The notes under the pieces were generated by a model, which saw nothing but the letters and a program-made list of their open reading frames with translations, searched no databases and was not told where the DNA came from. A program made the position numbers and the translations under genes. DNA of 64,000 nt from Roseicyclus mahoneyensis (GTDB taxonomy: Bacteria > Pseudomonadota > Alphaproteobacteria > Rhodobacterales > Rhodobacteraceae), in contig NZ_QGGW01000004.1 in assembly GCF_003148775.1 (NCBI RefSeq), forward strand, positions 186,001 to 250,000, read 5' to 3'. The first letter of the stretch is position 1. Every line of letters begins with the position of its first letter. Positions 1-64,000 of this stretch are shown in pieces.

Positions 1-430
1 GCAATTCGCCAAAAAGCCTTTGGTATTCGATCTTGGGGCAGCGATTCTCGATCACGGTCAGCCCGGCTGCGCGGGCTTTGGCCGCGGCCTCCGGGTGGCT
101 CACGCCGATCTGCATCCAGATCACCGACGGCAATGGCTCCAGCGCCAGCGCCTCCTCCACGATCTCGGGCACCGCCTCGGACTTGCGGAAGATGTCGACC
201 ACGTCGACCGGCTCGGTCACATCCGACAGCCGCGCCTTGACCTCCCCCCCCCAGAGCGTCGTGCCCGCCCGCCCTGGGTTGACCGGGATCACCCGGTAAC
301 CCTTGAGCGTCAGGTAGCGGCCTACGTAATGGCTGGGCCGCACCGGGTTGGGCGACACGCCGATGCAGGCAAAGACCTTGGCGCGTTCGAGAATATCGCG
401 CAGCTGATCGTCAGAGGGTGTTTCCGTCAT
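1..430 (-). CDS. CoA-binding domain protein (YccU-like), C-terminus beyond window
   Basis: I translated this directly because it has no stop inside the window. The product begins MTETPSDDQLRDILER and continues with a Rossmann-type CoA-binding fold: FACIGVSPNPVRPSHYV, then GYRVIPVNPG, then PVDVVDIFR, then WMQIGVSHPEAA and VIENRCPKIEY. These are hallmarks of the YccU/CoA_binding_2 family of small proteins, related to the succinyl-CoA synthetase alpha N-domain. Family members are about 140 residues and this one is nearly complete. The exact role is unknown in the family. The coding strand carries nine consecutive G (window 244-252) in the codons for W-G-G-E. The frame is intact across it, so it is not a pseudogene here. 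Confidence 0.85.
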   Translation of the reverse strand, partial: MTETPSDDQLRDILERAKVFACIGVSPNPVRPSHYVGRYLTLKGYRVIPVNPGRAGTTLWGGEVKARLSDVTEPVDVVDIFRKSEAVPEIVEEALALEPLPSVIWMQIGVSHPEAAAKARAAGLTVIENRCPKIEYQRLFGEL

Positions 431-465
431 GGGTTTACCCTGCCACAGCCGCGGCCCAAGAAAAA

Positions 466-493
466 GCGCCCGCAGCTTGTACAGCGCGGGCGC
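466..493 (-). terminator. Rho-independent terminator, minus strand
   Basis: Perfect 8-bp inverted repeat GCGCCCGC (466-473) and GCGGGCGC (486-493) with a 12-nt loop. Read on the minus strand the stem is followed by a T-rich run (CTTTTTCTT). It would stop transcripts arriving from the zinc-ribbon gene at 638-964, and it lies 36 bp upstream of the CoA-binding gene start. Confidence 0.6.
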
Positions 494-637
494 AAGTCAC
501 GGAACGAGGGACAGTGAAGAGCGTGCGGTGTTCCGAACCGCAGCGCCATGTGTTGGAAATAGGAAACAACGCACAGGATTAAAGCCGGATTACACAATCG
601 TGATGCCACAGACATCCAAGACAGCGGCGGGGCGGTC

Positions 638-964
638 TCAATCGAAGATGTCCTCGATCACCTCGAAAACCTCTTCCAATACCTTTTTCCACACGGGCTT
701 GCGCCGCTTCTTGGGTCGGCGGTTGCGCGGGTCCTCGGCCCGCACCGCGCCCCGGCCGGACCCCGCCAAGGGCACAGGATGCGGCGCGGGGATGCGGGGA
801 CTGCGTTTCTTGGGATACGCCGGATCGGGGACTTTCAGCCATTTCATCTCGTGCAGCGGTGCACCGCAGGCCCCGCACGCCAGCTCACGCCCGCCGCGCG
901 CCAGCAACTGAAAGGCCTGCCGCCTGCCGCAATAGCAACAGGTGGCGATCTTTGTATCCGGCAT
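638..964 (-). CDS. Small zinc-ribbon protein, conserved hypothetical
   Basis: 108 residues. The N-terminal half holds two CxxC-like knuckles (CCYCGRR at 9-15 and CGACG at 30-34), which predict a zinc ribbon. The C-terminal half is strongly basic (RNRRPKKRRKPVWKK), then ends in an acidic helix (VLEEVFEVIEDIFD). The ATG at 964 has a good Shine-Dalgarno (AAGGA) 8 nt upstream. It sits 12 bp downstream of rlmB on the same strand, so the two are probably co-transcribed, and a terminator at 466-493 follows. A nucleic-acid contact role fits the basic stretch and neighbour, but this is inference; I do not recognise a named family. Confidence 0.7.
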   Translation of the reverse strand: MPDTKIATCCYCGRRQAFQLLARGGRELACGACGAPLHEMKWLKVPDPAYPKKRSPRIPAPHPVPLAGSGRGAVRAEDPRNRRPKKRRKPVWKKVLEEVFEVIEDIFD

Positions 965-976
965 CGGTGCGGTCCT

Positions 977-1759
977 TCAGGGGCGTGTGACCGCATATAG
1001 GGACACGGCCGCCGCATTCGAGACGTTCAGCGACCCAAAGGCACCTGCGGCCGGGATCCGCACCAGATGGTCGCAAAGCTCGCGCGTGCGGGCCCGCAGC
1101 CCCGGCCCCTCGGCGCCCAGCACGAGGGCCACGGGTCGGTCGCGCAAGGTGGCCGCCAGCGTGCCGATCTCGACCTCGCCATCGCCATCGAGGCCCAGAA
1201 CGGTATAGCCCATTCCTTTCAACGTCTCGATCGCATTTCCGAGGTTCTGCACCCTCAGATAGGGCTGTCGTTCCAACGCGCCGCTGGCCGTCTTGGCCAG
1301 CGCCCCCGTCTCGGGCGCGGCATGGCGGGCAGGCGCGATGACGGCACGCGCGCCGAACACTTCGGCCGAACGCAGGATCGCGCCCACGTTATGCGGGTCG
1401 GTCACCTGATCGAGCAGCAGCAGACGCGGCGCGCCATGACCCTGTGCCAGCGCCACATCCTCGAGCCGCCCCCAGTCGAGCGCCTTGACCTCGAGTGCTG
1501 CGCCTTGATGCACCGATCCGGGGTCGAGAGGTGCGGAAAACTTACGCGGATCGGCAATCTCGGGCGCAAGGCCGCCTGCGACGATCGCGTCTTGCAGCTT
1601 GTCCTCGGCGTTCTTGGTCAGCACGAGACGCAACTTGACCCGGTCGGGGTTCATCAACGCATCGCGCACTGCATGCAGGCCGAAAAGCCACACGGTTTCC
1701 GCTGCGGCCATCCGGCGTGTCCGTTCCTTGTCGACCACCCATGTCGGTTTCTTCGCCAC
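977..1759 (-). CDS. rlmB: 23S rRNA (guanosine-2'-O-)-methyltransferase RlmB / TrmH family
   Basis: SPOUT-class S-adenosylmethionine-dependent RNA 2'-O-ribose methyltransferase. The N-terminal substrate-binding domain contains ETVWLFGLHAVRDAL. The C-terminal knot carries all three TrmH motifs: DQVTDPHNVGAILRSAEVFGA, LVLGAEGPGLR, and IPAAGAFGSLNVSNAAAV. I chose the GTG at 1759, giving a product starting MAKKPTWVVDKERT and 260 residues, because this matches the usual family start; an ATG at 1789 is the alternative. The open frame continues upstream across the tRNA-Tyr gene, which cannot be coding. The gene is divergent from tRNA-Tyr, a common chromosomal arrangement in Rhodobacterales. Confidence 0.9.
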   Translation of the reverse strand: MAKKPTWVVDKERTRRMAAAETVWLFGLHAVRDALMNPDRVKLRLVLTKNAEDKLQDAIVAGGLAPEIADPRKFSAPLDPGSVHQGAALEVKALDWGRLEDVALAQGHGAPRLLLLDQVTDPHNVGAILRSAEVFGARAVIAPARHAAPETGALAKTASGALERQPYLRVQNLGNAIETLKGMGYTVLGLDGDGEVEIGTLAATLRDRPVALVLGAEGPGLRARTRELCDHLVRIPAAGAFGSLNVSNAAAVSLYAVTRP

Positions 1760-1885
1760 GCACCCTGCCCCCGGCCCTTGCTGCCCCATCGGGTTACGCC
1801 CGCCACGCTCGCTTGCCAAGGCCGGGTGCGGCGGAGATTTCCGGTTGACGCCCCCAGCCCCCCCGACTATCCACCGCTTCGCGTC

Positions 1886-1969
1886 GGGCGACGTGCTGCA
1901 AGGTGCGGCAGCGGACTGTAACTCCGCCGGGGAGACCCATGCCTGGTTCGATTCCAGGGTCGCCCACCA
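1886..1969 (+). tRNA. tRNA-Tyr (anticodon GTA)
   Basis: 84-nt type II tRNA read by eye. Acceptor arms GGGCGAC (1886-1892) and GTCGCCC (1959-1965) pair perfectly, followed by discriminator A and an encoded CCA (1967-1969). The anticodon stem-loop is GCGGA-CTGTAAC-TCCGC with anticodon GTA at 1918-1920. It has a long variable arm and a T arm CCTGG-TTCGATT-CCAGG. The 3' end is the integration site of the genomic island; insertion regenerated the complete tRNA here and left a partial copy at 15103-15129. Confidence 0.95.
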
Positions 1970-1970
1970 T
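1944..1970 (+). repeat. attL: island-flanking direct repeat in tRNA-Tyr 3' end
   Basis: 27-bp sequence identical to 15103-15129. It covers the T arm, acceptor strand and CCA of tRNA-Tyr plus one base. Positions 1939-1943 also match 15098-15102 except at 1943. Confidence 0.93.
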
Positions 1971-2031
1971 TCTCCTGAAGTCATTGAATTTCATAGAAAA
2001 TGGTGCTAATCTGCCACCATGACAACGCGTG

Positions 2032-2061
2032 TTTCGCTACTTTTGCGGCAGTTTTCGCTAC
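2032..2061 (+). repeat. Putative integrase arm-type sites, left end
   Basis: Two direct copies of TTTCGCTAC, at 2032-2040 and 2053-2061, start-to-start spacing 21 bp (two helical turns). They lie between the att core and the integrase ATG at 2063. The same 9-mer recurs as a pair with the same spacing and orientation inside the right end (14994-15023), which suggests binding sites of the integrase N-terminal domain. Confidence 0.7.
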
Positions 2062-2062
2062 A

Positions 2063-3715
2063 ATGACCGACACCAAGAAGGTTCGATACCTCAAGATTGA
2101 TCGCGGTAGGTACTTTTACCAGCGCAGAATTCCCCTTGGACTGAAGGAGTGCTTTCCCAATGAGGATGTCTGGAGACGCCCTTGCGGGAACGTCACCTAT
2201 CCTAAGGCTGTGCAGCTTGTGGTCACATGGGCGGAAGAACACGACAAACTGATAGCTAGACTAAAAAGCCCCGATGAAAGGGAAGCTTATCTTTTAGACC
2301 ACCGCAAAAGAGAACATGAATTACTTGATACCTTTGTCGCCGACAATGGTGCTGAAATCATACATTTCCTTCCTCCTGAAATTGAAGGATGCAGTATAAC
2401 CTACGGTCAAGAAACTGAACCAAATTGGCTATGGGCAAAGAGTCGCCTTAACGATCTTGATAAGCAGCGCCTTGGTGGATTACCGGAAAGCTGGGCAGAA
2501 GCACAATTTTTGGCAAGGTTATCCCGATGGAAAGCAGGTAAGTTACAACCAACACAGACAACTGTTCCCCCTTACCAAAGATACATTGAAATCCTAGAAA
2601 TGGCGCAATTCTGCGCGTTTCGCGAATTCGTGACATTTGAAAAAACACTTCCTAAGCCATTGAGCGATGCTGAATACGCTTACGAGCTTCAATCAATATT
2701 AGAAAAAGTATATGGAAAGAATTCGCCCAATCCGCCTAAAAAAATTGATGATCGGGAAGAGCACTTCTTTATTAAATCGAAGATCGAACGCAAGTTATCC
2801 GAGGTCGTAGCAAACCCAAATACAATTTCATCGGTATTAGAGAAATACATAGCCTTCAATCAAATAAAGAATTTAACAGCCAGAAAGTATCGCAGAGATG
2901 TTTCAAGACTTATAAAGATTTTTGGGGACATGCCGATCAATCAAATAACGCCAGCGCATTTAAAGGAACTTCGAGAAGAATTAGTTTTTGAGATAAAACC
3001 TGCATCTTTGCAGGCAGTCTTCACCCCAATTAAGGGGTTATTGCGCTACGCATTCAATGAGCAGCTGATAGAATTTAATCCTATGTCAGCAGTTGCCTTG
3101 CCAAAAGACAAGAGGCCCATTGAGGAAAGGAAGTGGAAGAAGTTTGATCCCAATGAGGTACAAAGGATCGATGAAGCATTAAGAATAATATGGGAAAATA
3201 ACGTTCAAGGCCTGAGCGAGAAGAGACGTAAAGCCTTCGTCATGGTAGTTCGAGTTCTTATGTTTTCTGGAATGAGGCCAATTGAAGTCCTTAGGCTTAA
3301 GCCCTCCGATGTTTCGGCGCGTCTTATACGGATTTCAGGAAGCAAAACGGAAAGTTCAACACGAGTTATTCCAGTGCATCCTGAAATTAAAGATTTTCCT
3401 GAATGGATACAATCAGGAGGGTTAGAGACTTACCGAAACATTGAAACCGACGCGGTTGGAGCAATCCGACATAACTTTACGAAGTTGATTAGAAAGACCT
3501 TAAATCCAGCGATTTCTGATGAACAGAAAGCGCTTTACAGCCTACGTTCGACATTTGTGAATGCGATGCGCCGTGCGGGCGCAGACATACAAATGCAAAG
3601 AGCAATTCTTGGGCATAAGGAGTCTGGTGCTATTCGCCACTATGATGATGGCCCGGAATTCGAAAAGAAGTACGAGGCAGTAAGTAGGACGGACCCTCGT
3701 ATCGAAAATGATTAA
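2063..3715 (+). CDS. int: Tyrosine recombinase / site-specific integrase
   Basis: About 550 residues from the ATG at 2063 (MTDTKKVRYLKIDRG). The frame is open from 2000, but the extra 21 codons lie over the arm-type repeats and look non-coding. The N-terminal region resembles the DUF6538-like start of large alphaproteobacterial integrases (RYFYQRRIPLGL). A SAM-like core-binding domain follows near nt 2830-3080. The catalytic domain shows box I SGMRPIEVLRL (Arg near nt 3274), a KTESSTRVIPVH Lys region, LRSTF (Arg, box II), LGHKE and the nucleophile in IRHYDDG (Tyr near nt 3642). The usual box II His is Tyr (YSLR). It sits directly beside its tRNA-Tyr target and should catalyse integration and excision of the island. 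Confidence 0.92.
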   Translation: MTDTKKVRYLKIDRGRYFYQRRIPLGLKECFPNEDVWRRPCGNVTYPKAVQLVVTWAEEHDKLIARLKSPDEREAYLLDHRKREHELLDTFVADNGAEIIHFLPPEIEGCSITYGQETEPNWLWAKSRLNDLDKQRLGGLPESWAEAQFLARLSRWKAGKLQPTQTTVPPYQRYIEILEMAQFCAFREFVTFEKTLPKPLSDAEYAYELQSILEKVYGKNSPNPPKKIDDREEHFFIKSKIERKLSEVVANPNTISSVLEKYIAFNQIKNLTARKYRRDVSRLIKIFGDMPINQITPAHLKELREELVFEIKPASLQAVFTPIKGLLRYAFNEQLIEFNPMSAVALPKDKRPIEERKWKKFDPNEVQRIDEALRIIWENNVQGLSEKRRKAFVMVVRVLMFSGMRPIEVLRLKPSDVSARLIRISGSKTESSTRVIPVHPEIKDFPEWIQSGGLETYRNIETDAVGAIRHNFTKLIRKTLNPAISDEQKALYSLRSTFVNAMRRAGADIQMQRAILGHKESGAIRHYDDGPEFEKKYEAVSRTDPRIEND

Positions 3716-3933
3716 TAGATAGGCGAAAAAATATCAGATTTTTGCATCAGCGTAAGATTTCGGCTTATAAATACATACGTCCGAGTGCTGCGGCAAATTT
3801 GGATCAAACCTATGCGTCAAGCATGGTACTGAACTATGGGTCAGCCAGAACTAGCGTAAATGATGCGGTGTTAAAATACCGTATTTAGCCTACTATTGTC
3901 TTTTAGGGTTATTATCTATTGAAAGGATTAAGA

Positions 3934-4713
3934 ATGAAAAACGAATTATCAAACAACGATACAATATCTACATCAAAGAACATGTTCAAGCATAAAGCCA
4001 AATCAAAAGACTTGTCGATTCAGGATCAGATTGTGGCGTGGACGACATCAAGATTATTTTCAAACCAAATGAAGATTACAGGTATTGAAAACAGATGTCT
4101 AATGGTTTCAATCAAAGTATCCAATATGGAAAGGTATGAAAACTTCAAGCTACAAGTTTACAGGAAGTTCTTATATGCCGTTCGCGATCTTAAGGTCGAT
4201 ATCAGAAGTGATCAAATTTCGATGCTAGTAGCTGGTGATGTTGAAGGAACTAGAAAGTTTAATGTTGATAGATCTACAATGATTAATCCATATGAACCCC
4301 ACTACCATGTAATTATTGTATTTTCTAGTTCGCTATGGGATAAACTACAGCGAAGATTTTATTATCTTATGCGTAGCTACGCTTATCACTTAGCTGATTT
4401 GAATGAAACGAAGTTTGAACGCGAAGATATAAATAAAAACCAGTATAGGCAGTATTTTTGGTGGACAATATATGATGATCAGTCACGGAAGAAGCTTAGC
4501 AAGTACGAATACAGATTTCCATTGGGTAAGTTGGTATCATATTCGATAAAGGCTGACTTGATATCTAATAAACTTCATCTAACAAAATGTCAGCCAAGCG
4601 TTTTTCCGCATGACCTTTTACTTGATGAAAAAGCTATAAAACGATCAGATTCAATCTTTGACACACTAGTAAAGCGTCAGCTTTGCGATCAAAATAAAGG
4701 AACATTCCTATGA
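3934..4713 (+). CDS. Possible HUH-type Rep/Gp2-like protein, AT-rich island gene
   Basis: 259 residues from the ATG at 3934, which has an SD-like GAAAGGA at 3921; a TTG at 3919 would add five residues. No certain family match. It shows an order of motifs like rolling-circle replication initiators: a hydrophobic strand RCLMVSIKVSN, then PHYHVIIVF (His-x-His between hydrophobic strands, like the HUH metal motif), then LVSYSIKAD (Tyr and Lys spaced YxxK). Inovirus Gp2/YfjJ-like proteins share PHYHV-type strands. Its stop overlaps the ATG of a ribbon-helix-helix gene (ATGA at 4710-4713), so the pair is translationally coupled, as Rep or relaxase genes often are with small DNA-binding accessory proteins. 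Rep or relaxase activity is inferred only. Confidence 0.5.
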   Translation: MKNELSNNDTISTSKNMFKHKAKSKDLSIQDQIVAWTTSRLFSNQMKITGIENRCLMVSIKVSNMERYENFKLQVYRKFLYAVRDLKVDIRSDQISMLVAGDVEGTRKFNVDRSTMINPYEPHYHVIIVFSSSLWDKLQRRFYYLMRSYAYHLADLNETKFEREDINKNQYRQYFWWTIYDDQSRKKLSKYEYRFPLGKLVSYSIKADLISNKLHLTKCQPSVFPHDLLLDEKAIKRSDSIFDTLVKRQLCDQNKGTFL

Positions 4714-4880
4714 AATCATATTCACCCATCCATGTCCTTGTCGACACAAACTTGTTGATAGAACTTGATTCCTATAGGGATACAGGTCAGTCACGATCAG
4801 AAATGGTCCGCGAAGCTATTCGTGATCACATTACGAAGCTTGAATCTTTGGGTAGCCGAAAGAACACATGGGTTCGCTAA
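4710..4880 (+). CDS. Ribbon-helix-helix (CopG/Arc-type) DNA-binding protein, 56 aa
   Basis: Short gene translated by hand. It begins MKSYSPIHVLVDTNLLIEL, continues DSYRDTGQSRSEMVREAI and RDHITKLESL, and ends at TAA 4878-4880. The pattern is the classic RHH fold: a short beta strand (HVLVDT), helix A (LLIELDSYRDT), the turn GQSRSEM, then helix B (VREAIRDHITKL). Its ATG overlaps the stop of the upstream gene (ATGA). RHH proteins are dimeric repressors or relaxosome/Rep accessory factors, so it probably autoregulates or assists the upstream gene. It could also be an antitoxin, but no toxin-like partner follows. Confidence 0.8.
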   Translation: MKSYSPIHVLVDTNLLIELDSYRDTGQSRSEMVREAIRDHITKLESLGSRKNTWVR

Positions 4881-4949
4881 AGTATTTTGATCTATATGGA
4901 TCAGGTGGTTTGATTATGATATAGTGATGCGCAAGTAAAAGGGATCTTC

Positions 4950-5381
4950 ATGAATATAGATGATGCGTTATTTTCCAAGCATGATCCCTTGAAGCGCATT
5001 CAGATCGATTATTTCAAACAGATTTTACGAAGCCTTCTTGGACGGTATGACAAAGTTTATGACACGTCCAAGTGCAAGCCTGTTAATTGGCCAGAATTTT
5101 CTGCCTTCATCGATGCCGCATATGTTTGTGGGTTTGTATGTAGCGACTTTGAACAACAGGTCGATGATGGTGGTTCCATCGATGCTTTAGTTCAACAGCT
5201 TGAATTTCATCCCCAACTTGTTCAGACCCTTACAGGTCAACAGCTACGGCATGTCGTTCATCATATCATCAGATGTGAACGCTGGAACGATGGTGGATCC
5301 CAATTTGGCGGGGGTTGTGTGTGGGATATGCTGGAATCGGGTTTGGGTCATGCCCTAGCTGATGCGCTAGACCGCCTGTAA
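4950..5381 (+). CDS. DUF6508-like hypothetical protein, paralogue 1
   Basis: 143 residues. It shares a colinear core with the protein encoded at 5640-6101: KPVNWPEF against KPVAWPEW, YVCGFVC against YDLGFVC, LRHVVHHIIRCERWNDGG against MRQVIHYIVRSERHGDGG, and an ending MLESGLGHALADALDRL against FVENGLADAFAGRL. The (H)xIVRxER...ENGxxxxxLxRL ending matches my recollection of DUF6508, a family of unknown function. The ATG at 4950 follows an SD-like AAAGGGA. It converges on the 5367-5627 gene and overlaps it by 15 bp. Confidence 0.7.
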   Translation: MNIDDALFSKHDPLKRIQIDYFKQILRSLLGRYDKVYDTSKCKPVNWPEFSAFIDAAYVCGFVCSDFEQQVDDGGSIDALVQQLEFHPQLVQTLTGQQLRHVVHHIIRCERWNDGGSQFGGGCVWDMLESGLGHALADALDRL

Positions 5382-5627
5382 GGCCCTTGTAGTAGCTGTG
5401 TGATGGTCTTTGCTACTTATAGTTGGTGCAGGCCAGATTTCGAAGCTGTCAAAGCCATCTGGACCTTCTGATTTCTTTGCTTTTTCCAATGCTATCATGG
5501 CGTCATCATATGACATGGGGTCTGATACGATAGCTGGTTCGGCAAAGGCATAGGCGTCCAGATAGACCAACACCCATTTTTGTGCAGCTTTGCGTTCTGC
5601 ATCTTTCCGCTTGCGGCCTTTTCCCAT
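5367..5627 (-). CDS. Hypothetical small protein with basic N-terminus
   Basis: 86 residues with a highly basic start (MGKGRKRKDAERKAAQKW), then a mixed domain (VLVYLDAYAFAEPAIV, YDDAMIALEKAKK, FDSFEIWPAP). The ATG at 5627 has a strong SD (AAGGA) upstream. It lies 12 bp downstream of the second DUF6508-like gene on the same strand and tail-to-tail with the first one. No family recognised; its position between the two paralogues suggests a shared function or a decayed duplication. Confidence 0.55.
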   Translation of the reverse strand: MGKGRKRKDAERKAAQKWVLVYLDAYAFAEPAIVSDPMSYDDAMIALEKAKKSEGPDGFDSFEIWPAPTISSKDHHTATTRALQAV

Positions 5628-5639
5628 TGATATCCTTTC

Positions 5640-6101
5640 CTATGGGTTTCCGTTCAGACGTCCAGCGAAGGCGTCAGCAAGTCCATTTTCAACAAATTTG
5701 TAGAGGGTTCCTGCACCACGATCACCGCCACCGTCACCATGGCGTTCTGATCGCACAATGTAGTGGATGACCTGGCGCATTTGACGAAGTGACAGCGACC
5801 CCACACGTGTCTTGTCCTTGATCATCATAGTGATGAAGTCCCCTATAGGCGTTTCATCATCCATACGATCAGTTGCATCACGACAGACAAAGCCAAGATC
5901 ATATGACATGCGCATGAAGGATTGCCATTCAGGCCATGCAACAGGTTTGGTGTCATCTGTCACAAACCGATCATGTAGCTGTCCAAGCAGTTTTGCCATT
6001 TCGAGGATCTGGTCAACGGACAGCTTGTCGTTCAAACTGTTCGGGTGTGGAATTTTGTTGTCAGGTGTGGTCACATCGGGATCGTCCCAAATCTGTGTCA
6101 T
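5640..6101 (-). CDS. DUF6508-like hypothetical protein, paralogue 2
   Basis: 153 residues, paralogous to the 4950-5381 product over most of its length but in inverted orientation. It has a longer polar N-terminus (MTQIWDDPDVTTPDNKIPH), then SVDQILEMAKLLGQLHDRF, KPVAWPEWQSFM, MSYDLGFVC, and the conserved C-terminal VIHYIVRSERHGDGGG...VENGLADAFAGRL. Homology is clear but identity is low, so this is an old duplication or two separate acquisitions. Function unknown. Confidence 0.7.
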   Translation of the reverse strand: MTQIWDDPDVTTPDNKIPHPNSLNDKLSVDQILEMAKLLGQLHDRFVTDDTKPVAWPEWQSFMRMSYDLGFVCRDATDRMDDETPIGDFITMMIKDKTRVGSLSLRQMRQVIHYIVRSERHGDGGGDRGAGTLYKFVENGLADAFAGRLNGNP

Positions 6102-6222
6102 TCAATCCGCCTATAATGTTGTCCGGTTTCGTATTCGGGTTGCCATCACGGCCCATGAAATCCACCGTACAAGCCGTGTGTGCTTCATGGGCTGTTGTCC
6201 CATAATTGGGAAGTATCGCCAT

Positions 6223-6765
6223 CTAAGCGGCTTTAAGTGCGCGGTAGACAGATACACGACTGATCTTCAACTGTTCAGCAATCTTGGTCGCGCCAAGACC
6301 TTGTTGCCGTAGATCACGGATCTTGTTTGCATCTATTGAAGGCGGACGACCCTTATAGACCCCACGAAGTTTCGCTTGAGCTACGCCTTCAGCAACGCGT
6401 TTGCGGATGATGGCACGTTCAAATTCGGCAAAGCTACCCATCAGGTGAAGTTGAAGCTTGGCAAAGGGATCATCTTGGGCGGCACTAAAGGTCAAGCGTT
6501 CAGACATAAAGCAAACAGTCACACCCTTATCAACCAAGGTCTGAACGATTGTTTGCAGATCCCGCAAATCCCGTGCGATCCGATCAATAGACCACACAAG
6601 AACTTCATCACCTTCACGGGCAAATTCGATCATCTGTTGAAGGGCTGGTCGATCTTTCGCAGTAGCGCCAGAAAGCTTTTCTTCAAATACCTTGTCAACG
6701 TCACCAAATTCTTGTCGATCAAGGTTTTGTTCAATAGTTGACACACGCCGATAGCCTATCTTCAT
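6223..6765 (-). CDS. Serine recombinase, resolvase/invertase family
   Basis: 180 residues, the normal length for a small serine resolvase or DNA invertase. The N-terminal catalytic domain starts KIGYRRVSTIEQNLDRQ (nucleophile Ser9) and contains VLVWSIDRIARDLRDLQ (arginines of the active site). The long E-helix follows (FAEFERAIIRKRVAEGVAQAK), then GRPPSIDANKIRDLRQQG and a C-terminal helix-turn-helix (GATKIAEQLKISRVSVYRAL). It could resolve multimers of the excised element, invert a segment, or regulate. A 35-bp palindromic site lies 48 bp upstream of its start. Confidence 0.92.
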   Translation of the reverse strand: MKIGYRRVSTIEQNLDRQEFGDVDKVFEEKLSGATAKDRPALQQMIEFAREGDEVLVWSIDRIARDLRDLQTIVQTLVDKGVTVCFMSERLTFSAAQDDPFAKLQLHLMGSFAEFERAIIRKRVAEGVAQAKLRGVYKGRPPSIDANKIRDLRQQGLGATKIAEQLKISRVSVYRALKAA

Positions 6766-6812
6766 GGATCCCCCATGTTTGTTTCATTTAATTCTAGATG
6801 TTTGATGCAGGA

Positions 6813-6847
6813 TGTAGCAAAAAGGCAAAACCTATTCATTTGCTACA
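6813..6847. promoter_or_regulatory. Palindromic site upstream of resolvase, candidate res site or operator
   Basis: Perfect 9-bp inverted repeat TGTAGCAAA (6813-6821) and TTTGCTACA (6839-6847) separated by 17 bp, in an AT-rich intergenic stretch. Length and half-site arrangement fit a serine-recombinase dimer site, but it could be a repressor operator for the divergent neighbours. Confidence 0.45.
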
Positions 6848-6891
6848 GAATATGTATATCATAAAATTTATCATTAGGGTAAGGTAAAATG

Positions 6892-7077
6892 TTACGGTTT
6901 GTGGGCGACTGATGCTTCTTCTTGATAGAACTTGCAGGAAATGACTTCGCCAATTTGTGGAGGACGATCACCTGACCAGTTTTGGCGGTTTGAACATCTA
7001 ATCCCCTGACCCACACCAAGGTTCCAGATCAAATATCGACATTTTTTGCATTGAATGATCTGCATGTTCATTTCCAC
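6892..7077 (-). CDS. Small cysteine-rich putative zinc-binding protein
   Basis: 61 residues: a CxxC knuckle at 10-13 (CKKC), further cysteines at 28 (RCSN) and 48 (ISCKFYQ). The four cysteines could bind one zinc ion. Several in-frame ATG codons (7077, 7071, 7065) make the start uncertain. It overlaps the end of the 69-residue gene upstream by 10 bp, so the two probably form a small operon. Function unknown. Confidence 0.5.
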   Translation of the reverse strand: MEMNMQIIQCKKCRYLIWNLGVGQGIRCSNRQNWSGDRPPQIGEVISCKFYQEEASVAHKP

Positions 7078-7277
7078 TGCATCTTGGCTTCAATGGCGAA
7101 CCGAACAGCATTCAAAAAATCACGGTGTTCATCATCCAGTACACGCCAGAATTTTGAGCATTGGGCAGTAAGCGCAAGCACTTCGTCAATTTTGCCTTCA
7201 TCAAGGTGTTGTTGCGCTTTCATTGCTTCCTCCAGCTGGTCGAAAGCAGTTTTGATCTTTTCCTGAATCTTAGTCAT
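7068..7277 (-). CDS. Hypothetical small helical protein
   Basis: 69 residues, predicted almost entirely alpha-helical with heptad-like spacing: EKIKTAFDQLEEAMKAQQ, EVLALTAQCSKFWRVLDDE, DFLNAVRFAIEAKM. The ATG at 7277 has a strong Shine-Dalgarno (TAGGAG). First gene of a two-gene unit with the Cys-rich protein. No family recognised. Confidence 0.5.
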   Translation of the reverse strand: MTKIQEKIKTAFDQLEEAMKAQQHLDEGKIDEVLALTAQCSKFWRVLDDEHRDFLNAVRFAIEAKMQWK

Positions 7278-7548
7278 TTATCTCCTAAAGTTTTTGTAAG
7301 GGCGGCAGCATCGGTAAACATAACCACCATATTAAAATAGTCATTCACAGCCAAACGCCAAGTCAGGTCATACGTAAAAATCGTTAAGAAACTGCTATGC
7401 GCCTTTGGCATCAGGAAGGGTAGTTACCACCCAATAGTGCTTCTTCAGCATGCGCATAGCCCCATAGGATGACGGTCAGGACTGACCATGGTGCTGGCTG
7501 CGGCAGAGGGGAACAGGATGGATGATGCCGATGGCTTTTGTGACAAGT

Positions 7549-8502
7549 TCAGAAGCGCAAGTCGGCAATGTTTTGGAGATACCAACGATAGGTCTCGGCT
7601 GCACCTTGGCGCAGCTCGATCTGGGCTTGCCAGCCGAGGCGCGTTAGGCGTGAGACGTCGAGCAGTTTGCGCGGCGTGCCATCCGGTTTGCTGGGGTCAA
7701 AGGAAATCCGTCCTTCAAAGCCTGTGACATCGGCGATGATCCGGGCGAGTTCGGCAATGGTCACATCCTCGCCCGTTCCGACGTTGATATGGCTCAACAT
7801 GAGATCGCTGTTCTGGCGGTAGGTCACCACATCCAGATCCATTACGAAAAGCGAGGCTTCCGCCATGTCATCCACATGCAGAAACTCGCGCATCGGCTTG
7901 CCCGATCCCCAGATCACCACCTCGTTGGCCCCTGTTTCGACAGCCTCGTGAAAGCGGCGCATCAGGGCAGGCAAGACATGGCTGTTCTGGGGGTGAAAAT
8001 TGTCACCGGGACCATAGAGGTTCGTCGGCATGACGGACCTGTAATCCGTGCCATACTGCCGGTTATAGCTTTCGCACAACTTGATACCGGCGATCTTGGC
8101 GATCGCGTAGGGTTCATTCGTCGGATCCAGCACGCCGGTCAGAAGAGCTTCTTCGCGCATAGGCTGCGGAACGGCACGCGGATAGATGCAGGATGATCCA
8201 AGAAACAGAAGCCGCATCACACCGGCCTCGAAGGCTTGGTGGATGACATTGGCCTCGATCATCAGGTTTTCATAAATGAAACTGGCCGGGTAGGTGTTAT
8301 TGGCGTGAATACCCCCGACCTTGGCCGCCGCCAGAACTACGGCATCCGGACGCTCTGCTTGCATGAAGTCGCGCACGGCTTGCTGATCGGTCAGGTCAAG
8401 CTCTGCATGGGTGCGGGTGATGACCGTCTGGCCACGCGCCTGCAACTGACGCATCACCGCGCCACCTACCATGCCGCGATGCCCTGCTACATAGGTTCTC
8501 AC
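7549..8502 (-). CDS. fcl: GDP-L-fucose synthase
   Basis: 317-residue extended SDR that converts GDP-4-keto-6-deoxy-D-mannose to GDP-L-fucose by epimerisation and NADPH reduction. It shows the N-terminal dinucleotide motif [23 protein letters not shown], the family signature LGSSCIYPR (Ser-Cys pair), catalytic [19 protein letters not shown] and [10 protein letters not shown]. Length is normal. It follows gmd by 11 bp on the same strand and completes the two-step GDP-mannose to GDP-fucose pathway. Its base composition is GC-richer than the adjacent island genes at 9.8-14.5 kb, so the pair may have a different origin. Confidence 0.96.
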
Positions 8503-8513
8503 ATGCCACCCCT

Positions 8514-9635
8514 TCAGCCTTCCAGCGATACCGGAAGATCAAGACCGTTCTCACGAAAAAGCCTATGCCGCCGCGCGGCTTTCAGATCTTCTGCAACCAT
8601 CTCCACACACATCTCATGTGCCGTGATTTCCGGCACCCAGCCAAGCTTTTCCTTGGCTTTCGTGGCGTCACCCAGAAGGGTCTCGACCTCGGCCGGGCGG
8701 AAATAGCGCGGAACGATCTTCATGATCACGTCACCGGGTTTCACCGCGGGCGCGCGGTATCCGGTCACGGCCGCAACGGTCGCGATCTCATCGACACCCG
8801 TGCCGGTGAATTCCAGCGTGATGCCCAATTCCCGGGCCGTCCACTGAATAAATTCCCGGACCGAATATTGCACACCCGTGGCGATGACGAAATCGTCCGC
8901 CGCGTCCTGCTGCAACATCATCCACTGCATCCGCACATAATCCTTTGCGTGACCCCAGTCGCGCAAGGCGTCGATGTTGCCCATGTAAAGGCAGGTCTCA
9001 AGACCCTGAGCGATGTTGCAAAGGCCGCGCGTGATCTTGCGAGTCACGAATGTCTCGCCGCGGCGGGGGCTCTCGTGGTTGAACAGGATGCCGTTGCACG
9101 CATAGATGCCATATGCCTCACGATAGTTCACCGTGATCCAATAGGCATACATCTTGGCGACGGCATAGGGGCTGCGCGGGTGGAAAGGCGTGGTCTCGCG
9201 CTGCGGGACTTCCTGCACTAGACCATAAAGCTCGGACGTCGAGGCCTGGTAGAAGCGCGTCTTGTTCTCAAGCTTCAGAAAACGGATCGCCTCAAGCAGG
9301 CGCAGCGTTCCCATGGCGTCCACATCCGCCGTATATTCGGGCGCTTCAAAGCTGACGGCCACATGGCTTTGCGCGCCGAGATTATACACCTCTTCGGGCT
9401 GCACTTCGGACAGGATCCGGGTCAGGTTGGAGCTGTCCGTCAGGTCGCCGTAATGCAGCCTCAGATTGGGGCTCGGGTTATGCGGATCCTCGTAGATATG
9501 GTCGATCCGCTGCGTGTTGAACAAAGACGCGCGGCGCTTGATCCCATGCACCTCATAGCCTTTTTCAAGGAGAAATTCGGCGAGGTAAGAGCCGTCCTGA
9601 CCCGTGATACCGGTAATTAGTGCGCGTTTTGTCAT
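8514..9635 (-). CDS. gmd: GDP-mannose 4,6-dehydratase
   Basis: 373 residues, normal length. SDR that forms GDP-4-keto-6-deoxy-mannose, the first step to GDP-L-fucose. Motifs: [19 protein letters not shown] (NADP binding), [24 protein letters not shown], catalytic [10 protein letters not shown], and the family hallmark [19 protein letters not shown]. Cytoplasmic. It precedes fcl and lies downstream of the glycosyltransferase block with a 185-bp AT-rich gap, so it may have its own promoter. The host phosphomannomutase at 35511 could supply mannose-1-phosphate for GDP-mannose. Confidence 0.97.
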
Positions 9636-9820
9636 CTTTCTAAATCTAACCTCAAAATCACCAGATCCTTAGTTAAAGATTAAATTTGTGATGACGAAAG
9701 AGCAACACTGTTCATGACGTGGATGCAACATCCCGTCGGCATCGAGATGTGCCATGCCGATGGTTAAATTAGAATCTCTTAAAACGAATCGACAAAATAG
9801 ATAATAAAAAAATTAAATGA

Positions 9821-10741
9821 TCATTTACCCGGCGCGCTTCTATTAATAAATTCTTGAAATACCTTATTGTTTACCCTTCTTGTAGCCCCAGCTGCAATAA
9901 TGCTATGCAACATTCGCTTTTCAATTTTTCGAGATCCAGAATAATTTGAAATCCACAGCATAGAGTCAATTTTAGATCTTTCCTTCATTGAAGGAATTTT
10001 CACCTCCCAATAGTGATAACGCGGATCATTCGCGGGAATAAGATTTTGAATGCCAGGCCTTGGATCAAAAATCCCAGCTACCGGCATGTGTATTGTTTCA
10101 GCTACAGACGACAACCATGTTCCAAGCCAAGCAAAAGAACTAATCGACAAACAAACGTGCTTTGCAGAGCGCAGCCTTCCAAAATCGACTATAGGTGAAG
10201 CTTGTGGCAAGAATTCTGCTTCTGAGAAATGCTCCTTAAGAATATCTATATAGGATTGACCATCTAGCTGACCAAAAAAAACTGGGTGTCGACCACTTTC
10301 GCGAATTACTTTTTCGTAGTAATCTAACGGCAAGGGGTAATAACCTCGATACCGGCCTGATGTTATATCTTCGGCCCTTACATTGACCAAAATTACATCG
10401 TCACCAAAGAATGATTCTTGTTTTTGCGGAGGGAAAATTTGATTATATAAACGTGGATCACCATAATATTCAACCCTCATGCCCCAACCGTTTATCAGCA
10501 CTCCATCTACAGCGCCTGAGCGAAGCAGATAACACACCTCGTCAAGATCAAATGTGTGTCCACTCAATAACAAAGGGTTTTTTAGCGCCGGCCCCCGTTC
10601 TTTAAAAATATTCCATTCTGGTATTGATATTCCAAATATTTCACTTTTGCAATCTAAGCGCTCTTGGATTTTTAATGCCAACATTAACTGAAACATTAAA
10701 TTACCCAAACGACCGCGTGGCTTTATAACAATAGGTATCAT
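9821..10741 (-). CDS. Glycosyltransferase family 11-like, probable fucosyltransferase
   Basis: 306 residues. It matches the GT11 (alpha-1,2-fucosyltransferase) layout: GRLGNLMFQL at 10-19 (like the GxGNQMFQ start), VNVRAEDI near 120-126 (like the HxRRGDY GDP-fucose-binding loop), YYPLPLDYYEKVI near 134-146, and SISSFAWLGTWLS near 199-211 (like SNSSFSWWGAWL). In this family the enzyme transfers L-fucose from GDP-fucose to a glycan acceptor. The neighbouring gmd-fcl pair provides the donor, which supports the call. Linkage and acceptor are unknown. It follows the upstream glycosyltransferase by 5 bp. The codon use is AT-rich. Confidence 0.8.
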   Translation of the reverse strand: MIPIVIKPRGRLGNLMFQLMLALKIQERLDCKSEIFGISIPEWNIFKERGPALKNPLLLSGHTFDLDEVCYLLRSGAVDGVLINGWGMRVEYYGDPRLYNQIFPPQKQESFFGDDVILVNVRAEDITSGRYRGYYPLPLDYYEKVIRESGRHPVFFGQLDGQSYIDILKEHFSEAEFLPQASPIVDFGRLRSAKHVCLSISSFAWLGTWLSSVAETIHMPVAGIFDPRPGIQNLIPANDPRYHYWEVKIPSMKERSKIDSMLWISNYSGSRKIEKRMLHSIIAAGATRRVNNKVFQEFINRSAPGK

Positions 10742-10746
10742 TTTTT

Positions 10747-11694
10747 CTAGCCATCCTTCCTGCGATCCATATACTCACCTACAGGGCAAATCAACCGACC
10801 TCCATATTCAGTAAATTCGAGTAATCCCGATGAATTTTTTTTAATGTCATCGATAGGATTAAAATTTCTAGATGATAAAATTTCAAAACGTTTCAGATAA
10901 CTTCTAGACTCCCCATCGCCGTGCCACAGATGAGCTAAGCACAAATCGCAACATCCAAATCTACTATTGATAATTTCATTACTTTGAGCCCAATAAATTA
11001 TGTGTTCCTTGTGTGCATTGGAAAAAGAGCGTTCTTCAAAAAGTTCATCTAGCAAACCATTTGCGGCGGAAAACATCACCAGGTCTCCTGCTCCAACAAT
11101 ATTTGCATCATATAGTTTAAATGAAAGCTTTCCTATATTTATGGCTGTAGCCAGTCCTGGATTCCCCAATAGGTTGGTACCTAACGCTTCGAGCGGCCTA
11201 TCATCCATGTCTCTTTTCGCAAAAAGTTGCTGCAACCCTAGCCTATTTACAAATGACAGAGAAGGAACTTGCATTTGTGATTCTATCCCTGAAATTTGAT
11301 TAATTGTCATCAAATTTATTTGACCAGTTTCAGGGAGATAACGCACTTCATTAAAGCATTGGACCAGATAATTATCATCTAGAGTCTCAGAGACCACTTC
11401 AGCCCACTTAGGCTCTAAGAAAACGATGTCCGCATCGAGGAGCGCAACTTTATCATATCCTAACGCCCGAGCTTTCATGATGCCAATATTCAATAATGCT
11501 TCTTTTTGCCAAAGAATGGAACCACTCGTTATCTGAATTAAGTGATCACACTCATCCTCCCGAATGTGAAAAATACCTTCTGGCGACCACTCAACCACAA
11601 TAAGAGGAATCTGAAGATGTTTCTGAAAAATCAGAAAATTATATTTTCTTATTGTTTGCTCAGGCGGCGCAAAAAAAGCAGTGATTGCGATCAT
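10747..11694 (-). CDS. GT-A fold glycosyltransferase-like protein
   Basis: 315 residues from the ATG at 11694 (MIAITAFFAPP), which has SD GGAAG; the open frame extends upstream to a TTG at 11730. The fold is suggested by an N-terminal strand ITAFF, then a region ending YDKVALLDADIVFLEPKW, with the DxD metal/nucleotide-sugar motif DAD and flanking hydrophobics. Later the sequence has LAHLWHGDGESRSYLKRFEIL, a His region often seen near the end of bacterial glycosyltransferases. Donor sugar unknown. Part of the minus-strand cargo operon, 52 bp after the ATP-grasp gene ORF limit. Confidence 0.75.
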   Translation of the reverse strand: MIAITAFFAPPEQTIRKYNFLIFQKHLQIPLIVVEWSPEGIFHIREDECDHLIQITSGSILWQKEALLNIGIMKARALGYDKVALLDADIVFLEPKWAEVVSETLDDNYLVQCFNEVRYLPETGQINLMTINQISGIESQMQVPSLSFVNRLGLQQLFAKRDMDDRPLEALGTNLLGNPGLATAINIGKLSFKLYDANIVGAGDLVMFSAANGLLDELFEERSFSNAHKEHIIYWAQSNEIINSRFGCCDLCLAHLWHGDGESRSYLKRFEILSSRNFNPIDDIKKNSSGLLEFTEYGGRLICPVGEYMDRRKDG

Positions 11695-11801
11695 GTTATC
11701 TTCCATTTTTTTCACAAAAAGTACCCCCAACTTTCACAACGTGGTGCCGCATCTCATTCAATCCAAACAAGCTTAGAAAATCACTCTCCCATAAGTTGTT
11801 A

Positions 11802-13673
11802 TCAGCTAGTATTCGCTTGGTATAACCGAAAGCCAACTTTCCTCCCCTCAGCAATAAGTTGGTCTGATAAATTACCTCCTACTATTGAGACTTTAATGTC
11901 TTTTTCAACGACATGGTCCGCTGTTTTTGATAGTATTTCCAGAATTTTCGCAATGTTAGTATTTACATCAGATGCTCTCGTCGCATAGAAAAGTATGCGA
12001 TCAACAAATTGCGCCGGCATTCCATGTCTTGCAAGTTCATCGTAGCTTGGGCAGGCCAAAATCCCATCGATCGACTGATCCCATTCTGCGTTCTGGACAA
12101 ATTTTAAGCCGGACTGCACGGGCTGAGCGATCCATTGCCCCGAACGGAACAAGCCTTCTCTATCCTGCTCCACCATCACACCCCACTCTGTTCGAAGGCT
12201 ATGCTTAAGAACTTCAAATGCACTTTGAACATCTGCTGTCCAATCGTCGGTAACAAACAAAGCCACACGAGCTCGCGTGCCGCCTTTTAACCGGGGCATA
12301 ATAATATCTCTGTACACATCAGGAACAAACTGAGGCGATATCTGAGGTTGCGCATTTACTTCCAAAATCTTAACATCTGTTTCTCGCCATGATCGTGAGA
12401 TGTCCTCAGCAATCAAGTCAACACCCGCTATGTCAAGCATTAGAGCCTCAGCGGCACGAATAGCCAGCTTTGCGTTGTCGGGATGTAGTAGTTCAGACAC
12501 GTCATAAGCGGTTCCTCCTGTGGACATATTTGCTCTACGTCGGAGAACGACTTCTAGTCCATCCACTAATACAGTATTCAATGTGTAGCCTGCTTGCTTT
12601 ATTAAGTGGCTAGCTTCGTCGTCAAGAAGAACTGGCTTGCCTTTTTTTAAACCTTTTCTAAAGTCAGTTAATTCGTCATCTAAAATTTCTTTAATAGTAC
12701 GAATTCCATCGCCAGTTATGCTGCCAGGTCTCCGCTCGATCGCCTTGATGATTTTACCGCTATCAACTGTAATTCGATAGTCTTTACCGGGTACAAACTG
12801 CTCAATTACCACCCGCTTTCCATGCCTTACAGCGCTCTCAAACGCTACTGCTAAATCCTTTTTGTGGGTGACTGGCGCTGTCACTCCACGACCCTGCTTG
12901 CCATCATCTGGCTTAATTGCAATTGGAAAACCAATTTTTTGAGCTTGCATTTGCGCTTGCGCTAAATCCGTAGCGATAGATTTGCGCGGCACCGGTAAAA
13001 AATGTCGCTCAAGCAATTGTCCAGTCCTAGCTTTTGAGGATGCATCAACGACACCAAGGCCAGACGTTGATTGCGTAATAGTGCTTTTAAAAATATGCGA
13101 GTGCCGCCCAGAGCCAACTCTAACGATATCTTGCCCGTCGAGTCTATAAGGGATACTAGAGGAATCTGCAAATTGGACAATTCTTGAATTATTAACAGAA
13201 ATCGAATTTCTGCTTCGCTCTCTTTCCGCAAGCTCTACGAACTCCCTTGTAGCCTTTTCAAAGTTCTGTAGATTTTTGGGAGAGCTCAAAAACATGCAGC
13301 ACTGCTTGATATACTTGAGGATTTTTAGCGTTCTAGAAACATTGAAGGTTTGAAGGCTGACAAAATAGTTGATGCCGTTGAAAACCTGGATTTTACTTAT
13401 CAAATAACCACGCTTGGGTGTCGGCTGTTGAAAATGTTGCTCAATCGTAAATATTGCTTCAAGCAGATCCGCTTCAGTTAGATCTCCTTCTAGAGCGCTG
13501 AAATTATGAAATATGTTGAATATTTTTTGCCCTACAACGGATCTAAATTTCTCTCGTTGTACCGTTTTTCGCGCAACATAAAGGCTCCCGGATATAGTCT
13601 GAGTGGATGCACCATACTGGAAACCAGCATGCACATTCCATTTATCACCAATATCAAGCAATTTTTTTGTCAT
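11802..13673 (-). CDS. Cyanophycin-synthetase-like ATP-grasp ligase lacking Mur-ligase P-loop
   Basis: 623 residues. Residues about 174-230 match the segment before the CphA ATP-grasp domain (SIPYRLDGQDIVRVGSGRH, then STITQSTSGLGVVDASSK). Residues about 214-465 form an ATP-grasp fold: FPIAIKPDDGKQGRGVT (ATP-binding Lys and glycine loop), VVIEQFVPGKDYRI, and metal-binding ILEVNAQPQ near 436-444. In true cyanophycin synthetases a Mur-ligase domain with a GTNGKT P-loop follows. Here 466-623 begins RARVALFVTDDWTADV, where that P-loop would lie, but lacks GKT. The N-terminal 170 residues match nothing I know. Activity is probably ATP-dependent carboxylate-amine ligation, substrate unknown. One base separates it from the TupA-like gene upstream, with no own SD, so translation is coupled. 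Confidence 0.78.
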   Translation of the reverse strand: MTKKLLDIGDKWNVHAGFQYGASTQTISGSLYVARKTVQREKFRSVVGQKIFNIFHNFSALEGDLTEADLLEAIFTIEQHFQQPTPKRGYLISKIQVFNGINYFVSLQTFNVSRTLKILKYIKQCCMFLSSPKNLQNFEKATREFVELAERERSRNSISVNNSRIVQFADSSSIPYRLDGQDIVRVGSGRHSHIFKSTITQSTSGLGVVDASSKARTGQLLERHFLPVPRKSIATDLAQAQMQAQKIGFPIAIKPDDGKQGRGVTAPVTHKKDLAVAFESAVRHGKRVVIEQFVPGKDYRITVDSGKIIKAIERRPGSITGDGIRTIKEILDDELTDFRKGLKKGKPVLLDDEASHLIKQAGYTLNTVLVDGLEVVLRRRANMSTGGTAYDVSELLHPDNAKLAIRAAEALMLDIAGVDLIAEDISRSWRETDVKILEVNAQPQISPQFVPDVYRDIIMPRLKGGTRARVALFVTDDWTADVQSAFEVLKHSLRTEWGVMVEQDREGLFRSGQWIAQPVQSGLKFVQNAEWDQSIDGILACPSYDELARHGMPAQFVDRILFYATRASDVNTNIAKILEILSKTADHVVEKDIKVSIVGGNLSDQLIAEGRKVGFRLYQANTS

Positions 13674-13674
13674 T

Positions 13675-14562
13675 TTAGAATTGATACCTGTAGTTCCACA
13701 ATTGCCCCAATTTCATATTCCACTCAGACGGAGTGAATTGGATGTCACCCGCACGCGGAGTAAGCGTCATTTCGCCAAAGAGTACTCTCTCTCTGGCCTG
13801 GTACAAGTCTACTCGAATAAAATCGATACCATGCGAAAGTGCTTCTGCAACTTCGATCATTTGGCCCAATCTGCTTGGTAGGGGGAGCAATGGCGCCTCA
13901 TAAATTTTCCGATATGTGAGATTTAGTTTTTCCCAGTTTCTCGTGAAGAAACTGTGAACAGTATGTGATCTGCTCCCTGTTTGAATGAGCTGCACTTTTC
14001 CATCAAAACAATAAAAAATATAATCAATAGGTCCATCTGGATGGCCATCATCGATGCCTTCCTCCACAAACAATTCACTTGCAATGTTATAATATTGATA
14101 CTCGCGACGAAACCAGTAATAACTGTTGTCAAGCCAATCATCGGTTTCTTTTTTTAAGCTGTTATAATTCTGATTCTCTCGTAGCGTTAAGTTCTTCCTG
14201 CAGCCTTCGTTACACTTTAGAATTCCTTGCTTTGGCATATCTACAAAGTAATTATATGTTAATCTGGGTGCTTGCCAAATTACTGAAGGGATAAATTCTT
14301 TGCCGACACGACTCCGAACATAATCTTTTACTGCGAGCTTATCTGCTAAAAGCGTTGCAGTGTCAGCGCCCTTTGTATGAAAATCGATCATCCTTTGGTG
14401 GATCTTAGCGCTAAAGCTTGGGTGATTTTCAATATCAAGATCTCGACTTTCAACTTTCCTGTAATTATCTCGAATAATTTCAGGCCCAAGCGTTATCTCA
14501 TGCGAAAGTTTGGTGTTGTCAGCCAGATATTCAGATTTAGAGAGCAATGATTTCAAGCGCAT
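13675..14562 (-). CDS. TupA-like ATP-grasp protein (teichuronopeptide biosynthesis type)
   Basis: 295 residues, typical of the ATPgrasp_TupA family. Colinear motifs: LADKLAVKDYVRSRVG (about 72-87), ILKCNEGCRKN (114-124; the glycine-loop equivalent), YQYYNIASELFVEEG, IDYIFYCFDGKVQLIQT, and the C-terminal RVDLYQARERVLFGEMTLTP, then GDIQFTPSEWNMKLGQLW. The founding member, TupA of an alkaliphilic Bacillus, is needed for teichuronopeptide, a wall polymer of polyglutamate and glucuronic acid. Here the family member is first in a cargo operon with a CphA-like ligase and two glycosyltransferases. I infer attachment of an amino acid or peptide to a surface glycan; the amino acid is unknown. Confidence 0.82.
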   Translation of the reverse strand: MRLKSLLSKSEYLADNTKLSHEITLGPEIIRDNYRKVESRDLDIENHPSFSAKIHQRMIDFHTKGADTATLLADKLAVKDYVRSRVGKEFIPSVIWQAPRLTYNYFVDMPKQGILKCNEGCRKNLTLRENQNYNSLKKETDDWLDNSYYWFRREYQYYNIASELFVEEGIDDGHPDGPIDYIFYCFDGKVQLIQTGSRSHTVHSFFTRNWEKLNLTYRKIYEAPLLPLPSRLGQMIEVAEALSHGIDFIRVDLYQARERVLFGEMTLTPRAGDIQFTPSEWNMKLGQLWNYRYQF

Positions 14563-14993
14563 TTAGTTGAGATTCCCCAAGTGCTCAGATTGAGCACCCA
14601 AGATTACTTGATCGGACCGCTAGCACAATCTTTCATTGGTTTGCATTGGTAGAAAACGAGAATATTTTTTTATCTTTTGCGCGGCTTTTTTTAGTTTTAG
14701 GATAATCTTTATCTTTCGTTGCTGTGTTTCAGCCGAGAAACAGACCTGTTCTCTAGCTCTGATTCAGTTTGGGTCTGGATCTAGGTCACGAGTATAATTC
14801 TCGAAATCATTAGATTGGCGTCCGTAGGTGGCGGATGGTAGCGAGAATTGTAAGGACCATCGGGGGCGTGACGGCCATCTCAGCCAATTGGAAGGTAATG
14901 GCGCAAACGTTTAGACAGAAGAGCAAGACAAATCCCTTTCCAAGATCAACGTCTCCTTCAATGAACGGCGTGGCACCAACTTACATGCACTAT
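14563..14993. other. Non-coding stretch upstream of cargo operon
   Basis: No convincing gene. AT-rich at first, presumably holding the promoter for the minus-strand cargo operon. A small perfect hairpin GTGCTC (14581-14586) and GAGCAC (14592-14597) lies just upstream of the tupA-like start. The part from about 14810 to 14960 is GC-richer and may be debris of an older insertion, but I could not identify it. Confidence 0.5.
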
Positions 14994-15023
14994 TTTCGCT
15001 ACAAATGATGGATATTTCGCTAC
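14994..15023 (+). repeat. Putative integrase arm-type sites, right end
   Basis: Two direct copies of TTTCGCTAC at 14994-15002 and 15015-15023, start-to-start 21 bp, same orientation and spacing as the pair at 2032-2061. Both continue as TTTCGCTACAA. They end 79 bp before the attR core. Confidence 0.7.
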
Positions 15024-15102
15024 AATTTAACATTATGTCGATCCGATGCCTTTCATAAGTAACTGATTATAATATATAATTCATACAAGTAGAAGCGATG
15101 CT

Positions 15103-15129
15103 TGGTTCGATTCCAGGGTCGCCCACCAT
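15103..15129 (+). repeat. attR: partial tRNA-Tyr 3' end
   Basis: 27-bp copy identical to 1944-1970, corresponding to most of the T arm, the acceptor strand and CCA. There is no rest of a tRNA upstream, so it is the right junction of the island and not a gene. GC-rich host DNA resumes immediately after. Confidence 0.93.
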
Positions 15130-15377
15130 CCCCCCTCAAAATCACACTATCCGTGTCGATTCGTGCGCCTTGTGTCGTCGGATCGGCCGCAGTCATGCGT
15201 TTCCTGCCCAACCTTGCGGCAATTTCGCCGCGGCACGGAAAAGGTGTTAACTTTGCGAGCGTTTTCGTGCCGGTCGCGGCCCTTGCCGGGCCGACCGCGC
15301 TTGTCCGACCACGATGCAGACACTAAGGTTGACGGGCTGACTTTGGGGCTGCTACCGGGTCGCGCCAGAGGATGCTG

Positions 15378-16052
15378 ATGACTATTGTTCCGGATGACAG
15401 GGATTTCGTTGCACCCTTGGTTGCACCGTCAAAAGCCGCCGCAGCGCAATCGGGCAATGGCGACCTAGTCTACATGGTCAGCAAACGTGCGTTTGACCTG
15501 GTGTTTGCGACCATCGTCTTGCTGCCCGCCACCCTTATCGTGGCAATTGCGCTGTTGGTTCTCAATCCGTTCATCAACAAGGGCCCGCTTATCCATGTGC
15601 AAAAACGCATGGGCCGCGATTGCAAACCGTTCCGCGCCTACAAGTTCCGCTCGATGTTCGTGCAACCGCGGGGCATGCGCGGCCCGGACGACCCGATCGA
15701 GGTGGAGCGCATCACCCTTCTGGGCAATCTTCTGCGGCGGTCGCGGTTCGACGAATTGCCCCAGATCTGGAATGTCTACCGGGGCGAGATGAGCCTGATT
15801 GGGCCACGCCCCGATTATTTTCGCCACGCCTGCCATTACGTGCGCGTGATCCCCGGCTACCGGGCGCGGCACAATGTGCGGCCGGGCATAAGCGGTCTGG
15901 CCCAGATCAAACATGGCTACGCCGCCGGGCTGAACGCAACGCGTCTCAAGACTTCAGCCGACTTGATCTATATCCGGCAAGCAAGTCTGCGGCTGGACCT
16001 GTGGATCTTTTGGCGCACCGTGGTCACCGTCTTCCGCATGCGCGGTGCCTGA
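15378..16052 (+). CDS. Polyprenyl-phosphate glycosyl-1-phosphate transferase (bacterial sugar transferase)
   Basis: 224 residues from the ATG at 15378, placed by SD AGAGGA; an ATG at 15372 is also in frame. It has one N-terminal hydrophobic hairpin (KRAFDLVFATIVLLPATLIVAIALLVL split around 38-64) and the family catalytic core: VQKRMGRDCKPFRAYKFRSM, then RRSRFDELPQIWNVYRGEMSLIGPRP, then RPGISGLAQI. Members (PglC, WcaJ/ExoY C-terminal type) transfer a sugar-1-phosphate to undecaprenyl phosphate at the inner membrane and start exopolysaccharide or O-antigen synthesis. It is host DNA just outside the island, so it could prime a glycan that island glycosyltransferases extend; this is speculative. 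Confidence 0.92.
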   Translation: MTIVPDDRDFVAPLVAPSKAAAAQSGNGDLVYMVSKRAFDLVFATIVLLPATLIVAIALLVLNPFINKGPLIHVQKRMGRDCKPFRAYKFRSMFVQPRGMRGPDDPIEVERITLLGNLLRRSRFDELPQIWNVYRGEMSLIGPRPDYFRHACHYVRVIPGYRARHNVRPGISGLAQIKHGYAAGLNATRLKTSADLIYIRQASLRLDLWIFWRTVVTVFRMRGA

Positions 16053-16096
16053 GACGACTGGCGCGCCTTGTGCGGGGCGGCTAGGGTCTGTTGACC

Positions 16097-17146
16097 ATGC
16101 CCCGTAGGCCCCGCAAGACCATGCCCACAGCCCTGAAAGACCCGCCAGCGGCTTCCCCTCCGCAGCCCTTCAACATCGTGATCGTGGCGCAGGCGGGGCG
16201 GCTGGAATACGAGGCCGTGTTGTTTGCTGCGTCCTTTCGTGCCTTCAACCCGGCCTTTCCCGGCAAGTTCCTGATCGCTGAGCCGCAACCCGGCCCGCGC
16301 TGGTCGCGTGACCCCCGGATATCCGATACGGCCCTGCGGAGCCTTCTGACCGAGGATTTAGGCGCGACGATCCTGCCCTTCGAGAGCCACCATTTCGGCG
16401 ACAGCTACCCCTATGGCAACAAGATCGAGATGCTGTCCGCGCTGCCCGCCGGCGAACCCTTCGTGTTCTTCGACACCGACACGCTCATCACCGGCGACCT
16501 GACCGAGGTGCCCTTCGATTTCGACCGCCCCTCGGCCTCGCGCCGCGTCGAAGGCACATGGCCCGAGATCGAACTTTACGGCCCCGGCTACACCGCGACC
16601 TGGAAATCGCTCTACGACCGGTTCGGGCTCGATTTCGAAACCACGCTCGACCTCAACTGGCCCGACGAATACTGGCGGCGCTACCTCTACTTCAACGCGG
16701 GCTTCTTCTATTACCGCGACCCGGCGGAATTCGGGCGGCGCTTTCTCGACTACGCGCGGTCGATCCGCGACGACCGCCCGGCGGAATTGGTGTGCCAGTC
16801 GCTCGACCCCTGGCTTGACCAGATCGCCCTGCCGCTGGTCATCCACGGGCTGGGCGGCGGGCGCGACGCGCTCGCCCCGGGCTTTCTCGATGGCAGCCAT
16901 TCCTGCCACTATCGCGTCCTGCCCTTGGCCTATGCGCGCGAAGATCAGCGCGTGATCGACACGCTCGAACGCATCAGCGCCCCCAACAAGATCAAGAAGG
17001 TCCTCAAGGGCTACGACCCGATCAAGCGGATGATCTATCAGGGCAAGGGCGCCAAGGCGCGCGCGCTGTTCGACCGGGCGAACCTGCCGCGCAAGGAACA
17101 GGTGATCCGCAACACGCTCAAGCGCGAGAAACTCTGGCTGCGGTGA
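16097..17146 (+). CDS. Hypothetical protein with GT-A-like DTD motif
   Basis: About 349 residues; ATG at 16097 or 16121 are both possible. Features: a first strand FNIVIVAQAGRLEYEAVLFAASF, then NKIEMLSA, then GEPFVFFDTDTLITGDL with a DxD motif in hydrophobic context, then YFNAGFFYYRDP, a typical arrangement of nucleotide-diphospho-sugar transferases. The C-terminus is basic (KIKKVLKGYDPIKRMIYQGKG). I recall similar uncharacterised proteins in Rhodobacterales. No signal peptide. It follows the sugar transferase by 44 bp and may share a polysaccharide role; substrate unknown. Confidence 0.65.
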   Translation: MPRRPRKTMPTALKDPPAASPPQPFNIVIVAQAGRLEYEAVLFAASFRAFNPAFPGKFLIAEPQPGPRWSRDPRISDTALRSLLTEDLGATILPFESHHFGDSYPYGNKIEMLSALPAGEPFVFFDTDTLITGDLTEVPFDFDRPSASRRVEGTWPEIELYGPGYTATWKSLYDRFGLDFETTLDLNWPDEYWRRYLYFNAGFFYYRDPAEFGRRFLDYARSIRDDRPAELVCQSLDPWLDQIALPLVIHGLGGGRDALAPGFLDGSHSCHYRVLPLAYAREDQRVIDTLERISAPNKIKKVLKGYDPIKRMIYQGKGAKARALFDRANLPRKEQVIRNTLKREKLWLR

Positions 17147-17162
17147 CATCTGAAAGACAAAC

Positions 17163-17184
17163 GGCCCCACCGATGGGTGAGGCC
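17163..17184 (-). terminator. Terminator between convergent genes (clpX side)
   Basis: Stem GGCCCCACC (17163-17171) and GGTGAGGCC (17176-17184) with a 4-nt loop and one mismatch. On the minus strand it is followed by GTTTGTCTTT, fitting termination of clpX; the GT-A-like gene converges from the other side. Confidence 0.6.
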
Positions 17185-17208
17185 GCAAGGTAAGTTACGA
17201 TCGCAAGG

Positions 17209-18477
17209 TTATCCGGCGGTCGCCGGCTCGTCCTTTTTCTTGCGCTCCGCATAGATCATCAGCGGCTGCGCGTCCGAGGTCACGGCTTCCTCGTTCACCA
17301 CGACCTCTTGCACGCCTTCGGTGCTGGGCAGGTCGAACATGGTGTTGAGCAAGATGTCTTCCATGATCGAGCGCAGGCCGCGCGCGCCGGTCTTGCGGGC
17401 GATGGCGCGCTTGGCGATGGCTTTCAGCGCATCGTCGGTGAACTTGAGCTTCACGTCCTCGAGCTCGAACAGGCGCTGGTATTGCTTGACCAGCGCGTTC
17501 TTGGGCTCGGTCAGGATGGTGACCAGCGCGGGCTCGTCCAGATCCTCGAGCGTTGCGATCACGGGCAGGCGGCCGACGAATTCCGGGATCAGGCCGAATT
17601 TCAGCAGATCCTCGGGCTCCAGTTCCTTGAAATACTCGCCCACGGTCTTCGACGCCGGGTCGCGCACATCGGCACCAAAGCCCATGGCGCTACCCTTGCC
17701 ACGCTGCGCGATGATCTTGTCGAGGCCCGCAAAGGCGCCGCCGCAGATGAACAGGATGTTGGTCGTGTCGACCTGCAGGAATTCCTGCTGCGGATGCTTG
17801 CGCCCACCCTGCGGGGGAACACTGGCGACCGTGCCCTCCATGATCTTGAGCAGCGCTTGCTGCACACCTTCGCCCGACACATCCCGCGTAATCGACGGGT
17901 TGTCGGACTTGCGCGTGATCTTGTCGACCTCGTCGATGTAGACGATGCCGCGCTGCGCGCGCTCGACGTTGTATTCGCTGGCCTGCAAAAGCTTGAGGAT
18001 GATGTTTTCCACATCCTCGCCCACATATCCCGCCTCGGTCAGGGTCGTCGCATCGGCCATGGTGAAGGGCACATCAAGGATGCGCGCCAAGGTCTGCGCC
18101 AGAAGCGTCTTGCCGCAGCCAGTCGGGCCGATCAGCAGAATGTTCGACTTGGACAATTCGATGTCGGATTTGCCCGAATTGTTGAGCCGTTTGTAGTGGT
18201 TATGGACCGCGACGGACAGCACGCGCTTGGCATGCATCTGGCCGATGACGTAATCATCCAGCACATCGCAGATCTCCAGCGGGGTCGGCACGCCGTCCGA
18301 GGATTTGAGGCCCGAGGTCTTCGTTTCCTCGCGGATGATGTCCATGCACAGCTCGACGCATTCATCGCAGATGAAAACCGTCGGCCCGGCGATCAGTTTG
18401 CGGACCTCGTGCTGGCTCTTGCCACAAAACGAGCAGTAGAGCGTGTTTTTCGAGTCGCTGCCGGATGAAGTCGCCAT
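17209..18477 (-). CDS. clpX: ATP-dependent Clp protease ATP-binding subunit ClpX
   Basis: 422 residues from the ATG at 18477 with SD AAGGTGG; a GTG at 18486 is in frame but less likely. Domains: N-terminal C4 zinc finger (YCSFCGKS...[10 protein letters not shown]), AAA+ with Walker [15 protein letters not shown], Walker [11 protein letters not shown], the GYVGEDVE pore loop, sensor/RKH-like [12 protein letters not shown], and the C-terminal small domain [12 protein letters not shown]. It unfolds tagged substrates and feeds them to ClpP. It lies 165 bp downstream of clpP on the same strand with a hairpin between, so it may have its own promoter as well. Confidence 0.98.
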
Positions 18478-18519
18478 ATCGTCCACCTTGATCGGTCATT
18501 CGGGACCCGCGTGGCCCCG

Positions 18520-18540
18520 GGCCCGGGCAAACCCCGGGCC
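18520..18540 (-). terminator. GC-rich hairpin between clpP and clpX
   Basis: Perfect 8-bp stem GGCCCGGG (18520-18527) and CCCGGGCC (18533-18540), 5-nt loop, no long T-run. It may be a partial terminator or mRNA-stability element that sets clpX levels. Confidence 0.4.
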
Positions 18541-18642
18541 GAAATCTCTGGAAAGCCTAGAACAGGCGGGCAGTCATCACAATGTCAAATTCCCCCGGAT
18601 CGCGGCGCGGGAACAGCCCTGTGATCGAAGGGATCTGGGCGC

Positions 18643-19272
18643 TCACTTGCCCTCGGCCGCGTCGGTCTTGCGGGTCGCGACGATCTCGTCGATGTGGCCC
18701 CATGCCTTGGCTTCCTCGGGTGTCATCCACTTGTCGCGGTCCAGCGCCTGGCGCACCGTATCGTAATCCTGGCCGGTGTGCCGCATGTAGAGCTGGTAGA
18801 ACCGCTCGCGTGTCGCCTCGATGTGGCGCGACTGGATCAAGATATCCTCTGCCGTGCCCTGGCTGCCACCCGAGGGCTGGTGGACCAGAAATTCCGAGTT
18901 CGGCAGGGAAAAGCGCATGCCCTTCTCGCCACCCAAAGCGATCACCGACCCCATCGAGGCCGCCAGTCCGCAGACCAGCGTCGACACCTTGGGTTTGATG
19001 TATTGCATCGTGTCGTAGATGCTCATCCCTGCGATCACCGATCCGCCGGGCGAGTTGATGTACATCGAGATCTCCTTCGACGGGTTCTCCGCCTCCAGAT
19101 GCAAAAGCTGTGCCACGACCAATGTGGCCATCCCGTCATGGACCGGCCCGTTGACGAAGATGATGCGCTCCTTGAGCAGGCGCGAGAAAATGTCATAGGC
19201 CCGTTCGCCGCGGCTGGTCTGCTCGACCACCATGGGCACAAGGTTCATGTATTGCTGTGTCGGATCGATCAT
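18643..19272 (-). CDS. clpP: ATP-dependent Clp protease proteolytic subunit ClpP
   Basis: 209 residues. Serine protease of the ClpXP complex. The catalytic Ser is in [11 protein letters not shown], the His in [12 protein letters not shown], and the Asp follows in the DRDKWM region. The N-terminus [17 protein letters not shown] and [12 protein letters not shown] are typical. The start ATG at 19272 fits the usual length. It is upstream of clpX in the normal order. Confidence 0.98.
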
Positions 19273-19619
19273 GGCGGCCTGCCTCGAATGCGTTTCGCGT
19301 GTTGCCCTTCAGTCTTAGTTGCGGGTGGGGGGGGCTGCAAGGGCGGGAGGTCATTTCCGTGCTGCCGCAAGGCAGGCCGGGTCGATCCCGCAAGCCGCCG
19401 AGAAGCCTTTCCGGGCACCCACATCGGAAAAAGGTGCCATGCAGATCAGGCCACCGGGCAGGTAGGATCGACGCAAGCCAGATCAGGCGGGTGAGCATGG
19501 GGCGCGCATGTCGGCGGTAGGGTGGGCGGGCTACGGACAAGCACTTGTAATGCATGACATGAAGAAACATTCCGGCGGTAGCCCACTGAGTTCGTGCCAA
19601 ACCGACTGCATGTCCACGA
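19273..19619. other. Intergenic region upstream of clpP
   Basis: 347 bp without a credible gene. It presumably contains the clpP promoter (minus strand). A run of eight G lies near 19327-19334. Nothing else identifiable; open frames across it are antisense or composition artefacts. Confidence 0.5.
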
Positions 19620-20411
19620 TCACCGTTCCAGCCGATACCGCGCCATATCCCGCAAAAGCGCGATGAAGCCATCGGTTTGCGCACTCAGATCGACTTCGCC
19701 CAGTGCGGCCGTCGCGGCGGATGCGTCGCCGACGGTGCCCTTGGGGTTCAAGTCATTGGACAGCCAGGCCAGATTGGCCTCGGCCATATGATAGGCCAGC
19801 TTGGCCGAGCCCTGTCGCAGCGCAGTCTGGCGGCTGTCGAAATCCTCAACGAAATCGGACTGCACCAGATCGGGGCGGCTGGCCAGCATCATCGAGGTTT
19901 CCGACAAGCCGCCGTGTATGTCCACCATCGGTCCTTCGGGATACTCATAGACCCGCGCGCCGCCCAGACGTGTCCATGAGGTCGTCGCCACCGCCATGCC
20001 CAAGGTCTGGCGCAATTCGCGGGCCACGATCTCCATCGGGGGGATGTTGCCGCCATGGCTGGTGACGATGACCATCTTGGCGACGCCCGCGCGCGCCACG
20101 CTTTGCCCGATCTCGATCCAGACCTTGATCGCGGTTTCCCATGTCAGGGTCAATGTACCCGGAAATTCAATATGTTCGTTCGATTTGCAGACCTGTTGCA
20201 CCGGCAGGAAAGTGGCGGGCAGATCGCCGGGCAGGGCCGCGACAACGCGGCCAACCATCGCCTCGGCCAGGATCGCATCGACGCCCACGGGCAGATGGGG
20301 CCCGTGCTGTTCGATCGCCGCGATCGGCAGGACGGCGATCCAGTCCGACGTGTCGGACAGGGAAAATTCGCGCGTGGTCATCTCGCGCCACAGGGGCTTT
20401 GGCAGGGTCAT
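19620..20411 (-). CDS. Creatininase-family amidohydrolase
   Basis: 263 residues from the ATG at 20411, supported by SD GGAGGA. The metal-binding pattern of the creatininase/MftE/ArfB family is present: LPIAAIEQHGPHLPVGVDAILAE (Glu, His, Asp ligands), VTSHGGNIPPME, and VDIHGGLSETSMML (His, Glu). Members are Zn/Mn-dependent hydrolases of cyclic or linear amides, including creatinine amidohydrolase, but the substrate cannot be told from sequence. Monocistronic on the minus strand; no creatine or sarcosine genes adjoin it. Cytoplasmic. Confidence 0.88.
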   Translation of the reverse strand: MTLPKPLWREMTTREFSLSDTSDWIAVLPIAAIEQHGPHLPVGVDAILAEAMVGRVVAALPGDLPATFLPVQQVCKSNEHIEFPGTLTLTWETAIKVWIEIGQSVARAGVAKMVIVTSHGGNIPPMEIVARELRQTLGMAVATTSWTRLGGARVYEYPEGPMVDIHGGLSETSMMLASRPDLVQSDFVEDFDSRQTALRQGSAKLAYHMAEANLAWLSNDLNPKGTVGDASAATAALGEVDLSAQTDGFIALLRDMARYRLER

Positions 20412-20520
20412 GTCATCCTCCGGTTTGAGGCACATGGGCGCAGGGCGCGCGCGCTGTCTACAGGGTGCGGGACACAACCGCACAGACTTCACGCTTTCCG
20501 CCTAATTGTTGAGCAATCGT

Positions 20521-21531
20521 TCAGCCCAAAGCCTCCAACCCGGCCGCGGCATAATCGGGCACCAGCGCGCCCAGCCTCAGCCCCCGCTCGGGGTCGGAGG
20601 CCGTGCCGTCAAGCGCGCGCTTCTTCACGCCCTGCAAGATCGCGGCCATGCGAAAGAAGCAAAAACCGACGTAGAAACCGAAATTGTCGATCCGCGCCAA
20701 CCCCATGCGGTCGCAATAGGCGGCCACGACCACCTCATCCGATGGCAGGCCCAAGGCGGCCCGGCCGACGCCGCGCAACCCCCGCCCCTGATCGCCCGGC
20801 GGCATCTGCCATTGCATGATCACGGCGGCCAGATCGGCGAAGGGATGGCCGATGGTGCTGAGCTCCCAATCCAGAACCGCCGCGATGCGTGGCGCGTCGG
20901 GCGCAAAGAGCAGGTTGTCGATCCGGTAATCGCCATGGACCAGCGTGGCGCGCCCGTCATCTTGCGGACAGGCGACATCGAGCGCGGCCATCAGCCCATC
21001 CATCGCAAGGATCACCCCGGTTTCGGACGCGCGATATTGCTGCGACCAGCGGTCGATCTGGCGGCGGTAATAATTGCCGCGCGGGCCGTAGTCCGACAGG
21101 CCTGTGGCGGTCAGATCAATTTTATGGATTGCCGCAAGAACGCGCCCCATCTCGTTGATGTAGCTTGCTCTTTCGCCCATCAGAACGTCGAGCAGGCGGG
21201 GATCGTCGAAACAGCGCCCCGAAACGTGATCCATCAGGTAGAAGGCCGATCCGATCACGCCCGCATCCTCGCACAACGCAATCATCGGGGCCACGGGAAC
21301 ATCCGATCCGGCCAGCGCGCACTGGACGCGAAATTCCCGCTCGACGGCATGGGCGGATTTCAGCAGCGCCCCGGCGGGCTTGCGCCGCAACACCCAAGCC
21401 TTGTGCGCGGACTTTAGAAGATAGGTGGGGTTCGACTGGCCCCCACTGAATTTCTCGGCCGACAGAGGGACTTGGATGTCGATCCCCTGCCCCGCCATCC
21501 AGCGCGCCACGGCCTCCAGATCAAGGCTCAT
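20521..21531 (-). CDS. Phosphotransferase family protein (ACAD10-like, APH fold)
   Basis: 336 residues from the ATG at 21531 ([14 protein letters not shown]). The open frame extends another 127 codons, but that part is a shadow of the acyl-CoA dehydrogenase gene. Aminoglycoside-phosphotransferase-like kinase fold: KFSGGQSNPTYLL (nucleotide loop), WVLRRKP (Lys), LVHGDYRIDNLLF (catalytic HGDxxxxN) and AVLDWELSTIGHP (DWE metal motif). Such proteins occur beside acyl-CoA dehydrogenases and resemble the human ACAD10/11 kinase domain, thought to phosphorylate 4-hydroxy acids or their CoA esters. The ATGA overlap with the dehydrogenase supports a joint function. Confidence 0.87.
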   Translation of the reverse strand: MSLDLEAVARWMAGQGIDIQVPLSAEKFSGGQSNPTYLLKSAHKAWVLRRKPAGALLKSAHAVEREFRVQCALAGSDVPVAPMIALCEDAGVIGSAFYLMDHVSGRCFDDPRLLDVLMGERASYINEMGRVLAAIHKIDLTATGLSDYGPRGNYYRRQIDRWSQQYRASETGVILAMDGLMAALDVACPQDDGRATLVHGDYRIDNLLFAPDAPRIAAVLDWELSTIGHPFADLAAVIMQWQMPPGDQGRGLRGVGRAALGLPSDEVVVAAYCDRMGLARIDNFGFYVGFCFFRMAAILQGVKKRALDGTASDPERGLRLGALVPDYAAAGLEALG

Positions 21532-22763
21532 CGCCCGAGGTTCGAATACTTGCGCAACTCGGCCCGCGCGACCTGCCGCCGGTGAACGGCATCCGGGCCA
21601 TCGGCCAGCCTGAGCGTGCGCAAATCGGTGTAGATCGCCGCCAGCGGCGTATCCTGACTGAGGCCGGTCGCGCCATGGATCTGCATCGCCTCGTCCACGA
21701 CCTTGAGCGCCATCAAGGGGGCCTGAACCTTGATCTTGGAAATCCACGGCTGAGCCGCGCGCACGCCTGCATGATCCATCATCCACGCGGCCTTGAGACA
21801 CAAAAGCCGCGTCATCTCGATCTCGATCCGTGCATTGGCGATGATGTCGTAATTCGCGCCCAGTTCTGCCAGCGGCTTGCCGAAGGCCTCGCGCGCAAGC
21901 GCCCTTTTGCACATCAGTTCAAGGGCATATTCCGCCCGCCCGATGGCGCGCATGCAATGGTGGATGCGCCCCGGGCCCAGCCGCCCCTGCGCCACCTCGA
22001 ACCCGCGCCCCTCGCCCAGCACCACGGCGTCTTGGCGCACGCGCACATCGGTAAAGCGGATGTGCATGTGTCCATGCGGCGCGTCGTCATGGCCAAAGAC
22101 CTGCATGGGGCGGATCTTTTCGATGCCCGCGCTGTCTGCGGGCACCAGAAGCATGGTGTGGCGGGCGTGTTTCGGCGCGTCAGGCTCGGTGCAGGCCATC
22201 ACGATGAAGAGCGTACAGCGCGGATCGCCCGCACCCGTCGCCCAGTATTTCTCGCCGTTTAGAACGTAGTCTTCACCTTGCCGTTCGCATTTGAGCGAAA
22301 TTTGGGTGGCATCCGATGAGGCAACACCGGGTTCGGTCATCAGGTAGGCCGACCGCCTCTCGCCCGCCATCAGGCCGGGCAGCCAGCGCGCCTTTTGCGG
22401 CGCGGTGCCGTAGCGTTCCAGCACCTCCATGTTGCCGGTGTCGGGCGCGTTGCAATTGAAGATCTCAGGGGCAAGGCTGACCGCGCCCATTTCCTCGGCC
22501 AGATAGGCATAGTCGACCGTCGACAGGCCATGGCCCTTGTCGCTGTCCGTCAGCCAGAAATTCCAGAACCCGCGCGCCTGCGCCCTGCCCTTGAGGTCCG
22601 ACAGGATCTCGATCTGGCGGGCTGTCAGCGCGAAGCGGTCGCCCGACGGATGACGCCCCACCTCGCCATGAAACTCGGCGTCGAGCGGCGCGATCTCCTC
22701 GCGCACCATGCGGCGCACGGCCTCGACCAGCGGCCGCACATGATCGCTCAGCCCAAGATCCAT
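21528..22763 (-). CDS. Acyl-CoA dehydrogenase (ACAD10/11-associated type)
   Basis: 411 residues, full length. FAD-dependent acyl-CoA dehydrogenase: [21 protein letters not shown] (FAD/substrate loop), [44 protein letters not shown] split over the C-terminal helical domain, and [16 protein letters not shown] near the end. The architecture matches the bacterial partners of ACAD10-like kinases. It is the first gene of a two-gene operon with the phosphotransferase (4-bp overlap) and is divergent from glutaryl-CoA dehydrogenase with 108 bp between. Confidence 0.9.
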
Positions 22764-22871
22764 CGCGACCCTCCCCCTGCCAGATGCGCGAGATCGACGC
22801 TACCGGGCGACGCGGGGTTGCACAACCGGTGCAAATGCTATGAATCAAGCCACCCCATCAGGAGACCCGCC

Positions 22872-24086
22872 ATGCCCGACGGACAAAGCCGCCACACCGG
22901 ACCCTCGCTTGCCCCTTTCGACTGGGCCGATCCCTTCCACCTCGCCGAGCAGTTGTCGGAAGAGGAACGGATGGTCGCCAACAGCGCGCGGGCCTATGCG
23001 CAGGACAAACTGATGCCGCGCGTCACCGACGCCTATCTGAACGAACGCGTCGCCCCCGAGATCTTTGCCGAGATGGGCGCGATGGGCCTTCTGGGCGTGA
23101 CCATCCCCGAGGAATACGGCGGGCTTGGCGCGGGCTATGTCACCTATGGCCTTGTCGCGCGTGAGGTCGAGCGCGTCGACAGCGGCTACCGCTCGATGAT
23201 GTCGGTTCAATCGAGCCTCGTGATGTATCCGATCCACGCCTACGGGTCAGAGGCGCAGAAAGCGAAATACCTGCCAGGACTGGCCGCCGGAACGCTCATC
23301 GGTTGTTTCGGCCTGACCGAACCCGACGCCGGGTCCGACCCCGCGGGGATGAAGACGGTGGCCAAGAAAACCGCCGATGGCTATGTGCTGAACGGCGCCA
23401 AGATGTGGATTTCCAACAGCCCGATCGCCGATGTCTTTGTCGTCTGGGCGAAATCCGAGGCGCATGGCGGCAAGATCCGCGGCTTCGTGCTGGACAAGGG
23501 CATGCCGGGCCTTTCGGCGCCAAAGATCGGCGGGAAACTGTCCCTGCGCGCCAGCGTAACCGGCGAAATCGTGATGAAGGACGTGGCCGTGGGCGAGGAT
23601 GCGCTGCTGCCGGGCGTCGAGGGGCTCAAGGGGCCGTTCGGTTGTCTCAACCGCGCGCGCTACGGCATCGCATGGGGCGTTATGGGCGCGGCCGAGGATG
23701 CGTGGCACCGCGCGCGGCAGTATGGCCTTGACCGGGTGCAGTTCGGGCGGCCCTTGGCGCAGACGCAGCTGTTCCAGAAGAAGCTGGCCGACATGCAGAC
23801 CGAGATCGCGCTTGGGCTGCAAGCCGCCTTGCGCGCGGGCCGGATGATGGACGAGGGCAGTTGCGCGCCCGAGGTCATTTCCCTCATCAAGCGCAACAAT
23901 TGCGGCAAGGCGCTCGATATCGCGCGGGCGGCCCGCGACATGCACGGCGGCAATGGGATCATGGCGGAATACCACGTCATGCGCCATGCCCAGAACCTCG
24001 AGACGGTGAACACCTACGAGGGCACGCATGACGTGCACGCCCTGATCTTGGGCCGCGCGCAGACCGGTTTGCAGGCGTTTTTCTGA
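22872..24086 (+). CDS. gcdH: Glutaryl-CoA dehydrogenase
   Basis: 404 residues from the ATG at 22872, preceded by GGAG. The open frame extends upstream over the neighbour's promoter but is not coding there. Motifs: [38 protein letters not shown] (typical of GcdH), [36 protein letters not shown], and [17 protein letters not shown] with the catalytic Glu. It oxidises and decarboxylates glutaryl-CoA to crotonyl-CoA in lysine and tryptophan breakdown, passing electrons to ETF. Monocistronic; it converges with the choline ABC operon. Confidence 0.93.
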
Positions 24087-24092
24087 GGCGGC

Positions 24093-25106
24093 TCACATTC
24101 CCAGCCGCGCGGTCACGCTTTCGGGCGTGACCGTGCCGATCACTTCGCCCGCGTCATCCACGGCCAAAGCCGCAGGGCTTTCGGCGAAGCGTTTGAGGAT
24201 CTCGCGCACCGACAGATCGGCCGCGATCCGCGCGCCGGTGCAGGGCATGGGCTGCATCACGTCGCGCGCGGTCAAGACACCCAAGGGGTTCATGTTGGCC
24301 ACAAATTCCGCCACATAACCGTTCGCGGGGCTGGAGAATATCTCGCGCGGCGTCCCGCATTGCACGATCCGCCCGCCCTCCATGATGGCGATGCGGTTGC
24401 CGATCTTGAAGGCCTCGTCGAGGTCATGGCTGACGAAGATGATGGTCCGCTTCAGGTCGCGCTGCAGGTCCAGCAGCTCGTCTTGCAATTTCGACCGGAT
24501 CAGCGGGTCGAGCGCGGAAAACGGCTCGTCCATCAGCAAGATCGGCGCCTCGGTGGCAAAGGCGCGCGCCAGCCCCACGCGTTGCTGCATGCCGCCCGAC
24601 AATTCGCCCACCAGCGCGCCGGCGCGATCCGACAGTCCGACCAGCGCCAGTTGGCGCGCGACGCGGGCCTGCCGCTCCTCCGGCGCAACACCGGCCAGTT
24701 CCAGCCCGAAACCCACATTGTCGCGCACGCTCCGCCAGGGCAGCAGACCGAATTGCTGGAACACCATGGTCACTGCCGTCTGCCGCAACCGCCGCAGGGC
24801 CGCGCCGCGCGCCTCGGTGACATTCACCATCACCTCGCCCACGCGCACCTCCACATGGCCGCGCACCACCGGGTTCAGCGCATTGACCGCACGCAGGAGC
24901 GTGGATTTGCCCGACCCCGACAGACCCATGAGGACAAGGATTTCCCCCTCCTCGACCTCGAGCGAACAATTGTGGACCCCCAGAACCTGCCCCGTGGCGC
25001 CCTGAATCTCGGCCCGGCTCGCGCCATCGTCAGCCCGCGCCAGCGCGGGTTCGGGATCATCCCCGAACATGATGCAGACTTGGTGGAACGTCACTGCGGC
25101 GGTCAT
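24093..25106 (-). CDS. choV: Choline/betaine ABC transporter ATP-binding protein
   Basis: 337 residues from the ATG at 25106, overlapping the permease stop by 4 bp. The frame is open further upstream, but that is a shadow of the permease. QAT-family ATPase: Walker A MGLSGSGKSTLLRA, Q-loop FQQFGLLPWRSV, signature LSGGMQQRVGLARAF, Walker B ILLMDEPFSALDP, H-loop IFVSHDLDEA. The C-terminal part after about 260 (RDVMQPMPCTGARI...EVIGTVTPESV) looks like a CBS-type module used in ProV/OpuAA proteins for ionic-strength sensing. Third gene of choXWV. Confidence 0.92.
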   Translation of the reverse strand: MTAAVTFHQVCIMFGDDPEPALARADDGASRAEIQGATGQVLGVHNCSLEVEEGEILVLMGLSGSGKSTLLRAVNALNPVVRGHVEVRVGEVMVNVTEARGAALRRLRQTAVTMVFQQFGLLPWRSVRDNVGFGLELAGVAPEERQARVARQLALVGLSDRAGALVGELSGGMQQRVGLARAFATEAPILLMDEPFSALDPLIRSKLQDELLDLQRDLKRTIIFVSHDLDEAFKIGNRIAIMEGGRIVQCGTPREIFSSPANGYVAEFVANMNPLGVLTARDVMQPMPCTGARIAADLSVREILKRFAESPAALAVDDAGEVIGTVTPESVTARLGM

Positions 25107-26059
25107 CGGCGGCTCACCCGCAACAGGCGGTCCAATACAATGGCCACGACCACGATGATCAACCCCGCCTCGAACCCCAACCCGGTGTTGACCTGATTGA
25201 GCGCGCGCACCACCGGCACGCCCAGACCGTCGGCACCGACCAGCGCCGCGATCACCACCATCGACAGCGACAGCATGATGGTCTGGTTCAGCCCCGCCAT
25301 GATCTGCGGCGTCGCATAGGGCAGTTCGACCTTCCACAGCTTTTGCCGGGGCGTCGCCCCAAAGGCATCCGCCGCCTCGATCAGCGCCATGGGCGTCGAG
25401 GAAATCCCAAGATGCGTCAGCCGGATCGGCGCGGGCAGCACGAAGATCACCGTCGCGATCAGCCCCGGCACCATGCCGATGCCGAAGAACACGATGGCCG
25501 GGATCAGGTAGACAAAGGTCGGCAGCGTCTGCATCAGGTCCAGAACCGGCCGCATCGCCGCGTATAGCCTCGGCCGGTGCGCCGCCGCGATGCCGATGGG
25601 CACCCCCAGCCCCATGCAGACCACGCAGGCCGACAGCACCAGAGTCAGGCTCTCGGTGGTCTCCTCCCAATAGCCTTGGTTGATAATGAACATGAGGCCC
25701 GCCGCCACCAGCGCCGGTATCCGCCAGCCCCGGTGCACCCACCAGGCCAGCGCGACGAAGATCAGTGTCATCAAGAAGGGATGCCAGCCCGGCGGATAGA
25801 GATACTCGATCTCTGACCGGCGCAGGTCGTAGATCCAGCCGGTATTGGGCGGCTGCTGCAGCAGCGCAAGGATCGCGCCGATCATCACGTTCAGCGCATC
25901 GGCCAGCGCATCGAAGAACCCCGAAAAATTGCGCTGCAACCAGCCAAACCCGTTCGAGGCCGCGTCGCTGACGCGGATCTTGCAGGTGGTCAGCACCTCC
26001 AGCGGGCCAAGCCCCTCGGGCAGGCCATCGCGGCAGGTGGTCAGCCAGTTGAGCATCAT
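25103..26059 (-). CDS. choW: Choline/betaine ABC transporter permease
   Basis: 318 residues (ATGATG start at 26059/26056). ProW-type permease with an extended N-terminus (about 95 residues including LQRNFSGFFDALADAL), five to six membrane segments after that, and the transporter EAA-like loop AADAFGATPRQKLWKVELPYATPQIMAGLNQTI. Signature segments include LMQTLPTFVYLIPAIVFFGIG and AALVGADGLGVPVV. Inner membrane. Second gene of the choXWV operon, separated from choX by a stable hairpin. Confidence 0.92.
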   Translation of the reverse strand: MMLNWLTTCRDGLPEGLGPLEVLTTCKIRVSDAASNGFGWLQRNFSGFFDALADALNVMIGAILALLQQPPNTGWIYDLRRSEIEYLYPPGWHPFLMTLIFVALAWWVHRGWRIPALVAAGLMFIINQGYWEETTESLTLVLSACVVCMGLGVPIGIAAAHRPRLYAAMRPVLDLMQTLPTFVYLIPAIVFFGIGMVPGLIATVIFVLPAPIRLTHLGISSTPMALIEAADAFGATPRQKLWKVELPYATPQIMAGLNQTIMLSLSMVVIAALVGADGLGVPVVRALNQVNTGLGFEAGLIIVVVAIVLDRLLRVSRR

Positions 26060-26080
26060 GGACCCTTCCAGTCGTCACAC

Positions 26081-26111
26081 GGGCGGCGCGGGCACGGGAC
26101 CTGCGCCGCCC
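26081..26111 (-). terminator. Intercistronic hairpin between choX and choW
   Basis: Perfect 9-bp stem GGGCGGCGC (26081-26089) and GCGCCGCCC (26103-26111), loop 13 nt, no T-run. It probably stabilises the choX message or reduces read-through so that binding protein exceeds transporter. Confidence 0.5.
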
Positions 26112-26132
26112 GGTCGGGCGCGTGTCAAGAAC

Positions 26133-27077
26133 TCAAAGCCCTAGCGCCGCCGACACCGCAGCCTTCGCATCGCCCCCGTCTATGGTGGTCACGCCATCCA
26201 GCCAAGCCATCACGGTCTCGGGGTTGGCCGTCATCCATGCCGTTGCAGCCGCATCAGGATCGGCGCCGTCGTTCAGGATCGCACCCATGATCTCGTTCTC
26301 CATCGCCAGCGTGAACTCGAGATTGGTGAGCAGCTGTCCGACATTGGGGCAGGCCTCGACATAACCCGCGCGGGTGTTGGTGTAGACCGTGGCGCCACCC
26401 AGATCGGGCCCGAACCAGTCATCGCCGCCCGTCAGGTAGGTCAGATCGAAATTGGCGTTCATCGGATGCGGCTCCCACGCCAGGAACACGATCGGCTCGC
26501 CCCGGTCCACCGCGCGGGCCACCTGCGCCAACATGCCCTGTTCCGAGCTTTCGACGATATCGAAATCCGCCGCATCAAGGCCAAAGGCGTCCGCCGCAAT
26601 CATGTCGAGGATCAGGCGGTTGCCGTCATTGCCCGGCTCGATCCCATAGATCCGGCGCGCGAGATCGTCGCCCGCGCCCGCGATGTCGCTGAAATCCGTG
26701 AGCCCCATAGCCGCGCCATGCGCGTTGGTGGCGAGCGTGTATTTCGCCCCTTCAAGGTTCGCGCGCACCGTGTCGACGGTGCCCGCGTCGCGATAGGGCG
26801 CGATATCGGCCTCCATCGTCGGCATCCAGTTGCCAAGGAAGATGTCGATGTCGCCATTTGCCAGCGAGGTATAAGTGACAGGCACCGAAAGAACGCGGAT
26901 CGCCGTGTCGTATCCCAGCGCCTCCAGTACAACGGTCGTGGCCGCCGTGGTCGCGGTGATGTCGGTCCAACCCACATCGGAGAACCGCACCGTGTCGCAG
27001 GCATCCTGCGCCGTCGCGCCCCCGGCGGCCAGCGTCAGTGCAAGCGCAGTTGCAGCGCCTCGAGTCAGTCGGATCAT
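26133..27077 (-). CDS. choX: Choline/betaine periplasmic substrate-binding protein
   Basis: 314 residues from the ATG at 27077, which has a strong SD (GGGAGGT). A Sec signal peptide covers about residues 1-23 (LALTLAAGGATAQ then D). OpuAC/ChoX-like features: VRFSDVGWTDITATTAAT, DIFLGNWMPTMEADIAPYR, VFLAWEPHPMN and TNTRAGYVEACPNVGQL. ChoX proteins bind choline or acetylcholine in an aromatic box. It is divergent from betI, with an operator-like palindrome between, so choline-induced expression through BetI is likely. Confidence 0.92.
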   Translation of the reverse strand: MIRLTRGAATALALTLAAGGATAQDACDTVRFSDVGWTDITATTAATTVVLEALGYDTAIRVLSVPVTYTSLANGDIDIFLGNWMPTMEADIAPYRDAGTVDTVRANLEGAKYTLATNAHGAAMGLTDFSDIAGAGDDLARRIYGIEPGNDGNRLILDMIAADAFGLDAADFDIVESSEQGMLAQVARAVDRGEPIVFLAWEPHPMNANFDLTYLTGGDDWFGPDLGGATVYTNTRAGYVEACPNVGQLLTNLEFTLAMENEIMGAILNDGADPDAAATAWMTANPETVMAWLDGVTTIDGGDAKAAVSAALGL

Positions 27078-27106
27078 GGTCGTACCTCCCTGTTCTGGTC
27101 TTTTTG

Positions 27107-27126
27107 TTGATTGACCAGTCAATTAA
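27107..27126. promoter_or_regulatory. Probable BetI operator
   Basis: Near-perfect palindrome: ATTGAC-CA-GTCAAT at the core, extended by TT on the left and AA on the right around one mismatched pair. It lies between choX and betI, 29 bp from the choX start and 43 bp from the betI start, where BetI, a TetR-type choline-responsive repressor, would control both directions. Confidence 0.7.
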
Positions 27127-27168
27127 AAACCTGTTTCTTGCGGCGATGCAACCAATCAAGGAGACCCG

Positions 27169-27750
27169 ATGCCGCGCGTGGGGATGATGGCACTGCGTAT
27201 GGACGCGCTTGTCAACGCCACGATCGAGCAGATCGGGCGCAAGGGCTCTCTTGACGTGACCGTAAGCCAGATCGCCAAGGCCGCCGGCGTGTCCAGCGCG
27301 CTGGCACATCACTATTTCGGCTCCAAGGACGAGCTGTTCCTTGCCGCCATGCGGGCGATTCTGTCCGAGTTCGGGGCGGAGGCGCGGCGCGAACTGGCGC
27401 GGGCCAGTACACCGCAGGCCCGACTGTCGGCCATCGTGCGGGCCAGTTTCGGCGGCCAGAACTTCCGCCCCGAAGTGGTGGCCGCTTGGCTCAACTTCTA
27501 CGTTCTCGCCCAGACCCAGCCGCAGGCCGCGCGCCTTCTTGCCGTCTACCAGCGCCGCCTCGTGTCGAACCTGACCCATGCGCTGCGCCCGCTGGCCGCC
27601 GACCCCACCACGGCCGCACGGACTGCCGCAGCTCTGATCGACGGGCTCTACATCCGCCACGCGCTTGCCTCCGCAGGCCCGCCCGACGCCGCAACGGCCA
27701 TCGCCACGGTCGAGCGCTACCTTGCCCTCGCCATCGGAGACCGATCGTGA
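27169..27750 (+). CDS. betI: Transcriptional regulator BetI (TetR family)
   Basis: 193 residues. N-terminal TetR helix-turn-helix: LVNATIEQIGRKGSLDVTVSQIAKAAGVSSALAHHYF (shown here as the region around 14-50), followed by GSKDELFLAAMRAIL. The C-terminal ligand domain includes FRPEVVAAWLNFYV and ALIDGLYIRHALA, both typical of BetI. It represses choline uptake and oxidation genes until choline is present. Its stop overlaps the GTG of betC (GTGA). Confidence 0.94.
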   Translation: MPRVGMMALRMDALVNATIEQIGRKGSLDVTVSQIAKAAGVSSALAHHYFGSKDELFLAAMRAILSEFGAEARRELARASTPQARLSAIVRASFGGQNFRPEVVAAWLNFYVLAQTQPQAARLLAVYQRRLVSNLTHALRPLAADPTTAARTAAALIDGLYIRHALASAGPPDAATAIATVERYLALAIGDRS

Positions 27751-29255
27751 CCCAGCCCAACATCCTCATCGTCATGGTCGATCAGCTGACCGGCACGCTC
27801 TTCCCCGACGGACCGGCGGATTGGCTGCATGCGCCGCACCTCAAGGCACTGGCCGCGCGGTCGATGCGCTTTACCAACAGCTACACGGCAAGCCCGCTTT
27901 GCGCGCCTGCCCGCGCCAGCTTCATGTCCGGCCAACTGCCATCGCGCACGGGCGTCTATGACAATGCGGCCGAATTCGCCTCCTCCATCCCGACCTATGC
28001 CCATCACCTGCGCCGGGCGGGCTATCACACCTGCCTGTCGGGCAAGATGCATTTCGTCGGGCCCGATCAATTGCATGGGTTCGAGCAACGCCTGACGACC
28101 GATATCTACCCCGCCGATTTCGGCTGGACGCCCGATTACCGCAAACCGGGGCAGCGGATCGACTGGTGGTATCACAACATGGGGTCCGTCACCGGCGCAG
28201 GCGTGGCCGAGATCACCAACCAGATGGAATACGACGACGAGGTGGCCTTCATGGCCGAGCAAAAGCTCTATGACCTCGCGCGGGCCAAGGACGACCGGCC
28301 CTGGTGCCTGACCGTCAGCTTCACCCATCCGCACGACCCTTACGTCGCGCGGCGCAAATACTGGGACCTTTACGAGGACTGCGGGCACCTTCAGCCCGAC
28401 GTGCCCGCCCTGCCCTACGAAGATCACGACCCCCATGCCCGGCGCATCTTCGATGCCAATGACTGGCGCAGTTTCGACATCACCGAGGGTGACATTGCCC
28501 GCTCCCGCCGCGCCTATTTCGCCAATATCTCCTATCTCGACGACAAGATCGGCGGGCTTCTCGACGTGCTCGACCGCACGCGGCAAGAGGCGATCGTGGT
28601 CTTCGTCTCCGATCACGGCGACATGCTCGGTGAGCGTGGGCTGTGGTTCAAGATGAACTTCTACGAGGGGTCCGCCCGCGTCCCCCTGATGATCGCGGCC
28701 CCGGGGCTTGCGCCGGGCGTCGTGACCGATCCGGTGTCTACCATCGACCTCTGTCCCACGCTTTGCGACCTCGCGGGCGTGTCGATGGCCGAGGTGATGC
28801 CTTGGACCGATGGCGAAAGCCTTGTGCCGCTGGCTCGTGGCCGCCGCCGCGAGAGCCCCGTGGCGATGGAATATGCCGCCGAGGCCTCGATCACGCCCTT
28901 GGTCGCCCTGCGCCAAGACCGCTGGAAATACACCAATTGCGCCGCCGACCCCGAGCAGCTTTTCGACCTCGACGCCGACCCGCAGGAACGGGTGAACCTC
29001 GCTGATGACCCCGCCCATGCCGCAACGTTGGAACGCTTCCGCGTGATGGCCGCCGAACGCTGGGACCTCGAGGGTTTCGACGCCGCCGTCCGCGAAAGCC
29101 AGGCGCGGCGCTGGGTCGTCTACGAGGCGTTGCGCAACGGCGCCTATTTCCCATGGGATTTCCAACCGCTGCGCGCCGCCTCCGAACGCTTCATGCGCAA
29201 CCACATGGACCTCAACGTTCTTGAGGAAAATCAACGCTATCCAAGGGGGGAATGA
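27747..29255 (+). CDS. betC: Choline-sulfatase
   Basis: 502 residues starting at GTG 27747, overlapping the betI stop. Type I sulfatase/alkaline-phosphatase fold: [16 protein letters not shown] (metal Asp), the formylglycine motif [13 protein letters not shown] with Cys52 (CxPxR), [18 protein letters not shown], and [20 protein letters not shown]. The C-terminal [20 protein letters not shown], then MRNHMDLN, is specific to choline-sulfatases. It hydrolyses choline-O-sulfate to choline and sulfate for osmoprotection or nutrition. It needs a formylglycine-generating or equivalent maturation enzyme encoded elsewhere. Confidence 0.95.
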
Positions 29256-30706
29256 TGCAAGCCCAACCGACCGCCAGCCATTTCGTGAACGGCGCCTATA
29301 TCGAGGATACGTCGGGCACCCCCATGCCCGTGATCTTCCCCGGCACCGGCGAGACCATCGCGCAGGTCCACGAGGCGACCCCCGCCGTGATCGAGGCGGC
29401 CCTTGCCGCCGCCCATGCCGCCCAAGGTCCCTGGGCCGCGCTGATGCCGGTCGAACGCGGCCGCATCCTGCGCCGCGCCGCCGACATCATCCGCGTCCGC
29501 AATCGCGAATTGTCGGAACTGGAAACGCTCGACACCGGCAAGCCCATCTCGGAAACGCTGGTCGCCGATGCAACCTCGGCGGCCGACGCGCTGGAATATT
29601 TCGGCGGTCTGGCGGGCACGCTGACGGGCGAACATATCCCGCTGGGCGCCGACTGGGCCTATACGATGCGCATCCCGCTGGGGGTTTGCGTCGGCCTTGG
29701 CGCGTGGAACTACCCCACGCAGGTCGCGGCGTGGAAGACCGCACCGGCCCTCATCTGCGGCAACACGATGGTGTTCAAACCCTCCGAACAGACGCCGCTT
29801 TGCGCGCTGAAACTCGCCGCGATCCTGACCGAGGCCGGCGCCCCCCCGGGCGTCATCAACGTGATCCAGGGCGCGGGCACCGTGGGCCGCGCTTTGGTCG
29901 AGGATGCGCGCGTGGCCAAGGTCTCGCTCACCGGCTCGGCGGAAACCGGCAAGAAGGTCTACGCCAGCGCCGCGTCACAGATGAAGCATGTCACGATGGA
30001 ACTGGGTGGCAAATCGCCCCTAATCATCTTCGACGACGCCGATCTGGAGTCGGCGGTCTCCGCCGCCATCAACGCCAATTTCTTCGCCACCGGGCAGGTC
30101 TGCTCCAACGGCACGCGGGTCTTTGTGCAAAAAGGGATCAAGTCAGCCTTCCTTGACCGCCTGACCGCGCGGTTGGCCAAGGCCGTCATCGGCGACCCGC
30201 GCGACGAGGCCACGACTTTCGGCCCGATGGTCAGTGAAGAACAGCTCTCAATCACCTGTTCCTACATCGAAAAAGGGAAGGCCGAGGGGGCAACGCTGGC
30301 CTACGGCGGTGCCCGTCTGGACCGCCCCGGCGCCTTCATCCAGCCCACCGTCTTTTCCGATGTCACCGACGACATGACCATCGCGCGCGAGGAGATCTTC
30401 GGCCCCGTCATGTCCGTCCTCGACTTCGACAGCGAGGACGAGGTGATCACCCGCGCCAATGCCACCGACCTTGGCCTGTCGGGCGCAGTCTTTACCCGCG
30501 ACCTTGCCCGCGGCCACCGCGTCGTCCACGCGCTGGAGGCCGGATCGGTCTGGATCAACCAATACAACCTCACGCCCGTGGAGGTGCCCTTCGGCGGCGT
30601 GAAAGGCTCCGGCGTCGGTCGTGAAAACTCCCGCGCGGCGATCGAGGCCTATTCCCAGTTCAAGACCGTCTATGTCGGCATGACACCCGTGGGGGCGGCC
30701 TACTGA
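29252..30706 (+). CDS. betB: Betaine-aldehyde dehydrogenase
   Basis: 484 residues, ATG at 29252 overlapping the betC stop (ATGA). NAD(P)-dependent aldehyde dehydrogenase: [57 protein letters not shown] (catalytic Glu) and [16 protein letters not shown] (nucleophile Cys), ending [17 protein letters not shown]. It oxidises betaine aldehyde to glycine betaine. Middle of the betICBA operon. Confidence 0.96.
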
Positions 30707-32388
30707 TGTCCGACACCACCCAGGCCGATTACGTCATCGTCGGCGCAGGCTCCGCCGGCTGCGCCATCGCCTATCGCCTTGCCAAGGCAGGGAAATCCGT
30801 CATTGTCGTCGAGCATGGCGGCAGTGACTGGGGCCCCTTCATCAATATGCCCGCAGCGCTGTCCTACCCGATGGGCATGCGCCGCTATGACTGGGGATAT
30901 GTGACCGAACCCGAGCCTCACATGGGGGGCCGCGTCATGGCCTGCCCGCGCGGCAAGGTGCTGGGCGGCTCCTCTTCCATCAATGGCATGATCTATGTCC
31001 GCGGCCATGCCCGCGATTTCGACACCTGGGCCGAGATGGGGGCAGAAGGTTGGGGCTACGCCGATGTCCTGCCCTATTTCAAACGGGCCGAGACTTGGCA
31101 TGGCGACGCGGGCGATCCGGCCTTTCGCGGCCATGAGGGTCCGCTGCACATCACCCGCGGCCCCCGCAAGAACCCGCTCTTCGACGCGTTCATCGCGGCG
31201 GGCGTCAATGCGGGCTACGGCGCGACCGAGGATTACAACGGCCAGCGTCAGGAAGGCTTTGGCGCCTTCGAGATGACGGTCTGGCAGGGCGAACGCTGGT
31301 CGGCGGCCAAGGCCTATCTGCGCCCCGCCATCGCCACGGGGCGCTGCACCGTCGCACGCGGGCTGGTCGAAAAGGTCGAGATCGAGAATGGCCGCGCCAC
31401 CGGCGTCCGGCTTTCAGGTGGCCGGATCATCCACGCGCGGGCCGAGGTCATCCTCTCCGCCGGTTCGATCAATTCGCCCAAAATTCTCATGCTCAGTGGA
31501 ATTGGACCCGGCAAGCATCTGGCCGAGCACGGAATTCCCGTGATCGCCGACCGCCCGGGCGTGGGCGCGAACCTGCAAGATCACCTTGAGCTTTACGTGC
31601 AATACGCCTCGACCAAGCCCGTCAGCCTTGCGCCCTACTGGTCGCTCTGGGGCAAGGCGCTGGTGGGTGCGCAATGGCTCTTTACCCGCAAGGGGCTGGG
31701 CGCGTCGAACAATTTCGAGGCCTGCGGCTTCATCCGCTCGCGCGCCGGCATCGATTATCCCGATATCCAGTTCCACTTCCTACCCATAGCCGTGCGCTAC
31801 GACGGCAAGACCGCCGCGCAGGGCCACGGGTTTCAGGCTCATGTCGGGCCGATGCGGTCGGACAGTCGCGGGGCCGTCACCCTGCGCTCGGCAAATCCGG
31901 CCGATGCCCCGCGCATCAACTTCAACTACATGTCTGAGGCCTCTGACTGGGAAGAGTTTCGCGCCGCCATCCGGCTCACGCGCGAGATCTTCGCAACCGA
32001 TCCGATGGCGGACTACGTCGATCACGAGATCCAGCCCGGCAGTGCCGCGCAAAGCGACGACGCGCTCGACGCCGTAATCCGCGAGCATGCCGAAAGCGCC
32101 TATCACCCCTGCGGCACGGCCCGGATGGGGCGGCGCGACGACCCGATGGCCGTGGTGGACCCCGAAACGCGCGTGATCGGCGTCGAGGGGCTCAGGCTCG
32201 CAGACAGCTCGGTCTTCCCTCTGATCCCGAACGGAAATCTCAACGCGCCCTCGATCATGGTGGGCGAGAAGGCCGCCGATCACATCCTTGGCCGCAGCCT
32301 GTCCGCCGAAAACCTCGAACCCTGGATCGCCCCTGACTGGCGCCACGCCCAGCGCGAAAGCGAGGCCCGCGCCACCGCGGCCGAATAG
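30706..32388 (+). CDS. betA: Choline dehydrogenase
   Basis: 560 residues; start and betB stop share a base (TGATG). GMC oxidoreductase with FAD-binding [21 protein letters not shown] signature 1 [19 protein letters not shown], signature 2 [16 protein letters not shown], and the active-site region [10 protein letters not shown] with [20 protein letters not shown] at the C-terminus. Membrane-associated enzyme that oxidises choline to betaine aldehyde. Last gene of the operon; its stop abuts the stop of the convergent VWA gene. Confidence 0.96.
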
Positions 32389-33609
32389 CTAACCTTGGCC
32401 GATCACCAGTAACCGCCCATAGGGCGGAGATGCGACCGCGCGCGGCACCGCCCAAAGCACCGCAAACCCCGGAGCGGGCGGCAAGGGCGCATCCAGATCG
32501 GTTAGAACCACCAGCATCGAGGGTGCCTTTTTCCCCGCCTTCTCGAACAGATCGACGTAGTCTGTTCCCCCTCCCGTGCGCAGCGGCAGATCGCGCATCC
32601 CTTGCCAACCCAATGGATCAATGCGTTTTTCCACAAACACCGCCTCGTCGAACCCGAACAGATGCACCTCTGCACCTGTGCGCCGGGCAATGCCCTCCGC
32701 CTCCGCCGTAAAGAGCCGCAGCATCTGCGCGTCGATGGAGGACGAGGTATCAAGGGCCACCACCAGCCGCGGCCGCGTATCCATCCGCGCGCGCCCGGGC
32801 TCATAGACCGGCACCGGCCCACCCGAGCGTTCCGCCTCGGCCATGCCCGCGACCCAAGCCCCCGAGGGCCGCCGCCAGCTCCGCCTCGGTCGCTCGGTGA
32901 GCGCGCGCGCCATCAGCCCGCGCAGCTGCACCTCCCAAGGTACCTGCGCGGGTGCCAGATCAGCGAGAATAGCCCCCAGTTTCCCGATGCCGCTGCCCGC
33001 TTTGCGCCCTGCCTCAAGCGCACGCAGGATCTGGTTGCGCCAGTCGGCGGCCTTTTGCGTCTCGCCTGTCTTGTCGGGTTCGCCCAACCCCAGATCGACC
33101 GCAAATCCCCGGGTCGCGCCCCAATCGCGCAGTCTTTCGGCCCGTTTGGGATCGGCATGCAGGGCCATGGCCAGCCTGTCGGCATCCCAGCTTTCCAATG
33201 CCTCGACGGCGCTTTTTGCAGGCATCCCCGCCTCGACCAGCAGATCGGTCAGCGTCACCGAAGGGCGCGGCACCGCATGACCGGCGAGGATCAACACCTC
33301 GTTGATGATCCCGTCCGCCGCCAAACCAAAAAGCGAGGCATCGAACCCTTCGCCCAGCCGCTCGGCCAGCCCCGCCTGCCGGTCGGAATGGCGCAAAGCC
33401 ACGTGCAACACGTGATGCGCCACCAGTCCCACCTGTTCGGGCAGGCCCAATGTGTCGAACCCAGACCCGTAGCTGATCATGTCGCCATCGGTCCGTGTGG
33501 CGCCCTCGCCATCGCGGTGCCGACACCACAGCGCCAAGACCGCCAGCGCCGGATCGACCTCGCCCAGATGGGCCAGTGCGCGGGTGGCGCGGGCGCTGTG
33601 GTGGCTCAC
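32389..33609 (-). CDS. VWA-like/DUF2201 metallopeptidase-like protein
   Basis: 406 residues from the GTG at 33609 (MSHHSARATRALAH), overlapping the AAA ATPase stop by 4 bp. The N-terminal half holds a zincin-like helix GLVAHHVLHVALRHSDR. The C-terminal half is a VWA-like domain starting RLVVALDTSSSIDAQML (MIDAS DxSxS) and ending MLVVLTDLDAPLPP. This is the DUF2201 arrangement usually coupled to a MoxR-type ATPase, as seen here. Role probably chaperone-like metal or complex assembly; substrate unknown. Confidence 0.82.
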   Translation of the reverse strand: MSHHSARATRALAHLGEVDPALAVLALWCRHRDGEGATRTDGDMISYGSGFDTLGLPEQVGLVAHHVLHVALRHSDRQAGLAERLGEGFDASLFGLAADGIINEVLILAGHAVPRPSVTLTDLLVEAGMPAKSAVEALESWDADRLAMALHADPKRAERLRDWGATRGFAVDLGLGEPDKTGETQKAADWRNQILRALEAGRKAGSGIGKLGAILADLAPAQVPWEVQLRGLMARALTERPRRSWRRPSGAWVAGMAEAERSGGPVPVYEPGRARMDTRPRLVVALDTSSSIDAQMLRLFTAEAEGIARRTGAEVHLFGFDEAVFVEKRIDPLGWQGMRDLPLRTGGGTDYVDLFEKAGKKAPSMLVVLTDLDAPLPPAPGFAVLWAVPRAVASPPYGRLLVIGQG

Positions 33610-34709
33610 AGCAGGCCCGCCGCCTGCCTCTCGGCGGCATAAGCGGCGTAATCGGGGCTGTCGGCAAAGGCCTCCTCCCACCCCCGCTCCAGCGCGCGCC
33701 CGATCAGCATCTCGAAACCGAAGGCCGCCAGTTCACTTACCGGCAATCCACCGTAGCCTTGCCCGCCAAGCCCGCGAAGATCCGCCAGAATCTCGATGGC
33801 TGTGGACAGGTTTTCCCGGTGTGCTGCCCCTACGAGGCCGTACACCAGCGCGGTCAGCCCATGCAGTGTGCGCGGATACAGTGCGGCGCGGTCCTTGCGC
33901 GGCGCATCCATCATCGCGTCGATCTGCACCGTCGCGGCAATCTCGTCGGCCAGAAGGGCGAACTCCGCCGCCGCCGCCGCGCCCACCGTGCCCGCGACCA
34001 TCACCTGCCGCAAGGCGCGATCCGGCACCGTTTCCATGATGCGGCTCACCCGGGTCCAGCTGCGCGGCGTGCAGGCGATCATCTGACCCCGGCGCAGGGC
34101 GTCCTCGGTCGTTTCGAGCAGGTCGGGACGCGTGCGGATGAAGGCCGCGACAGATGCATGGATGCCTGCCTCCACGGCATAATTCTTGAGCCAATCCTCG
34201 GGGTTGGCCTGCACGATCATGTGGATCAGCCGGTCCGACAGGGCGGTGCCCATGTCATAGGCGATGGCGCCATCCTCGATCCGATTGCCGGCGGCCACGA
34301 TCATTACGCTGTCGGGCAGGCGATGCCGGCCCACGCGGCGTTCCTGCAAGAGCCCGTAGACAGTCGGTTGCAAGGCGGGCGCGGCAGCGGTCAACTCATC
34401 AAGAAACAAGATCGCAGGGGCGTCGGTGTCTGGCAGATCCTCAGGGCGATACCAGATGGTTTTCGCGGCCTCGTGGTCGAAATAGGGCAGTCCGCGCAGG
34501 TCCTGCGGCTCGATGGTCGTGAGGCGCAGGTCAAACAGCTCCGCCCCGATCCGCCTCGCAAGCGTCTGGACCAGCTCGGTTTTCCCCACGCCGGGGCGGC
34601 CGTGCAGCATCCAGCTTGCGGTCAGCCCACCGGAGACTTGCGCGGCCCAGCCTGCCTCCAGCACGCGCAGCGCCTCGCCCGCCGAGACTGTTGTGGCGTT
34701 CACGCTCAT
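33606..34709 (-). CDS. MoxR-like AAA+ ATPase
   Basis: 367 residues. Walker A MLHGRPGVGKTELVQTLA, Walker B ILFLDELTAAAPALQ, sensor 1 VMIVAAGNRIEDGA and arginine-finger region MGTALSDRLIHMIV. Middle gene of a three-gene operon with 4-bp overlaps on both sides (membrane protein upstream, VWA protein downstream). MoxR-VWA pairs act as assembly or activation chaperones for protein complexes. No obvious client gene in the neighbourhood; the convergent bet operon is probably unrelated. Confidence 0.88.
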   Translation of the reverse strand: MSVNATTVSAGEALRVLEAGWAAQVSGGLTASWMLHGRPGVGKTELVQTLARRIGAELFDLRLTTIEPQDLRGLPYFDHEAAKTIWYRPEDLPDTDAPAILFLDELTAAAPALQPTVYGLLQERRVGRHRLPDSVMIVAAGNRIEDGAIAYDMGTALSDRLIHMIVQANPEDWLKNYAVEAGIHASVAAFIRTRPDLLETTEDALRRGQMIACTPRSWTRVSRIMETVPDRALRQVMVAGTVGAAAAAEFALLADEIAATVQIDAMMDAPRKDRAALYPRTLHGLTALVYGLVGAAHRENLSTAIEILADLRGLGGQGYGGLPVSELAAFGFEMLIGRALERGWEEAFADSPDYAAYAAERQAAGLL

Positions 34710-35392
34710 GCCGTCGCTGCCCGCTTTTCCAGCGCCGCGGCCAGCCGCGCATGGGCAGAGACAGCCCGCGCCTCCTGCGCGATGTCGCGAATATAGAGGT
34801 CATCGCGATGGTTGACCGCCAGCAGGTCGCGCTCGGTCAGGTCCTTGTCGAAAAGCATGACCAAGGCTGCGCGATCCTCGGCATCCAGCGAGAAAAGGCG
34901 AGGCGCGGGTTGGTCAGTCTGGACGGAGACAAGCGTCAACGGCGGAACGCGCGCAAGCTCCGATTGCTCGATCACCAGCCGCAATTCTCCCTCCGTCACC
35001 TCGTGCCGCGCCGCGATCTTGCGCAAGCAGCCCTTTGCGCGAAACGCCAACGTGTCGAGCCGGCGCGCGGCCTCGTCGGCATCGACCGCCCGGGCACGGC
35101 CCGCCTTGGACAGGCGCAGCACCTTCATCTCGACCAGACCGATGACAACCACCATCGCCAAAGGCGCCTGCATGATCGGCGCAGCCGTGTCGCGCGCGAC
35201 AAGCGGCATGATGACAAAGGGCAGAAGCGCGAAGAGATAGCGCAGCAATTGCATTTCCACGATCAGACGCAGCCACAGCCCCAGACCTGCGCGGCGCGGC
35301 AGCAGTTGCACCCGGCCAAGGAACTTCCTCGGCAGGCTTCGCGTTTCCAAAACCCCGCGATTGGAAGTGGTGGTGTCGCTGACGATCAACAT
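34706..35392 (-). CDS. Hypothetical membrane protein in MoxR-VWA operon
   Basis: 228 residues. Two hydrophobic segments (about 46-66, QLLRYLFALLPFVIMPLVA, and 73-92, IMQAPLAMVVVIGLVEMKVL), then a cytoplasmic domain with TLAFRAKGCLRKIAARHEV, LARVPPLTLVSVQ and a helical C-terminus. No recognised family. First gene of the operon, whose 4-bp overlap with the ATPase gene implies translational coupling; it may anchor the MoxR-VWA pair at the membrane (inference). Confidence 0.65.
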   Translation of the reverse strand: MLIVSDTTTSNRGVLETRSLPRKFLGRVQLLPRRAGLGLWLRLIVEMQLLRYLFALLPFVIMPLVARDTAAPIMQAPLAMVVVIGLVEMKVLRLSKAGRARAVDADEAARRLDTLAFRAKGCLRKIAARHEVTEGELRLVIEQSELARVPPLTLVSVQTDQPAPRLFSLDAEDRAALVMLFDKDLTERDLLAVNHRDDLYIRDIAQEARAVSAHARLAAALEKRAATA

Positions 35393-35510
35393 GGTCTTTC
35401 CCTTGGGCCCTAGCCTAGCGCATTTGCGCGGGTCGCCAATGCCTGCGCTTTCACCATCGGGCGCGATAGGCTAGGTCTTTGGGGAAACGGACCTGACAGG
35501 ACCCAAAGTG

Positions 35511-36887
35511 ATGACACGCATTCCCCCGCTGAAGTGCTTCAAGGCCTATGACATCCGTGGCCGTCTGGGCGACGAGTTGAACGCGGACATCGCCTACCGC
35601 ATCGGCCGCGCCTTTGCGCAGGTGATGGGCGCCAAGCGCGTGGTTCTGGGCCGCGATGTGCGCCCGACGTCCGAGGCGCTGGCGGGCGCAGTGGCGCGCG
35701 GGCTGATCGAGGCGGGCGTCGAGGTTTTGGATCTGGGCCTGTCGGGGACAGAGGAGACCTATTTCGCCACCACACATTTGAACGCCGATGGTGGCATCTG
35801 CGTGACGGCCAGCCATAACCCGATGGATTACAACGGGATGAAGATGGTCAAGCGCGGGTCCGCGCCGATCGGCAACGCCGACGGGATGGCCGCGATCAAG
35901 GCGCTGGCCGAAAGCGGCGATTTCGCCCCGGCGGTTGCGGGTGGCCATGTGACAGACGCAAGCCGCACCCGCACGGCCTATGTCGAGCGGCTGATGGGCT
36001 TTGTCGATGTTGCAGCGCTCAAACCCATGAAGGTGCTGGTGAACGGCGGCCATGGCGCGGCAGGCCCGACCTTTGACGCCATCGCCGACGCGCTGTCCAA
36101 GGCAGGCGCGCCGATCGAGTTCGTCCGCGTCTACCACGACCCCGACGGAAGCTTTCCCGCCGGCATCCCCAACCCGCTGCTGGATGAAAACCAGCCCCTG
36201 ACAGCAAACGCGGTCATCGCCGAAGGCGCCGAGATGGGCGTCGCATGGGATGGCGATTTCGACCGCTGCTTCTTTTTCGACCATGAGGGCGGGTTTGTGC
36301 CCGGCGAATATGTGGTGAGCCTGCTGGCCGAAGCCTTTCTGGCCAAGGAGCCGGGCCAGAAGATCGTGCATGACCCCCGCGTCATCTGGGCCACGCAAGA
36401 GATCGTGGCCGAACTGGGCGGTCAGGCGATCCAGTCCAAATGCGGGCATTCCTTCATCAAGCAGGTGATGCGCGACACCAGCGCCGTCTATGGCGGCGAG
36501 ATGTCCGCGCATCACTATTTCCGCGATTTCATGGCCTGCGACAGCGGCATGATCCCGATGCTGTTGATGATCGAACTGGTCTGCCGCAAGGGCCGGAGCC
36601 TCAAGGACATCTTGTCGGAACGCCGCGCGGCCTACCCATCCTCGGGCGAGGTGAATTTCCGCGTCACCGATCAGGCCGCCGTGATCGCCGCCATCGAGGC
36701 CGACTATGCCCCCAAGGCGCAAGCGCGCGACGAGACCGACGGCCTGTCGCTCAGCTTCGGCGAGTGGCGGTTCAACCTGCGCGCGTCGAACACCGAGCCG
36801 CTGCTGCGCCTCAACATCGAGGCGCGGGGCAAGCCCGACCTTGTGGCCGAGAAACTGGCCGAGTTGCGCAAGCTGATCGAGGCGTGA
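35511..36887 (+). CDS. manB: Phosphomannomutase/phosphoglucomutase
   Basis: 458 residues from the ATG at 35511 (GTG at 35508 in frame). Alpha-D-phosphohexomutase: CFKAYDIRGRLGDELN, active-site serine loop VTASHNPMDYNGMKM, metal loop VAWDGDFDRCFFF, sugar-binding GGEMSAHHYFRDF and phosphate-binding RASNTEPLLRLNIEA. It interconverts mannose-6- and mannose-1-phosphate (and probably glucose phosphates), feeding GDP-mannose. This could supply the island's GDP-fucose pathway, though the gene belongs to the host region. Confidence 0.94.
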   Translation: MTRIPPLKCFKAYDIRGRLGDELNADIAYRIGRAFAQVMGAKRVVLGRDVRPTSEALAGAVARGLIEAGVEVLDLGLSGTEETYFATTHLNADGGICVTASHNPMDYNGMKMVKRGSAPIGNADGMAAIKALAESGDFAPAVAGGHVTDASRTRTAYVERLMGFVDVAALKPMKVLVNGGHGAAGPTFDAIADALSKAGAPIEFVRVYHDPDGSFPAGIPNPLLDENQPLTANAVIAEGAEMGVAWDGDFDRCFFFDHEGGFVPGEYVVSLLAEAFLAKEPGQKIVHDPRVIWATQEIVAELGGQAIQSKCGHSFIKQVMRDTSAVYGGEMSAHHYFRDFMACDSGMIPMLLMIELVCRKGRSLKDILSERRAAYPSSGEVNFRVTDQAAVIAAIEADYAPKAQARDETDGLSLSFGEWRFNLRASNTEPLLRLNIEARGKPDLVAEKLAELRKLIEA

Positions 36888-36912
36888 TCGCCCCCTGACC
36901 CGGAGACAGACG

Positions 36913-37308
36913 ATGACCGACCGCCCTACCGCCCCGAATGTCCTTGCAATCACGTTCCTCTATTACAAGGACCTTGACGCCGCGTTCGCCTTCTACCGCG
37001 ACGTGATGGGCCTGCGCCTTGCCATCGATCAGGGCAGCCTTGCCAAGATCATGGAAATTGCCCCCAACGCCCATGTCGGTCTGGTGGACGAGGCGCAGGG
37101 GATGAACAACTGGCAGGCCGAAAAATGCGTGCAGCTCTGCATCCGGGTCGAGGATGTGGACGCGTGGTATGCCTATCTTGGGGCGCAGGGCGTCGTTGGA
37201 CTGTCGCGCATGTTTTCCAACGACACCATAGGCATCCGCGCCTTCGTCTTCCGTGATCCTGAGGGCTATCAGATCGAGATGCAGGAAGCCACGCGCGCGG
37301 GCGTCTGA
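36913..37308 (+). CDS. VOC (glyoxalase/bleomycin-resistance) family protein
   Basis: 131 residues, one vicinal-oxygen-chelate domain with two beta-alpha-beta modules: ITFLYYKDLDAAFAFYRDVMGLRL, then KCVQLCIRVEDVDAWYAYL, and the ending IRAFVFRDPEGYQIEMQEA with the metal Glu. It lies 25 bp after manB. Functions in the family range from lyases to dioxygenases; no substrate can be named. Confidence 0.85.
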   Translation: MTDRPTAPNVLAITFLYYKDLDAAFAFYRDVMGLRLAIDQGSLAKIMEIAPNAHVGLVDEAQGMNNWQAEKCVQLCIRVEDVDAWYAYLGAQGVVGLSRMFSNDTIGIRAFVFRDPEGYQIEMQEATRAGV

Positions 37309-37405
37309 TCGCTGCACCCACCTTGGCACGCCCCGGCGGGCGCGCTAGAGGTGGCGGCCAGAACGGCCGTCCCAGGCCGTGCCCATGACAACACCGGAGG
37401 CCCAG

Positions 37406-38335
37406 ATGGTTGACCCCAAGCTGCTCGACGAAACCGCCGCAGGCGTGTTCACCATCGCGGCGACCCCTTTCCTGCCCGATGGGGCGCTCGATCTCGAGAG
37501 CATCGACACGATGGTCGATTTCTACGAGGCCAAGGGCGCCACAGGACTGACGATTCTGGGCATGATGGGCGAGGCGGGCAAGCTGTCGGCCAAGGAAAGC
37601 AGCATCGTCATCGACCGCGTCACAACGCGCGCCAGCGTGCCGGTGGTGGTGGGCGTGTCCGCTGCGGGGCTTGCCGCGATCAAGGCGCTGACCGACACGG
37701 CGATGGAACGCGCCGCCGCGGGCGTCATGGTCGCGCCGCCGTCCACTCTGCGCACCGATGACCAGATCATCGGCTATTTCCAGATGGTGGCCGAGGTTCT
37801 GGGCGATGTGCCTTGGGTCTTGCAGGATTTCCCGCTGATCACAGATGTGCAAATCTCGCCCCGCGTGATCCGCACCATCATGGACACCTGCCCGACCTGC
37901 GTCATGCTCAAGCATGAGGATTGGCCGGGGCTGGAAAAGATCAGCACCTTGCGCAAGCACGAGGCCGAGGGCGCGCGCCGCATCTCGATCCTGTGCGGCA
38001 ATGGCGGCATGTTCTTGCTGGAAGAAATGATCCGCGGCGCCGATGGCGCGATGACGGGCTTCGCCTACCCCGAGATGATGGCCGATGTCGCCCGCCTGAT
38101 GAAGGCCGGCGAAGAGGCGCGCGCGCGCGACCTGTTCGACGCCTACCTGCCGCTGATGCGCTACGAGCAACAACCCGGTCTGGGCCTTGCCATCCGCAAG
38201 CATATTCTCGCCAAGCGGGGCGCCATCGCGCATGCCACCGTGCGCCGCCCCGGCACGGTCCTCAGCCCCGCCACCATCGCCGAGGTCGAGACGCTGATCG
38301 CCCGGCAGGACGCCCGGCTGGCAGCACTTGCCTAA
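37406..38335 (+). CDS. Dihydrodipicolinate synthase/N-acetylneuraminate lyase family protein
   Basis: 309 residues from the ATG at 37406, which has SD GGAGG; an earlier in-frame ATG at 37379 lacks one. Class I aldolase fold: GVFTIAATPFLPDG, LTILGMMGEAGKLSAKE (the GTTGE-like substrate loop), and CVMLKHEDWPGL with the likely Schiff-base Lys. The DapA Tyr of the YNxP motif is replaced in LQDFPL, so it is not lysine-pathway DapA. It likely handles a 2-keto-3-deoxy sugar acid or similar intermediate. It converges (4-bp overlap) with a LacI regulator and is probably part of the adjacent catabolic region. Confidence 0.85.
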   Translation: MVDPKLLDETAAGVFTIAATPFLPDGALDLESIDTMVDFYEAKGATGLTILGMMGEAGKLSAKESSIVIDRVTTRASVPVVVGVSAAGLAAIKALTDTAMERAAAGVMVAPPSTLRTDDQIIGYFQMVAEVLGDVPWVLQDFPLITDVQISPRVIRTIMDTCPTCVMLKHEDWPGLEKISTLRKHEAEGARRISILCGNGGMFLLEEMIRGADGAMTGFAYPEMMADVARLMKAGEEARARDLFDAYLPLMRYEQQPGLGLAIRKHILAKRGAIAHATVRRPGTVLSPATIAEVETLIARQDARLAALA

Positions 38336-39321
38336 GGCAGGTTCTCGCGCGTGATCAGCACCGGGCAGAGCGGGGGCGCGTCACGCCCCTGCCCCCGGGC
38401 CGCCGCCATAAGCAGGGCAAAGACCTCCTGCATCTCCTCGCGCGCGGATTGGTCGATGACCGCGTCCAGTGTGCCGTCAAGCAGCAGCGCCCGGTTCTCC
38501 TCCGTCGCCTCATGGGCGACGAAGACAACGCCTGTCCGTCCGGCCTCGGTGAGCGCGGCGCCGATGCCCACCGTGCCGCCACCCGCGTTGTAGATGCCGA
38601 CCAGATCGGGGTGCGCCGCCAGCAGCGACAGGGTTTCAAGCCTTGCCCGCGCCCGGTCCTCCCGCGTTTCGCGCAAGGCCAGCAGGCTCAGCCCCGCAAA
38701 CTCCTGCGCCAGCACCGCGCGAAAGCCCATCTCGCGCTCCATATGACCGCGAAACCCCAGATGCCCCGCGATCAGGGCCACCTTTCCCTCCGGCGCAGGC
38801 CCCAGAAACCGGGCCAGCGTGTAGCCCGCCAAACGACCGGCCCGCAGGTTGTCGAGCCCGACAAACCCCGTCCGCGGCGCCTCCGGGATGTCGGTGGCCA
38901 GCGTCACGACCGGCGTGCCACCCTCGACCCGCGCCCGGATCGCCTCGGCCACCTGCGGATGGCCCAGCGCCAGCACGGCGATGCCGTCGCTTGGCCCAAG
39001 GTCGCGCAGCACCCGCGCGAAGGCCGCGGGGTCAAGCGCGGGGGCGCGCAGCACTTCCAGCGTCACATGGGGCGGGGTCAAGGCGCGGGCATGGCCGATC
39101 ACCTCGCGGAAATAGGCGTTGCGCGTCTGCGGCAAGACAAGGTGAAAGACCATCGGCGCAGGCGCCTCGGGCAGATCGGCCAGATAGCCCAGCCGCCGCG
39201 CCGCCTGCAGCACCTGCGCCCGCGTTCGCCCCGCCACCCCCGGCCGCCCGTGCAGGACCCGGTCGACCGTGGCGGGCGAGACGCCGGCCGCCGTGGCGAT
39301 ATCGGTCAGGGTTGGGCGCAT
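38332..39321 (-). CDS. LacI-family transcriptional regulator 1
   Basis: 329 residues from the ATG at 39321. N-terminal LacI HTH: MRPTLTDIATAAGVSPATV, DRVLHGRPGV (hinge follows), then a type I periplasmic-binding-like effector domain (VGLDNLRAGRLAGYTLARF, VGIYNAGGGTVGIGAALTE, VVFVAHEATEENRALL). The RbsR/inositol-regulator subtype with VDRVLxGRPGV is common for sugar and inositol catabolism. It is divergent from the mocD-like gene, and a palindrome TTTTGCGCAAAA sits between them. Confidence 0.92.
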   Translation of the reverse strand: MRPTLTDIATAAGVSPATVDRVLHGRPGVAGRTRAQVLQAARRLGYLADLPEAPAPMVFHLVLPQTRNAYFREVIGHARALTPPHVTLEVLRAPALDPAAFARVLRDLGPSDGIAVLALGHPQVAEAIRARVEGGTPVVTLATDIPEAPRTGFVGLDNLRAGRLAGYTLARFLGPAPEGKVALIAGHLGFRGHMEREMGFRAVLAQEFAGLSLLALRETREDRARARLETLSLLAAHPDLVGIYNAGGGTVGIGAALTEAGRTGVVFVAHEATEENRALLLDGTLDAVIDQSAREEMQEVFALLMAAARGQGRDAPPLCPVLITRENLP

Positions 39322-39381
39322 CGGCAGGCCTTTGAGGGTTTCTGAGGTGATTTGATGTCTTTGGTTGCCCCATGGCAAGCA

Positions 39382-39393
39382 TTTTGCGCAAAA
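39382..39393. promoter_or_regulatory. Candidate LacI-family operator
   Basis: Perfect 12-bp palindrome TTTTGCGCAAAA with the central CG typical of LacI-family operators, in the 166-bp gap between regulator 1 (minus) and the mocD-like gene (plus). A TTGACA hexamer follows at 39419-39424 on the plus strand, without a clear -10. Confidence 0.6.
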
Positions 39394-39487
39394 CGCCTCA
39401 GCCCCCTACCCGGCTTTCTTGACAGTCCGCCACATTCCCGCACCTCTTCCCACAGGTAGCAGCACCGCGACGGGAGGCGCGACAGAC

Positions 39488-40594
39488 ATGGCCTTGGACC
39501 AGACCATTTCGGTGCCCCGCGACTATTCCCTGACAGGGCCGGAGCGCGACCGCGCCCTTGCGCGCGGACTGGCCGCGGCCGAGTGGTATCACTCCGACAT
39601 CCCCCGCAAGGAGATGAAGGCGCTGATGGCGCGCAGCGACCAGCCTGCCATCCGCGACACTTTGCTGTGGATCGTGCTTCTCGCCGCAACCGCCGCGGGC
39701 GGAATCGCGCTGTGGGGAAGCTGGTGGGCGCTGCCCTTCTGGCTCGCCTATGGCGTCCTTTACGGCTCGGCCTGCGACGCGCGCTGGCACGAATGCGGCC
39801 ATGGCACGGCGTTCCGGACAGCCTGGATGAACGACGCCGTCTATGTCTTTGCCAGCTTCCTTGCGATGCGCAACCCGGTCAGCTGGCGCTGGAGCCATGC
39901 GCGCCACCACACCGACACGATCATCGTGGGGCGCGACCCCGAAATCTCGGTCATGCGCCCGGTGGATTTCGCGCGCAAGGCGCTGGCCTTTGTCGGCATT
40001 CCCGACGCTTTCGTCCATTTCGGCATCCTGATCCGCAACGCGATGGGCCAGTTCGGTCCGGCAGAGCGCGACTACATCCCCGAGGCCGACATCCCCCGCG
40101 CAACCCGCTGGGCTCGCGCTTTCGTCGCCTTACACCTCGCCGCATGGGTCTGGGCGCTTGTGTCATGGTCGCTCATCCCTGTCTTGCTGATCGGCGGCCC
40201 CCGCATCTACGGCTGCTGGCAGATGGTGATGACGGGCCTGTTGCAGCACGGCGGGCTGGCCGAAGATGTGCTGGATCACCGCCTGAACACGCGCACCGTT
40301 GTGATGGACCCGGTCAACCGCTGGATCTACCTCAACATGAATTACCACGTCGAACACCACATGTTCCCGATGGTGCCCTACCACGCGCTGCCCCGTCTGC
40401 ATGCGCTCATCCAGCACGACCTGCCGCCGCCCAACCCCTCGATCCGCCACGCCTATGCCGAGATGATTCGCACCCTCATCCGTCAACAGCGCGAGCCCGG
40501 CCACTACCTGCGCCGCATCCTGCCGCCGACCGCGCGCCCCTACCGCGAAGACCTGCACGACGCCGATGCCGTGCCGCAGCGACCTGCCACCTGA
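39488..40594 (+). CDS. Membrane di-iron fatty-acid-desaturase-like oxygenase, MocD-like
   Basis: 368 residues from the ATG at 39488. Three histidine boxes bind a di-iron centre: HECGH (101-105), HARHH (137-141) and HVEHH (287-291). Hydrophobic segments lie around 58-92 and 211-240. The gene is followed 11 bp later by a MocE-type Rieske ferredoxin, the same pair as mocD-mocE of rhizopine catabolism, where the system is implicated in O-demethylating 3-O-methyl-scyllo-inosamine. Here too it may hydroxylate or demethylate a polyol, but a lipid desaturase role cannot be excluded by sequence. No ferredoxin reductase (MocF) gene was found nearby. Confidence 0.85.
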   Translation: MALDQTISVPRDYSLTGPERDRALARGLAAAEWYHSDIPRKEMKALMARSDQPAIRDTLLWIVLLAATAAGGIALWGSWWALPFWLAYGVLYGSACDARWHECGHGTAFRTAWMNDAVYVFASFLAMRNPVSWRWSHARHHTDTIIVGRDPEISVMRPVDFARKALAFVGIPDAFVHFGILIRNAMGQFGPAERDYIPEADIPRATRWARAFVALHLAAWVWALVSWSLIPVLLIGGPRIYGCWQMVMTGLLQHGGLAEDVLDHRLNTRTVVMDPVNRWIYLNMNYHVEHHMFPMVPYHALPRLHALIQHDLPPPNPSIRHAYAEMIRTLIRQQREPGHYLRRILPPTARPYREDLHDADAVPQRPAT

Positions 40595-40605
40595 AAGGAA
40601 AACCC

Positions 40606-40917
40606 ATGTCCGATTGGGTCGATGTCTGCCCCGAAGACGCGATCGAAAACGAAGATGTGATCCGCTTCGACCATGCGGGCCGCACCTTTGCCATCTACCG
40701 CGACGCGGACGGCGCGGTCTTCTGCACCGACGGGCTTTGCAGCCATGAGCATGTCCACCTCGCCGACGGCCTCGTGATGGACGACACCATCGAATGCCCC
40801 CGCCACAACGGGCGTTTCAACTACAAGACCGGCGCGGCGCTCCGCACGCCCGCCTGCGTGGCGCTGGCCACCTACCCCGCCCGCCTGAACGCGGGCCGGG
40901 TCGAGGTGCAGGTCTGA
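40606..40917 (+). CDS. MocE-like Rieske [2Fe-2S] ferredoxin
   Basis: 103 residues. Rieske cluster ligands CxH at 45-47 (CSHEH) and CxxH at 64-67 (CPRHNGRFN). The start SDWVDVCPEDAIENEDVIRF and the stretch DGLVMDDTIECPRHNGRFNY match MocE-family ferredoxins. It would pass electrons to the adjacent di-iron oxygenase. Good SD (AAAGGAA) before the ATG at 40606. Cytoplasmic. Confidence 0.92.
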   Translation: MSDWVDVCPEDAIENEDVIRFDHAGRTFAIYRDADGAVFCTDGLCSHEHVHLADGLVMDDTIECPRHNGRFNYKTGAALRTPACVALATYPARLNAGRVEVQV

Positions 40918-40919
40918 CC

Positions 40920-41678
40920 ATGCAGGTTACGCTCAAAGACAAGGTGTTCCTCATCACCGGCGCCGCCCGCGGCATCGGTGCGGCCATCGCCCATCAGGCC
41001 GCCGAAAGCGGGGCCGCCGCGCTTGTGCTGACCGATCTCGACCCGTTCACCGGCGACTGGACCTGCCCGGTCGAGACCGTGCAGGCCGACCTCGCCACGC
41101 CCGAGGGTCCGTCTGCGATCATCTCCACCGCCCTTGCCCGCTTTGGCCGCATCGACGGGCTGGTGAACGCCGCGGGCCTGACCGCGCGGGGCAGTTTCGC
41201 CGATGCCGATGTGCCGTTCTGGAACCGCATGTTCTCGGTCAACACCCGCGCGCCCTTCTTCCTGATGGCCGGCGTCATCGCCGACATGACCGCGCGCAAC
41301 GCCCCCGGCAGCATCGTCAACATCCAGTCCATGAACGTCCACGCAGGCGCCCCCGACCTGACGGTCTATTCCGCGACCAAGGCCGCCCTTCAGGTGCTTA
41401 CGAAAAACGCCGCCCATGCCCATCTGCGCGACCGCATCCGGGTCAACGGCATCAACCTGGGCTGGGTCGCGACGGATACAGAACGCCATCTGCACGAGGT
41501 CACATTGGGCAAGGGCGCGGGCTGGCTGGCGGCGCAGGGCGCGAAACTCCCCCTCGGGCGTCACGTCACGGCAGAAGAGGCGGCCCGCCATGCAGTCTGG
41601 CTCCTCTCCGAGGCCTCGGCGCCGATGACGGGCATGTCGCTCGATCTGGAACAGGCCGTCACGGGCGCGCCGTGCTAG
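40920..41678 (+). CDS. SDR-family oxidoreductase 1
   Basis: 252 residues, starting 2 bp after the ferredoxin stop. Classical short-chain dehydrogenase: FLITGAARGIGAAIAHQ (NAD(P) binding), VNAAGLTARG, catalytic IQSMN...YSATKAALQVL (Ser region, Tyr, Lys) and GWVATDTE. Position directly behind the oxygenase pair suggests it oxidises the product, for example a polyol or inositol-like alcohol. It converges with LacI regulator 2 with a 4-bp overlap. Confidence 0.9.
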   Translation: MQVTLKDKVFLITGAARGIGAAIAHQAAESGAAALVLTDLDPFTGDWTCPVETVQADLATPEGPSAIISTALARFGRIDGLVNAAGLTARGSFADADVPFWNRMFSVNTRAPFFLMAGVIADMTARNAPGSIVNIQSMNVHAGAPDLTVYSATKAALQVLTKNAAHAHLRDRIRVNGINLGWVATDTERHLHEVTLGKGAGWLAAQGAKLPLGRHVTAEEAARHAVWLLSEASAPMTGMSLDLEQAVTGAPC

Positions 41679-42709
41679 GCGTGGACCGCCCCGGTCGAGG
41701 CGCGCGCCACCAGTTCCACCGGCACCAGCGCCTCCGCCTCCGGCCCGGCCAAGCCCCGCAACCGCGCCAGAAGCACCTCGGCCGCGCGCCGCCCCAACCG
41801 CGGCCGGTCTTGCCGGATCGTGGTCAGTGCGGGCACAAAGGACCCCGACATCTCGATATCGTCGAACCCCACGACCGAGATGTCGCACGGCACGTCCATC
41901 CCCCCCGCCTTCAACCCCGCGATCAGGCCGAAGGCCACCATGTCGGCGGAACAGAACACCGCCGTGGGCCGGTCTTGCATGGCCAAAATGCGCCGCGCCG
42001 CCTCATGCCCCGATTCCAGCGAGAAATCGCCGCGGATGATCCAATCCTCTCGCGCGGGCAGGCCAAGCCGCGCCCGCTCCGCCAGCATCCCCGCGCGCCG
42101 CGCGGCGGTCAGAACATTTCCCTCCGGCCCCGTCACATGGGCGATCTTGCGATGGCCCAACGCATGCAGATGCCGGATGGCAAGCCGCGCGCCTTCGGCA
42201 TTGTCGGCGGCGATCACGGGGAAATCCTCGCCCTCGACCCATTCGCACAAGAACACGATCCGCTCGCCCACCCCCTCGGCCCGACATTGCGCCAACGCGC
42301 CCCTCGGCAAGGCCCCGTCGAGGCAGATCGCACCGTCGATCCGGCCATCGAGGAAATAGCCCGCCAGCGCGCCATCTTGCAGCGGGTTGTTCTCCGTATC
42401 GGTGATCAGCACCGCGTAATCGCTGCCCGCGAACCCGTCCGAAATACCGGCCAGAATGCCGGAATAGAACGGTTTCCCAAGGTTCGGCACCAGCACCAGC
42501 ACCGCCCCCGCCCGCTGCATGCGAAGGTTGCGCGCTGCCTGATTGACCCGGTAGCCGGTGGCCCGGACCGCCTCCAGCACAGCCTCCCGCGTGCGCTCGG
42601 ACACCTTGTCGGGCGCGGACAGCGCGCGGCTGACCGTTGCCGTAGACACGCAAGCGGCGCGGGCCACATCGAGGATCGTGGCGCTTTTCTGGGCGGTTCT
42701 TCTGCTCAT
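41675..42709 (-). CDS. LacI-family transcriptional regulator 2
   Basis: 344 residues from the ATG at 42709; the frame is open far upstream but is antisense to the SDR gene there. HTH SATILDVARAACVSTATVSRAL followed by hinge YRVNQAARNLRMQRAG (the leucine region), then the effector domain (VLVPNLGKPFYSGILAGI, HLHALGHRKIAHVTGPEG, FCSADMVAFGLIAGL, ISVVGFDDIEMS). Divergent from the transport/catabolic operon starting at 42899. Two LacI-type operators at 42770 and 42811 lie between, so it is the likely repressor of that operon and itself. Confidence 0.94.
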   Translation of the reverse strand: MSRRTAQKSATILDVARAACVSTATVSRALSAPDKVSERTREAVLEAVRATGYRVNQAARNLRMQRAGAVLVLVPNLGKPFYSGILAGISDGFAGSDYAVLITDTENNPLQDGALAGYFLDGRIDGAICLDGALPRGALAQCRAEGVGERIVFLCEWVEGEDFPVIAADNAEGARLAIRHLHALGHRKIAHVTGPEGNVLTAARRAGMLAERARLGLPAREDWIIRGDFSLESGHEAARRILAMQDRPTAVFCSADMVAFGLIAGLKAGGMDVPCDISVVGFDDIEMSGSFVPALTTIRQDRPRLGRRAAEVLLARLRGLAGPEAEALVPVELVARASTGAVHA

Positions 42710-42769
42710 CGGTTTCTCGTTTGCGGTCGCGATTCCCCGCTTGACACGAATCTGTCCCTGACAGGAGTA

Positions 42770-42783
42770 TGTAATCGATTTCA
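42770..42783. promoter_or_regulatory. LacI-type operator O1
   Basis: TGTAATCGATTTCA: LacI-family palindrome with central CG, one mismatch from TGTAATCGATTACA. A perfect -35 TTGACA lies at 42741-42746, and a weak -10-like GAGTAT at 42765-42770 with 18-bp spacing overlaps the operator, so binding would block plus-strand initiation. Confidence 0.75.
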
Positions 42784-42810
42784 TGATCCGAAAAGCTCTT
42801 TGGAAGGTCA

Positions 42811-42824
42811 TGTAAACGATTACA
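42811..42824. promoter_or_regulatory. LacI-type operator O2
   Basis: TGTAAACGATTACA: the same palindrome with central CG and one mismatched pair. Its centre is 41 bp from that of O1, about four helical turns, so the two sites face the same side of the DNA and could hold a looped or cooperative tetramer. Confidence 0.78.
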
Positions 42825-42898
42825 GATGCGGCCAGAACCGCAGGATGGGGGGATAACGTGATCGCAACACCGGCCCGCATCGGCCCCGGGTCCCGCGC

Positions 42899-43621
42899 AT
42901 GACGGGGGCCGGTTTCGACTTCACCGGCGCGCGCGTCGCGGTGATCGGGGCCAGCCGTGGCGGCATCGGCGCGTCCATCGCGCGCGCCTTTGAGGCGGCG
43001 GGCGCCCATGTCGCCATCACCGGGGCCGAGGATGCGCCCGCCCCCGAAGACGCGCATTTCCCCTACACGCAGCTGAACGTCACCGACAGCGCCGCGGTCC
43101 GCGCCTTCGCCGCCACCATCCCCAGCCTCGACGTTCTGGTCAACTGCGCCGCCATCACCCGCCGAGGCGAGGAAATGGCCCCCGATTTCTTCGCCCATGT
43201 CCTCGACGTGAACCTGACCGGGTCGCTGCGCACCGCCGAGGCGCTGCATCCGGCGCTCAAGGCCGCGGGTGGCACCGTCATCAACATCGCCTCGATGTAT
43301 GCCCGCTTCGGCAGCCCCCGGAACCCCGCCTATGGCGCGTCCAAGGCAGGCGTCGAGCAGCTGACCAAATCCCTCGCCATCGCATGGGCGAGCGACGGCA
43401 TCCGCGTGAATGCCATTGCACCGGGTTTCATCGTGACCGAGCAATCGGCCCGCGCGCGGCAAGACCCAGCCTTTGTCGCGGGCGTCGAGGCGCGCACACC
43501 CGCAGGCCGCTGGGGACAGCCCACCGATATCGCGGGCGCGGCCCTCTTCCTCGCCTCGGACGCGGCGGGGTTCATCACGGGCGCCTGCCTGCCCGTCGAC
43601 GGGGGGTATTCCGTTGTCTGA
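42899..43621 (+). CDS. SDR-family oxidoreductase 2
   Basis: 240 residues. Classical SDR: VAVIGASRGGIGASIARAF (cofactor loop with an extra Gly), VNCAAITRRG, NIASMYARFG, catalytic YGASKAGVEQLTK and a C-terminal GACLPVDGGYSVV. First gene of the LacI-2-controlled operon. Probably an NAD(P)-dependent polyol dehydrogenase. Its stop is overlapped by the next gene. Confidence 0.9.
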   Translation: MTGAGFDFTGARVAVIGASRGGIGASIARAFEAAGAHVAITGAEDAPAPEDAHFPYTQLNVTDSAAVRAFAATIPSLDVLVNCAAITRRGEEMAPDFFAHVLDVNLTGSLRTAEALHPALKAAGGTVINIASMYARFGSPRNPAYGASKAGVEQLTKSLAIAWASDGIRVNAIAPGFIVTEQSARARQDPAFVAGVEARTPAGRWGQPTDIAGAALFLASDAAGFITGACLPVDGGYSVV

Positions 43622-44804
43622 CGCAGGGCGCACCACGGATTTCGCAAGCATCGGCGCTGCGGTCATCGGCACCGGCTTCATCGGCACGGTCCATGTGCAG
43701 GCGCTCCGCCGCCTCGGCGTGCAGGTGCGCGGCGTGCTGGGATCGTCGGCGGAACGCGGCGCGGCGCGGGCGGCGCAGATCGGTGTCGCCCATGCCTATA
43801 CCGACCTCGACGAGCTGCTCGCCGATCCGTCTGTTGATGTGGTCCACGTCACCTCGCCCAATCACGCGCATTACGCGCAGGTCAAGGCGATCCTTGGCGC
43901 GGGCAAGCATGTGATCTGCGAAAAGCCGCTGGCCATGACCAGCACGGAGTCAGCCGAGATGGTCGAGATCGCCCGCGCCTCGGGCAAGGTGGCGGCGGTT
44001 TGCTACAACATCCGCTTCTACCCGCTGAACCAGCAGGCGCATGGCATGGTCGCGGCGGGTGAGCTGGGCGAGATCCGCTTTGTCACCGGCCATTACCATC
44101 AGGATTGGCTGGCCAAGCCGACCGACTGGAATTGGCGCCTGCAATCCGAGATGGGCGGCGCGCTGCGCTCCGTCGGCGATATCGGCACCCACTGGATCGA
44201 CCTCACCAGCTTCATCACCGGGCTGAAGGCCGAGGCGGTGATGGCTGAGCTTGCGACCTTCCTGCCCGAACGCCAGCGCCCCACCGGCCCGGTCGAGACC
44301 TTCTCCAGCGCAGCGGGCACAACTGAGCCCGTCACCGTCGACACCGACGACGCCGCCATGATCGTTCTGCGCTACGAGGGCGGCGCGCGCGGCGTCATGA
44401 GCACGAGCCAGATCAACACCGGCCGCAAGAACTCGCTGCAGTGGGACATCGCAGGCGCCAAGGCCTCCGCCGCATGGGACAGCGAGACGCCCGATCACCT
44501 GTTCCTCGGCCACCGCGACGCTCCCAACCAGATGCTCATGCGCGACTTCACCTTGATGAACGCCCAAGGCACCGCTGCCGCCAGCCTGCCGCCCGGCCAT
44601 GTCGAAGGCTTTGCGGACAGTTTCTTCAACTTTTTCCGCGCGGTTTACGCCGATGTTCACGCCGGCGCACGCCAGCCCGCCAGCACATGGGCGACGTTCG
44701 AGGATGGCCATTACGAGATGCAACTCTGCGACGCGGTCCTGATCTCCGCGCGCGAGGGCCGCTGGGCGCGGCTTGACGAAAATCCAGGGAAGGGACGCAC
44801 ATGA
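43614..44804 (+). CDS. Gfo/Idh/MocA-family oxidoreductase 1
   Basis: 396 residues if started at TTG 43614, which overlaps the SDR stop by 8 bp; no better start exists before the Rossmann strand. N-terminal GAAVIGTGFIGTVHVQAL, VHVTSPNHAHYAQVKAIL, catalytic VICEKPLAMT (EKP), and the C-terminal domain with GDIGTHWIDLTSFITG (GxxxxD...H). Members include inositol 2-dehydrogenases and MocA, the rhizopine dehydrogenase. Likely oxidises a sugar or cyclitol hydroxyl. Confidence 0.88.
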   Translation: MSDAGRTTDFASIGAAVIGTGFIGTVHVQALRRLGVQVRGVLGSSAERGAARAAQIGVAHAYTDLDELLADPSVDVVHVTSPNHAHYAQVKAILGAGKHVICEKPLAMTSTESAEMVEIARASGKVAAVCYNIRFYPLNQQAHGMVAAGELGEIRFVTGHYHQDWLAKPTDWNWRLQSEMGGALRSVGDIGTHWIDLTSFITGLKAEAVMAELATFLPERQRPTGPVETFSSAAGTTEPVTVDTDDAAMIVLRYEGGARGVMSTSQINTGRKNSLQWDIAGAKASAAWDSETPDHLFLGHRDAPNQMLMRDFTLMNAQGTAAASLPPGHVEGFADSFFNFFRAVYADVHAGARQPASTWATFEDGHYEMQLCDAVLISAREGRWARLDENPGKGRT

Positions 44805-45715
44805 AACTTGGCCTGCTCACAGCCCCCTTCGAGACGACCCCCTTGATGGAGGTCGCCGATTGGGCCGGTGCCAACGGCTTTTCGGCCTTCGAAGTTGCCT
44901 GCTGGCCTGCCTCGGGCGGCGAAAAGCGCCGCTATGCCGGGACCACCCACATCGACGTCGACGGTCTGACAAAAACCCAAGCCGACGACATCATCGGCGG
45001 GCTTGCGACACGCGGCATCGAGATCTCGGGCCTCGGCTATTACCCCAACCCGCTGCACGCCGACGCCGACCACCGCGACGAGGTCATCGGCCATCTGAAA
45101 AAGGTCATCACGGCGGCGGGCACGATGGGGGTCAAGGTCGTCAACACCTTTCTCGGCGGCGACCGCAGCCTCAACCTCGACGACAACTGGACCCGCGCGC
45201 AGACCATCTTTGCCCCCATCGTGGCCCACGCGAAGGACAGCGGCGTCACGCTCTGCTTCGAGAACTGCCCGATGATCTTTTCCAAAGACGAATGGCCGGG
45301 GGGGCACAACATCGCCTATTCGCCCAAGATCTGGCGCCGGATCTTCAACGAATGGGGCAATGCGGTCGGCATGAATTTCGACCCCAGCCACCTGATCTGG
45401 CAGATGATCGACCAGACCCGCTTCATCAAGGAGTTTGGCCCCCACATGGCCCATGTCCACGCCAAGGACGTGATGATCGACCGCGATGGGCTTTACGACA
45501 ACGGCATCATGTCGGTCGGCATGGGCTGGCAGATCCCGCGTCTGTGCGGGCTTGGCGATGTGGACTGGGGCGACTTCTTCTCCGGCCTTTACCGCGCAGG
45601 CTATGACGGGCCCGTCATCATCGAGCACGAAGACCGCCTGTTCGAAGGCACCGAAGACAAGATCAAGCGCGGCTTCTGCCTCGCACGCGACGTGCTGTCC
45701 CCGTTCATCAAATGA
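44801..45715 (+). CDS. Sugar phosphate isomerase/epimerase (TIM barrel, IolE/MocC-like)
   Basis: 304 residues, ATGA overlap with the dehydrogenase upstream. AP-endonuclease-2-like TIM barrel: FSAFEVACWPA, IEISGLGYYPN, VVNTFLGGD, metal ligands in LCFENCPM, NFDPSHLIWQ, HVHAKD and VIIEHED. This fold includes 2-keto-myo-inositol dehydratase (IolE) and MocC. A partner for the adjacent dehydrogenase is likely. Confidence 0.9.
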   Translation: MKLGLLTAPFETTPLMEVADWAGANGFSAFEVACWPASGGEKRRYAGTTHIDVDGLTKTQADDIIGGLATRGIEISGLGYYPNPLHADADHRDEVIGHLKKVITAAGTMGVKVVNTFLGGDRSLNLDDNWTRAQTIFAPIVAHAKDSGVTLCFENCPMIFSKDEWPGGHNIAYSPKIWRRIFNEWGNAVGMNFDPSHLIWQMIDQTRFIKEFGPHMAHVHAKDVMIDRDGLYDNGIMSVGMGWQIPRLCGLGDVDWGDFFSGLYRAGYDGPVIIEHEDRLFEGTEDKIKRGFCLARDVLSPFIK

Positions 45716-45774
45716 GAAGGGCGCAAAGGCCCCGAAAACTTACCCGTGCTGAAACCCACTTGGGAGGACTGAAA

Positions 45775-46794
45775 ATGACCAGAATTCTGACCGGCGCCGC
45801 CGCGCTTGCAATGAGCGTGGCCTTCGCGCCCGCAGCCTTCGCAGACTACACCATCGGCGTCTCCAACACCGTGCAGGGCAACGGCTGGCGCGAGGAAATG
45901 ATCTGCGCGATGCGCGCGCAGGCCCTTGTCGAACCCGACGTCACCGGCCTGATCGTGGCCCACCGCAACACCGACAGCGCAGGCCAGCTCGAAGACCTCA
46001 ACAACCTGATCGAGGCGGGCGTCGATGCCATCGTCCTGAACCCGTCGAACCCCGACGCGCTCAATTCTGCGCTCGAGGCTGCCATGGCGGCGGGCATCGT
46101 CGTGGTGGCGGTTGACGCGGGCGTGACGGCGGAAGGGGCCTATATCCTGTCCAACAACCAGGAAGAATACGCCTATCTCGGCGCGCGCTGGCTCTTCGAG
46201 CAGATCGGCGGCGCGGGCGACGTGGTCTACATGCGCGGCATCGCGGGTGTTTCCGCCGACACTGACCGCCACAACGGCTTCCGCCGCGCGCTGGCGGAGT
46301 TTCCGAACGTCAACGTGGTCCACGAGGTCTTCACCGGCTGGCAGCAAGATCAGGGCAAGCAGCAGATGTTCGACTTCCTGGCCACCGGCATCCCCTTCGA
46401 CGGGGTCTGGACGAGCGGCATCGACAACGTGATCGTGGATGCCTTCGTGGAAAGCGGCGCGCCGTTGGTGCCGATCGTGGGCGCCGACAACGCGGGCTTC
46501 GTGGGCCAGCTGCAATCGGTCGAAGGTCTGGCGGGCGCCGCCGTCACCAACCCGGGATCGGTGGGTGGCGCAGGCATCGCGCTGGCCGTCGACATCCTGA
46601 ACGGCAATGCTCCGGCCAGCAACGTAGTGCTGGTCGACCCGGTCCTGTGGGACAACACCACCGAGGACGGCCGCGCCACCATCGCCGCCGCGCAGAACCC
46701 CGATCTTGACCCGGAATGGCCGGTCTCCACCCAGATCCCGGGCTGGACCGACTATACGCTGGAACAGATCATCGCCTGCGAAGGCCCCGCATAA
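45775..46794 (+). CDS. Sugar-type ABC transporter substrate-binding protein
   Basis: 339 residues from the ATG at 45775 with SD GGGAGGA. Signal peptide about 1-23 (ALAMSVAFAPAAFA then D). Type I periplasmic-binding fold of the ribose/inositol class (MocB/RbsB-like): YTIGVSNTVQGNGWREEMICAM, NLIEAGVDAIVLNPSNPDALN, VVVAVDAGVTAEGAY, GVWTSGIDNVIVDAFV. Periplasmic. A strong hairpin follows at 46809-46842, so its message can be more abundant than that of the transporter genes downstream. Confidence 0.92.
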   Translation: MTRILTGAAALAMSVAFAPAAFADYTIGVSNTVQGNGWREEMICAMRAQALVEPDVTGLIVAHRNTDSAGQLEDLNNLIEAGVDAIVLNPSNPDALNSALEAAMAAGIVVVAVDAGVTAEGAYILSNNQEEYAYLGARWLFEQIGGAGDVVYMRGIAGVSADTDRHNGFRRALAEFPNVNVVHEVFTGWQQDQGKQQMFDFLATGIPFDGVWTSGIDNVIVDAFVESGAPLVPIVGADNAGFVGQLQSVEGLAGAAVTNPGSVGGAGIALAVDILNGNAPASNVVLVDPVLWDNTTEDGRATIAAAQNPDLDPEWPVSTQIPGWTDYTLEQIIACEGPA

Positions 46795-46808
46795 GGGCTA
46801 TCGCGACC

Positions 46809-46842
46809 GCTCCGGCCCCGCCCCTCCCGCAGGGGCCGGAGC
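46809..46842 (+). terminator. Attenuator-like terminator after binding protein gene
   Basis: Perfect 11-bp stem GCTCCGGCCCC (46809-46819) and GGGGCCGGAGC (46832-46842) followed by ACCTTTTAG. It lies between the binding-protein and ATPase genes and would allow partial read-through, the usual way to raise binding-protein levels. Confidence 0.7.
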
Positions 46843-46872
46843 ACCTTTTAGTCAGAGCATGACACGGACAAG

Positions 46873-48354
46873 ATGACCGATACCCCCCTTCTGGACGCGC
46901 GCGGCGTTGCGAAAAGCTATGGCGCCGTGAAGGCCCTGACCGGCGCGCGGCTGACCGTCGCGCGAGGTGAGATCGTGGCGCTGATGGGGGCCAACGGGGC
47001 GGGCAAATCCACCTTCGTCAAGATCCTGACCGGTGCGGTCAGGCCCGACACCGGCATCATCACCATCGCGGGCCGCAGCGCGCGCATGGGCAGCCCGGCC
47101 CAGGCACGGCGCGCCGGGCTGGTGCCGGTCTATCAGGAACCCTCGTTGATCCCCGACCTCGACGTCGCCGCCAACCTGCGCCTTTGCGACACGCCCGTCG
47201 CCGCTTTCGTGGGGTGGGTGGCGGATCTCGGCATCACCGGCCTGCGTCTGACCGATCTCATCGCAGACCTGCCACTTGCGACGCTCCGCATCCTCGACCT
47301 TGCCCGCGCGCTGGCCTCGGACCCAGATGTGCTGCTGCTGGACGAAATGACCGCCGCCCTGCCGACCGACCTTGTCGAGAACGTCCTGCGCGTGGTGCGT
47401 GCCCGCGCCGATCTGGGCATGGGCGTCATCTACGTCTCGCACCGTTTTACGGAGATTTCGGCGCTCTGCGACCGCGCCACCGTGCTGCGCGACGGACGCA
47501 CCGTGGGCGACCTCCGGATCGAACCGGGTGTGGAAGATCGCGCTGTGGAACTCATGCTGGGCGAAAAGATCGCCCTCGGCGCGCGCGAAGGCGCCGCTAT
47601 CAGCGCCCGCACCGGCACCCCGCGCCTTGCCATCCGAAACCTCGCCGCTGCGCCCAAGCTCGCCGATGTGTCCTTCGACCTGCACGCGGGCGAGGTGCTG
47701 GGCGTAGTCGCGCTGGAGGGTCAGGGCCAGGACGAACTGTTCGACGTCCTCGCAGGCTTCCGCAAATCCACCGCCGGCACGCTCGAAATCGACGGCCAGC
47801 CCGCCCGCTTTGCCCACCCGTCCGAGGCCATCGCCGCGGGCCTTACATATGTGCCGGGCAACCGGGCCGATGCGCTGATGGCCGGGCGGTCGGTGCGCGA
47901 GAACATCGCGCTCCCCTTCTCCGCCCGGCCCCGCAATTGGGGCCCGATCAAGCGCAAGATGGAACGCGCCCGCACCGATGACGCCATCGCGCGGTTGCAG
48001 ATCGACACCCGCGCGCAGGGCGAGGTGCAGCGCCTGTCGGGGGGCAACCAGCAAAAGGTCACCATCGGCCGCTGGCTGGCAACCGGTGTGCAGACCCTGC
48101 TCCTGTTCGACCCCACCCGCGGCATCGACGTGCGCACCAAGCGCCAGATCTACCCGTTGGTGCGCGAGTTGGCCGAACAAGGCGCTGCCGTCCTCTTCTA
48201 CACCTCCGAACTGGCCGAGGTGAGGCTCGCCTGCGACCGCGCCATCGTCATCTTCAATGGTCGCGTGGTAGACATCATCGACGCCGCGCGAGCGGACGAG
48301 CCAACGCTGATGCGCGCCGCCTATGGCCTCACCGCGGCAAAGGGCGCCGCATGA
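46873..48354 (+). CDS. Sugar ABC transporter ATP-binding protein (RbsA/MglA class)
   Basis: 493 residues with two fused ATPase domains. Domain 1: Walker A LMGANGAGKSTFVKI, Q-loop VYQEPSLIPD, Walker B LLLDEMTAALP; its signature is degenerate (DLPLATLRILDLARAL). Domain 2 (from about 255): degenerate Walker A GVVALEGQGQDELF as usual in this class, intact LSGGNQQKVTIGRWL and LLLFDPTRGIDV. Inner face of the membrane; pairs with the two permeases downstream. Confidence 0.94.
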   Translation: MTDTPLLDARGVAKSYGAVKALTGARLTVARGEIVALMGANGAGKSTFVKILTGAVRPDTGIITIAGRSARMGSPAQARRAGLVPVYQEPSLIPDLDVAANLRLCDTPVAAFVGWVADLGITGLRLTDLIADLPLATLRILDLARALASDPDVLLLDEMTAALPTDLVENVLRVVRARADLGMGVIYVSHRFTEISALCDRATVLRDGRTVGDLRIEPGVEDRAVELMLGEKIALGAREGAAISARTGTPRLAIRNLAAAPKLADVSFDLHAGEVLGVVALEGQGQDELFDVLAGFRKSTAGTLEIDGQPARFAHPSEAIAAGLTYVPGNRADALMAGRSVRENIALPFSARPRNWGPIKRKMERARTDDAIARLQIDTRAQGEVQRLSGGNQQKVTIGRWLATGVQTLLLFDPTRGIDVRTKRQIYPLVRELAEQGAAVLFYTSELAEVRLACDRAIVIFNGRVVDIIDAARADEPTLMRAAYGLTAAKGAA

Positions 48355-49292
48355 CCGCGCTGATCCGCAAGCATGCCTGGGTCATCGGCCTCGCGGTGCT
48401 GCTCGCGCTGCTGCTGGCCCTGACCAAGCTGATCCAGCCCAATTTCGGCGCGCCGGGGCTGGAAAGCCTCGCGCGCTCCGCCCTGCCCTTCGCCTTCGCC
48501 ACCGCCGCCATGGCCGTCGTCGTCATCGTCGGCGGCATCGACCTCTCCGTCGCCTCCATGATGGCCGTCTGCGCCGTCACCGCCGCCGTCCTGATGGAAC
48601 GCATGGCGGGCGTCCCCGCCCTGATGATCGTGCTGGCCGTCGGGCTCGCCATGGGACTCGTCAACGGCGCGCTCATCGTGTTGACCCGCGTGCCCGACAT
48701 CGTGGTGACGCTCGCCATGCTATTCGTCTGGGAGGGCATGGCGCTGCTGATCCTGTCCTCGCCGGGCGGGTCGGTCGCGCCATGGCTCAGCGGCGCGACC
48801 CGTGGCCCATTCCTGATCGACGGGTTGCCGATGGCGCTGGTCATCATGGCACTCGCCATCGCAATCGTCTGGCTTCCCATCCGCCGCTCGAAACTCGGTC
48901 TCGCGATCTACGCCACCGGCTCCGACCCGCTGGCCGCTTTCCGCTCGGGCGTGGCCGTCGACCGTACCAAGATCATCGCCTACGGCATTTGCGGCCTCTT
49001 CTGCGCCATGGGCGGCCTCAGTCTTGCGGCGCTCACCGGCATTGGCGAACCCGTGCCCGGCCCCTATCTGATGGCCTCCGTCGCCGCCGTGGTGCTGGGC
49101 GGCGTGGTGCTGGGCGGCGGCAAGGGGGGGCTTCTCGGCTCCATCATCGCCGTGTTCATCCTGCGCATCATCCGCACCATCCTGACCCTGATGGCGATCG
49201 ACCCCAATGTCACCACCATCGTGGAGGGAGTCATCATGGTGGGCGTGGTGATGCTCGGCACCGCCCTGACCCTGAGGGGAGCGCGCCGATGA
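48351..49292 (+). CDS. Sugar ABC transporter permease 1 (RbsC class)
   Basis: 313 residues, ATGA overlap with the ATPase. About eight to ten hydrophobic segments and the family markers VVVIVGGIDLSVASMMAV, GLVNGALIVLTRVPDIVVTLAML, and VAAVVLGGVVLGGGKGGLLGSI. Inner membrane. Forms the channel with permease 2. Confidence 0.93.
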   Translation: MTALIRKHAWVIGLAVLLALLLALTKLIQPNFGAPGLESLARSALPFAFATAAMAVVVIVGGIDLSVASMMAVCAVTAAVLMERMAGVPALMIVLAVGLAMGLVNGALIVLTRVPDIVVTLAMLFVWEGMALLILSSPGGSVAPWLSGATRGPFLIDGLPMALVIMALAIAIVWLPIRRSKLGLAIYATGSDPLAAFRSGVAVDRTKIIAYGICGLFCAMGGLSLAALTGIGEPVPGPYLMASVAAVVLGGVVLGGGKGGLLGSIIAVFILRIIRTILTLMAIDPNVTTIVEGVIMVGVVMLGTALTLRGARR

Positions 49293-50302
49293 GCCCGACC
49301 GACACCGACACGACTCCGCCGCTCGCCCGCCTCGGCCGCATTCTGCGCGACAATCCGATCATTCCGCTGATCGCATTTTTGCTGCTGCTCGTCGTGGCGC
49401 TGGAATTCATGCGCCCCGGCATCGTCATGCCGATCCGGGCGGGGCGCGAGGGGCTGATTTCGAGCTTCTGGCTGGGCAATCTGATCAAGTTCGCCATCCC
49501 GCTCGCCATGCTGGCTGCCTGTCAGGTGCTGACCATGCTGACGGCGGGGATCGACCTGTCCGTCGGCGTCGTCGCCACCGTCGCGGCCTTCGTCTGTGCC
49601 ACGCTGTCGTCCACGCTGGGCGTGCCGCAAGCGGTGATGATCGCGCTGGCCACGGGCTTTGTCGTGGGGCTGGTCAACGGCTTTGGCGTGGGCATCGTGC
49701 GGGTGCATCCGCTGATCATGACGCTGGGAACCGGGCTGATCGCCACCGGCTGCCTGCAGGTCTACCAGCGCTTCACCATCAACACCGGCACGCTCATCCC
49801 TCCCTTCCTCGAATGGCTGGGCACGGGCCGCACATGGGGCATGCCCAACGGGTTGTTCCTGTTTGTGCCGTTTGCGATCTTCATCATCTGGCTGATGCGC
49901 TCCACCGGCTTCGGTCGGCTCTTGTTCGCGCTCGGCTCGAACGAGAAAGCCGCGAAACTCTCGGGCGTGAAATCCTGGCAGGTTCTCATGGCGCTTTATG
50001 CGCTTTCGGGCCTGATCGCGGCACTGGCGGGGCTTCTCTATCTCGGCATGATCCGCACGCCGTCGCTCAACCTCGCCAACCCGCTCCTGTTGCCCTCGGT
50101 CGCCGCGGCCGTCATCGGCGGCACCTCGATCTTCGGCGGGCGCGGCAGTTTCGCAGGCGCCATCATCGGCGCACTGATCTTGCGCGTGATCGACACGATG
50201 CTGACGTTGTTGCAGATGCCCGAGGGCGCACGCACGGCCATGTTCGGCCTCATCATCCTCGCCGTCACGGCGCTTTACGTCCGGATCACCGGCACGAAAT
50301 AG
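49289..50302 (+). CDS. Sugar ABC transporter permease 2 (RbsC class)
   Basis: 337 residues from the ATG at 49289 (4-bp overlap with permease 1). Polar N-terminus, then hydrophobic segments with MLTAGIDLSVGVVATVAAF, GLVNGFGVGIVRVHPLIMTLGTGLI, ALGSNEKAAKLSGVK and VIGGTSIFGGRGSFAGAIIGAL. The long antisense frame over this gene is a composition artefact. Confidence 0.93.
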   Translation: MSPTDTDTTPPLARLGRILRDNPIIPLIAFLLLLVVALEFMRPGIVMPIRAGREGLISSFWLGNLIKFAIPLAMLAACQVLTMLTAGIDLSVGVVATVAAFVCATLSSTLGVPQAVMIALATGFVVGLVNGFGVGIVRVHPLIMTLGTGLIATGCLQVYQRFTINTGTLIPPFLEWLGTGRTWGMPNGLFLFVPFAIFIIWLMRSTGFGRLLFALGSNEKAAKLSGVKSWQVLMALYALSGLIAALAGLLYLGMIRTPSLNLANPLLLPSVAAAVIGGTSIFGGRGSFAGAIIGALILRVIDTMLTLLQMPEGARTAMFGLIILAVTALYVRITGTK

Positions 50303-50314
50303 AAAGGACATTCC

Positions 50315-51385
50315 ATGGTGCGCATCGTCGGCATCAGCTTTGACCACATGCACATGGGCGATCTGTTGCGGCTGGTCCATGCCCACCCCGACGCCGAAAT
50401 CGCGGGCCTTTTCGACCCCGACCTCGCCAAGATGCGCACCGTGGCCGCCCCCTTCGACCTTCCCCCCGACCGCTTCTTCACCGATTTCGACGCCTGCATG
50501 GCGGCCGGCCCCTATGACATGGCGATCCTGTGCGCCGCCACCGCCGACCACGCCGATTACGTCGAACGCCTCGCGCCCCACGGGGTCCATGTCTTTGTGG
50601 AAAAACCCTTCGCCGCCAGCGTCGGGGATGCCCGCCGCATGATCAAGGCGATGGACGGCACCGGCAAACAGATGGCGATCAACTGGCCGCTCCGCTGGGT
50701 CGAAAGCCATGTCACCGCAAAGCGCCTGATCGACGAGGGGATGATCGGCGAATTGCGTGAGGTCCATTTCTACGACGGCAATCGCGGGCCTCTGTATCAT
50801 CTCGCCGACAAGGTCGAGGTCAGCCCGGAGGAGGTCGAGCGCCAGAAGCCCGACAGCTGGTGGTACAAACGCGCCTCTGGCGGCGGCTCGCTCCTCGATT
50901 ACATGGGCTATGGCGCCACGCTCGGCACCTGGTTCATGAACGGAGAAGCGCCGCTGGAGGTCACTTGCGTCGTGGACGAGGCCCCCGGCATCGAGGTCGA
51001 CCAGCACGCCATCGCAATCTGCCGCTACGCCCGGGGCCTGAGCAAATTGGAAACCCGCTGGGGCACCTTTACCGACCCCTGGACGCACCAGCCCCAACCC
51101 ACCTGCGGCTTCACCTTTGTCGGCACGGGCGGCACCATCGCCTCGCCCGATTATGCGCGCGCGGTCACGGTCCAGACCCGCGCGCGGCCTGAACGGCACG
51201 AGATCGCGGTTGATGCCCTGCCCGTGGGCGAAGGCAACGCCATCGATTACGTGCTGGGCTGTCTCGCACGAGGGGAACCTGTCACCGGCCCGCTCGCCCC
51301 CGCGCTCTGCCTCACCGCCCAGCGCATCGTCGACACCGCCGCCCTGTCTGCCGCAAAGAGGCGCACGCTGGAGCTGATCCCATGA
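50315..51385 (+). CDS. Gfo/Idh/MocA-family oxidoreductase 2 (divergent nucleotide motif)
   Basis: 356 residues with SD AAAGGA upstream of the ATG at 50315. It starts VRIVGISFDHMHMGDLLRLV, so the expected GxGxxG is replaced by GISFDHMHMG; NAD binding may be altered. The conserved lysine is present in VFVEKPFAAS and the C-terminal domain includes GGGSLLDYMGYGATLGTWF. Family role: sugar or cyclitol dehydrogenase, possibly acting on a different substrate or acting structurally. Confidence 0.85.
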   Translation: MVRIVGISFDHMHMGDLLRLVHAHPDAEIAGLFDPDLAKMRTVAAPFDLPPDRFFTDFDACMAAGPYDMAILCAATADHADYVERLAPHGVHVFVEKPFAASVGDARRMIKAMDGTGKQMAINWPLRWVESHVTAKRLIDEGMIGELREVHFYDGNRGPLYHLADKVEVSPEEVERQKPDSWWYKRASGGGSLLDYMGYGATLGTWFMNGEAPLEVTCVVDEAPGIEVDQHAIAICRYARGLSKLETRWGTFTDPWTHQPQPTCGFTFVGTGGTIASPDYARAVTVQTRARPERHEIAVDALPVGEGNAIDYVLGCLARGEPVTGPLAPALCLTAQRIVDTAALSAAKRRTLELIP

Positions 51386-52506
51386 GCGACGTCACCAAGG
51401 ACGCGGGCAACACCGACACCTATGCCCTGAAATCCGCCACCCTGCCCGAGATCACCGCCCCCGACCTCCCCTACCGCCCGCCGATGCCGCGCAGCTACCG
51501 CCCCCGTATCGGGATGATCGGCACAGGCGGCATCTCCGCCAGCCACCTCGACGCCTACCGCACCGCCGGGTGGGAGGTGGCGGCCCTGTGGAACCGCACC
51601 CGGCCCAAGGCCGAGGCAAAGGCGGCAGAGTTTTGCCCCGCCGCCCGGATCGAGGATGACTGGCACGACATGCTCGCCGACAGCGAAATCGACGTGATCG
51701 ACGTGACGCTGCACCCCGAACACCGCGCCCCGATCATCCGCGCTGCCCTCCACGCGGGCAAGCATGTGCTGAGCCAGAAACCCTTCGTCACCGACCTCGA
51801 CGTGGGGCTCGACCTCGTCAAACTGGCCGAGGATCGGGGCCTCCACCTCGCCGTCAACCAAAACGGTCGTTGGGCCCCCCACAAGGCCTGGATGCGCGCG
51901 GCGGTCTCGGCGGGGCTGATCGGCGACGTGATATCCGCCCATGTCCGCATCCACTGGAACCACGGCTGGACCGCAGGCACGCCTTTCGATGCGATCGAGG
52001 ACCTGATCCTCTACGATTTCGGCGTCCACTGGTTCGACTTCATCGCCTCTGTCACCGGCGACCGGGCGCAAAGCGTCTTCGCCACTTCGGCCCCGGCTCG
52101 TGGTCAGGCCAACAAGGTGCCGCTGCTGGCCCAGGCAATGGTGCGGCTCGAGGGCGGGCAGGCGAGCCTCGTCTTCGACGGCGGTGCGGCTCACGGGCCC
52201 CGCGACACGAGCTTCATCGGCGGCACCTCGGGCAGCCTTTTGTCGGACGGCCCGGACCTTGGCGCGCAGACGGTGACACTCACCACGGCCCAAGGGATCG
52301 GCCGGCCCCAACTCGAAGGCCAATGGTTCAACGACGGTTTCCGCGGCACGATGGGCGAGTTGCTCTGCGCGATCGAGGAAGGCCGCGCGCCGTCCAACAG
52401 CGCACGCGGCAACCTTCACTCGCTTGCCATGGCCTTTGCCGCCGTCAGATCCCGCATCACGGGGCAGGAGGTCGCGGTCGGCGCGGCAAGGCGGCTGGAA
52501 AGCTGA
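51382..52506 (+). CDS. Gfo/Idh/MocA-family oxidoreductase 3
   Basis: 374 residues, ATGA overlap with the upstream paralogue. N-terminal extension of about 35 residues, then IGMIGTGGISASHLDAYRTAG (intact GxGxxG), IDVTLHPEHRAPIIRAAL, VLSQKPFVTD (QKP instead of EKP; Lys kept) and a C-terminal DLILYDFGVHWFDFIASV. Last gene of the long operon that starts at 42899. Two adjacent dehydrogenases may do sequential or reverse oxidation-reduction steps, as in inositol epimerisation. Confidence 0.87.
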   Translation: MSDVTKDAGNTDTYALKSATLPEITAPDLPYRPPMPRSYRPRIGMIGTGGISASHLDAYRTAGWEVAALWNRTRPKAEAKAAEFCPAARIEDDWHDMLADSEIDVIDVTLHPEHRAPIIRAALHAGKHVLSQKPFVTDLDVGLDLVKLAEDRGLHLAVNQNGRWAPHKAWMRAAVSAGLIGDVISAHVRIHWNHGWTAGTPFDAIEDLILYDFGVHWFDFIASVTGDRAQSVFATSAPARGQANKVPLLAQAMVRLEGGQASLVFDGGAAHGPRDTSFIGGTSGSLLSDGPDLGAQTVTLTTAQGIGRPQLEGQWFNDGFRGTMGELLCAIEEGRAPSNSARGNLHSLAMAFAAVRSRITGQEVAVGAARRLES

Positions 52507-52911
52507 GCGACGCGGGGTTTGCGCCGGCTCCGCCGTCGACGCTTTGGTCTTGCGCCGGCTCCGCCGTCGCCCGGGCGCGAAACATGCGTTTCGCGCGCCT
52601 GTGGTGGCCGATGCGCATTCATTTCGGACCTGCGCGGATGGCGGGCTCGGATGCCTCCGGCGGCCATATTTTTCGGGATGAAGATGCTGCCGCCGTTCAC
52701 CGATCATTAAGGTTAACGTTCCATGGTGAGCCCACGGTACAGGCAGCCATGCCGATGACCGTGGATGGAGATGCACATCCTCCCCGGTGAAGCCCAAAGG
52801 GATAGCCGGGGAGGATGTCGCGCAACATGGCCATCTTCATCCTCCAAGTATGGCCGCCGGAGGCATCCCACGGCCCAACCCGCACACCCTCGGACAGGAT
52901 CGCCCCAGGCC
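52507..52911. repeat. 405-bp intergenic region with nested inverted repeats
   Basis: No gene. From left to right: a direct repeat TGCGCCGGCTCCGCCGTCG at 52520-52538 and 52551-52569; a hairpin GCGCGAAAC/GTTTCGCGC (52575-52583, 52588-52596, 4-nt loop), probably the operon terminator; a perfect 20-bp inverted repeat, 52649-52668 against 52849-52868 (core GCCTCCGGCGGCCATA), extended by imperfect GATGAAGATG arms; and inside it a 13-bp inverted repeat at 52775-52787 and 52806-52818 with an 18-nt loop. It separates the plus-strand operon from the minus-strand SIS gene and may act as a bidirectional terminator. Confidence 0.8.
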
Positions 52912-53934
52912 TCAGGTCGTCTCCGTCACCTTTTTCAGGTGCCGCGGCACATCCGGGTTCAGCCCGCGCGCCACCGCCAGTCCTTCGATCATCGCGTAGA
53001 AACTGACGATCAGCGCCAGCGGGTCGCACAGCGGATGCCCCGTGCGCACAACCGGCAGCGCCCGGGCCGATGTCACCCGCGACGTGGTGGCGAAAACCGC
53101 CGCGCCCTTGCCCGCCAGAGCATCGGCCACCTCTGCCAGCGCCCCCTCGGCCGCGTCGGCGGCAGCGAAGGCCAGCACCGGGAACCCGCGCTCCACGATC
53201 GACACCGGCCCGTGCAGCACCTCGGCCGAGGAATAGCTCTCGGCATGCACCTGGCAGACTTCCTTGAACTTCAGCGCCGCCTCGTTCGACATCGCCCAGG
53301 ACGGTCCCCGCCCCAACGTGTAGATCGACCCTGCCCTGAGCGCCTCGGACACCGGCGACCAGTCGACATGCCGCGCCCGGTCCAGCGCCTCGGGCAGCGC
53401 CCGGATCGCGGCCAGCAGCGCCGCATCCCCCTTGACCTCCGCCATCAGCCACAGGCCCGCGAGCGCCGAGGTCACGAAGGTCTTGGTCGCCGCCACCGAC
53501 AGCTCCGGCCCGGCACAGATGTCGATCACGCGCTCTGCCGTCCCTGCCAGCCTTGATCCCGCATCATTGGTGAGCGCGACCGTCAGCGCGCCGCCTGCGC
53601 GCGCCGAGCGGGTCATCTCCATGATGTCCGGGCTTTGGCCCGATTGCGACACCGACAGGCACAGCGCCCCCGCCACCCTCAGCCGCGCCCCGTAGATCGA
53701 CGCCACCGACGGCCCGACCGAAGCGACAGGCAGCCCCAGCAGAAGTTCCGAGGCATATTTGAGATAGGTGCAGGCATGATCCGAGGAGCCCCGCGCCACC
53801 GTCATGACAAACCTCGGATCGGCGGCGCGCACCGCTTGTGCCGTGGCTGCAATGGGGCCTGCGCCCCGCTCCAGCAGGCGGGCGGCGGCCTGCGGGATCT
53901 CGGCGATTTCCTGGGCCATCAGCGTATCGGTCAT
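52912..53934 (-). CDS. SIS-domain sugar isomerase/deaminase (AgaS/NagB-II-like)
   Basis: 340 residues with two SIS domains. Domain 1: FVMTVARGSSDHACTYLKY, LCLSVSQSGQSPDIMEM, ELSVAATKTFVTSALAGLWL. Domain 2: IYTLGRGPSWAMSNEAALKFKEVCQVHAESYSSAEVLHGPVS (the GlmS-like signature), GHPLCDPLALIVSFYAMIE. This is the GlmS C-terminal/NagB-II group, which isomerises or deaminates amino sugar phosphates. Its presence by a cyclitol-type cluster hints at an amino-substituted substrate. Divergent from Gfo/Idh 4. Confidence 0.88.
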   Translation of the reverse strand: MTDTLMAQEIAEIPQAAARLLERGAGPIAATAQAVRAADPRFVMTVARGSSDHACTYLKYASELLLGLPVASVGPSVASIYGARLRVAGALCLSVSQSGQSPDIMEMTRSARAGGALTVALTNDAGSRLAGTAERVIDICAGPELSVAATKTFVTSALAGLWLMAEVKGDAALLAAIRALPEALDRARHVDWSPVSEALRAGSIYTLGRGPSWAMSNEAALKFKEVCQVHAESYSSAEVLHGPVSIVERGFPVLAFAAADAAEGALAEVADALAGKGAAVFATTSRVTSARALPVVRTGHPLCDPLALIVSFYAMIEGLAVARGLNPDVPRHLKKVTETT

Positions 53935-54038
53935 GGGCGGTCTCCTTCGCGCGGAACCTGCCCGCGCGGCGTCGGAATGTCCACCGCTTGCACCCCGCGC
54001 CCACCCCCGTCATCGTGGCGCAAATCAAAGGGGGATGG

Positions 54039-55055
54039 ATGATGCGCGTCTTGATCGTGGGACTGGGCAACATGGGGGTCAGCCATGCGTTGGCCCATCA
54101 CATGAACCCGCACAGCCGGATCGTCGGCCTCGTCAACCGCTCGCCCCGCCCCTTGCCCGAGGCGCTGGCCCCCTACCCCTTCTTCCGCACATTCGAGGAG
54201 GGCATGCAGACCCGCCCCGACCTCGTCGTCATCGCCACCTATTCCGACAGCCACGCCCCGCTCACTATCGCAGCGATGGAGGCGGGCGCCCATATCTTCG
54301 TCGAGAAACCGCTGGCCACCACCGTGGCCGATGCGCAGGCCGTGGTCGATACCGCGCGCCGTCTGAACCGCAAGCTCGTGGTCGGCTACATCTTGCGCCA
54401 CCACCCCAGCTGGATCCGCCTGATCGCCGAGGCGCGGGCGCTTGGCGGGCCTTACGTCTTTCGCATGAACCTCAACCAGCAATCGACCGGCGAACAGTGG
54501 GCGACCCACAAGGCGCTGATGCGCGAGACCTCGCCGCTTGTCGATTGCGGCGTGCATTACGTCGATGTCATGTGCCAGGTAACCGACGCGCCGCCCCTGC
54601 GGGTGCAGGGGATCGGCCTGCGCCTGTCCGACGAGATCGCGCCGGAGATGTACAACTACGGCCAGCTTCAGGTCGTCTTCGCCGATGGCTCCGTCGGCTG
54701 GTACGAGGCAGGCTGGGGCCCGATGATGTCGGAGACGGCGTTCTTCGTGAAGGACATCGTGACGCCCCGCGGCTCGGTGTCGATCACCGACGCGGACAAG
54801 GGGGCGAGTGCGGATATCGACGGGCATACGAAGGTCGGTGGCCTTCTGGTGCACCTGCCCGAAGGCGATCAGATGATCGACCTGCCCGACGAGCCGGGGC
54901 ATCAGGCGCTTTGCGATGCGGAACAGACGTTTGTCCTTCGGGCAATTGCCGAGAATCTCGACCTGACCCGGCACATGGCGGATGCGGTGCGCTCGCTCGC
55001 CATCTGTCTTGCGGCCGATGAGAGCATCAGGACCGGGCGGGTCATCGACCTCTGA
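54039..55055 (+). CDS. Gfo/Idh/MocA-family oxidoreductase 4
   Basis: 338 residues; ATGATG at 54039-54044 preceded by AAAGGGGG. N-terminal MRVLIVGLGNMGVSHALAHH, LVVIATYSDSHAPLTIAAM, IFVEKPLATT; C-terminal domain ETSPLVDCGVHYVDVMCQV. Divergent from the SIS gene with 104 bp between the starts, so the two likely share a control region and a pathway. Confidence 0.89.
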   Translation: MMRVLIVGLGNMGVSHALAHHMNPHSRIVGLVNRSPRPLPEALAPYPFFRTFEEGMQTRPDLVVIATYSDSHAPLTIAAMEAGAHIFVEKPLATTVADAQAVVDTARRLNRKLVVGYILRHHPSWIRLIAEARALGGPYVFRMNLNQQSTGEQWATHKALMRETSPLVDCGVHYVDVMCQVTDAPPLRVQGIGLRLSDEIAPEMYNYGQLQVVFADGSVGWYEAGWGPMMSETAFFVKDIVTPRGSVSITDADKGASADIDGHTKVGGLLVHLPEGDQMIDLPDEPGHQALCDAEQTFVLRAIAENLDLTRHMADAVRSLAICLAADESIRTGRVIDL

Positions 55056-55131
55056 CGATCCATCGGCTGTGTCGTCCGCCATGCAGGGTGGGCAAACCTG
55101 CCGGGCAATCCCCCTGCCCTCCAAACGAAAA

Positions 55132-55155
55132 CGGCCCGGAGTTTCTCCCGGGCCG
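55132..55155 (-). terminator. katG terminator
   Basis: 8-bp stem CGGCCCGG (55132-55139) and CCGGGCCG (55148-55155), loop 8 nt; on the minus strand followed by TTTTCGTTT. It lies 58 bp after the katG stop. Confidence 0.7.
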
Positions 55156-55213
55156 CTCCCTTCCGCGTTTCCTCGCCCGCGGCCAAGGCCACGGGCGTCT
55201 GTTCGGATGCGCG

Positions 55214-57466
<2,253 letters not shown>

Positions 57467-57488
57467 CTAGCAAAGTTTATGGATCAGG

Positions 57489-57529
57489 ATAAGTTGTATT
57501 TTCTGATCTTTGTGATAATCATAACTTAT
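57489..57529. promoter_or_regulatory. Candidate OxyR-binding region between katG and oxyR
   Basis: AT-rich island in GC-rich DNA with inverted arms ATAAGTT (57489-57495) and AACTTAT (57523-57529), 41 bp overall, close to the four-tetranucleotide OxyR footprint length. The right arm covers the oxyR start codon, so binding could also autoregulate oxyR. Confidence 0.6.
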
Positions 57530-58442
57530 GACGAACATCACCCTCAAGCAATTGCGCTATGTCGAGGCCCTTGCCCGCCACGGCCATTTCGGACAGGCCG
57601 CCGAGGCCTGCGCCGTCACCCAACCCGCCTTGTCGATGCAGATCAAGGAGTTGGAGGAAGGCTTGGGCGCGCGTCTGTTCGAGCGCGGCGCGCGGCAGGT
57701 GCGCCTGACCGGACTGGGCGAGGAATTCGCGGCCCGTGCCCGCGACATCCTGCGCGCCGTCGATGAACTGGCCGAGGTGGCGCGTGCGCGCCGTGACGGT
57801 CCGGGCGGGCGTCTGCGGCTCGGCGTGATCCCCACGATCGCGCCCTATCTTCTGCCGCGCCTGATCCGCGACCTTGCAACACGCTACCCCGGCGTCGATC
57901 TTCAGGTGCGCGAGACCCAGACCGACCGCCTGATCGCAGAGCTGATCGAGGGGCGGCTCGATACCGCGCTGGTGGCGCTGCCCGTGTCCGAGCCCTCGCT
58001 CGACGAGGTGGCGCTGTTTTCCGAAAGTTTCGTGCTGGTCCGCCCCGCGGCCCATGCCAGCCGCCCCGTCCCCTCGCCCGCTGCCCTGCCCGACATGCAG
58101 TTGCTGCTGCTGGAGGAAGGGCATTGCTTCCGCGATCAGGCGCTGGAGGTCTGCGGCTTGCGCGGCGGCGCGCGGCGGGCGGGGTTCGACGGCTCGTCGC
58201 TGTCGACGCTGGTCCAGATGGTCGGCGCGGGCATCGGCGTCACGTTGATCCCCGAGATGGCGGTGGCGGTCGAAACGCGCGGCGCGCCGGTGGCGATCCA
58301 GCGCTTTGCCGCCGACCGGCCCGCGCGGACGGTCGGCATGATCTGGCGCCGCACCAGCCCCTTGGCGACCGACCTGCGCGAGGTGGCCGAGGTGGTGCGT
58401 CAATCGGCCGAAGCGATGTATGACGCGGCCATGTCAGGCTGA
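57528..58442 (+). CDS. oxyR: Hydrogen peroxide-responsive regulator OxyR (LysR family)
   Basis: 304 residues. LysR HTH: LKQLRYVEALARHGHFGQAAEACAVTQPALSMQIKELE (region 6-43). The effector domain contains LLLLEEGHCFRDQALEVCGL, with the two redox cysteines spaced as in OxyR. Oxidation to a disulphide would switch on katG. No clear Shine-Dalgarno. It is tail-to-tail with the racemase gene, with a 9-bp overlap. Confidence 0.94.
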   Translation: MTNITLKQLRYVEALARHGHFGQAAEACAVTQPALSMQIKELEEGLGARLFERGARQVRLTGLGEEFAARARDILRAVDELAEVARARRDGPGGRLRLGVIPTIAPYLLPRLIRDLATRYPGVDLQVRETQTDRLIAELIEGRLDTALVALPVSEPSLDEVALFSESFVLVRPAAHASRPVPSPAALPDMQLLLLEEGHCFRDQALEVCGLRGGARRAGFDGSSLSTLVQMVGAGIGVTLIPEMAVAVETRGAPVAIQRFAADRPARTVGMIWRRTSPLATDLREVAEVVRQSAEAMYDAAMSG

Positions 58443-59129
58443 GGTGCGGGAAAACCCGACGATCTCGGCCACCAGAACGTCCAACGTGTCGATGCCCCGG
58501 ACATCCGGGGCAAGTGCCTCGGCGATCAGCGAGAACTCGGTGCAGGCGATCAGCTGCAGGCTCGCCCCCTTGGCCAGCAGCGCCGCGGAAGCCGCCCGCA
58601 ACACGGCCCGCGACGCGGCGTCAGGCCCCCGCGCCTTGATCGACCGGATCGCCACCAGCAGGGCCGCGCCATCCTCGGGGTGGACCACCTGCAAGCCCTG
58701 TGCGGCCAGCGCCCGGTCGAACAGCCCGACCTTCGCCACGGCGGGCGAGGCCAGAAGACCGACACTCGCTCCCTCCCCCGCAACCTCGCGCGCCAGCCGC
58801 GCCGAGGCCGCGACCATGTCGAGAAACGGGATGGCGACCGCCGTCCTGACATCATCCGCATAGTGGTGCGCGGTGTTGCAGGGCATGGCCAGCGCCTGCG
58901 CCCCCGCCGCCTCCAGCCGCCGGGCCATGGCGACCAGCACCGGCGCGGGGTCCGGCCCCGTTCCCTCGATCAGGCGTGCGATGCGGGATGGCACCTGGCT
59001 GTTTTGATCCACGATCAGCGGGATGTGGTCGGCATCGTCCCGCGCGGGCACGGCGGCGATGACCTTCTGCATCAGCAGGACCGTGGCCTCCGGCCCCATG
59101 CCGCCAAGGATGCCGACCGTGCGCATCAT
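58434..59129 (-). CDS. Aspartate/glutamate racemase family protein
   Basis: 231 residues from the ATG at 59129; the longer open frame is a shadow of the next gene. It has [19 protein letters not shown], the first catalytic Cys in [12 protein letters not shown] and the second in [16 protein letters not shown]-independent amino-acid racemase fold. It overlaps by 4 bp with a D-cysteine desulfhydrase-type gene upstream, suggesting joint handling of D- and L-amino acids. Confidence 0.88.
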
Positions 59130-60127
59130 CCGCGCGCCAGCGCGCCCTTGTAGGCGAAAAGGCCGACCGCACCGCCTGTGTGCAGGAACACAATCCGCTC
59201 GCCTGCCTTGAAGTGCCCCTTGCGGCACCAGTCGATCAGGCCCGCGGCACCTTTCCCGGAATAGACCGGGTCGAGCAAAATGCCTTCGAGTTCCGCAAAA
59301 AGGCGGATCGCCTCCAGCGTATCCTCGCGCGGCAAGCCGTAGCCCGCGCCGACGTAATTGGTGTCTGCCACAACGTCCTCGCGCTTGACCACGCCGGGGC
59401 AGCCCAGTTTCTCGGCGGTCTTGCAGGCCAGATCATAGACCATCTGTTCTTGCCGTTCCTTGGGCGCGCGGGTGCCGAAGCCCAGCACGGGGATGCCGGC
59501 GTTCAGCGCGCACATGCCCGCCACCAACCCCGCCTGCGTGCCCGACGACCCTGTCGCATGCACCAGCCGGTCGATCACCAGCCCGCGGTCATTGGCCTGC
59601 CCCAGCAGTTCCAGCGCGCAATTCACATAGCCCAGTGCCCCTGTAGGGTTCGAGCCACCGCCGGGGATGACATAGACCGCCCGCCCCTTGGCGCGCTCGG
59701 CTTCCGCCGCGCGTTCCATCGCGGCGGGCATGTCGGTGCCGCCCGGATGCACCTCGGTCGTGGCGCCATGCAGGTGGTCGAGCAGCACGTTGCCGTTCTG
59801 GGTATAATCGGGGTCCTGATAGCCGGTGCGATCTTCCAGAAGAATGTGGCAACCCATGCCGAGCTTGGCGGCAAAGGCGGCGGTCTGGCGCGCATGGTTC
59901 GATTGCGTCGCCCCTTGCGTCATCACCATGTCGGCACCCTGCGCGATGGCCTCGGCCATCAGGAATTCGAGCTTGCGGGTCTTGTTGCCGCCCGTCGACA
60001 TGCCGGTGCAATCATCGCGCTTGATCCAGATCTCGGGTCCGCCCAGCGCCTCGGACAGGCGGTCCATCCGCTCCAGCGGCGTCGGCAGATGGGCAAGATG
60101 GACACGGGGAAAACGGGCGAGATGCAT
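59126..60127 (-). CDS. D-cysteine desulfhydrase / ACC deaminase family (PLP)
   Basis: 333 residues from the ATG at 60127 ([21 protein letters not shown]). PLP-dependent fold [26 protein letters not shown] (Lys Schiff base), [58 protein letters not shown] and the C-terminal [16 protein letters not shown] with [14 protein letters not shown]. It releases ammonia and pyruvate from D-cysteine or ACC, or acts on L-cysteate-like substrates. First gene of a pair with the racemase. Confidence 0.9.
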
Positions 60128-60309
60128 GGGCTTGGCTCCGGACGGTGGTTGTCGCGGGTAGTCATGCCTTTTTTGTCGGCAATTGACAATCAGCCTCGGC
60201 CCGGGGCAGACGCGCGACGAGACGGGTCTTGCCCTCGCTCTTGCGCAGCGCGGGACTATATGCACCGTGTCCGCGCGGGAGACGTGGATACGAAACCGGA
60301 GGGGACACC

Positions 60310-61842
60310 ATGACCGATACTTTGGCCGCGCTGATCGGCGCACAGGACACATCCGCGCCCGCGATCGGCGCGCCGGGACGCGACTGGCTCAGCTATGGTG
60401 GTCTGGCAGACCAGGCCGCGCGCGTGGCCGCAGCACTGCACGGTGCCGGTGTCGGACGCGGGGACCGCGTCGCCATCGTGCTGCCCAACGGGCCGGAAAT
60501 GGCCGTGGCCTTCGTCACCGTCGCGGGCGTGGCGACCACCTGCCCGCTCAACCCCGCCTACAAGGAAGACGAGTTTGTCTTCTACCTCGAGGATCTCAAG
60601 GCCAAGGCGATCATCCTGGCCGAAGGTGAGAGCGGCCCGGCCCATGCGGCGGCCACGCGGCTTGGCCTTGCCATCATCCGCCTGTCCGTCGAGGCGCAGA
60701 CCCCGGCCGGCAGCTTTGCCCTGACCGCTGAAGGCAACGCCGGAACCGCCGATACCGCAGCGCCCGGCGCGGAGGATGTCGCGCTCATCTTGCACACCTC
60801 GGGCACCACCTCGCGGCCCAAGATCGTGCCGCTCTTGCAATCCAACGTCGCGGCCTCGGCCCGCCACATCGGTGCGTCGCTGGCGCTGACGCCCGCCGAC
60901 CGCTGCCTGAACGTGATGCCCTTGTTCCACATCCACGGGCTGATCGCGGCCGTGTCGTCATCGCTGGCGGCGGGTGGATCGGTCTGGTGCGCGCCGGGTT
61001 TCGACGCGATGAAGTTCTTCGGCTGGATGGAAGAGGCGCGGCCGAGCTGGTACACTGCCGTGCCGACCATGCACCAGACGATCCTCGCCCGCGCCTCGCG
61101 CAACGCAGAAACGATCAAGAACGTGCCCTTGCGCTTCCTCCGCTCGTCGTCCGCCTCGCTGCCGGGGCCGGTGATGGAGCAACTGGCCGCCACCTTCGGC
61201 GCACCGGTCATCGAAGGCTATGGCATGACCGAGGCCGCGCATCAGATGGCCTCGAACCCGCTGCCGCCGCGCGCGCAAAAGCCCGGATCGGTTGGCGTGG
61301 AGGCAGGACCGCTGGTGCGCATCGCGCACGAGATCGAGAACCGGCTGGTCGAGGGCGTGGGCGAGATCGTCATCTCCGGCCCCAATGTCACACCCGGCTA
61401 CGAGGGCAATCCCGAGGCCAACGCCAAGAATTTCTTCGAGGCGGATGGCCGCCGCTGGTTCCGCACGGGCGATCAGGGCCAGTTCGACGACGAGGGCTAT
61501 CTGTCGCTGACGGGGCGGCTCAAGGAAATCATCAACCGGGGCGGCGAGAAGGTTTCGCCGCTGGAGGTGGATGGCGTCTTGTCGGCGCATCCGGCGGTGG
61601 CGCAGGTCGTGACCTTTGCCATCCCCCACCCCAAGCTGGGCGAAGAGGTCGGCGCAGCGGTGGTGCTCAAGGAAGGCGCAGAGGCGACCGAGGCACAGAT
61701 CCGCGACTTCGCGGGCGAACGGCTCGCCGCCTTCAAGGTGCCGCGCAAGGTGGTGATACTGTCCGAGATCCCCAAGGGCGCGACCGGCAAGCTGCAGCGC
61801 ATCGGGTTGGCCGAAAAGCTGGGGCTGGTCGAGCAAGCGTGA
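60310..61842 (+). CDS. AMP-forming acyl-CoA synthetase, oxalate-CoA ligase-like
   Basis: 510 residues from the ATG at 60310. ANL superfamily: [18 protein letters not shown] (P-loop), [86 protein letters not shown] and C-terminal [10 protein letters not shown] with the adenylation Lys. The AAHQMxSNPLPP stretch and overall length resemble plant/yeast oxalyl-CoA synthetase (AAE3/Pcs60) and its bacterial relatives. Substrate oxalate is the best guess; other short acids are possible. A palindrome follows as terminator. Confidence 0.83.
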
Positions 61843-61852
61843 CGCGTCGGAG

Positions 61853-61873
61853 GTGGGGGGCTCGGCCCCCCAC
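61853..61873. terminator. Hairpin after acyl-CoA synthetase gene
   Basis: Perfect 8-bp stem GTGGGGGG (61853-61860) and CCCCCCAC (61866-61873) with a 5-nt loop. Just after it comes CCGGCATATTTCCGGAAAGA, similar to GGCCATATTTTTCGGGATGA at 52662-52681, a recurring intergenic element. Confidence 0.6.
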
Positions 61874-61934
61874 ACCCCCCGGCATATTTCCGGAAAGATG
61901 AATAAGGGGCCGTTCGCGGTCGGAGGGACAAGGT

Positions 61935-62915
61935 ATGAAGATCTGCATTTTCGGCGCGGGCGCCATCGGTGGCTACATGGGCGCGAAACTGGCCGAGGCG
62001 GGGGCCGAAGTCAGTCTGGTGGCACGCGGCCCGCATCTGGCCGCGATGAAGGACAAGGGCCTGACCCTGATCGAGGAGGGCGAGACGCGGACCTTTGCCG
62101 TCAACGCCTCGGATGATCCGGCAGCGCTCGGGCCTCAGGATTACGTCATCGTCACTCTCAAGGCGCATTCCGTGCCCCCCGTAGTGGGCAAGATGGCACC
62201 CCTGATCGGGCCGGAGACCACCATTGTCTCGGGCGTGAACGGCGTGCCGTGGTGGTATTTCCACAAGGTCGGCGGACCCTTGGAGGGGACGCGGCTGGCC
62301 TCGGTCGATCCGGGCGACGCGCAATGGAACGGCTTTGGCCCCGACCGGGTTCTGGGCTGCGTGGTCTATCCGGCCGCCGAAGTGACCAGTCCGGGCGTGG
62401 TCAAGCATATCGAGGGCAACCGTTTCTCCTTGGGCGAGCCTGACGGGTCAAAATCCGACCGCGCGGTCCGGCTGTCCGAGGCACTTGGCAAGGCGGGGCT
62501 CAAGGCCCCCGTCCGCCCGCGCCTGCGCGACGAGATCTGGGTGAAGCTCTGGGGCAACCTGTCGTTCAATCCGATCTCGGCGCTGACCCATGCCACGCTC
62601 GACGTGCTCTGCACCGATCCGGGCACGCGGGCCGTCGCGCGCAACATGATGCTCGAGGCGCAGGAGATCGCCGAGGCGCTGGGCGTGAAATTCCCCATCG
62701 ACGTTGACCGCCGCATCGATGGCGGGGCCGCCGTCGGGGCGCATCGCACCTCGATGCTGCAGGATCTGGATGCCGGGCGCCCGATGGAAATCGACGCGCT
62801 GTTGGGCTCGGTGCAGGAATTGGGCCGGGTGACGGGAACGGCGACGCCGACCATCGACACAGTGCTGGGGCTGGTGACGCTCAGGGCGCGGGTAGCGGGG
62901 CTTTACGGCGCCTGA
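61935..62915 (+). CDS. Ketopantoate reductase family protein (ApbA/PanE)
   Basis: 326 residues. NADP-binding KICIFGAGAIGGYMGAKLAEAG, VIVTLKAHSVPPV, and the C-terminal helical domain with RDEIWVKLWGNLSFNPISALT (conserved Lys and Asn) and KFPIDVDRRIDGGAAVGAHRTSMLQDLDAGRPMEID as separate motif stretches near the end. PanE reduces 2-dehydropantoate to pantoate for coenzyme A; paralogues act on other 2-keto acids. No panB/panC nearby, so the symbol is left empty. Confidence 0.87.
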   Translation: MKICIFGAGAIGGYMGAKLAEAGAEVSLVARGPHLAAMKDKGLTLIEEGETRTFAVNASDDPAALGPQDYVIVTLKAHSVPPVVGKMAPLIGPETTIVSGVNGVPWWYFHKVGGPLEGTRLASVDPGDAQWNGFGPDRVLGCVVYPAAEVTSPGVVKHIEGNRFSLGEPDGSKSDRAVRLSEALGKAGLKAPVRPRLRDEIWVKLWGNLSFNPISALTHATLDVLCTDPGTRAVARNMMLEAQEIAEALGVKFPIDVDRRIDGGAAVGAHRTSMLQDLDAGRPMEIDALLGSVQELGRVTGTATPTIDTVLGLVTLRARVAGLYGA

Positions 62916-62923
62916 GGGGGCTG

Positions 62924-63775
62924 ATGTCGACAGCACTTGCCGGAAAGCCCATCGCAGCCTTCTGGCCCGAGGACTGGCCCGCCCTCGGGCTGGCCCAGTC
63001 GGAACCGGTTGATCCCTGCGCTGAACGGGGCCTCTATTTTTCGACCTATGTCGGGACGCACAGGGTGCTGCATCTGGACGGCGAGGGCCGATTCACGCTG
63101 TTCTTGTGGCGCACAGACCGCAACGGGCTGCCCGAGGCCAGGCGCCAGAGCAGGCACGAAGGGGCCGCGCGGATCGTTCGGTTCGGGGATGGCGACCGGC
63201 GGCTTGACCTTGACCTAGAAAACGCGCCACCGGCAGTGCGATGGGATGCGGCGCTCTATCTTGTCGGGACAGGGTGCGACAGCTTGCTGTTGCGCAAGCG
63301 CTCGATGCACGATCTGGCAGTGAGCATCGGCTGGAACAGCACTCTGGGCGAAAGCGAGCGCTATTTTTCACGCTACCGCGACCTGAAGGCCGTGCCGGAC
63401 TACCGCCATGTCGGGCGGCAGGCCCCGCCATTGGCGGATTTGCCGAAATCGATCCGGGGTCTTGTTCTGCGGGACCCGATCGTTGGGCGCATCATGCAGG
63501 TGTTTGATCCACCCGGTGCCGATGACCCGGACACGACGGCACCGGTCATGGTCGTGATCGACAAGGGCCGCAAGGACGGGGTGCGACACAACATGCCGTT
63601 TGCGGCCCCCGCCGGTGCGGAGCGGCACCTGATCGGCTGGTGCTCGGCACCCGAGGCCCGATCCTGCGCGGTGCGCGTCAAGGTCAACCGCCGCGCTGAT
63701 GGCACCCCGACGGGGCTGCCGCAGGTGGGCGACATCGTGACCAGCCGTGCGCCATCAGCACCACCGCTGGCGTGA
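62924..63775 (+). CDS. Hypothetical protein
   Basis: 283 residues starting 8 bp after the reductase stop. No signal peptide or membrane segment. Visible elements: GLYFSTYVGTHRVLHLDGEGRFTLFLWRTD, ERYFSRYRDLKAVPDYRHVG and a beta-rich C-terminus with VVIDKGRKDGVRHNMPF and VGDIVTSR. The GRKDGV...GDIVTS pattern recalls small beta-barrel domains such as MreC-like or flagellar assembly types, but I cannot assign a family. Confidence 0.55.
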   Translation: MSTALAGKPIAAFWPEDWPALGLAQSEPVDPCAERGLYFSTYVGTHRVLHLDGEGRFTLFLWRTDRNGLPEARRQSRHEGAARIVRFGDGDRRLDLDLENAPPAVRWDAALYLVGTGCDSLLLRKRSMHDLAVSIGWNSTLGESERYFSRYRDLKAVPDYRHVGRQAPPLADLPKSIRGLVLRDPIVGRIMQVFDPPGADDPDTTAPVMVVIDKGRKDGVRHNMPFAAPAGAERHLIGWCSAPEARSCAVRVKVNRRADGTPTGLPQVGDIVTSRAPSAPPLA

Positions 63776-63782
63776 TGTCGCG

Positions 63783-64000
63783 CTACCGCAGCCAGACCCG
63801 CGCATAGGGCGGCAGCGGCACCTTGCCGTTGCCGTCGCCCACCGGCGCGCCGGAGAGCAGGTCGAACAGGCCAGCACCCTGCCCCTCCACCCAGTCGCGG
63901 GGCAGCACCTTCCAGTCCTCGGAAAAGTTGAAGATGCACAGCAGAGGCCCTGTCGGCGCGCGCCGCGCGAAGGCGAAGAGGCTGCGGTTGCCGGTGTCGA
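63783..64000 (-). CDS. C-terminus of GH13 amylosucrase-like enzyme, cut by window end
   Basis: Only the last 72 or so residues are in the window, translated by hand: NRSLFAFARRAPTGPLL, then CIFNFSEDWKVLPRDWV, a linker, and PLPPYARVWLR before the TAG at 63783-63785. The LLCIFNFSE strand and the PPYARVWL ending are typical of the C-terminal beta domain of amylosucrase and related sucrose-active GH13 enzymes. The catalytic barrel is outside the window. Confidence 0.7.
   Translation of the reverse strand, partial: DTGNRSLFAFARRAPTGPLLCIFNFSEDWKVLPRDWVEGQGAGLFDLLSGAPVGDGNGKVPLPPYARVWLR

Follow-up and report, generated by a model that had tools for sequence, protein, structure and literature searches.

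Paired TupA-like and CphA2-like ATP-grasp ligase genes in the cargo of a tRNA-Tyr island of Roseicyclus mahoneyensis: a possible mobile glycan-decoration cassette

Four neighbouring genes of Roseicyclus mahoneyensis, encoding a TupA-like amidoligase, a CphA2-like ligase and two glycosyltransferase-like proteins, form together with gmd-fcl, as judged from the DNA sequence, the cargo of a 13.2-kb island at a tRNA-Tyr gene (Table 1). We tentatively regard the four-gene cassette as a mobile glycan-decoration set that would make a sugar with a short peptide or amide branch, and give this reading a probability of roughly 0.4. The window referred to below is the whole stretch of 64,000 nucleotides that was analysed.

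Table 1. Features of the island and its tRNA-Tyr target, in positions of the window.
Feature	Position	Strand	Evidence or remark
tRNA-Tyr, integration target	1886..1969	+	ARAGORN
Left direct repeat, putative att site, tRNA-Tyr 3' end	1939..1975	+	37 nt, 92% identical to 15098-15134
Tyrosine integrase	2000..3715	+	PF00589 3e-8
Serine resolvase	6223..6765	-	PF00239 9e-36
fcl, GDP-L-fucose synthase	7549..8502	-	NF047922 527.7 bits, cut-off 500
gmd, GDP-mannose 4,6-dehydratase	8514..9635	-	TIGR01472 572.3 bits, cut-off 415
GT11-like putative fucosyltransferase	9821..10741	-	PF01531 E=0.013, 15.2 bits, below cut-off 23.9
GTx, putative GT-A-type glycosyltransferase, unnamed family	10747..11730	-	start approximate: TTG, later ATGs
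CphA2-like ATP-grasp ligase, 623 aa; Mur-like C-terminal domain without P-loop	11802..13673	-	RimK-type ATP-grasp match
TupA-like ATP-grasp amidoligase, 295 aa	13675..14562	-	PF14305 1.2e-31, 110.5 bits, cut-off 25
Right direct repeat, putative att site, island end	15098..15134	+	37-nt repeat match to left copy

The features that mark a tRNA-targeted island were all found: an integrase gene beside the tRNA gene, flanking direct repeats and an uninterrupted site in relatives, the tRNA-Tyr gene directly adjoining the island-flanking gene at all seven congener loci examined. The island also differs in GC content (45% versus 66%), which climbs again past about 15 kb, near its right end, and none of the 12 other genomes of the genus gave a match to the ligase. 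Within the cargo, the open reading frames of the earlier note were recovered at the same coordinates in the window, and the profile matches agree with its description of two different ATP-grasp ligases separated by 1 bp, coupled to glycosyltransferase-like genes and followed by gmd-fcl. The latter genes start 185 bp beyond the cassette, have a GC content of 58% versus 39-44% for the four cassette genes, and both exceed their NCBIfam cut-offs; the GDP-L-fucose pathway genes are thus present. A second copy of gmd, 82% identical, lies on contig C7.

Relatives of the cassette were found in bacteria of another class, two of them Comamonadaceae. Ramlibacter sp. WS9 (L106) carries all four genes in the same order (in gene order 46% identity for the TupA-like protein, 34%, 36% and, for the GT11-like protein, 47%), and Caenimonas koreensis (L104) has three of them, likewise in the same order, its TupA-like protein being 40% identical. 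Since the gene order recurs in these two genomes, more than chance adjacency is involved, and we rejected chance neighbours as a candidate explanation. The two ligase genes are adjacent in three genomes, those of the window, L104 and L106; the linkage thus turns up again in two Comamonadaceae, and the outcome that the earlier note had named as refuting its reading, ligase genes that never co-occur elsewhere, was not what we found. The pair is not obligatory, because in Caenimonas sp. SL110 the two ligases lie at separate loci, each accompanied by a GTx of its own, and the genome of L117 (a metagenome bin, possibly incomplete) encodes a CphA2-like protein and GTx and gives no PF14305 match. Two-gene versions occur in L105, L208 and L117, and L206 holds a five-gene version with four GTx. 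Among relatives of the CphA2-like ligase, those of L108 and L183 have Glycos_transf_1 genes, and that of L107 a Glycos_transf_2 gene, no more than three ORFs away, and that of L157 adjoins a GT28-like gene; near four other members of the ligase clade (L064-L067) no glycan genes were recognised by eye.

Across a family sample of 394 genomes, CphA-like proteins of any kind, CphA1 included, were present in 56 genomes and PF14305 in 42, both together in 10 where about 6 are expected under independence. The sample shows no overall link between the two families, and to judge from the coordinates the window genome is the only one with members of both close to each other. Single-protein scans of genome and viral contigs, with patterns drawn from poorly conserved stretches, returned no relative. 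An alignment scan of the viral contigs gave one weak match, and absence among the genome-contig matches proves little because only the best 80 of 506 were kept.

The TupA-like protein covers PF14305 profile positions 3-239 of 241. Concerning its partners, the earlier note had spoken of two glycosyltransferases, one of them GT11-like; the genes stand, and both labels are weak, the PF01531 match being below the cut-off and GTx belonging to no Pfam family that we could find. The L106 relative of the GT11-like protein gave no Pfam match either. On a plasmid, a polysaccharide export cluster that includes a nucleotide sugar dehydrogenase gene also contains a 28.5% identical relative of the GT11-like protein, annotated 'hypothetical protein'; a further relative is encoded near annotated glycosyltransferases. 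GTx was seen in one of 398 genomes of a phylum sample, the window's own, and in one of 299 genomes of the family to which strain WS9 belongs, that of WS9. On plasmids, two proteins related to GTx at 25-26% identity were found, and the neighbours of the one opened are mostly hypothetical. The TupA-, GTx- and GT11-like profiles gave no credible PDB relative by sequence.

The other ligase had been described as resembling cyanophycin synthetase, and this was borne out in part. Cyanophycin synthetase is its best NCBIfam model, at 270.6 bits far under the cut-off of 877; a second cyanophycin synthetase model (264.2 bits) does not reach its cut-off of 850, and the next-best match is N-acetylglutaminylglutamine synthetase. 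We compared 10 rows without the Mur P-loop, mostly picked for a missing Mur half, with three CphA1-like rows at the ten TeCphA1 G-domain positions named in the accessible part of PMC9427784. K261, R309, N394, D431 and E450 (TeCphA1 numbering) are kept in all 10 rows and R323 in nine; with K254, R300, R314, N382, D419 and E438 as equivalents of K261, R309, R323, N394, D431 and E450, the window ligase retains the ATP and metal residues of an ATP-grasp ligase and shares them with the CphA1 G domain. E215, H267, G456, R458 and the N-domain peptidase motif HxxEH, present in 3/3 CphA1-like rows, are missing in 10/10 rows, the window ligase having V209, Q260, Q444 and S446 at the four positions and no HxxEH. 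The Mur-ligase P-loop of the M domain, GTNGKT, likewise present in the three CphA1-like rows, is missing from the window ligase and, partly by selection, from the 10 rows. Compared with CphA1, the window ligase thus has neither the second active site nor the primer-making motif nor these four residues for the substrate or for stabilising intermediates, the full N-domain motif being absent from part of the true CphA1 proteins too, and so an Asp-Arg product cannot be inferred. H267 and G456 are assumed to stabilise the reaction intermediates of CphA1 (PMC9427784), and because both are replaced in every one of the 10 rows, ligase activity remains a prediction.

The same source, in the part available, defines CphA2 by a G domain and a Mur-like domain without P-loop and lid, an architecture that the window ligase fits. 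On sequence grounds, the window protein falls outside cyanophycin synthetase 1 and has a CphA2-like architecture. By sequence score, CphA1 chains outrank CphA2 chains against it, five CphA1 sequences coming first and the CphA2 chains 7ta5 and 8fxh next; unlike CphA2 (PDB 7ta5, 8fxh, 8fxi), it sits in a glycosyltransferase operon of a non-cyanobacterium. A tree was built from 22 of the 115 proteins that have the Mur motif and 22 of the 25 that lack it (L070, L071_7258 and one duplicate were dropped), no named CphA2 being included. The window ligase clusters there with the cassette proteins of L104, L105 and L106 (support 97/90), away from the CphA1-like rows; these 22 rows all fall to the same side of a branch (91/87). 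Twenty of the 22 proteins without the Mur motif group at 99/100, and L071_10785 and L183_6854, on long branches, fall outside this group. The AlphaFold models are weak (pLDDT 44.3 and 55.7), and the top Foldseek row for the ligase, among rows that re-examine Foldseek's own matches, pairs it with carbamoyl phosphate synthetase over 75 residues.

In the mechanism that we propose for the cassette, gmd-fcl could supply GDP-fucose, GTx would add a sugar to a host-made acceptor and the GT11-like enzyme would attach fucose. The TupA-like enzyme would activate the carboxylate of a uronic acid and couple an amine or an amino acid to it, after which the CphA2-like ligase may activate the free carboxylate of the attached amino acid and add a second amino acid or a small amine. 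The product would be a sugar bearing a short branch, peptide or amide, and its most likely site would be a glycan of the cell surface. An NDP-sugar dehydrogenase is above the cut-off in 5/5 cassette-bearing genomes, an enzyme that is common anyway (13/14 control genomes). Fucose need not be general, because gmd reaches its cut-off only in G000 and G785; G782, G783 and G784 give 403-406 bits, just under 415.

Parts of such chemistry are on record. Amide-linked alanine occurs in Gram-negative glycans (PMC5983295, PMC3210612), capsule GlcA of C. jejuni receives (S)-serinol-P or ethanolamine-P in amide linkage through the TupA-like C-terminal domain of Cj1438 (PMC11800379), tupA of Bacillus halodurans serves teichuronopeptide, and PMC4431377 names the successive action of linked ligases as a theme, as far as the available portions of these sources go. 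The claim of an undescribed Gram-negative sugar-peptide polymer was therefore too broad. The window TupA-like protein shares the family PF14305 with the Cj1438 domain and B. halodurans TupA and its gene also adjoins glycosyltransferase-like genes; it differs in being paired with a CphA2-like ligase. The Vibrio alginolyticus EPS and the Microbulbifer capsule combine sugar and amino acid, as the predicted window product would; they carry single amino acids, and the accessible text on them names no ligase pair. This pair was not found in the open-access literature, searched in part, and may be in print elsewhere.

The suggestion of a surface polymer fared less well, since reading the translations by eye brought up no recognisable gene for a polymerase, a flippase or export beside the cassettes of the island, Caenimonas and Ramlibacter. 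The same observation fits a soluble glycosylated di- or tripeptide-like metabolite of the osmolyte, siderophore or antibiotic type, with no surface glycan, as do the N-acetylglutaminylglutamine synthetase match of the ligase and a class-V aminotransferase gene 32 bp downstream of the L104 cassette; in L157 a chorismate-binding enzyme gene directly follows the ligase relative and points to small-molecule chemistry. Against this stand the relative of the GT11-like protein in a polysaccharide cluster, the published TupA-type activity on a capsule sugar (PMC11800379, in part) and the failure to recognise by eye any transporter beside the cassette genes, and we consider a soluble product possible but doubtful. 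It is unlikely that the two enzymes perform ordinary amidation, the TupA-like one on a uronic acid and the CphA2-like one on another carboxylate (other sugar or acceptor), with a single amine each and no peptide: the adjacency of the ligase genes in the window, L104 and L106 suggests one pathway, even though the published decorations, in the portions available, are single amino acids or amines (PMC11800379, PMC5983295, PMC3210612) and the SL110 and L117 arrangements indicate that the two ligases can act apart. Less probable still is a more far-reaching form of our preferred reading. Here the TupA-like enzyme would put a priming amino acid on a uronic acid, and the CphA2-like ligase, having shed its Mur half together with cyanophycin specificity, would lengthen this primer in repeated steps into a peptide or isopeptide chain; the fucosylated glycan bearing it would be a glycopeptide of a new class, disseminated through horizontal transfer and integrative islands. 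That a gene for a cyanophycin-type storage polymer lies beside sugar genes by chance is very improbable despite the best profile match, given the lost CphA1 residues and P-loop, the recurrence of the gene order with other partners, and the absence of cyanophycinase among the island proteins scanned, which is present at both annotated cyanophycin loci opened.

Amino-acid-decorated Gram-negative glycans and TupA-like amidation of a capsule uronic acid are thus already known from the literature, in the portions available to us; what is new is the island context, the recurrence of the pair elsewhere and the separation of the ligase from cyanophycin synthetase 1. The analysis delimits a small, rare gene set of two ligases and up to two glycosyltransferases that recurs in distant hosts and makes a clear prediction about its biochemistry. 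It also sets a group of CphA2-like ligases apart, through the loss of several features, from cyanophycin synthetase 1, and some members of this group lie near glycosyltransferase genes. If our preferred reading is true, annotations of such genes as cyanophycin synthetase would have to be revised, and amino acid ligation would offer bacteria a means, modular and transferable, of altering a glycan or of making sugar-peptide metabolites.

The six genes of the set are transcribed from the minus strand in the order, from right to left, TupA-like, CphA-like, GTx (a putative GT-A-type glycosyltransferase of an unnamed family), GT11-like (a putative fucosyltransferase), gmd and fcl, separated according to their coordinates by 1, 71, 5, 185 and 11 bp. 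Cyanophycin synthetase models cover only residues ~111-445 of the CphA-like protein, with scores far under their cut-offs. GTx gave no Pfam or NCBIfam match and a single weak PHROGs match (E=0.05).

Features of the tRNA-Tyr island and its flank in the window
Feature	Position	Strand	Remark
tRNA-Tyr	1886-1969		integration target
tyrosine integrase	2000-3715		adjoins tRNA-Tyr
264-aa protein	3919-4713		after integrase; without Pfam family
two facing genes	4950-5381, 5640-6101		inside island; weak DUF6508 similarity, under cut-off
fcl	7549-8502	-	above NCBIfam cut-off
gmd	8514-9635	-	above NCBIfam cut-off
GT11-like	9821-10741	-	GT11 match under cut-off
GTx	10747-11730	-	weak PHROGs match
CphA-like (CphA2-like ligase)	11802-13673	-	partial match to cyanophycin synthetase models
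TupA-like	13675-14562	-	PF14305, above Pfam cut-off
direct repeat, 37 nt	15098-15134		copy of tRNA-Tyr 3' end, 92% identical
host sugar transferase	15372-16052		PF02397; just beyond island

GC content is 0.448 between the direct repeats and 0.662 elsewhere in the window. None of 12 further genomes of the genus, not all of them complete, gave a match to the CphA-like protein. The host sugar transferase gene was detected in seven of these 12, and in all seven loci it adjoins tRNA-Tyr at a distance calculated from coordinates of 237-307 nt, versus 13.4 kb in the window; the cassette therefore belongs to the cargo of the island and was either gained in R. mahoneyensis or lost in the other species of the genus. 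The cargo looks mosaic, because GC is 0.58 in gmd and fcl and 0.39-0.44 in the remaining four genes. A second gmd-fcl pair, 82% and 74% identical to that of the island, lies on another contig (C7) of the same genome. A host bet locus in the vicinity has its closest matches on alphaproteobacterial plasmids.

A scan of 84,980 species genomes was based on an alignment of the window ligase and four relatives lacking the Mur half, the Mur-ligase-like part of cyanophycin synthetase 1 (CphA1). Among the best 80 of the 506 ligase loci, a TupA-like gene was present in 2 and GTx in 4. Ramlibacter sp. WS9 carries TupA-like, CphA2-like, GTx and GT11-like genes in this order (respectively 46, 34, 36 and 47% identical, where aligned, to their window counterparts), with neighbouring genes overlapping by a few bases under the start codons we chose. 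Caenimonas koreensis holds the first three, Caenimonas sp. SL110 pairs CphA2-like with GTx at one locus and TupA-like with GTx, adjoined by a phage integrase, at another, and an uncultured proteobacterium (L117) has GTx and CphA2-like. Ramlibacter sp. WS9 also holds four tandem GTx genes upstream of a CphA2-like gene (L206, 8269-12352) and, at a further locus (L207), GTx with the other cassette genes absent. In three cassette-bearing genomes (G782, G783, G784) the sole PF14305 match adjoins GTx or falls in its cassette; the L117 genome (G785), a possibly incomplete metagenome bin, has none. GTx occurred in no further genome among 398 sampled from the phylum or 299 sampled from the family of strain WS9. 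The R. mahoneyensis genome has a second, divergent PF14305 match (L069, ~10445-11548, contig C8).

A Mur motif after the G domain was lacking in 25 of 140 collected G-domain proteins. In a tree of 44 rows, all 22 CphA1-like rows fell on one side of a branch (support 91/87) and 20 of the 22 rows without the motif formed a group (99/100). The window ligase joined those of C. koreensis, Caenimonas sp. SL110 and Ramlibacter sp. WS9 (97/90), a placement carrying some doubt on its long branch (1.85). When a profile was built from six of the proteins without the motif, its alignment to CphA1 chains ran from the G domain on into the M domain, so the C-terminal part of the CphA2-like ligase reads as a decayed Mur-like domain. 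CphA2 itself is described as missing the P-loop and lid of the M domain (PMC9427784). The structure model of the window ligase, of low to middling confidence, aligned to structures of CphA1 and CphA2 along most of the chain, with a high rmsd.

Residues were compared, with TeCphA1 numbering and roles from PMC9427784, between 10 rows lacking the Mur P-loop and 3 CphA1-like rows. K261, R309, N394, D431 and E450 are retained in all 10 rows and R323 in 9; E215, H267, R458 and HxxEH, the motif of the N-domain peptidase of CphA1 (PMC9262961), are missing from all 10. The Mur P-loop motif GTNGKT is likewise missing from all 10, in rows that had been largely picked for a missing Mur half. All compared CphA1 residues and HxxEH were found in the 3 CphA1-like rows. 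Position G456 is Q in 9 rows and F in 1. Activity of the CphA2-like ligase may be lost, because H267 and G456, assumed to stabilise intermediates in CphA1 (PMC9427784), are replaced; GshF carries Tyr or Phe in place of the H267 His (PMC9427784). We therefore infer that the CphA2-like protein is an ATP-grasp ligase that has no more than one active site and acts on a different substrate from CphA1.

Some ligases that group with that of the window have a Glycos_transf_1 gene no more than 3 ORFs away, in a Sphingomonadales bin (L108) and a Cyanobium bin (L183), or a Glycos_transf_2 gene within the same distance, in Allochromatium palmeri; another (L157) adjoins a GT28-like gene followed by a chorismate-binding enzyme. 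Near the ligases of L064-L067 no recognisable glycan genes were seen by eye. Plasmids carry relatives of the GT11-like protein under a hypothetical-protein annotation: the one on an Enterobacter plasmid (28.5% identity) sits in an exported-polysaccharide cluster, and the one on a Gluconobacter plasmid is close to glycosyltransferases. In L108 (11525-14565) and L183 (11361-14404) a phosphodiesterase-like gene, recognised by eye and without Pfam match, stands between ligase and Glycos_transf_1 gene, and L118 (9898-11499) has a Pfam phosphodiesterase ~1 kb downstream of its CphA2-like ligase. Contig C21 of R. mahoneyensis (L068, 4426-7758) encodes a 1111-aa fusion of an AMP-binding adenylation domain with a CphA-like ATP-grasp, adjoining SapC, FemAB-like and leishmanolysin-like genes; L071 holds a similar fusion.

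The pair of TupA-like and CphA2-like ligases was absent from the matches listed in searches of open-access literature. GlcA of the C. jejuni capsule is amidated by a TupA-like domain (PMC11800379), teichuronopeptide is a polymer of polyglutamate and polyglucuronate (PMC8153356), and amide-linked alanine is known on Gram-negative glycans (PMC5983295, PMC3210612). Linked ATP-grasp ligases acting one after the other are a known theme, in connection with which teichuronopeptides and O-antigen are mentioned (PMC4431377). The linkage of two ATP-grasp ligases in a glycosyltransferase gene set, as noticed in the earlier note, is real, and it is better supported than from the window sequence alone because it recurs elsewhere and is mobile. 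As for its chemistry, we hypothesise that the cassette may make a product combining sugar and amino acid.
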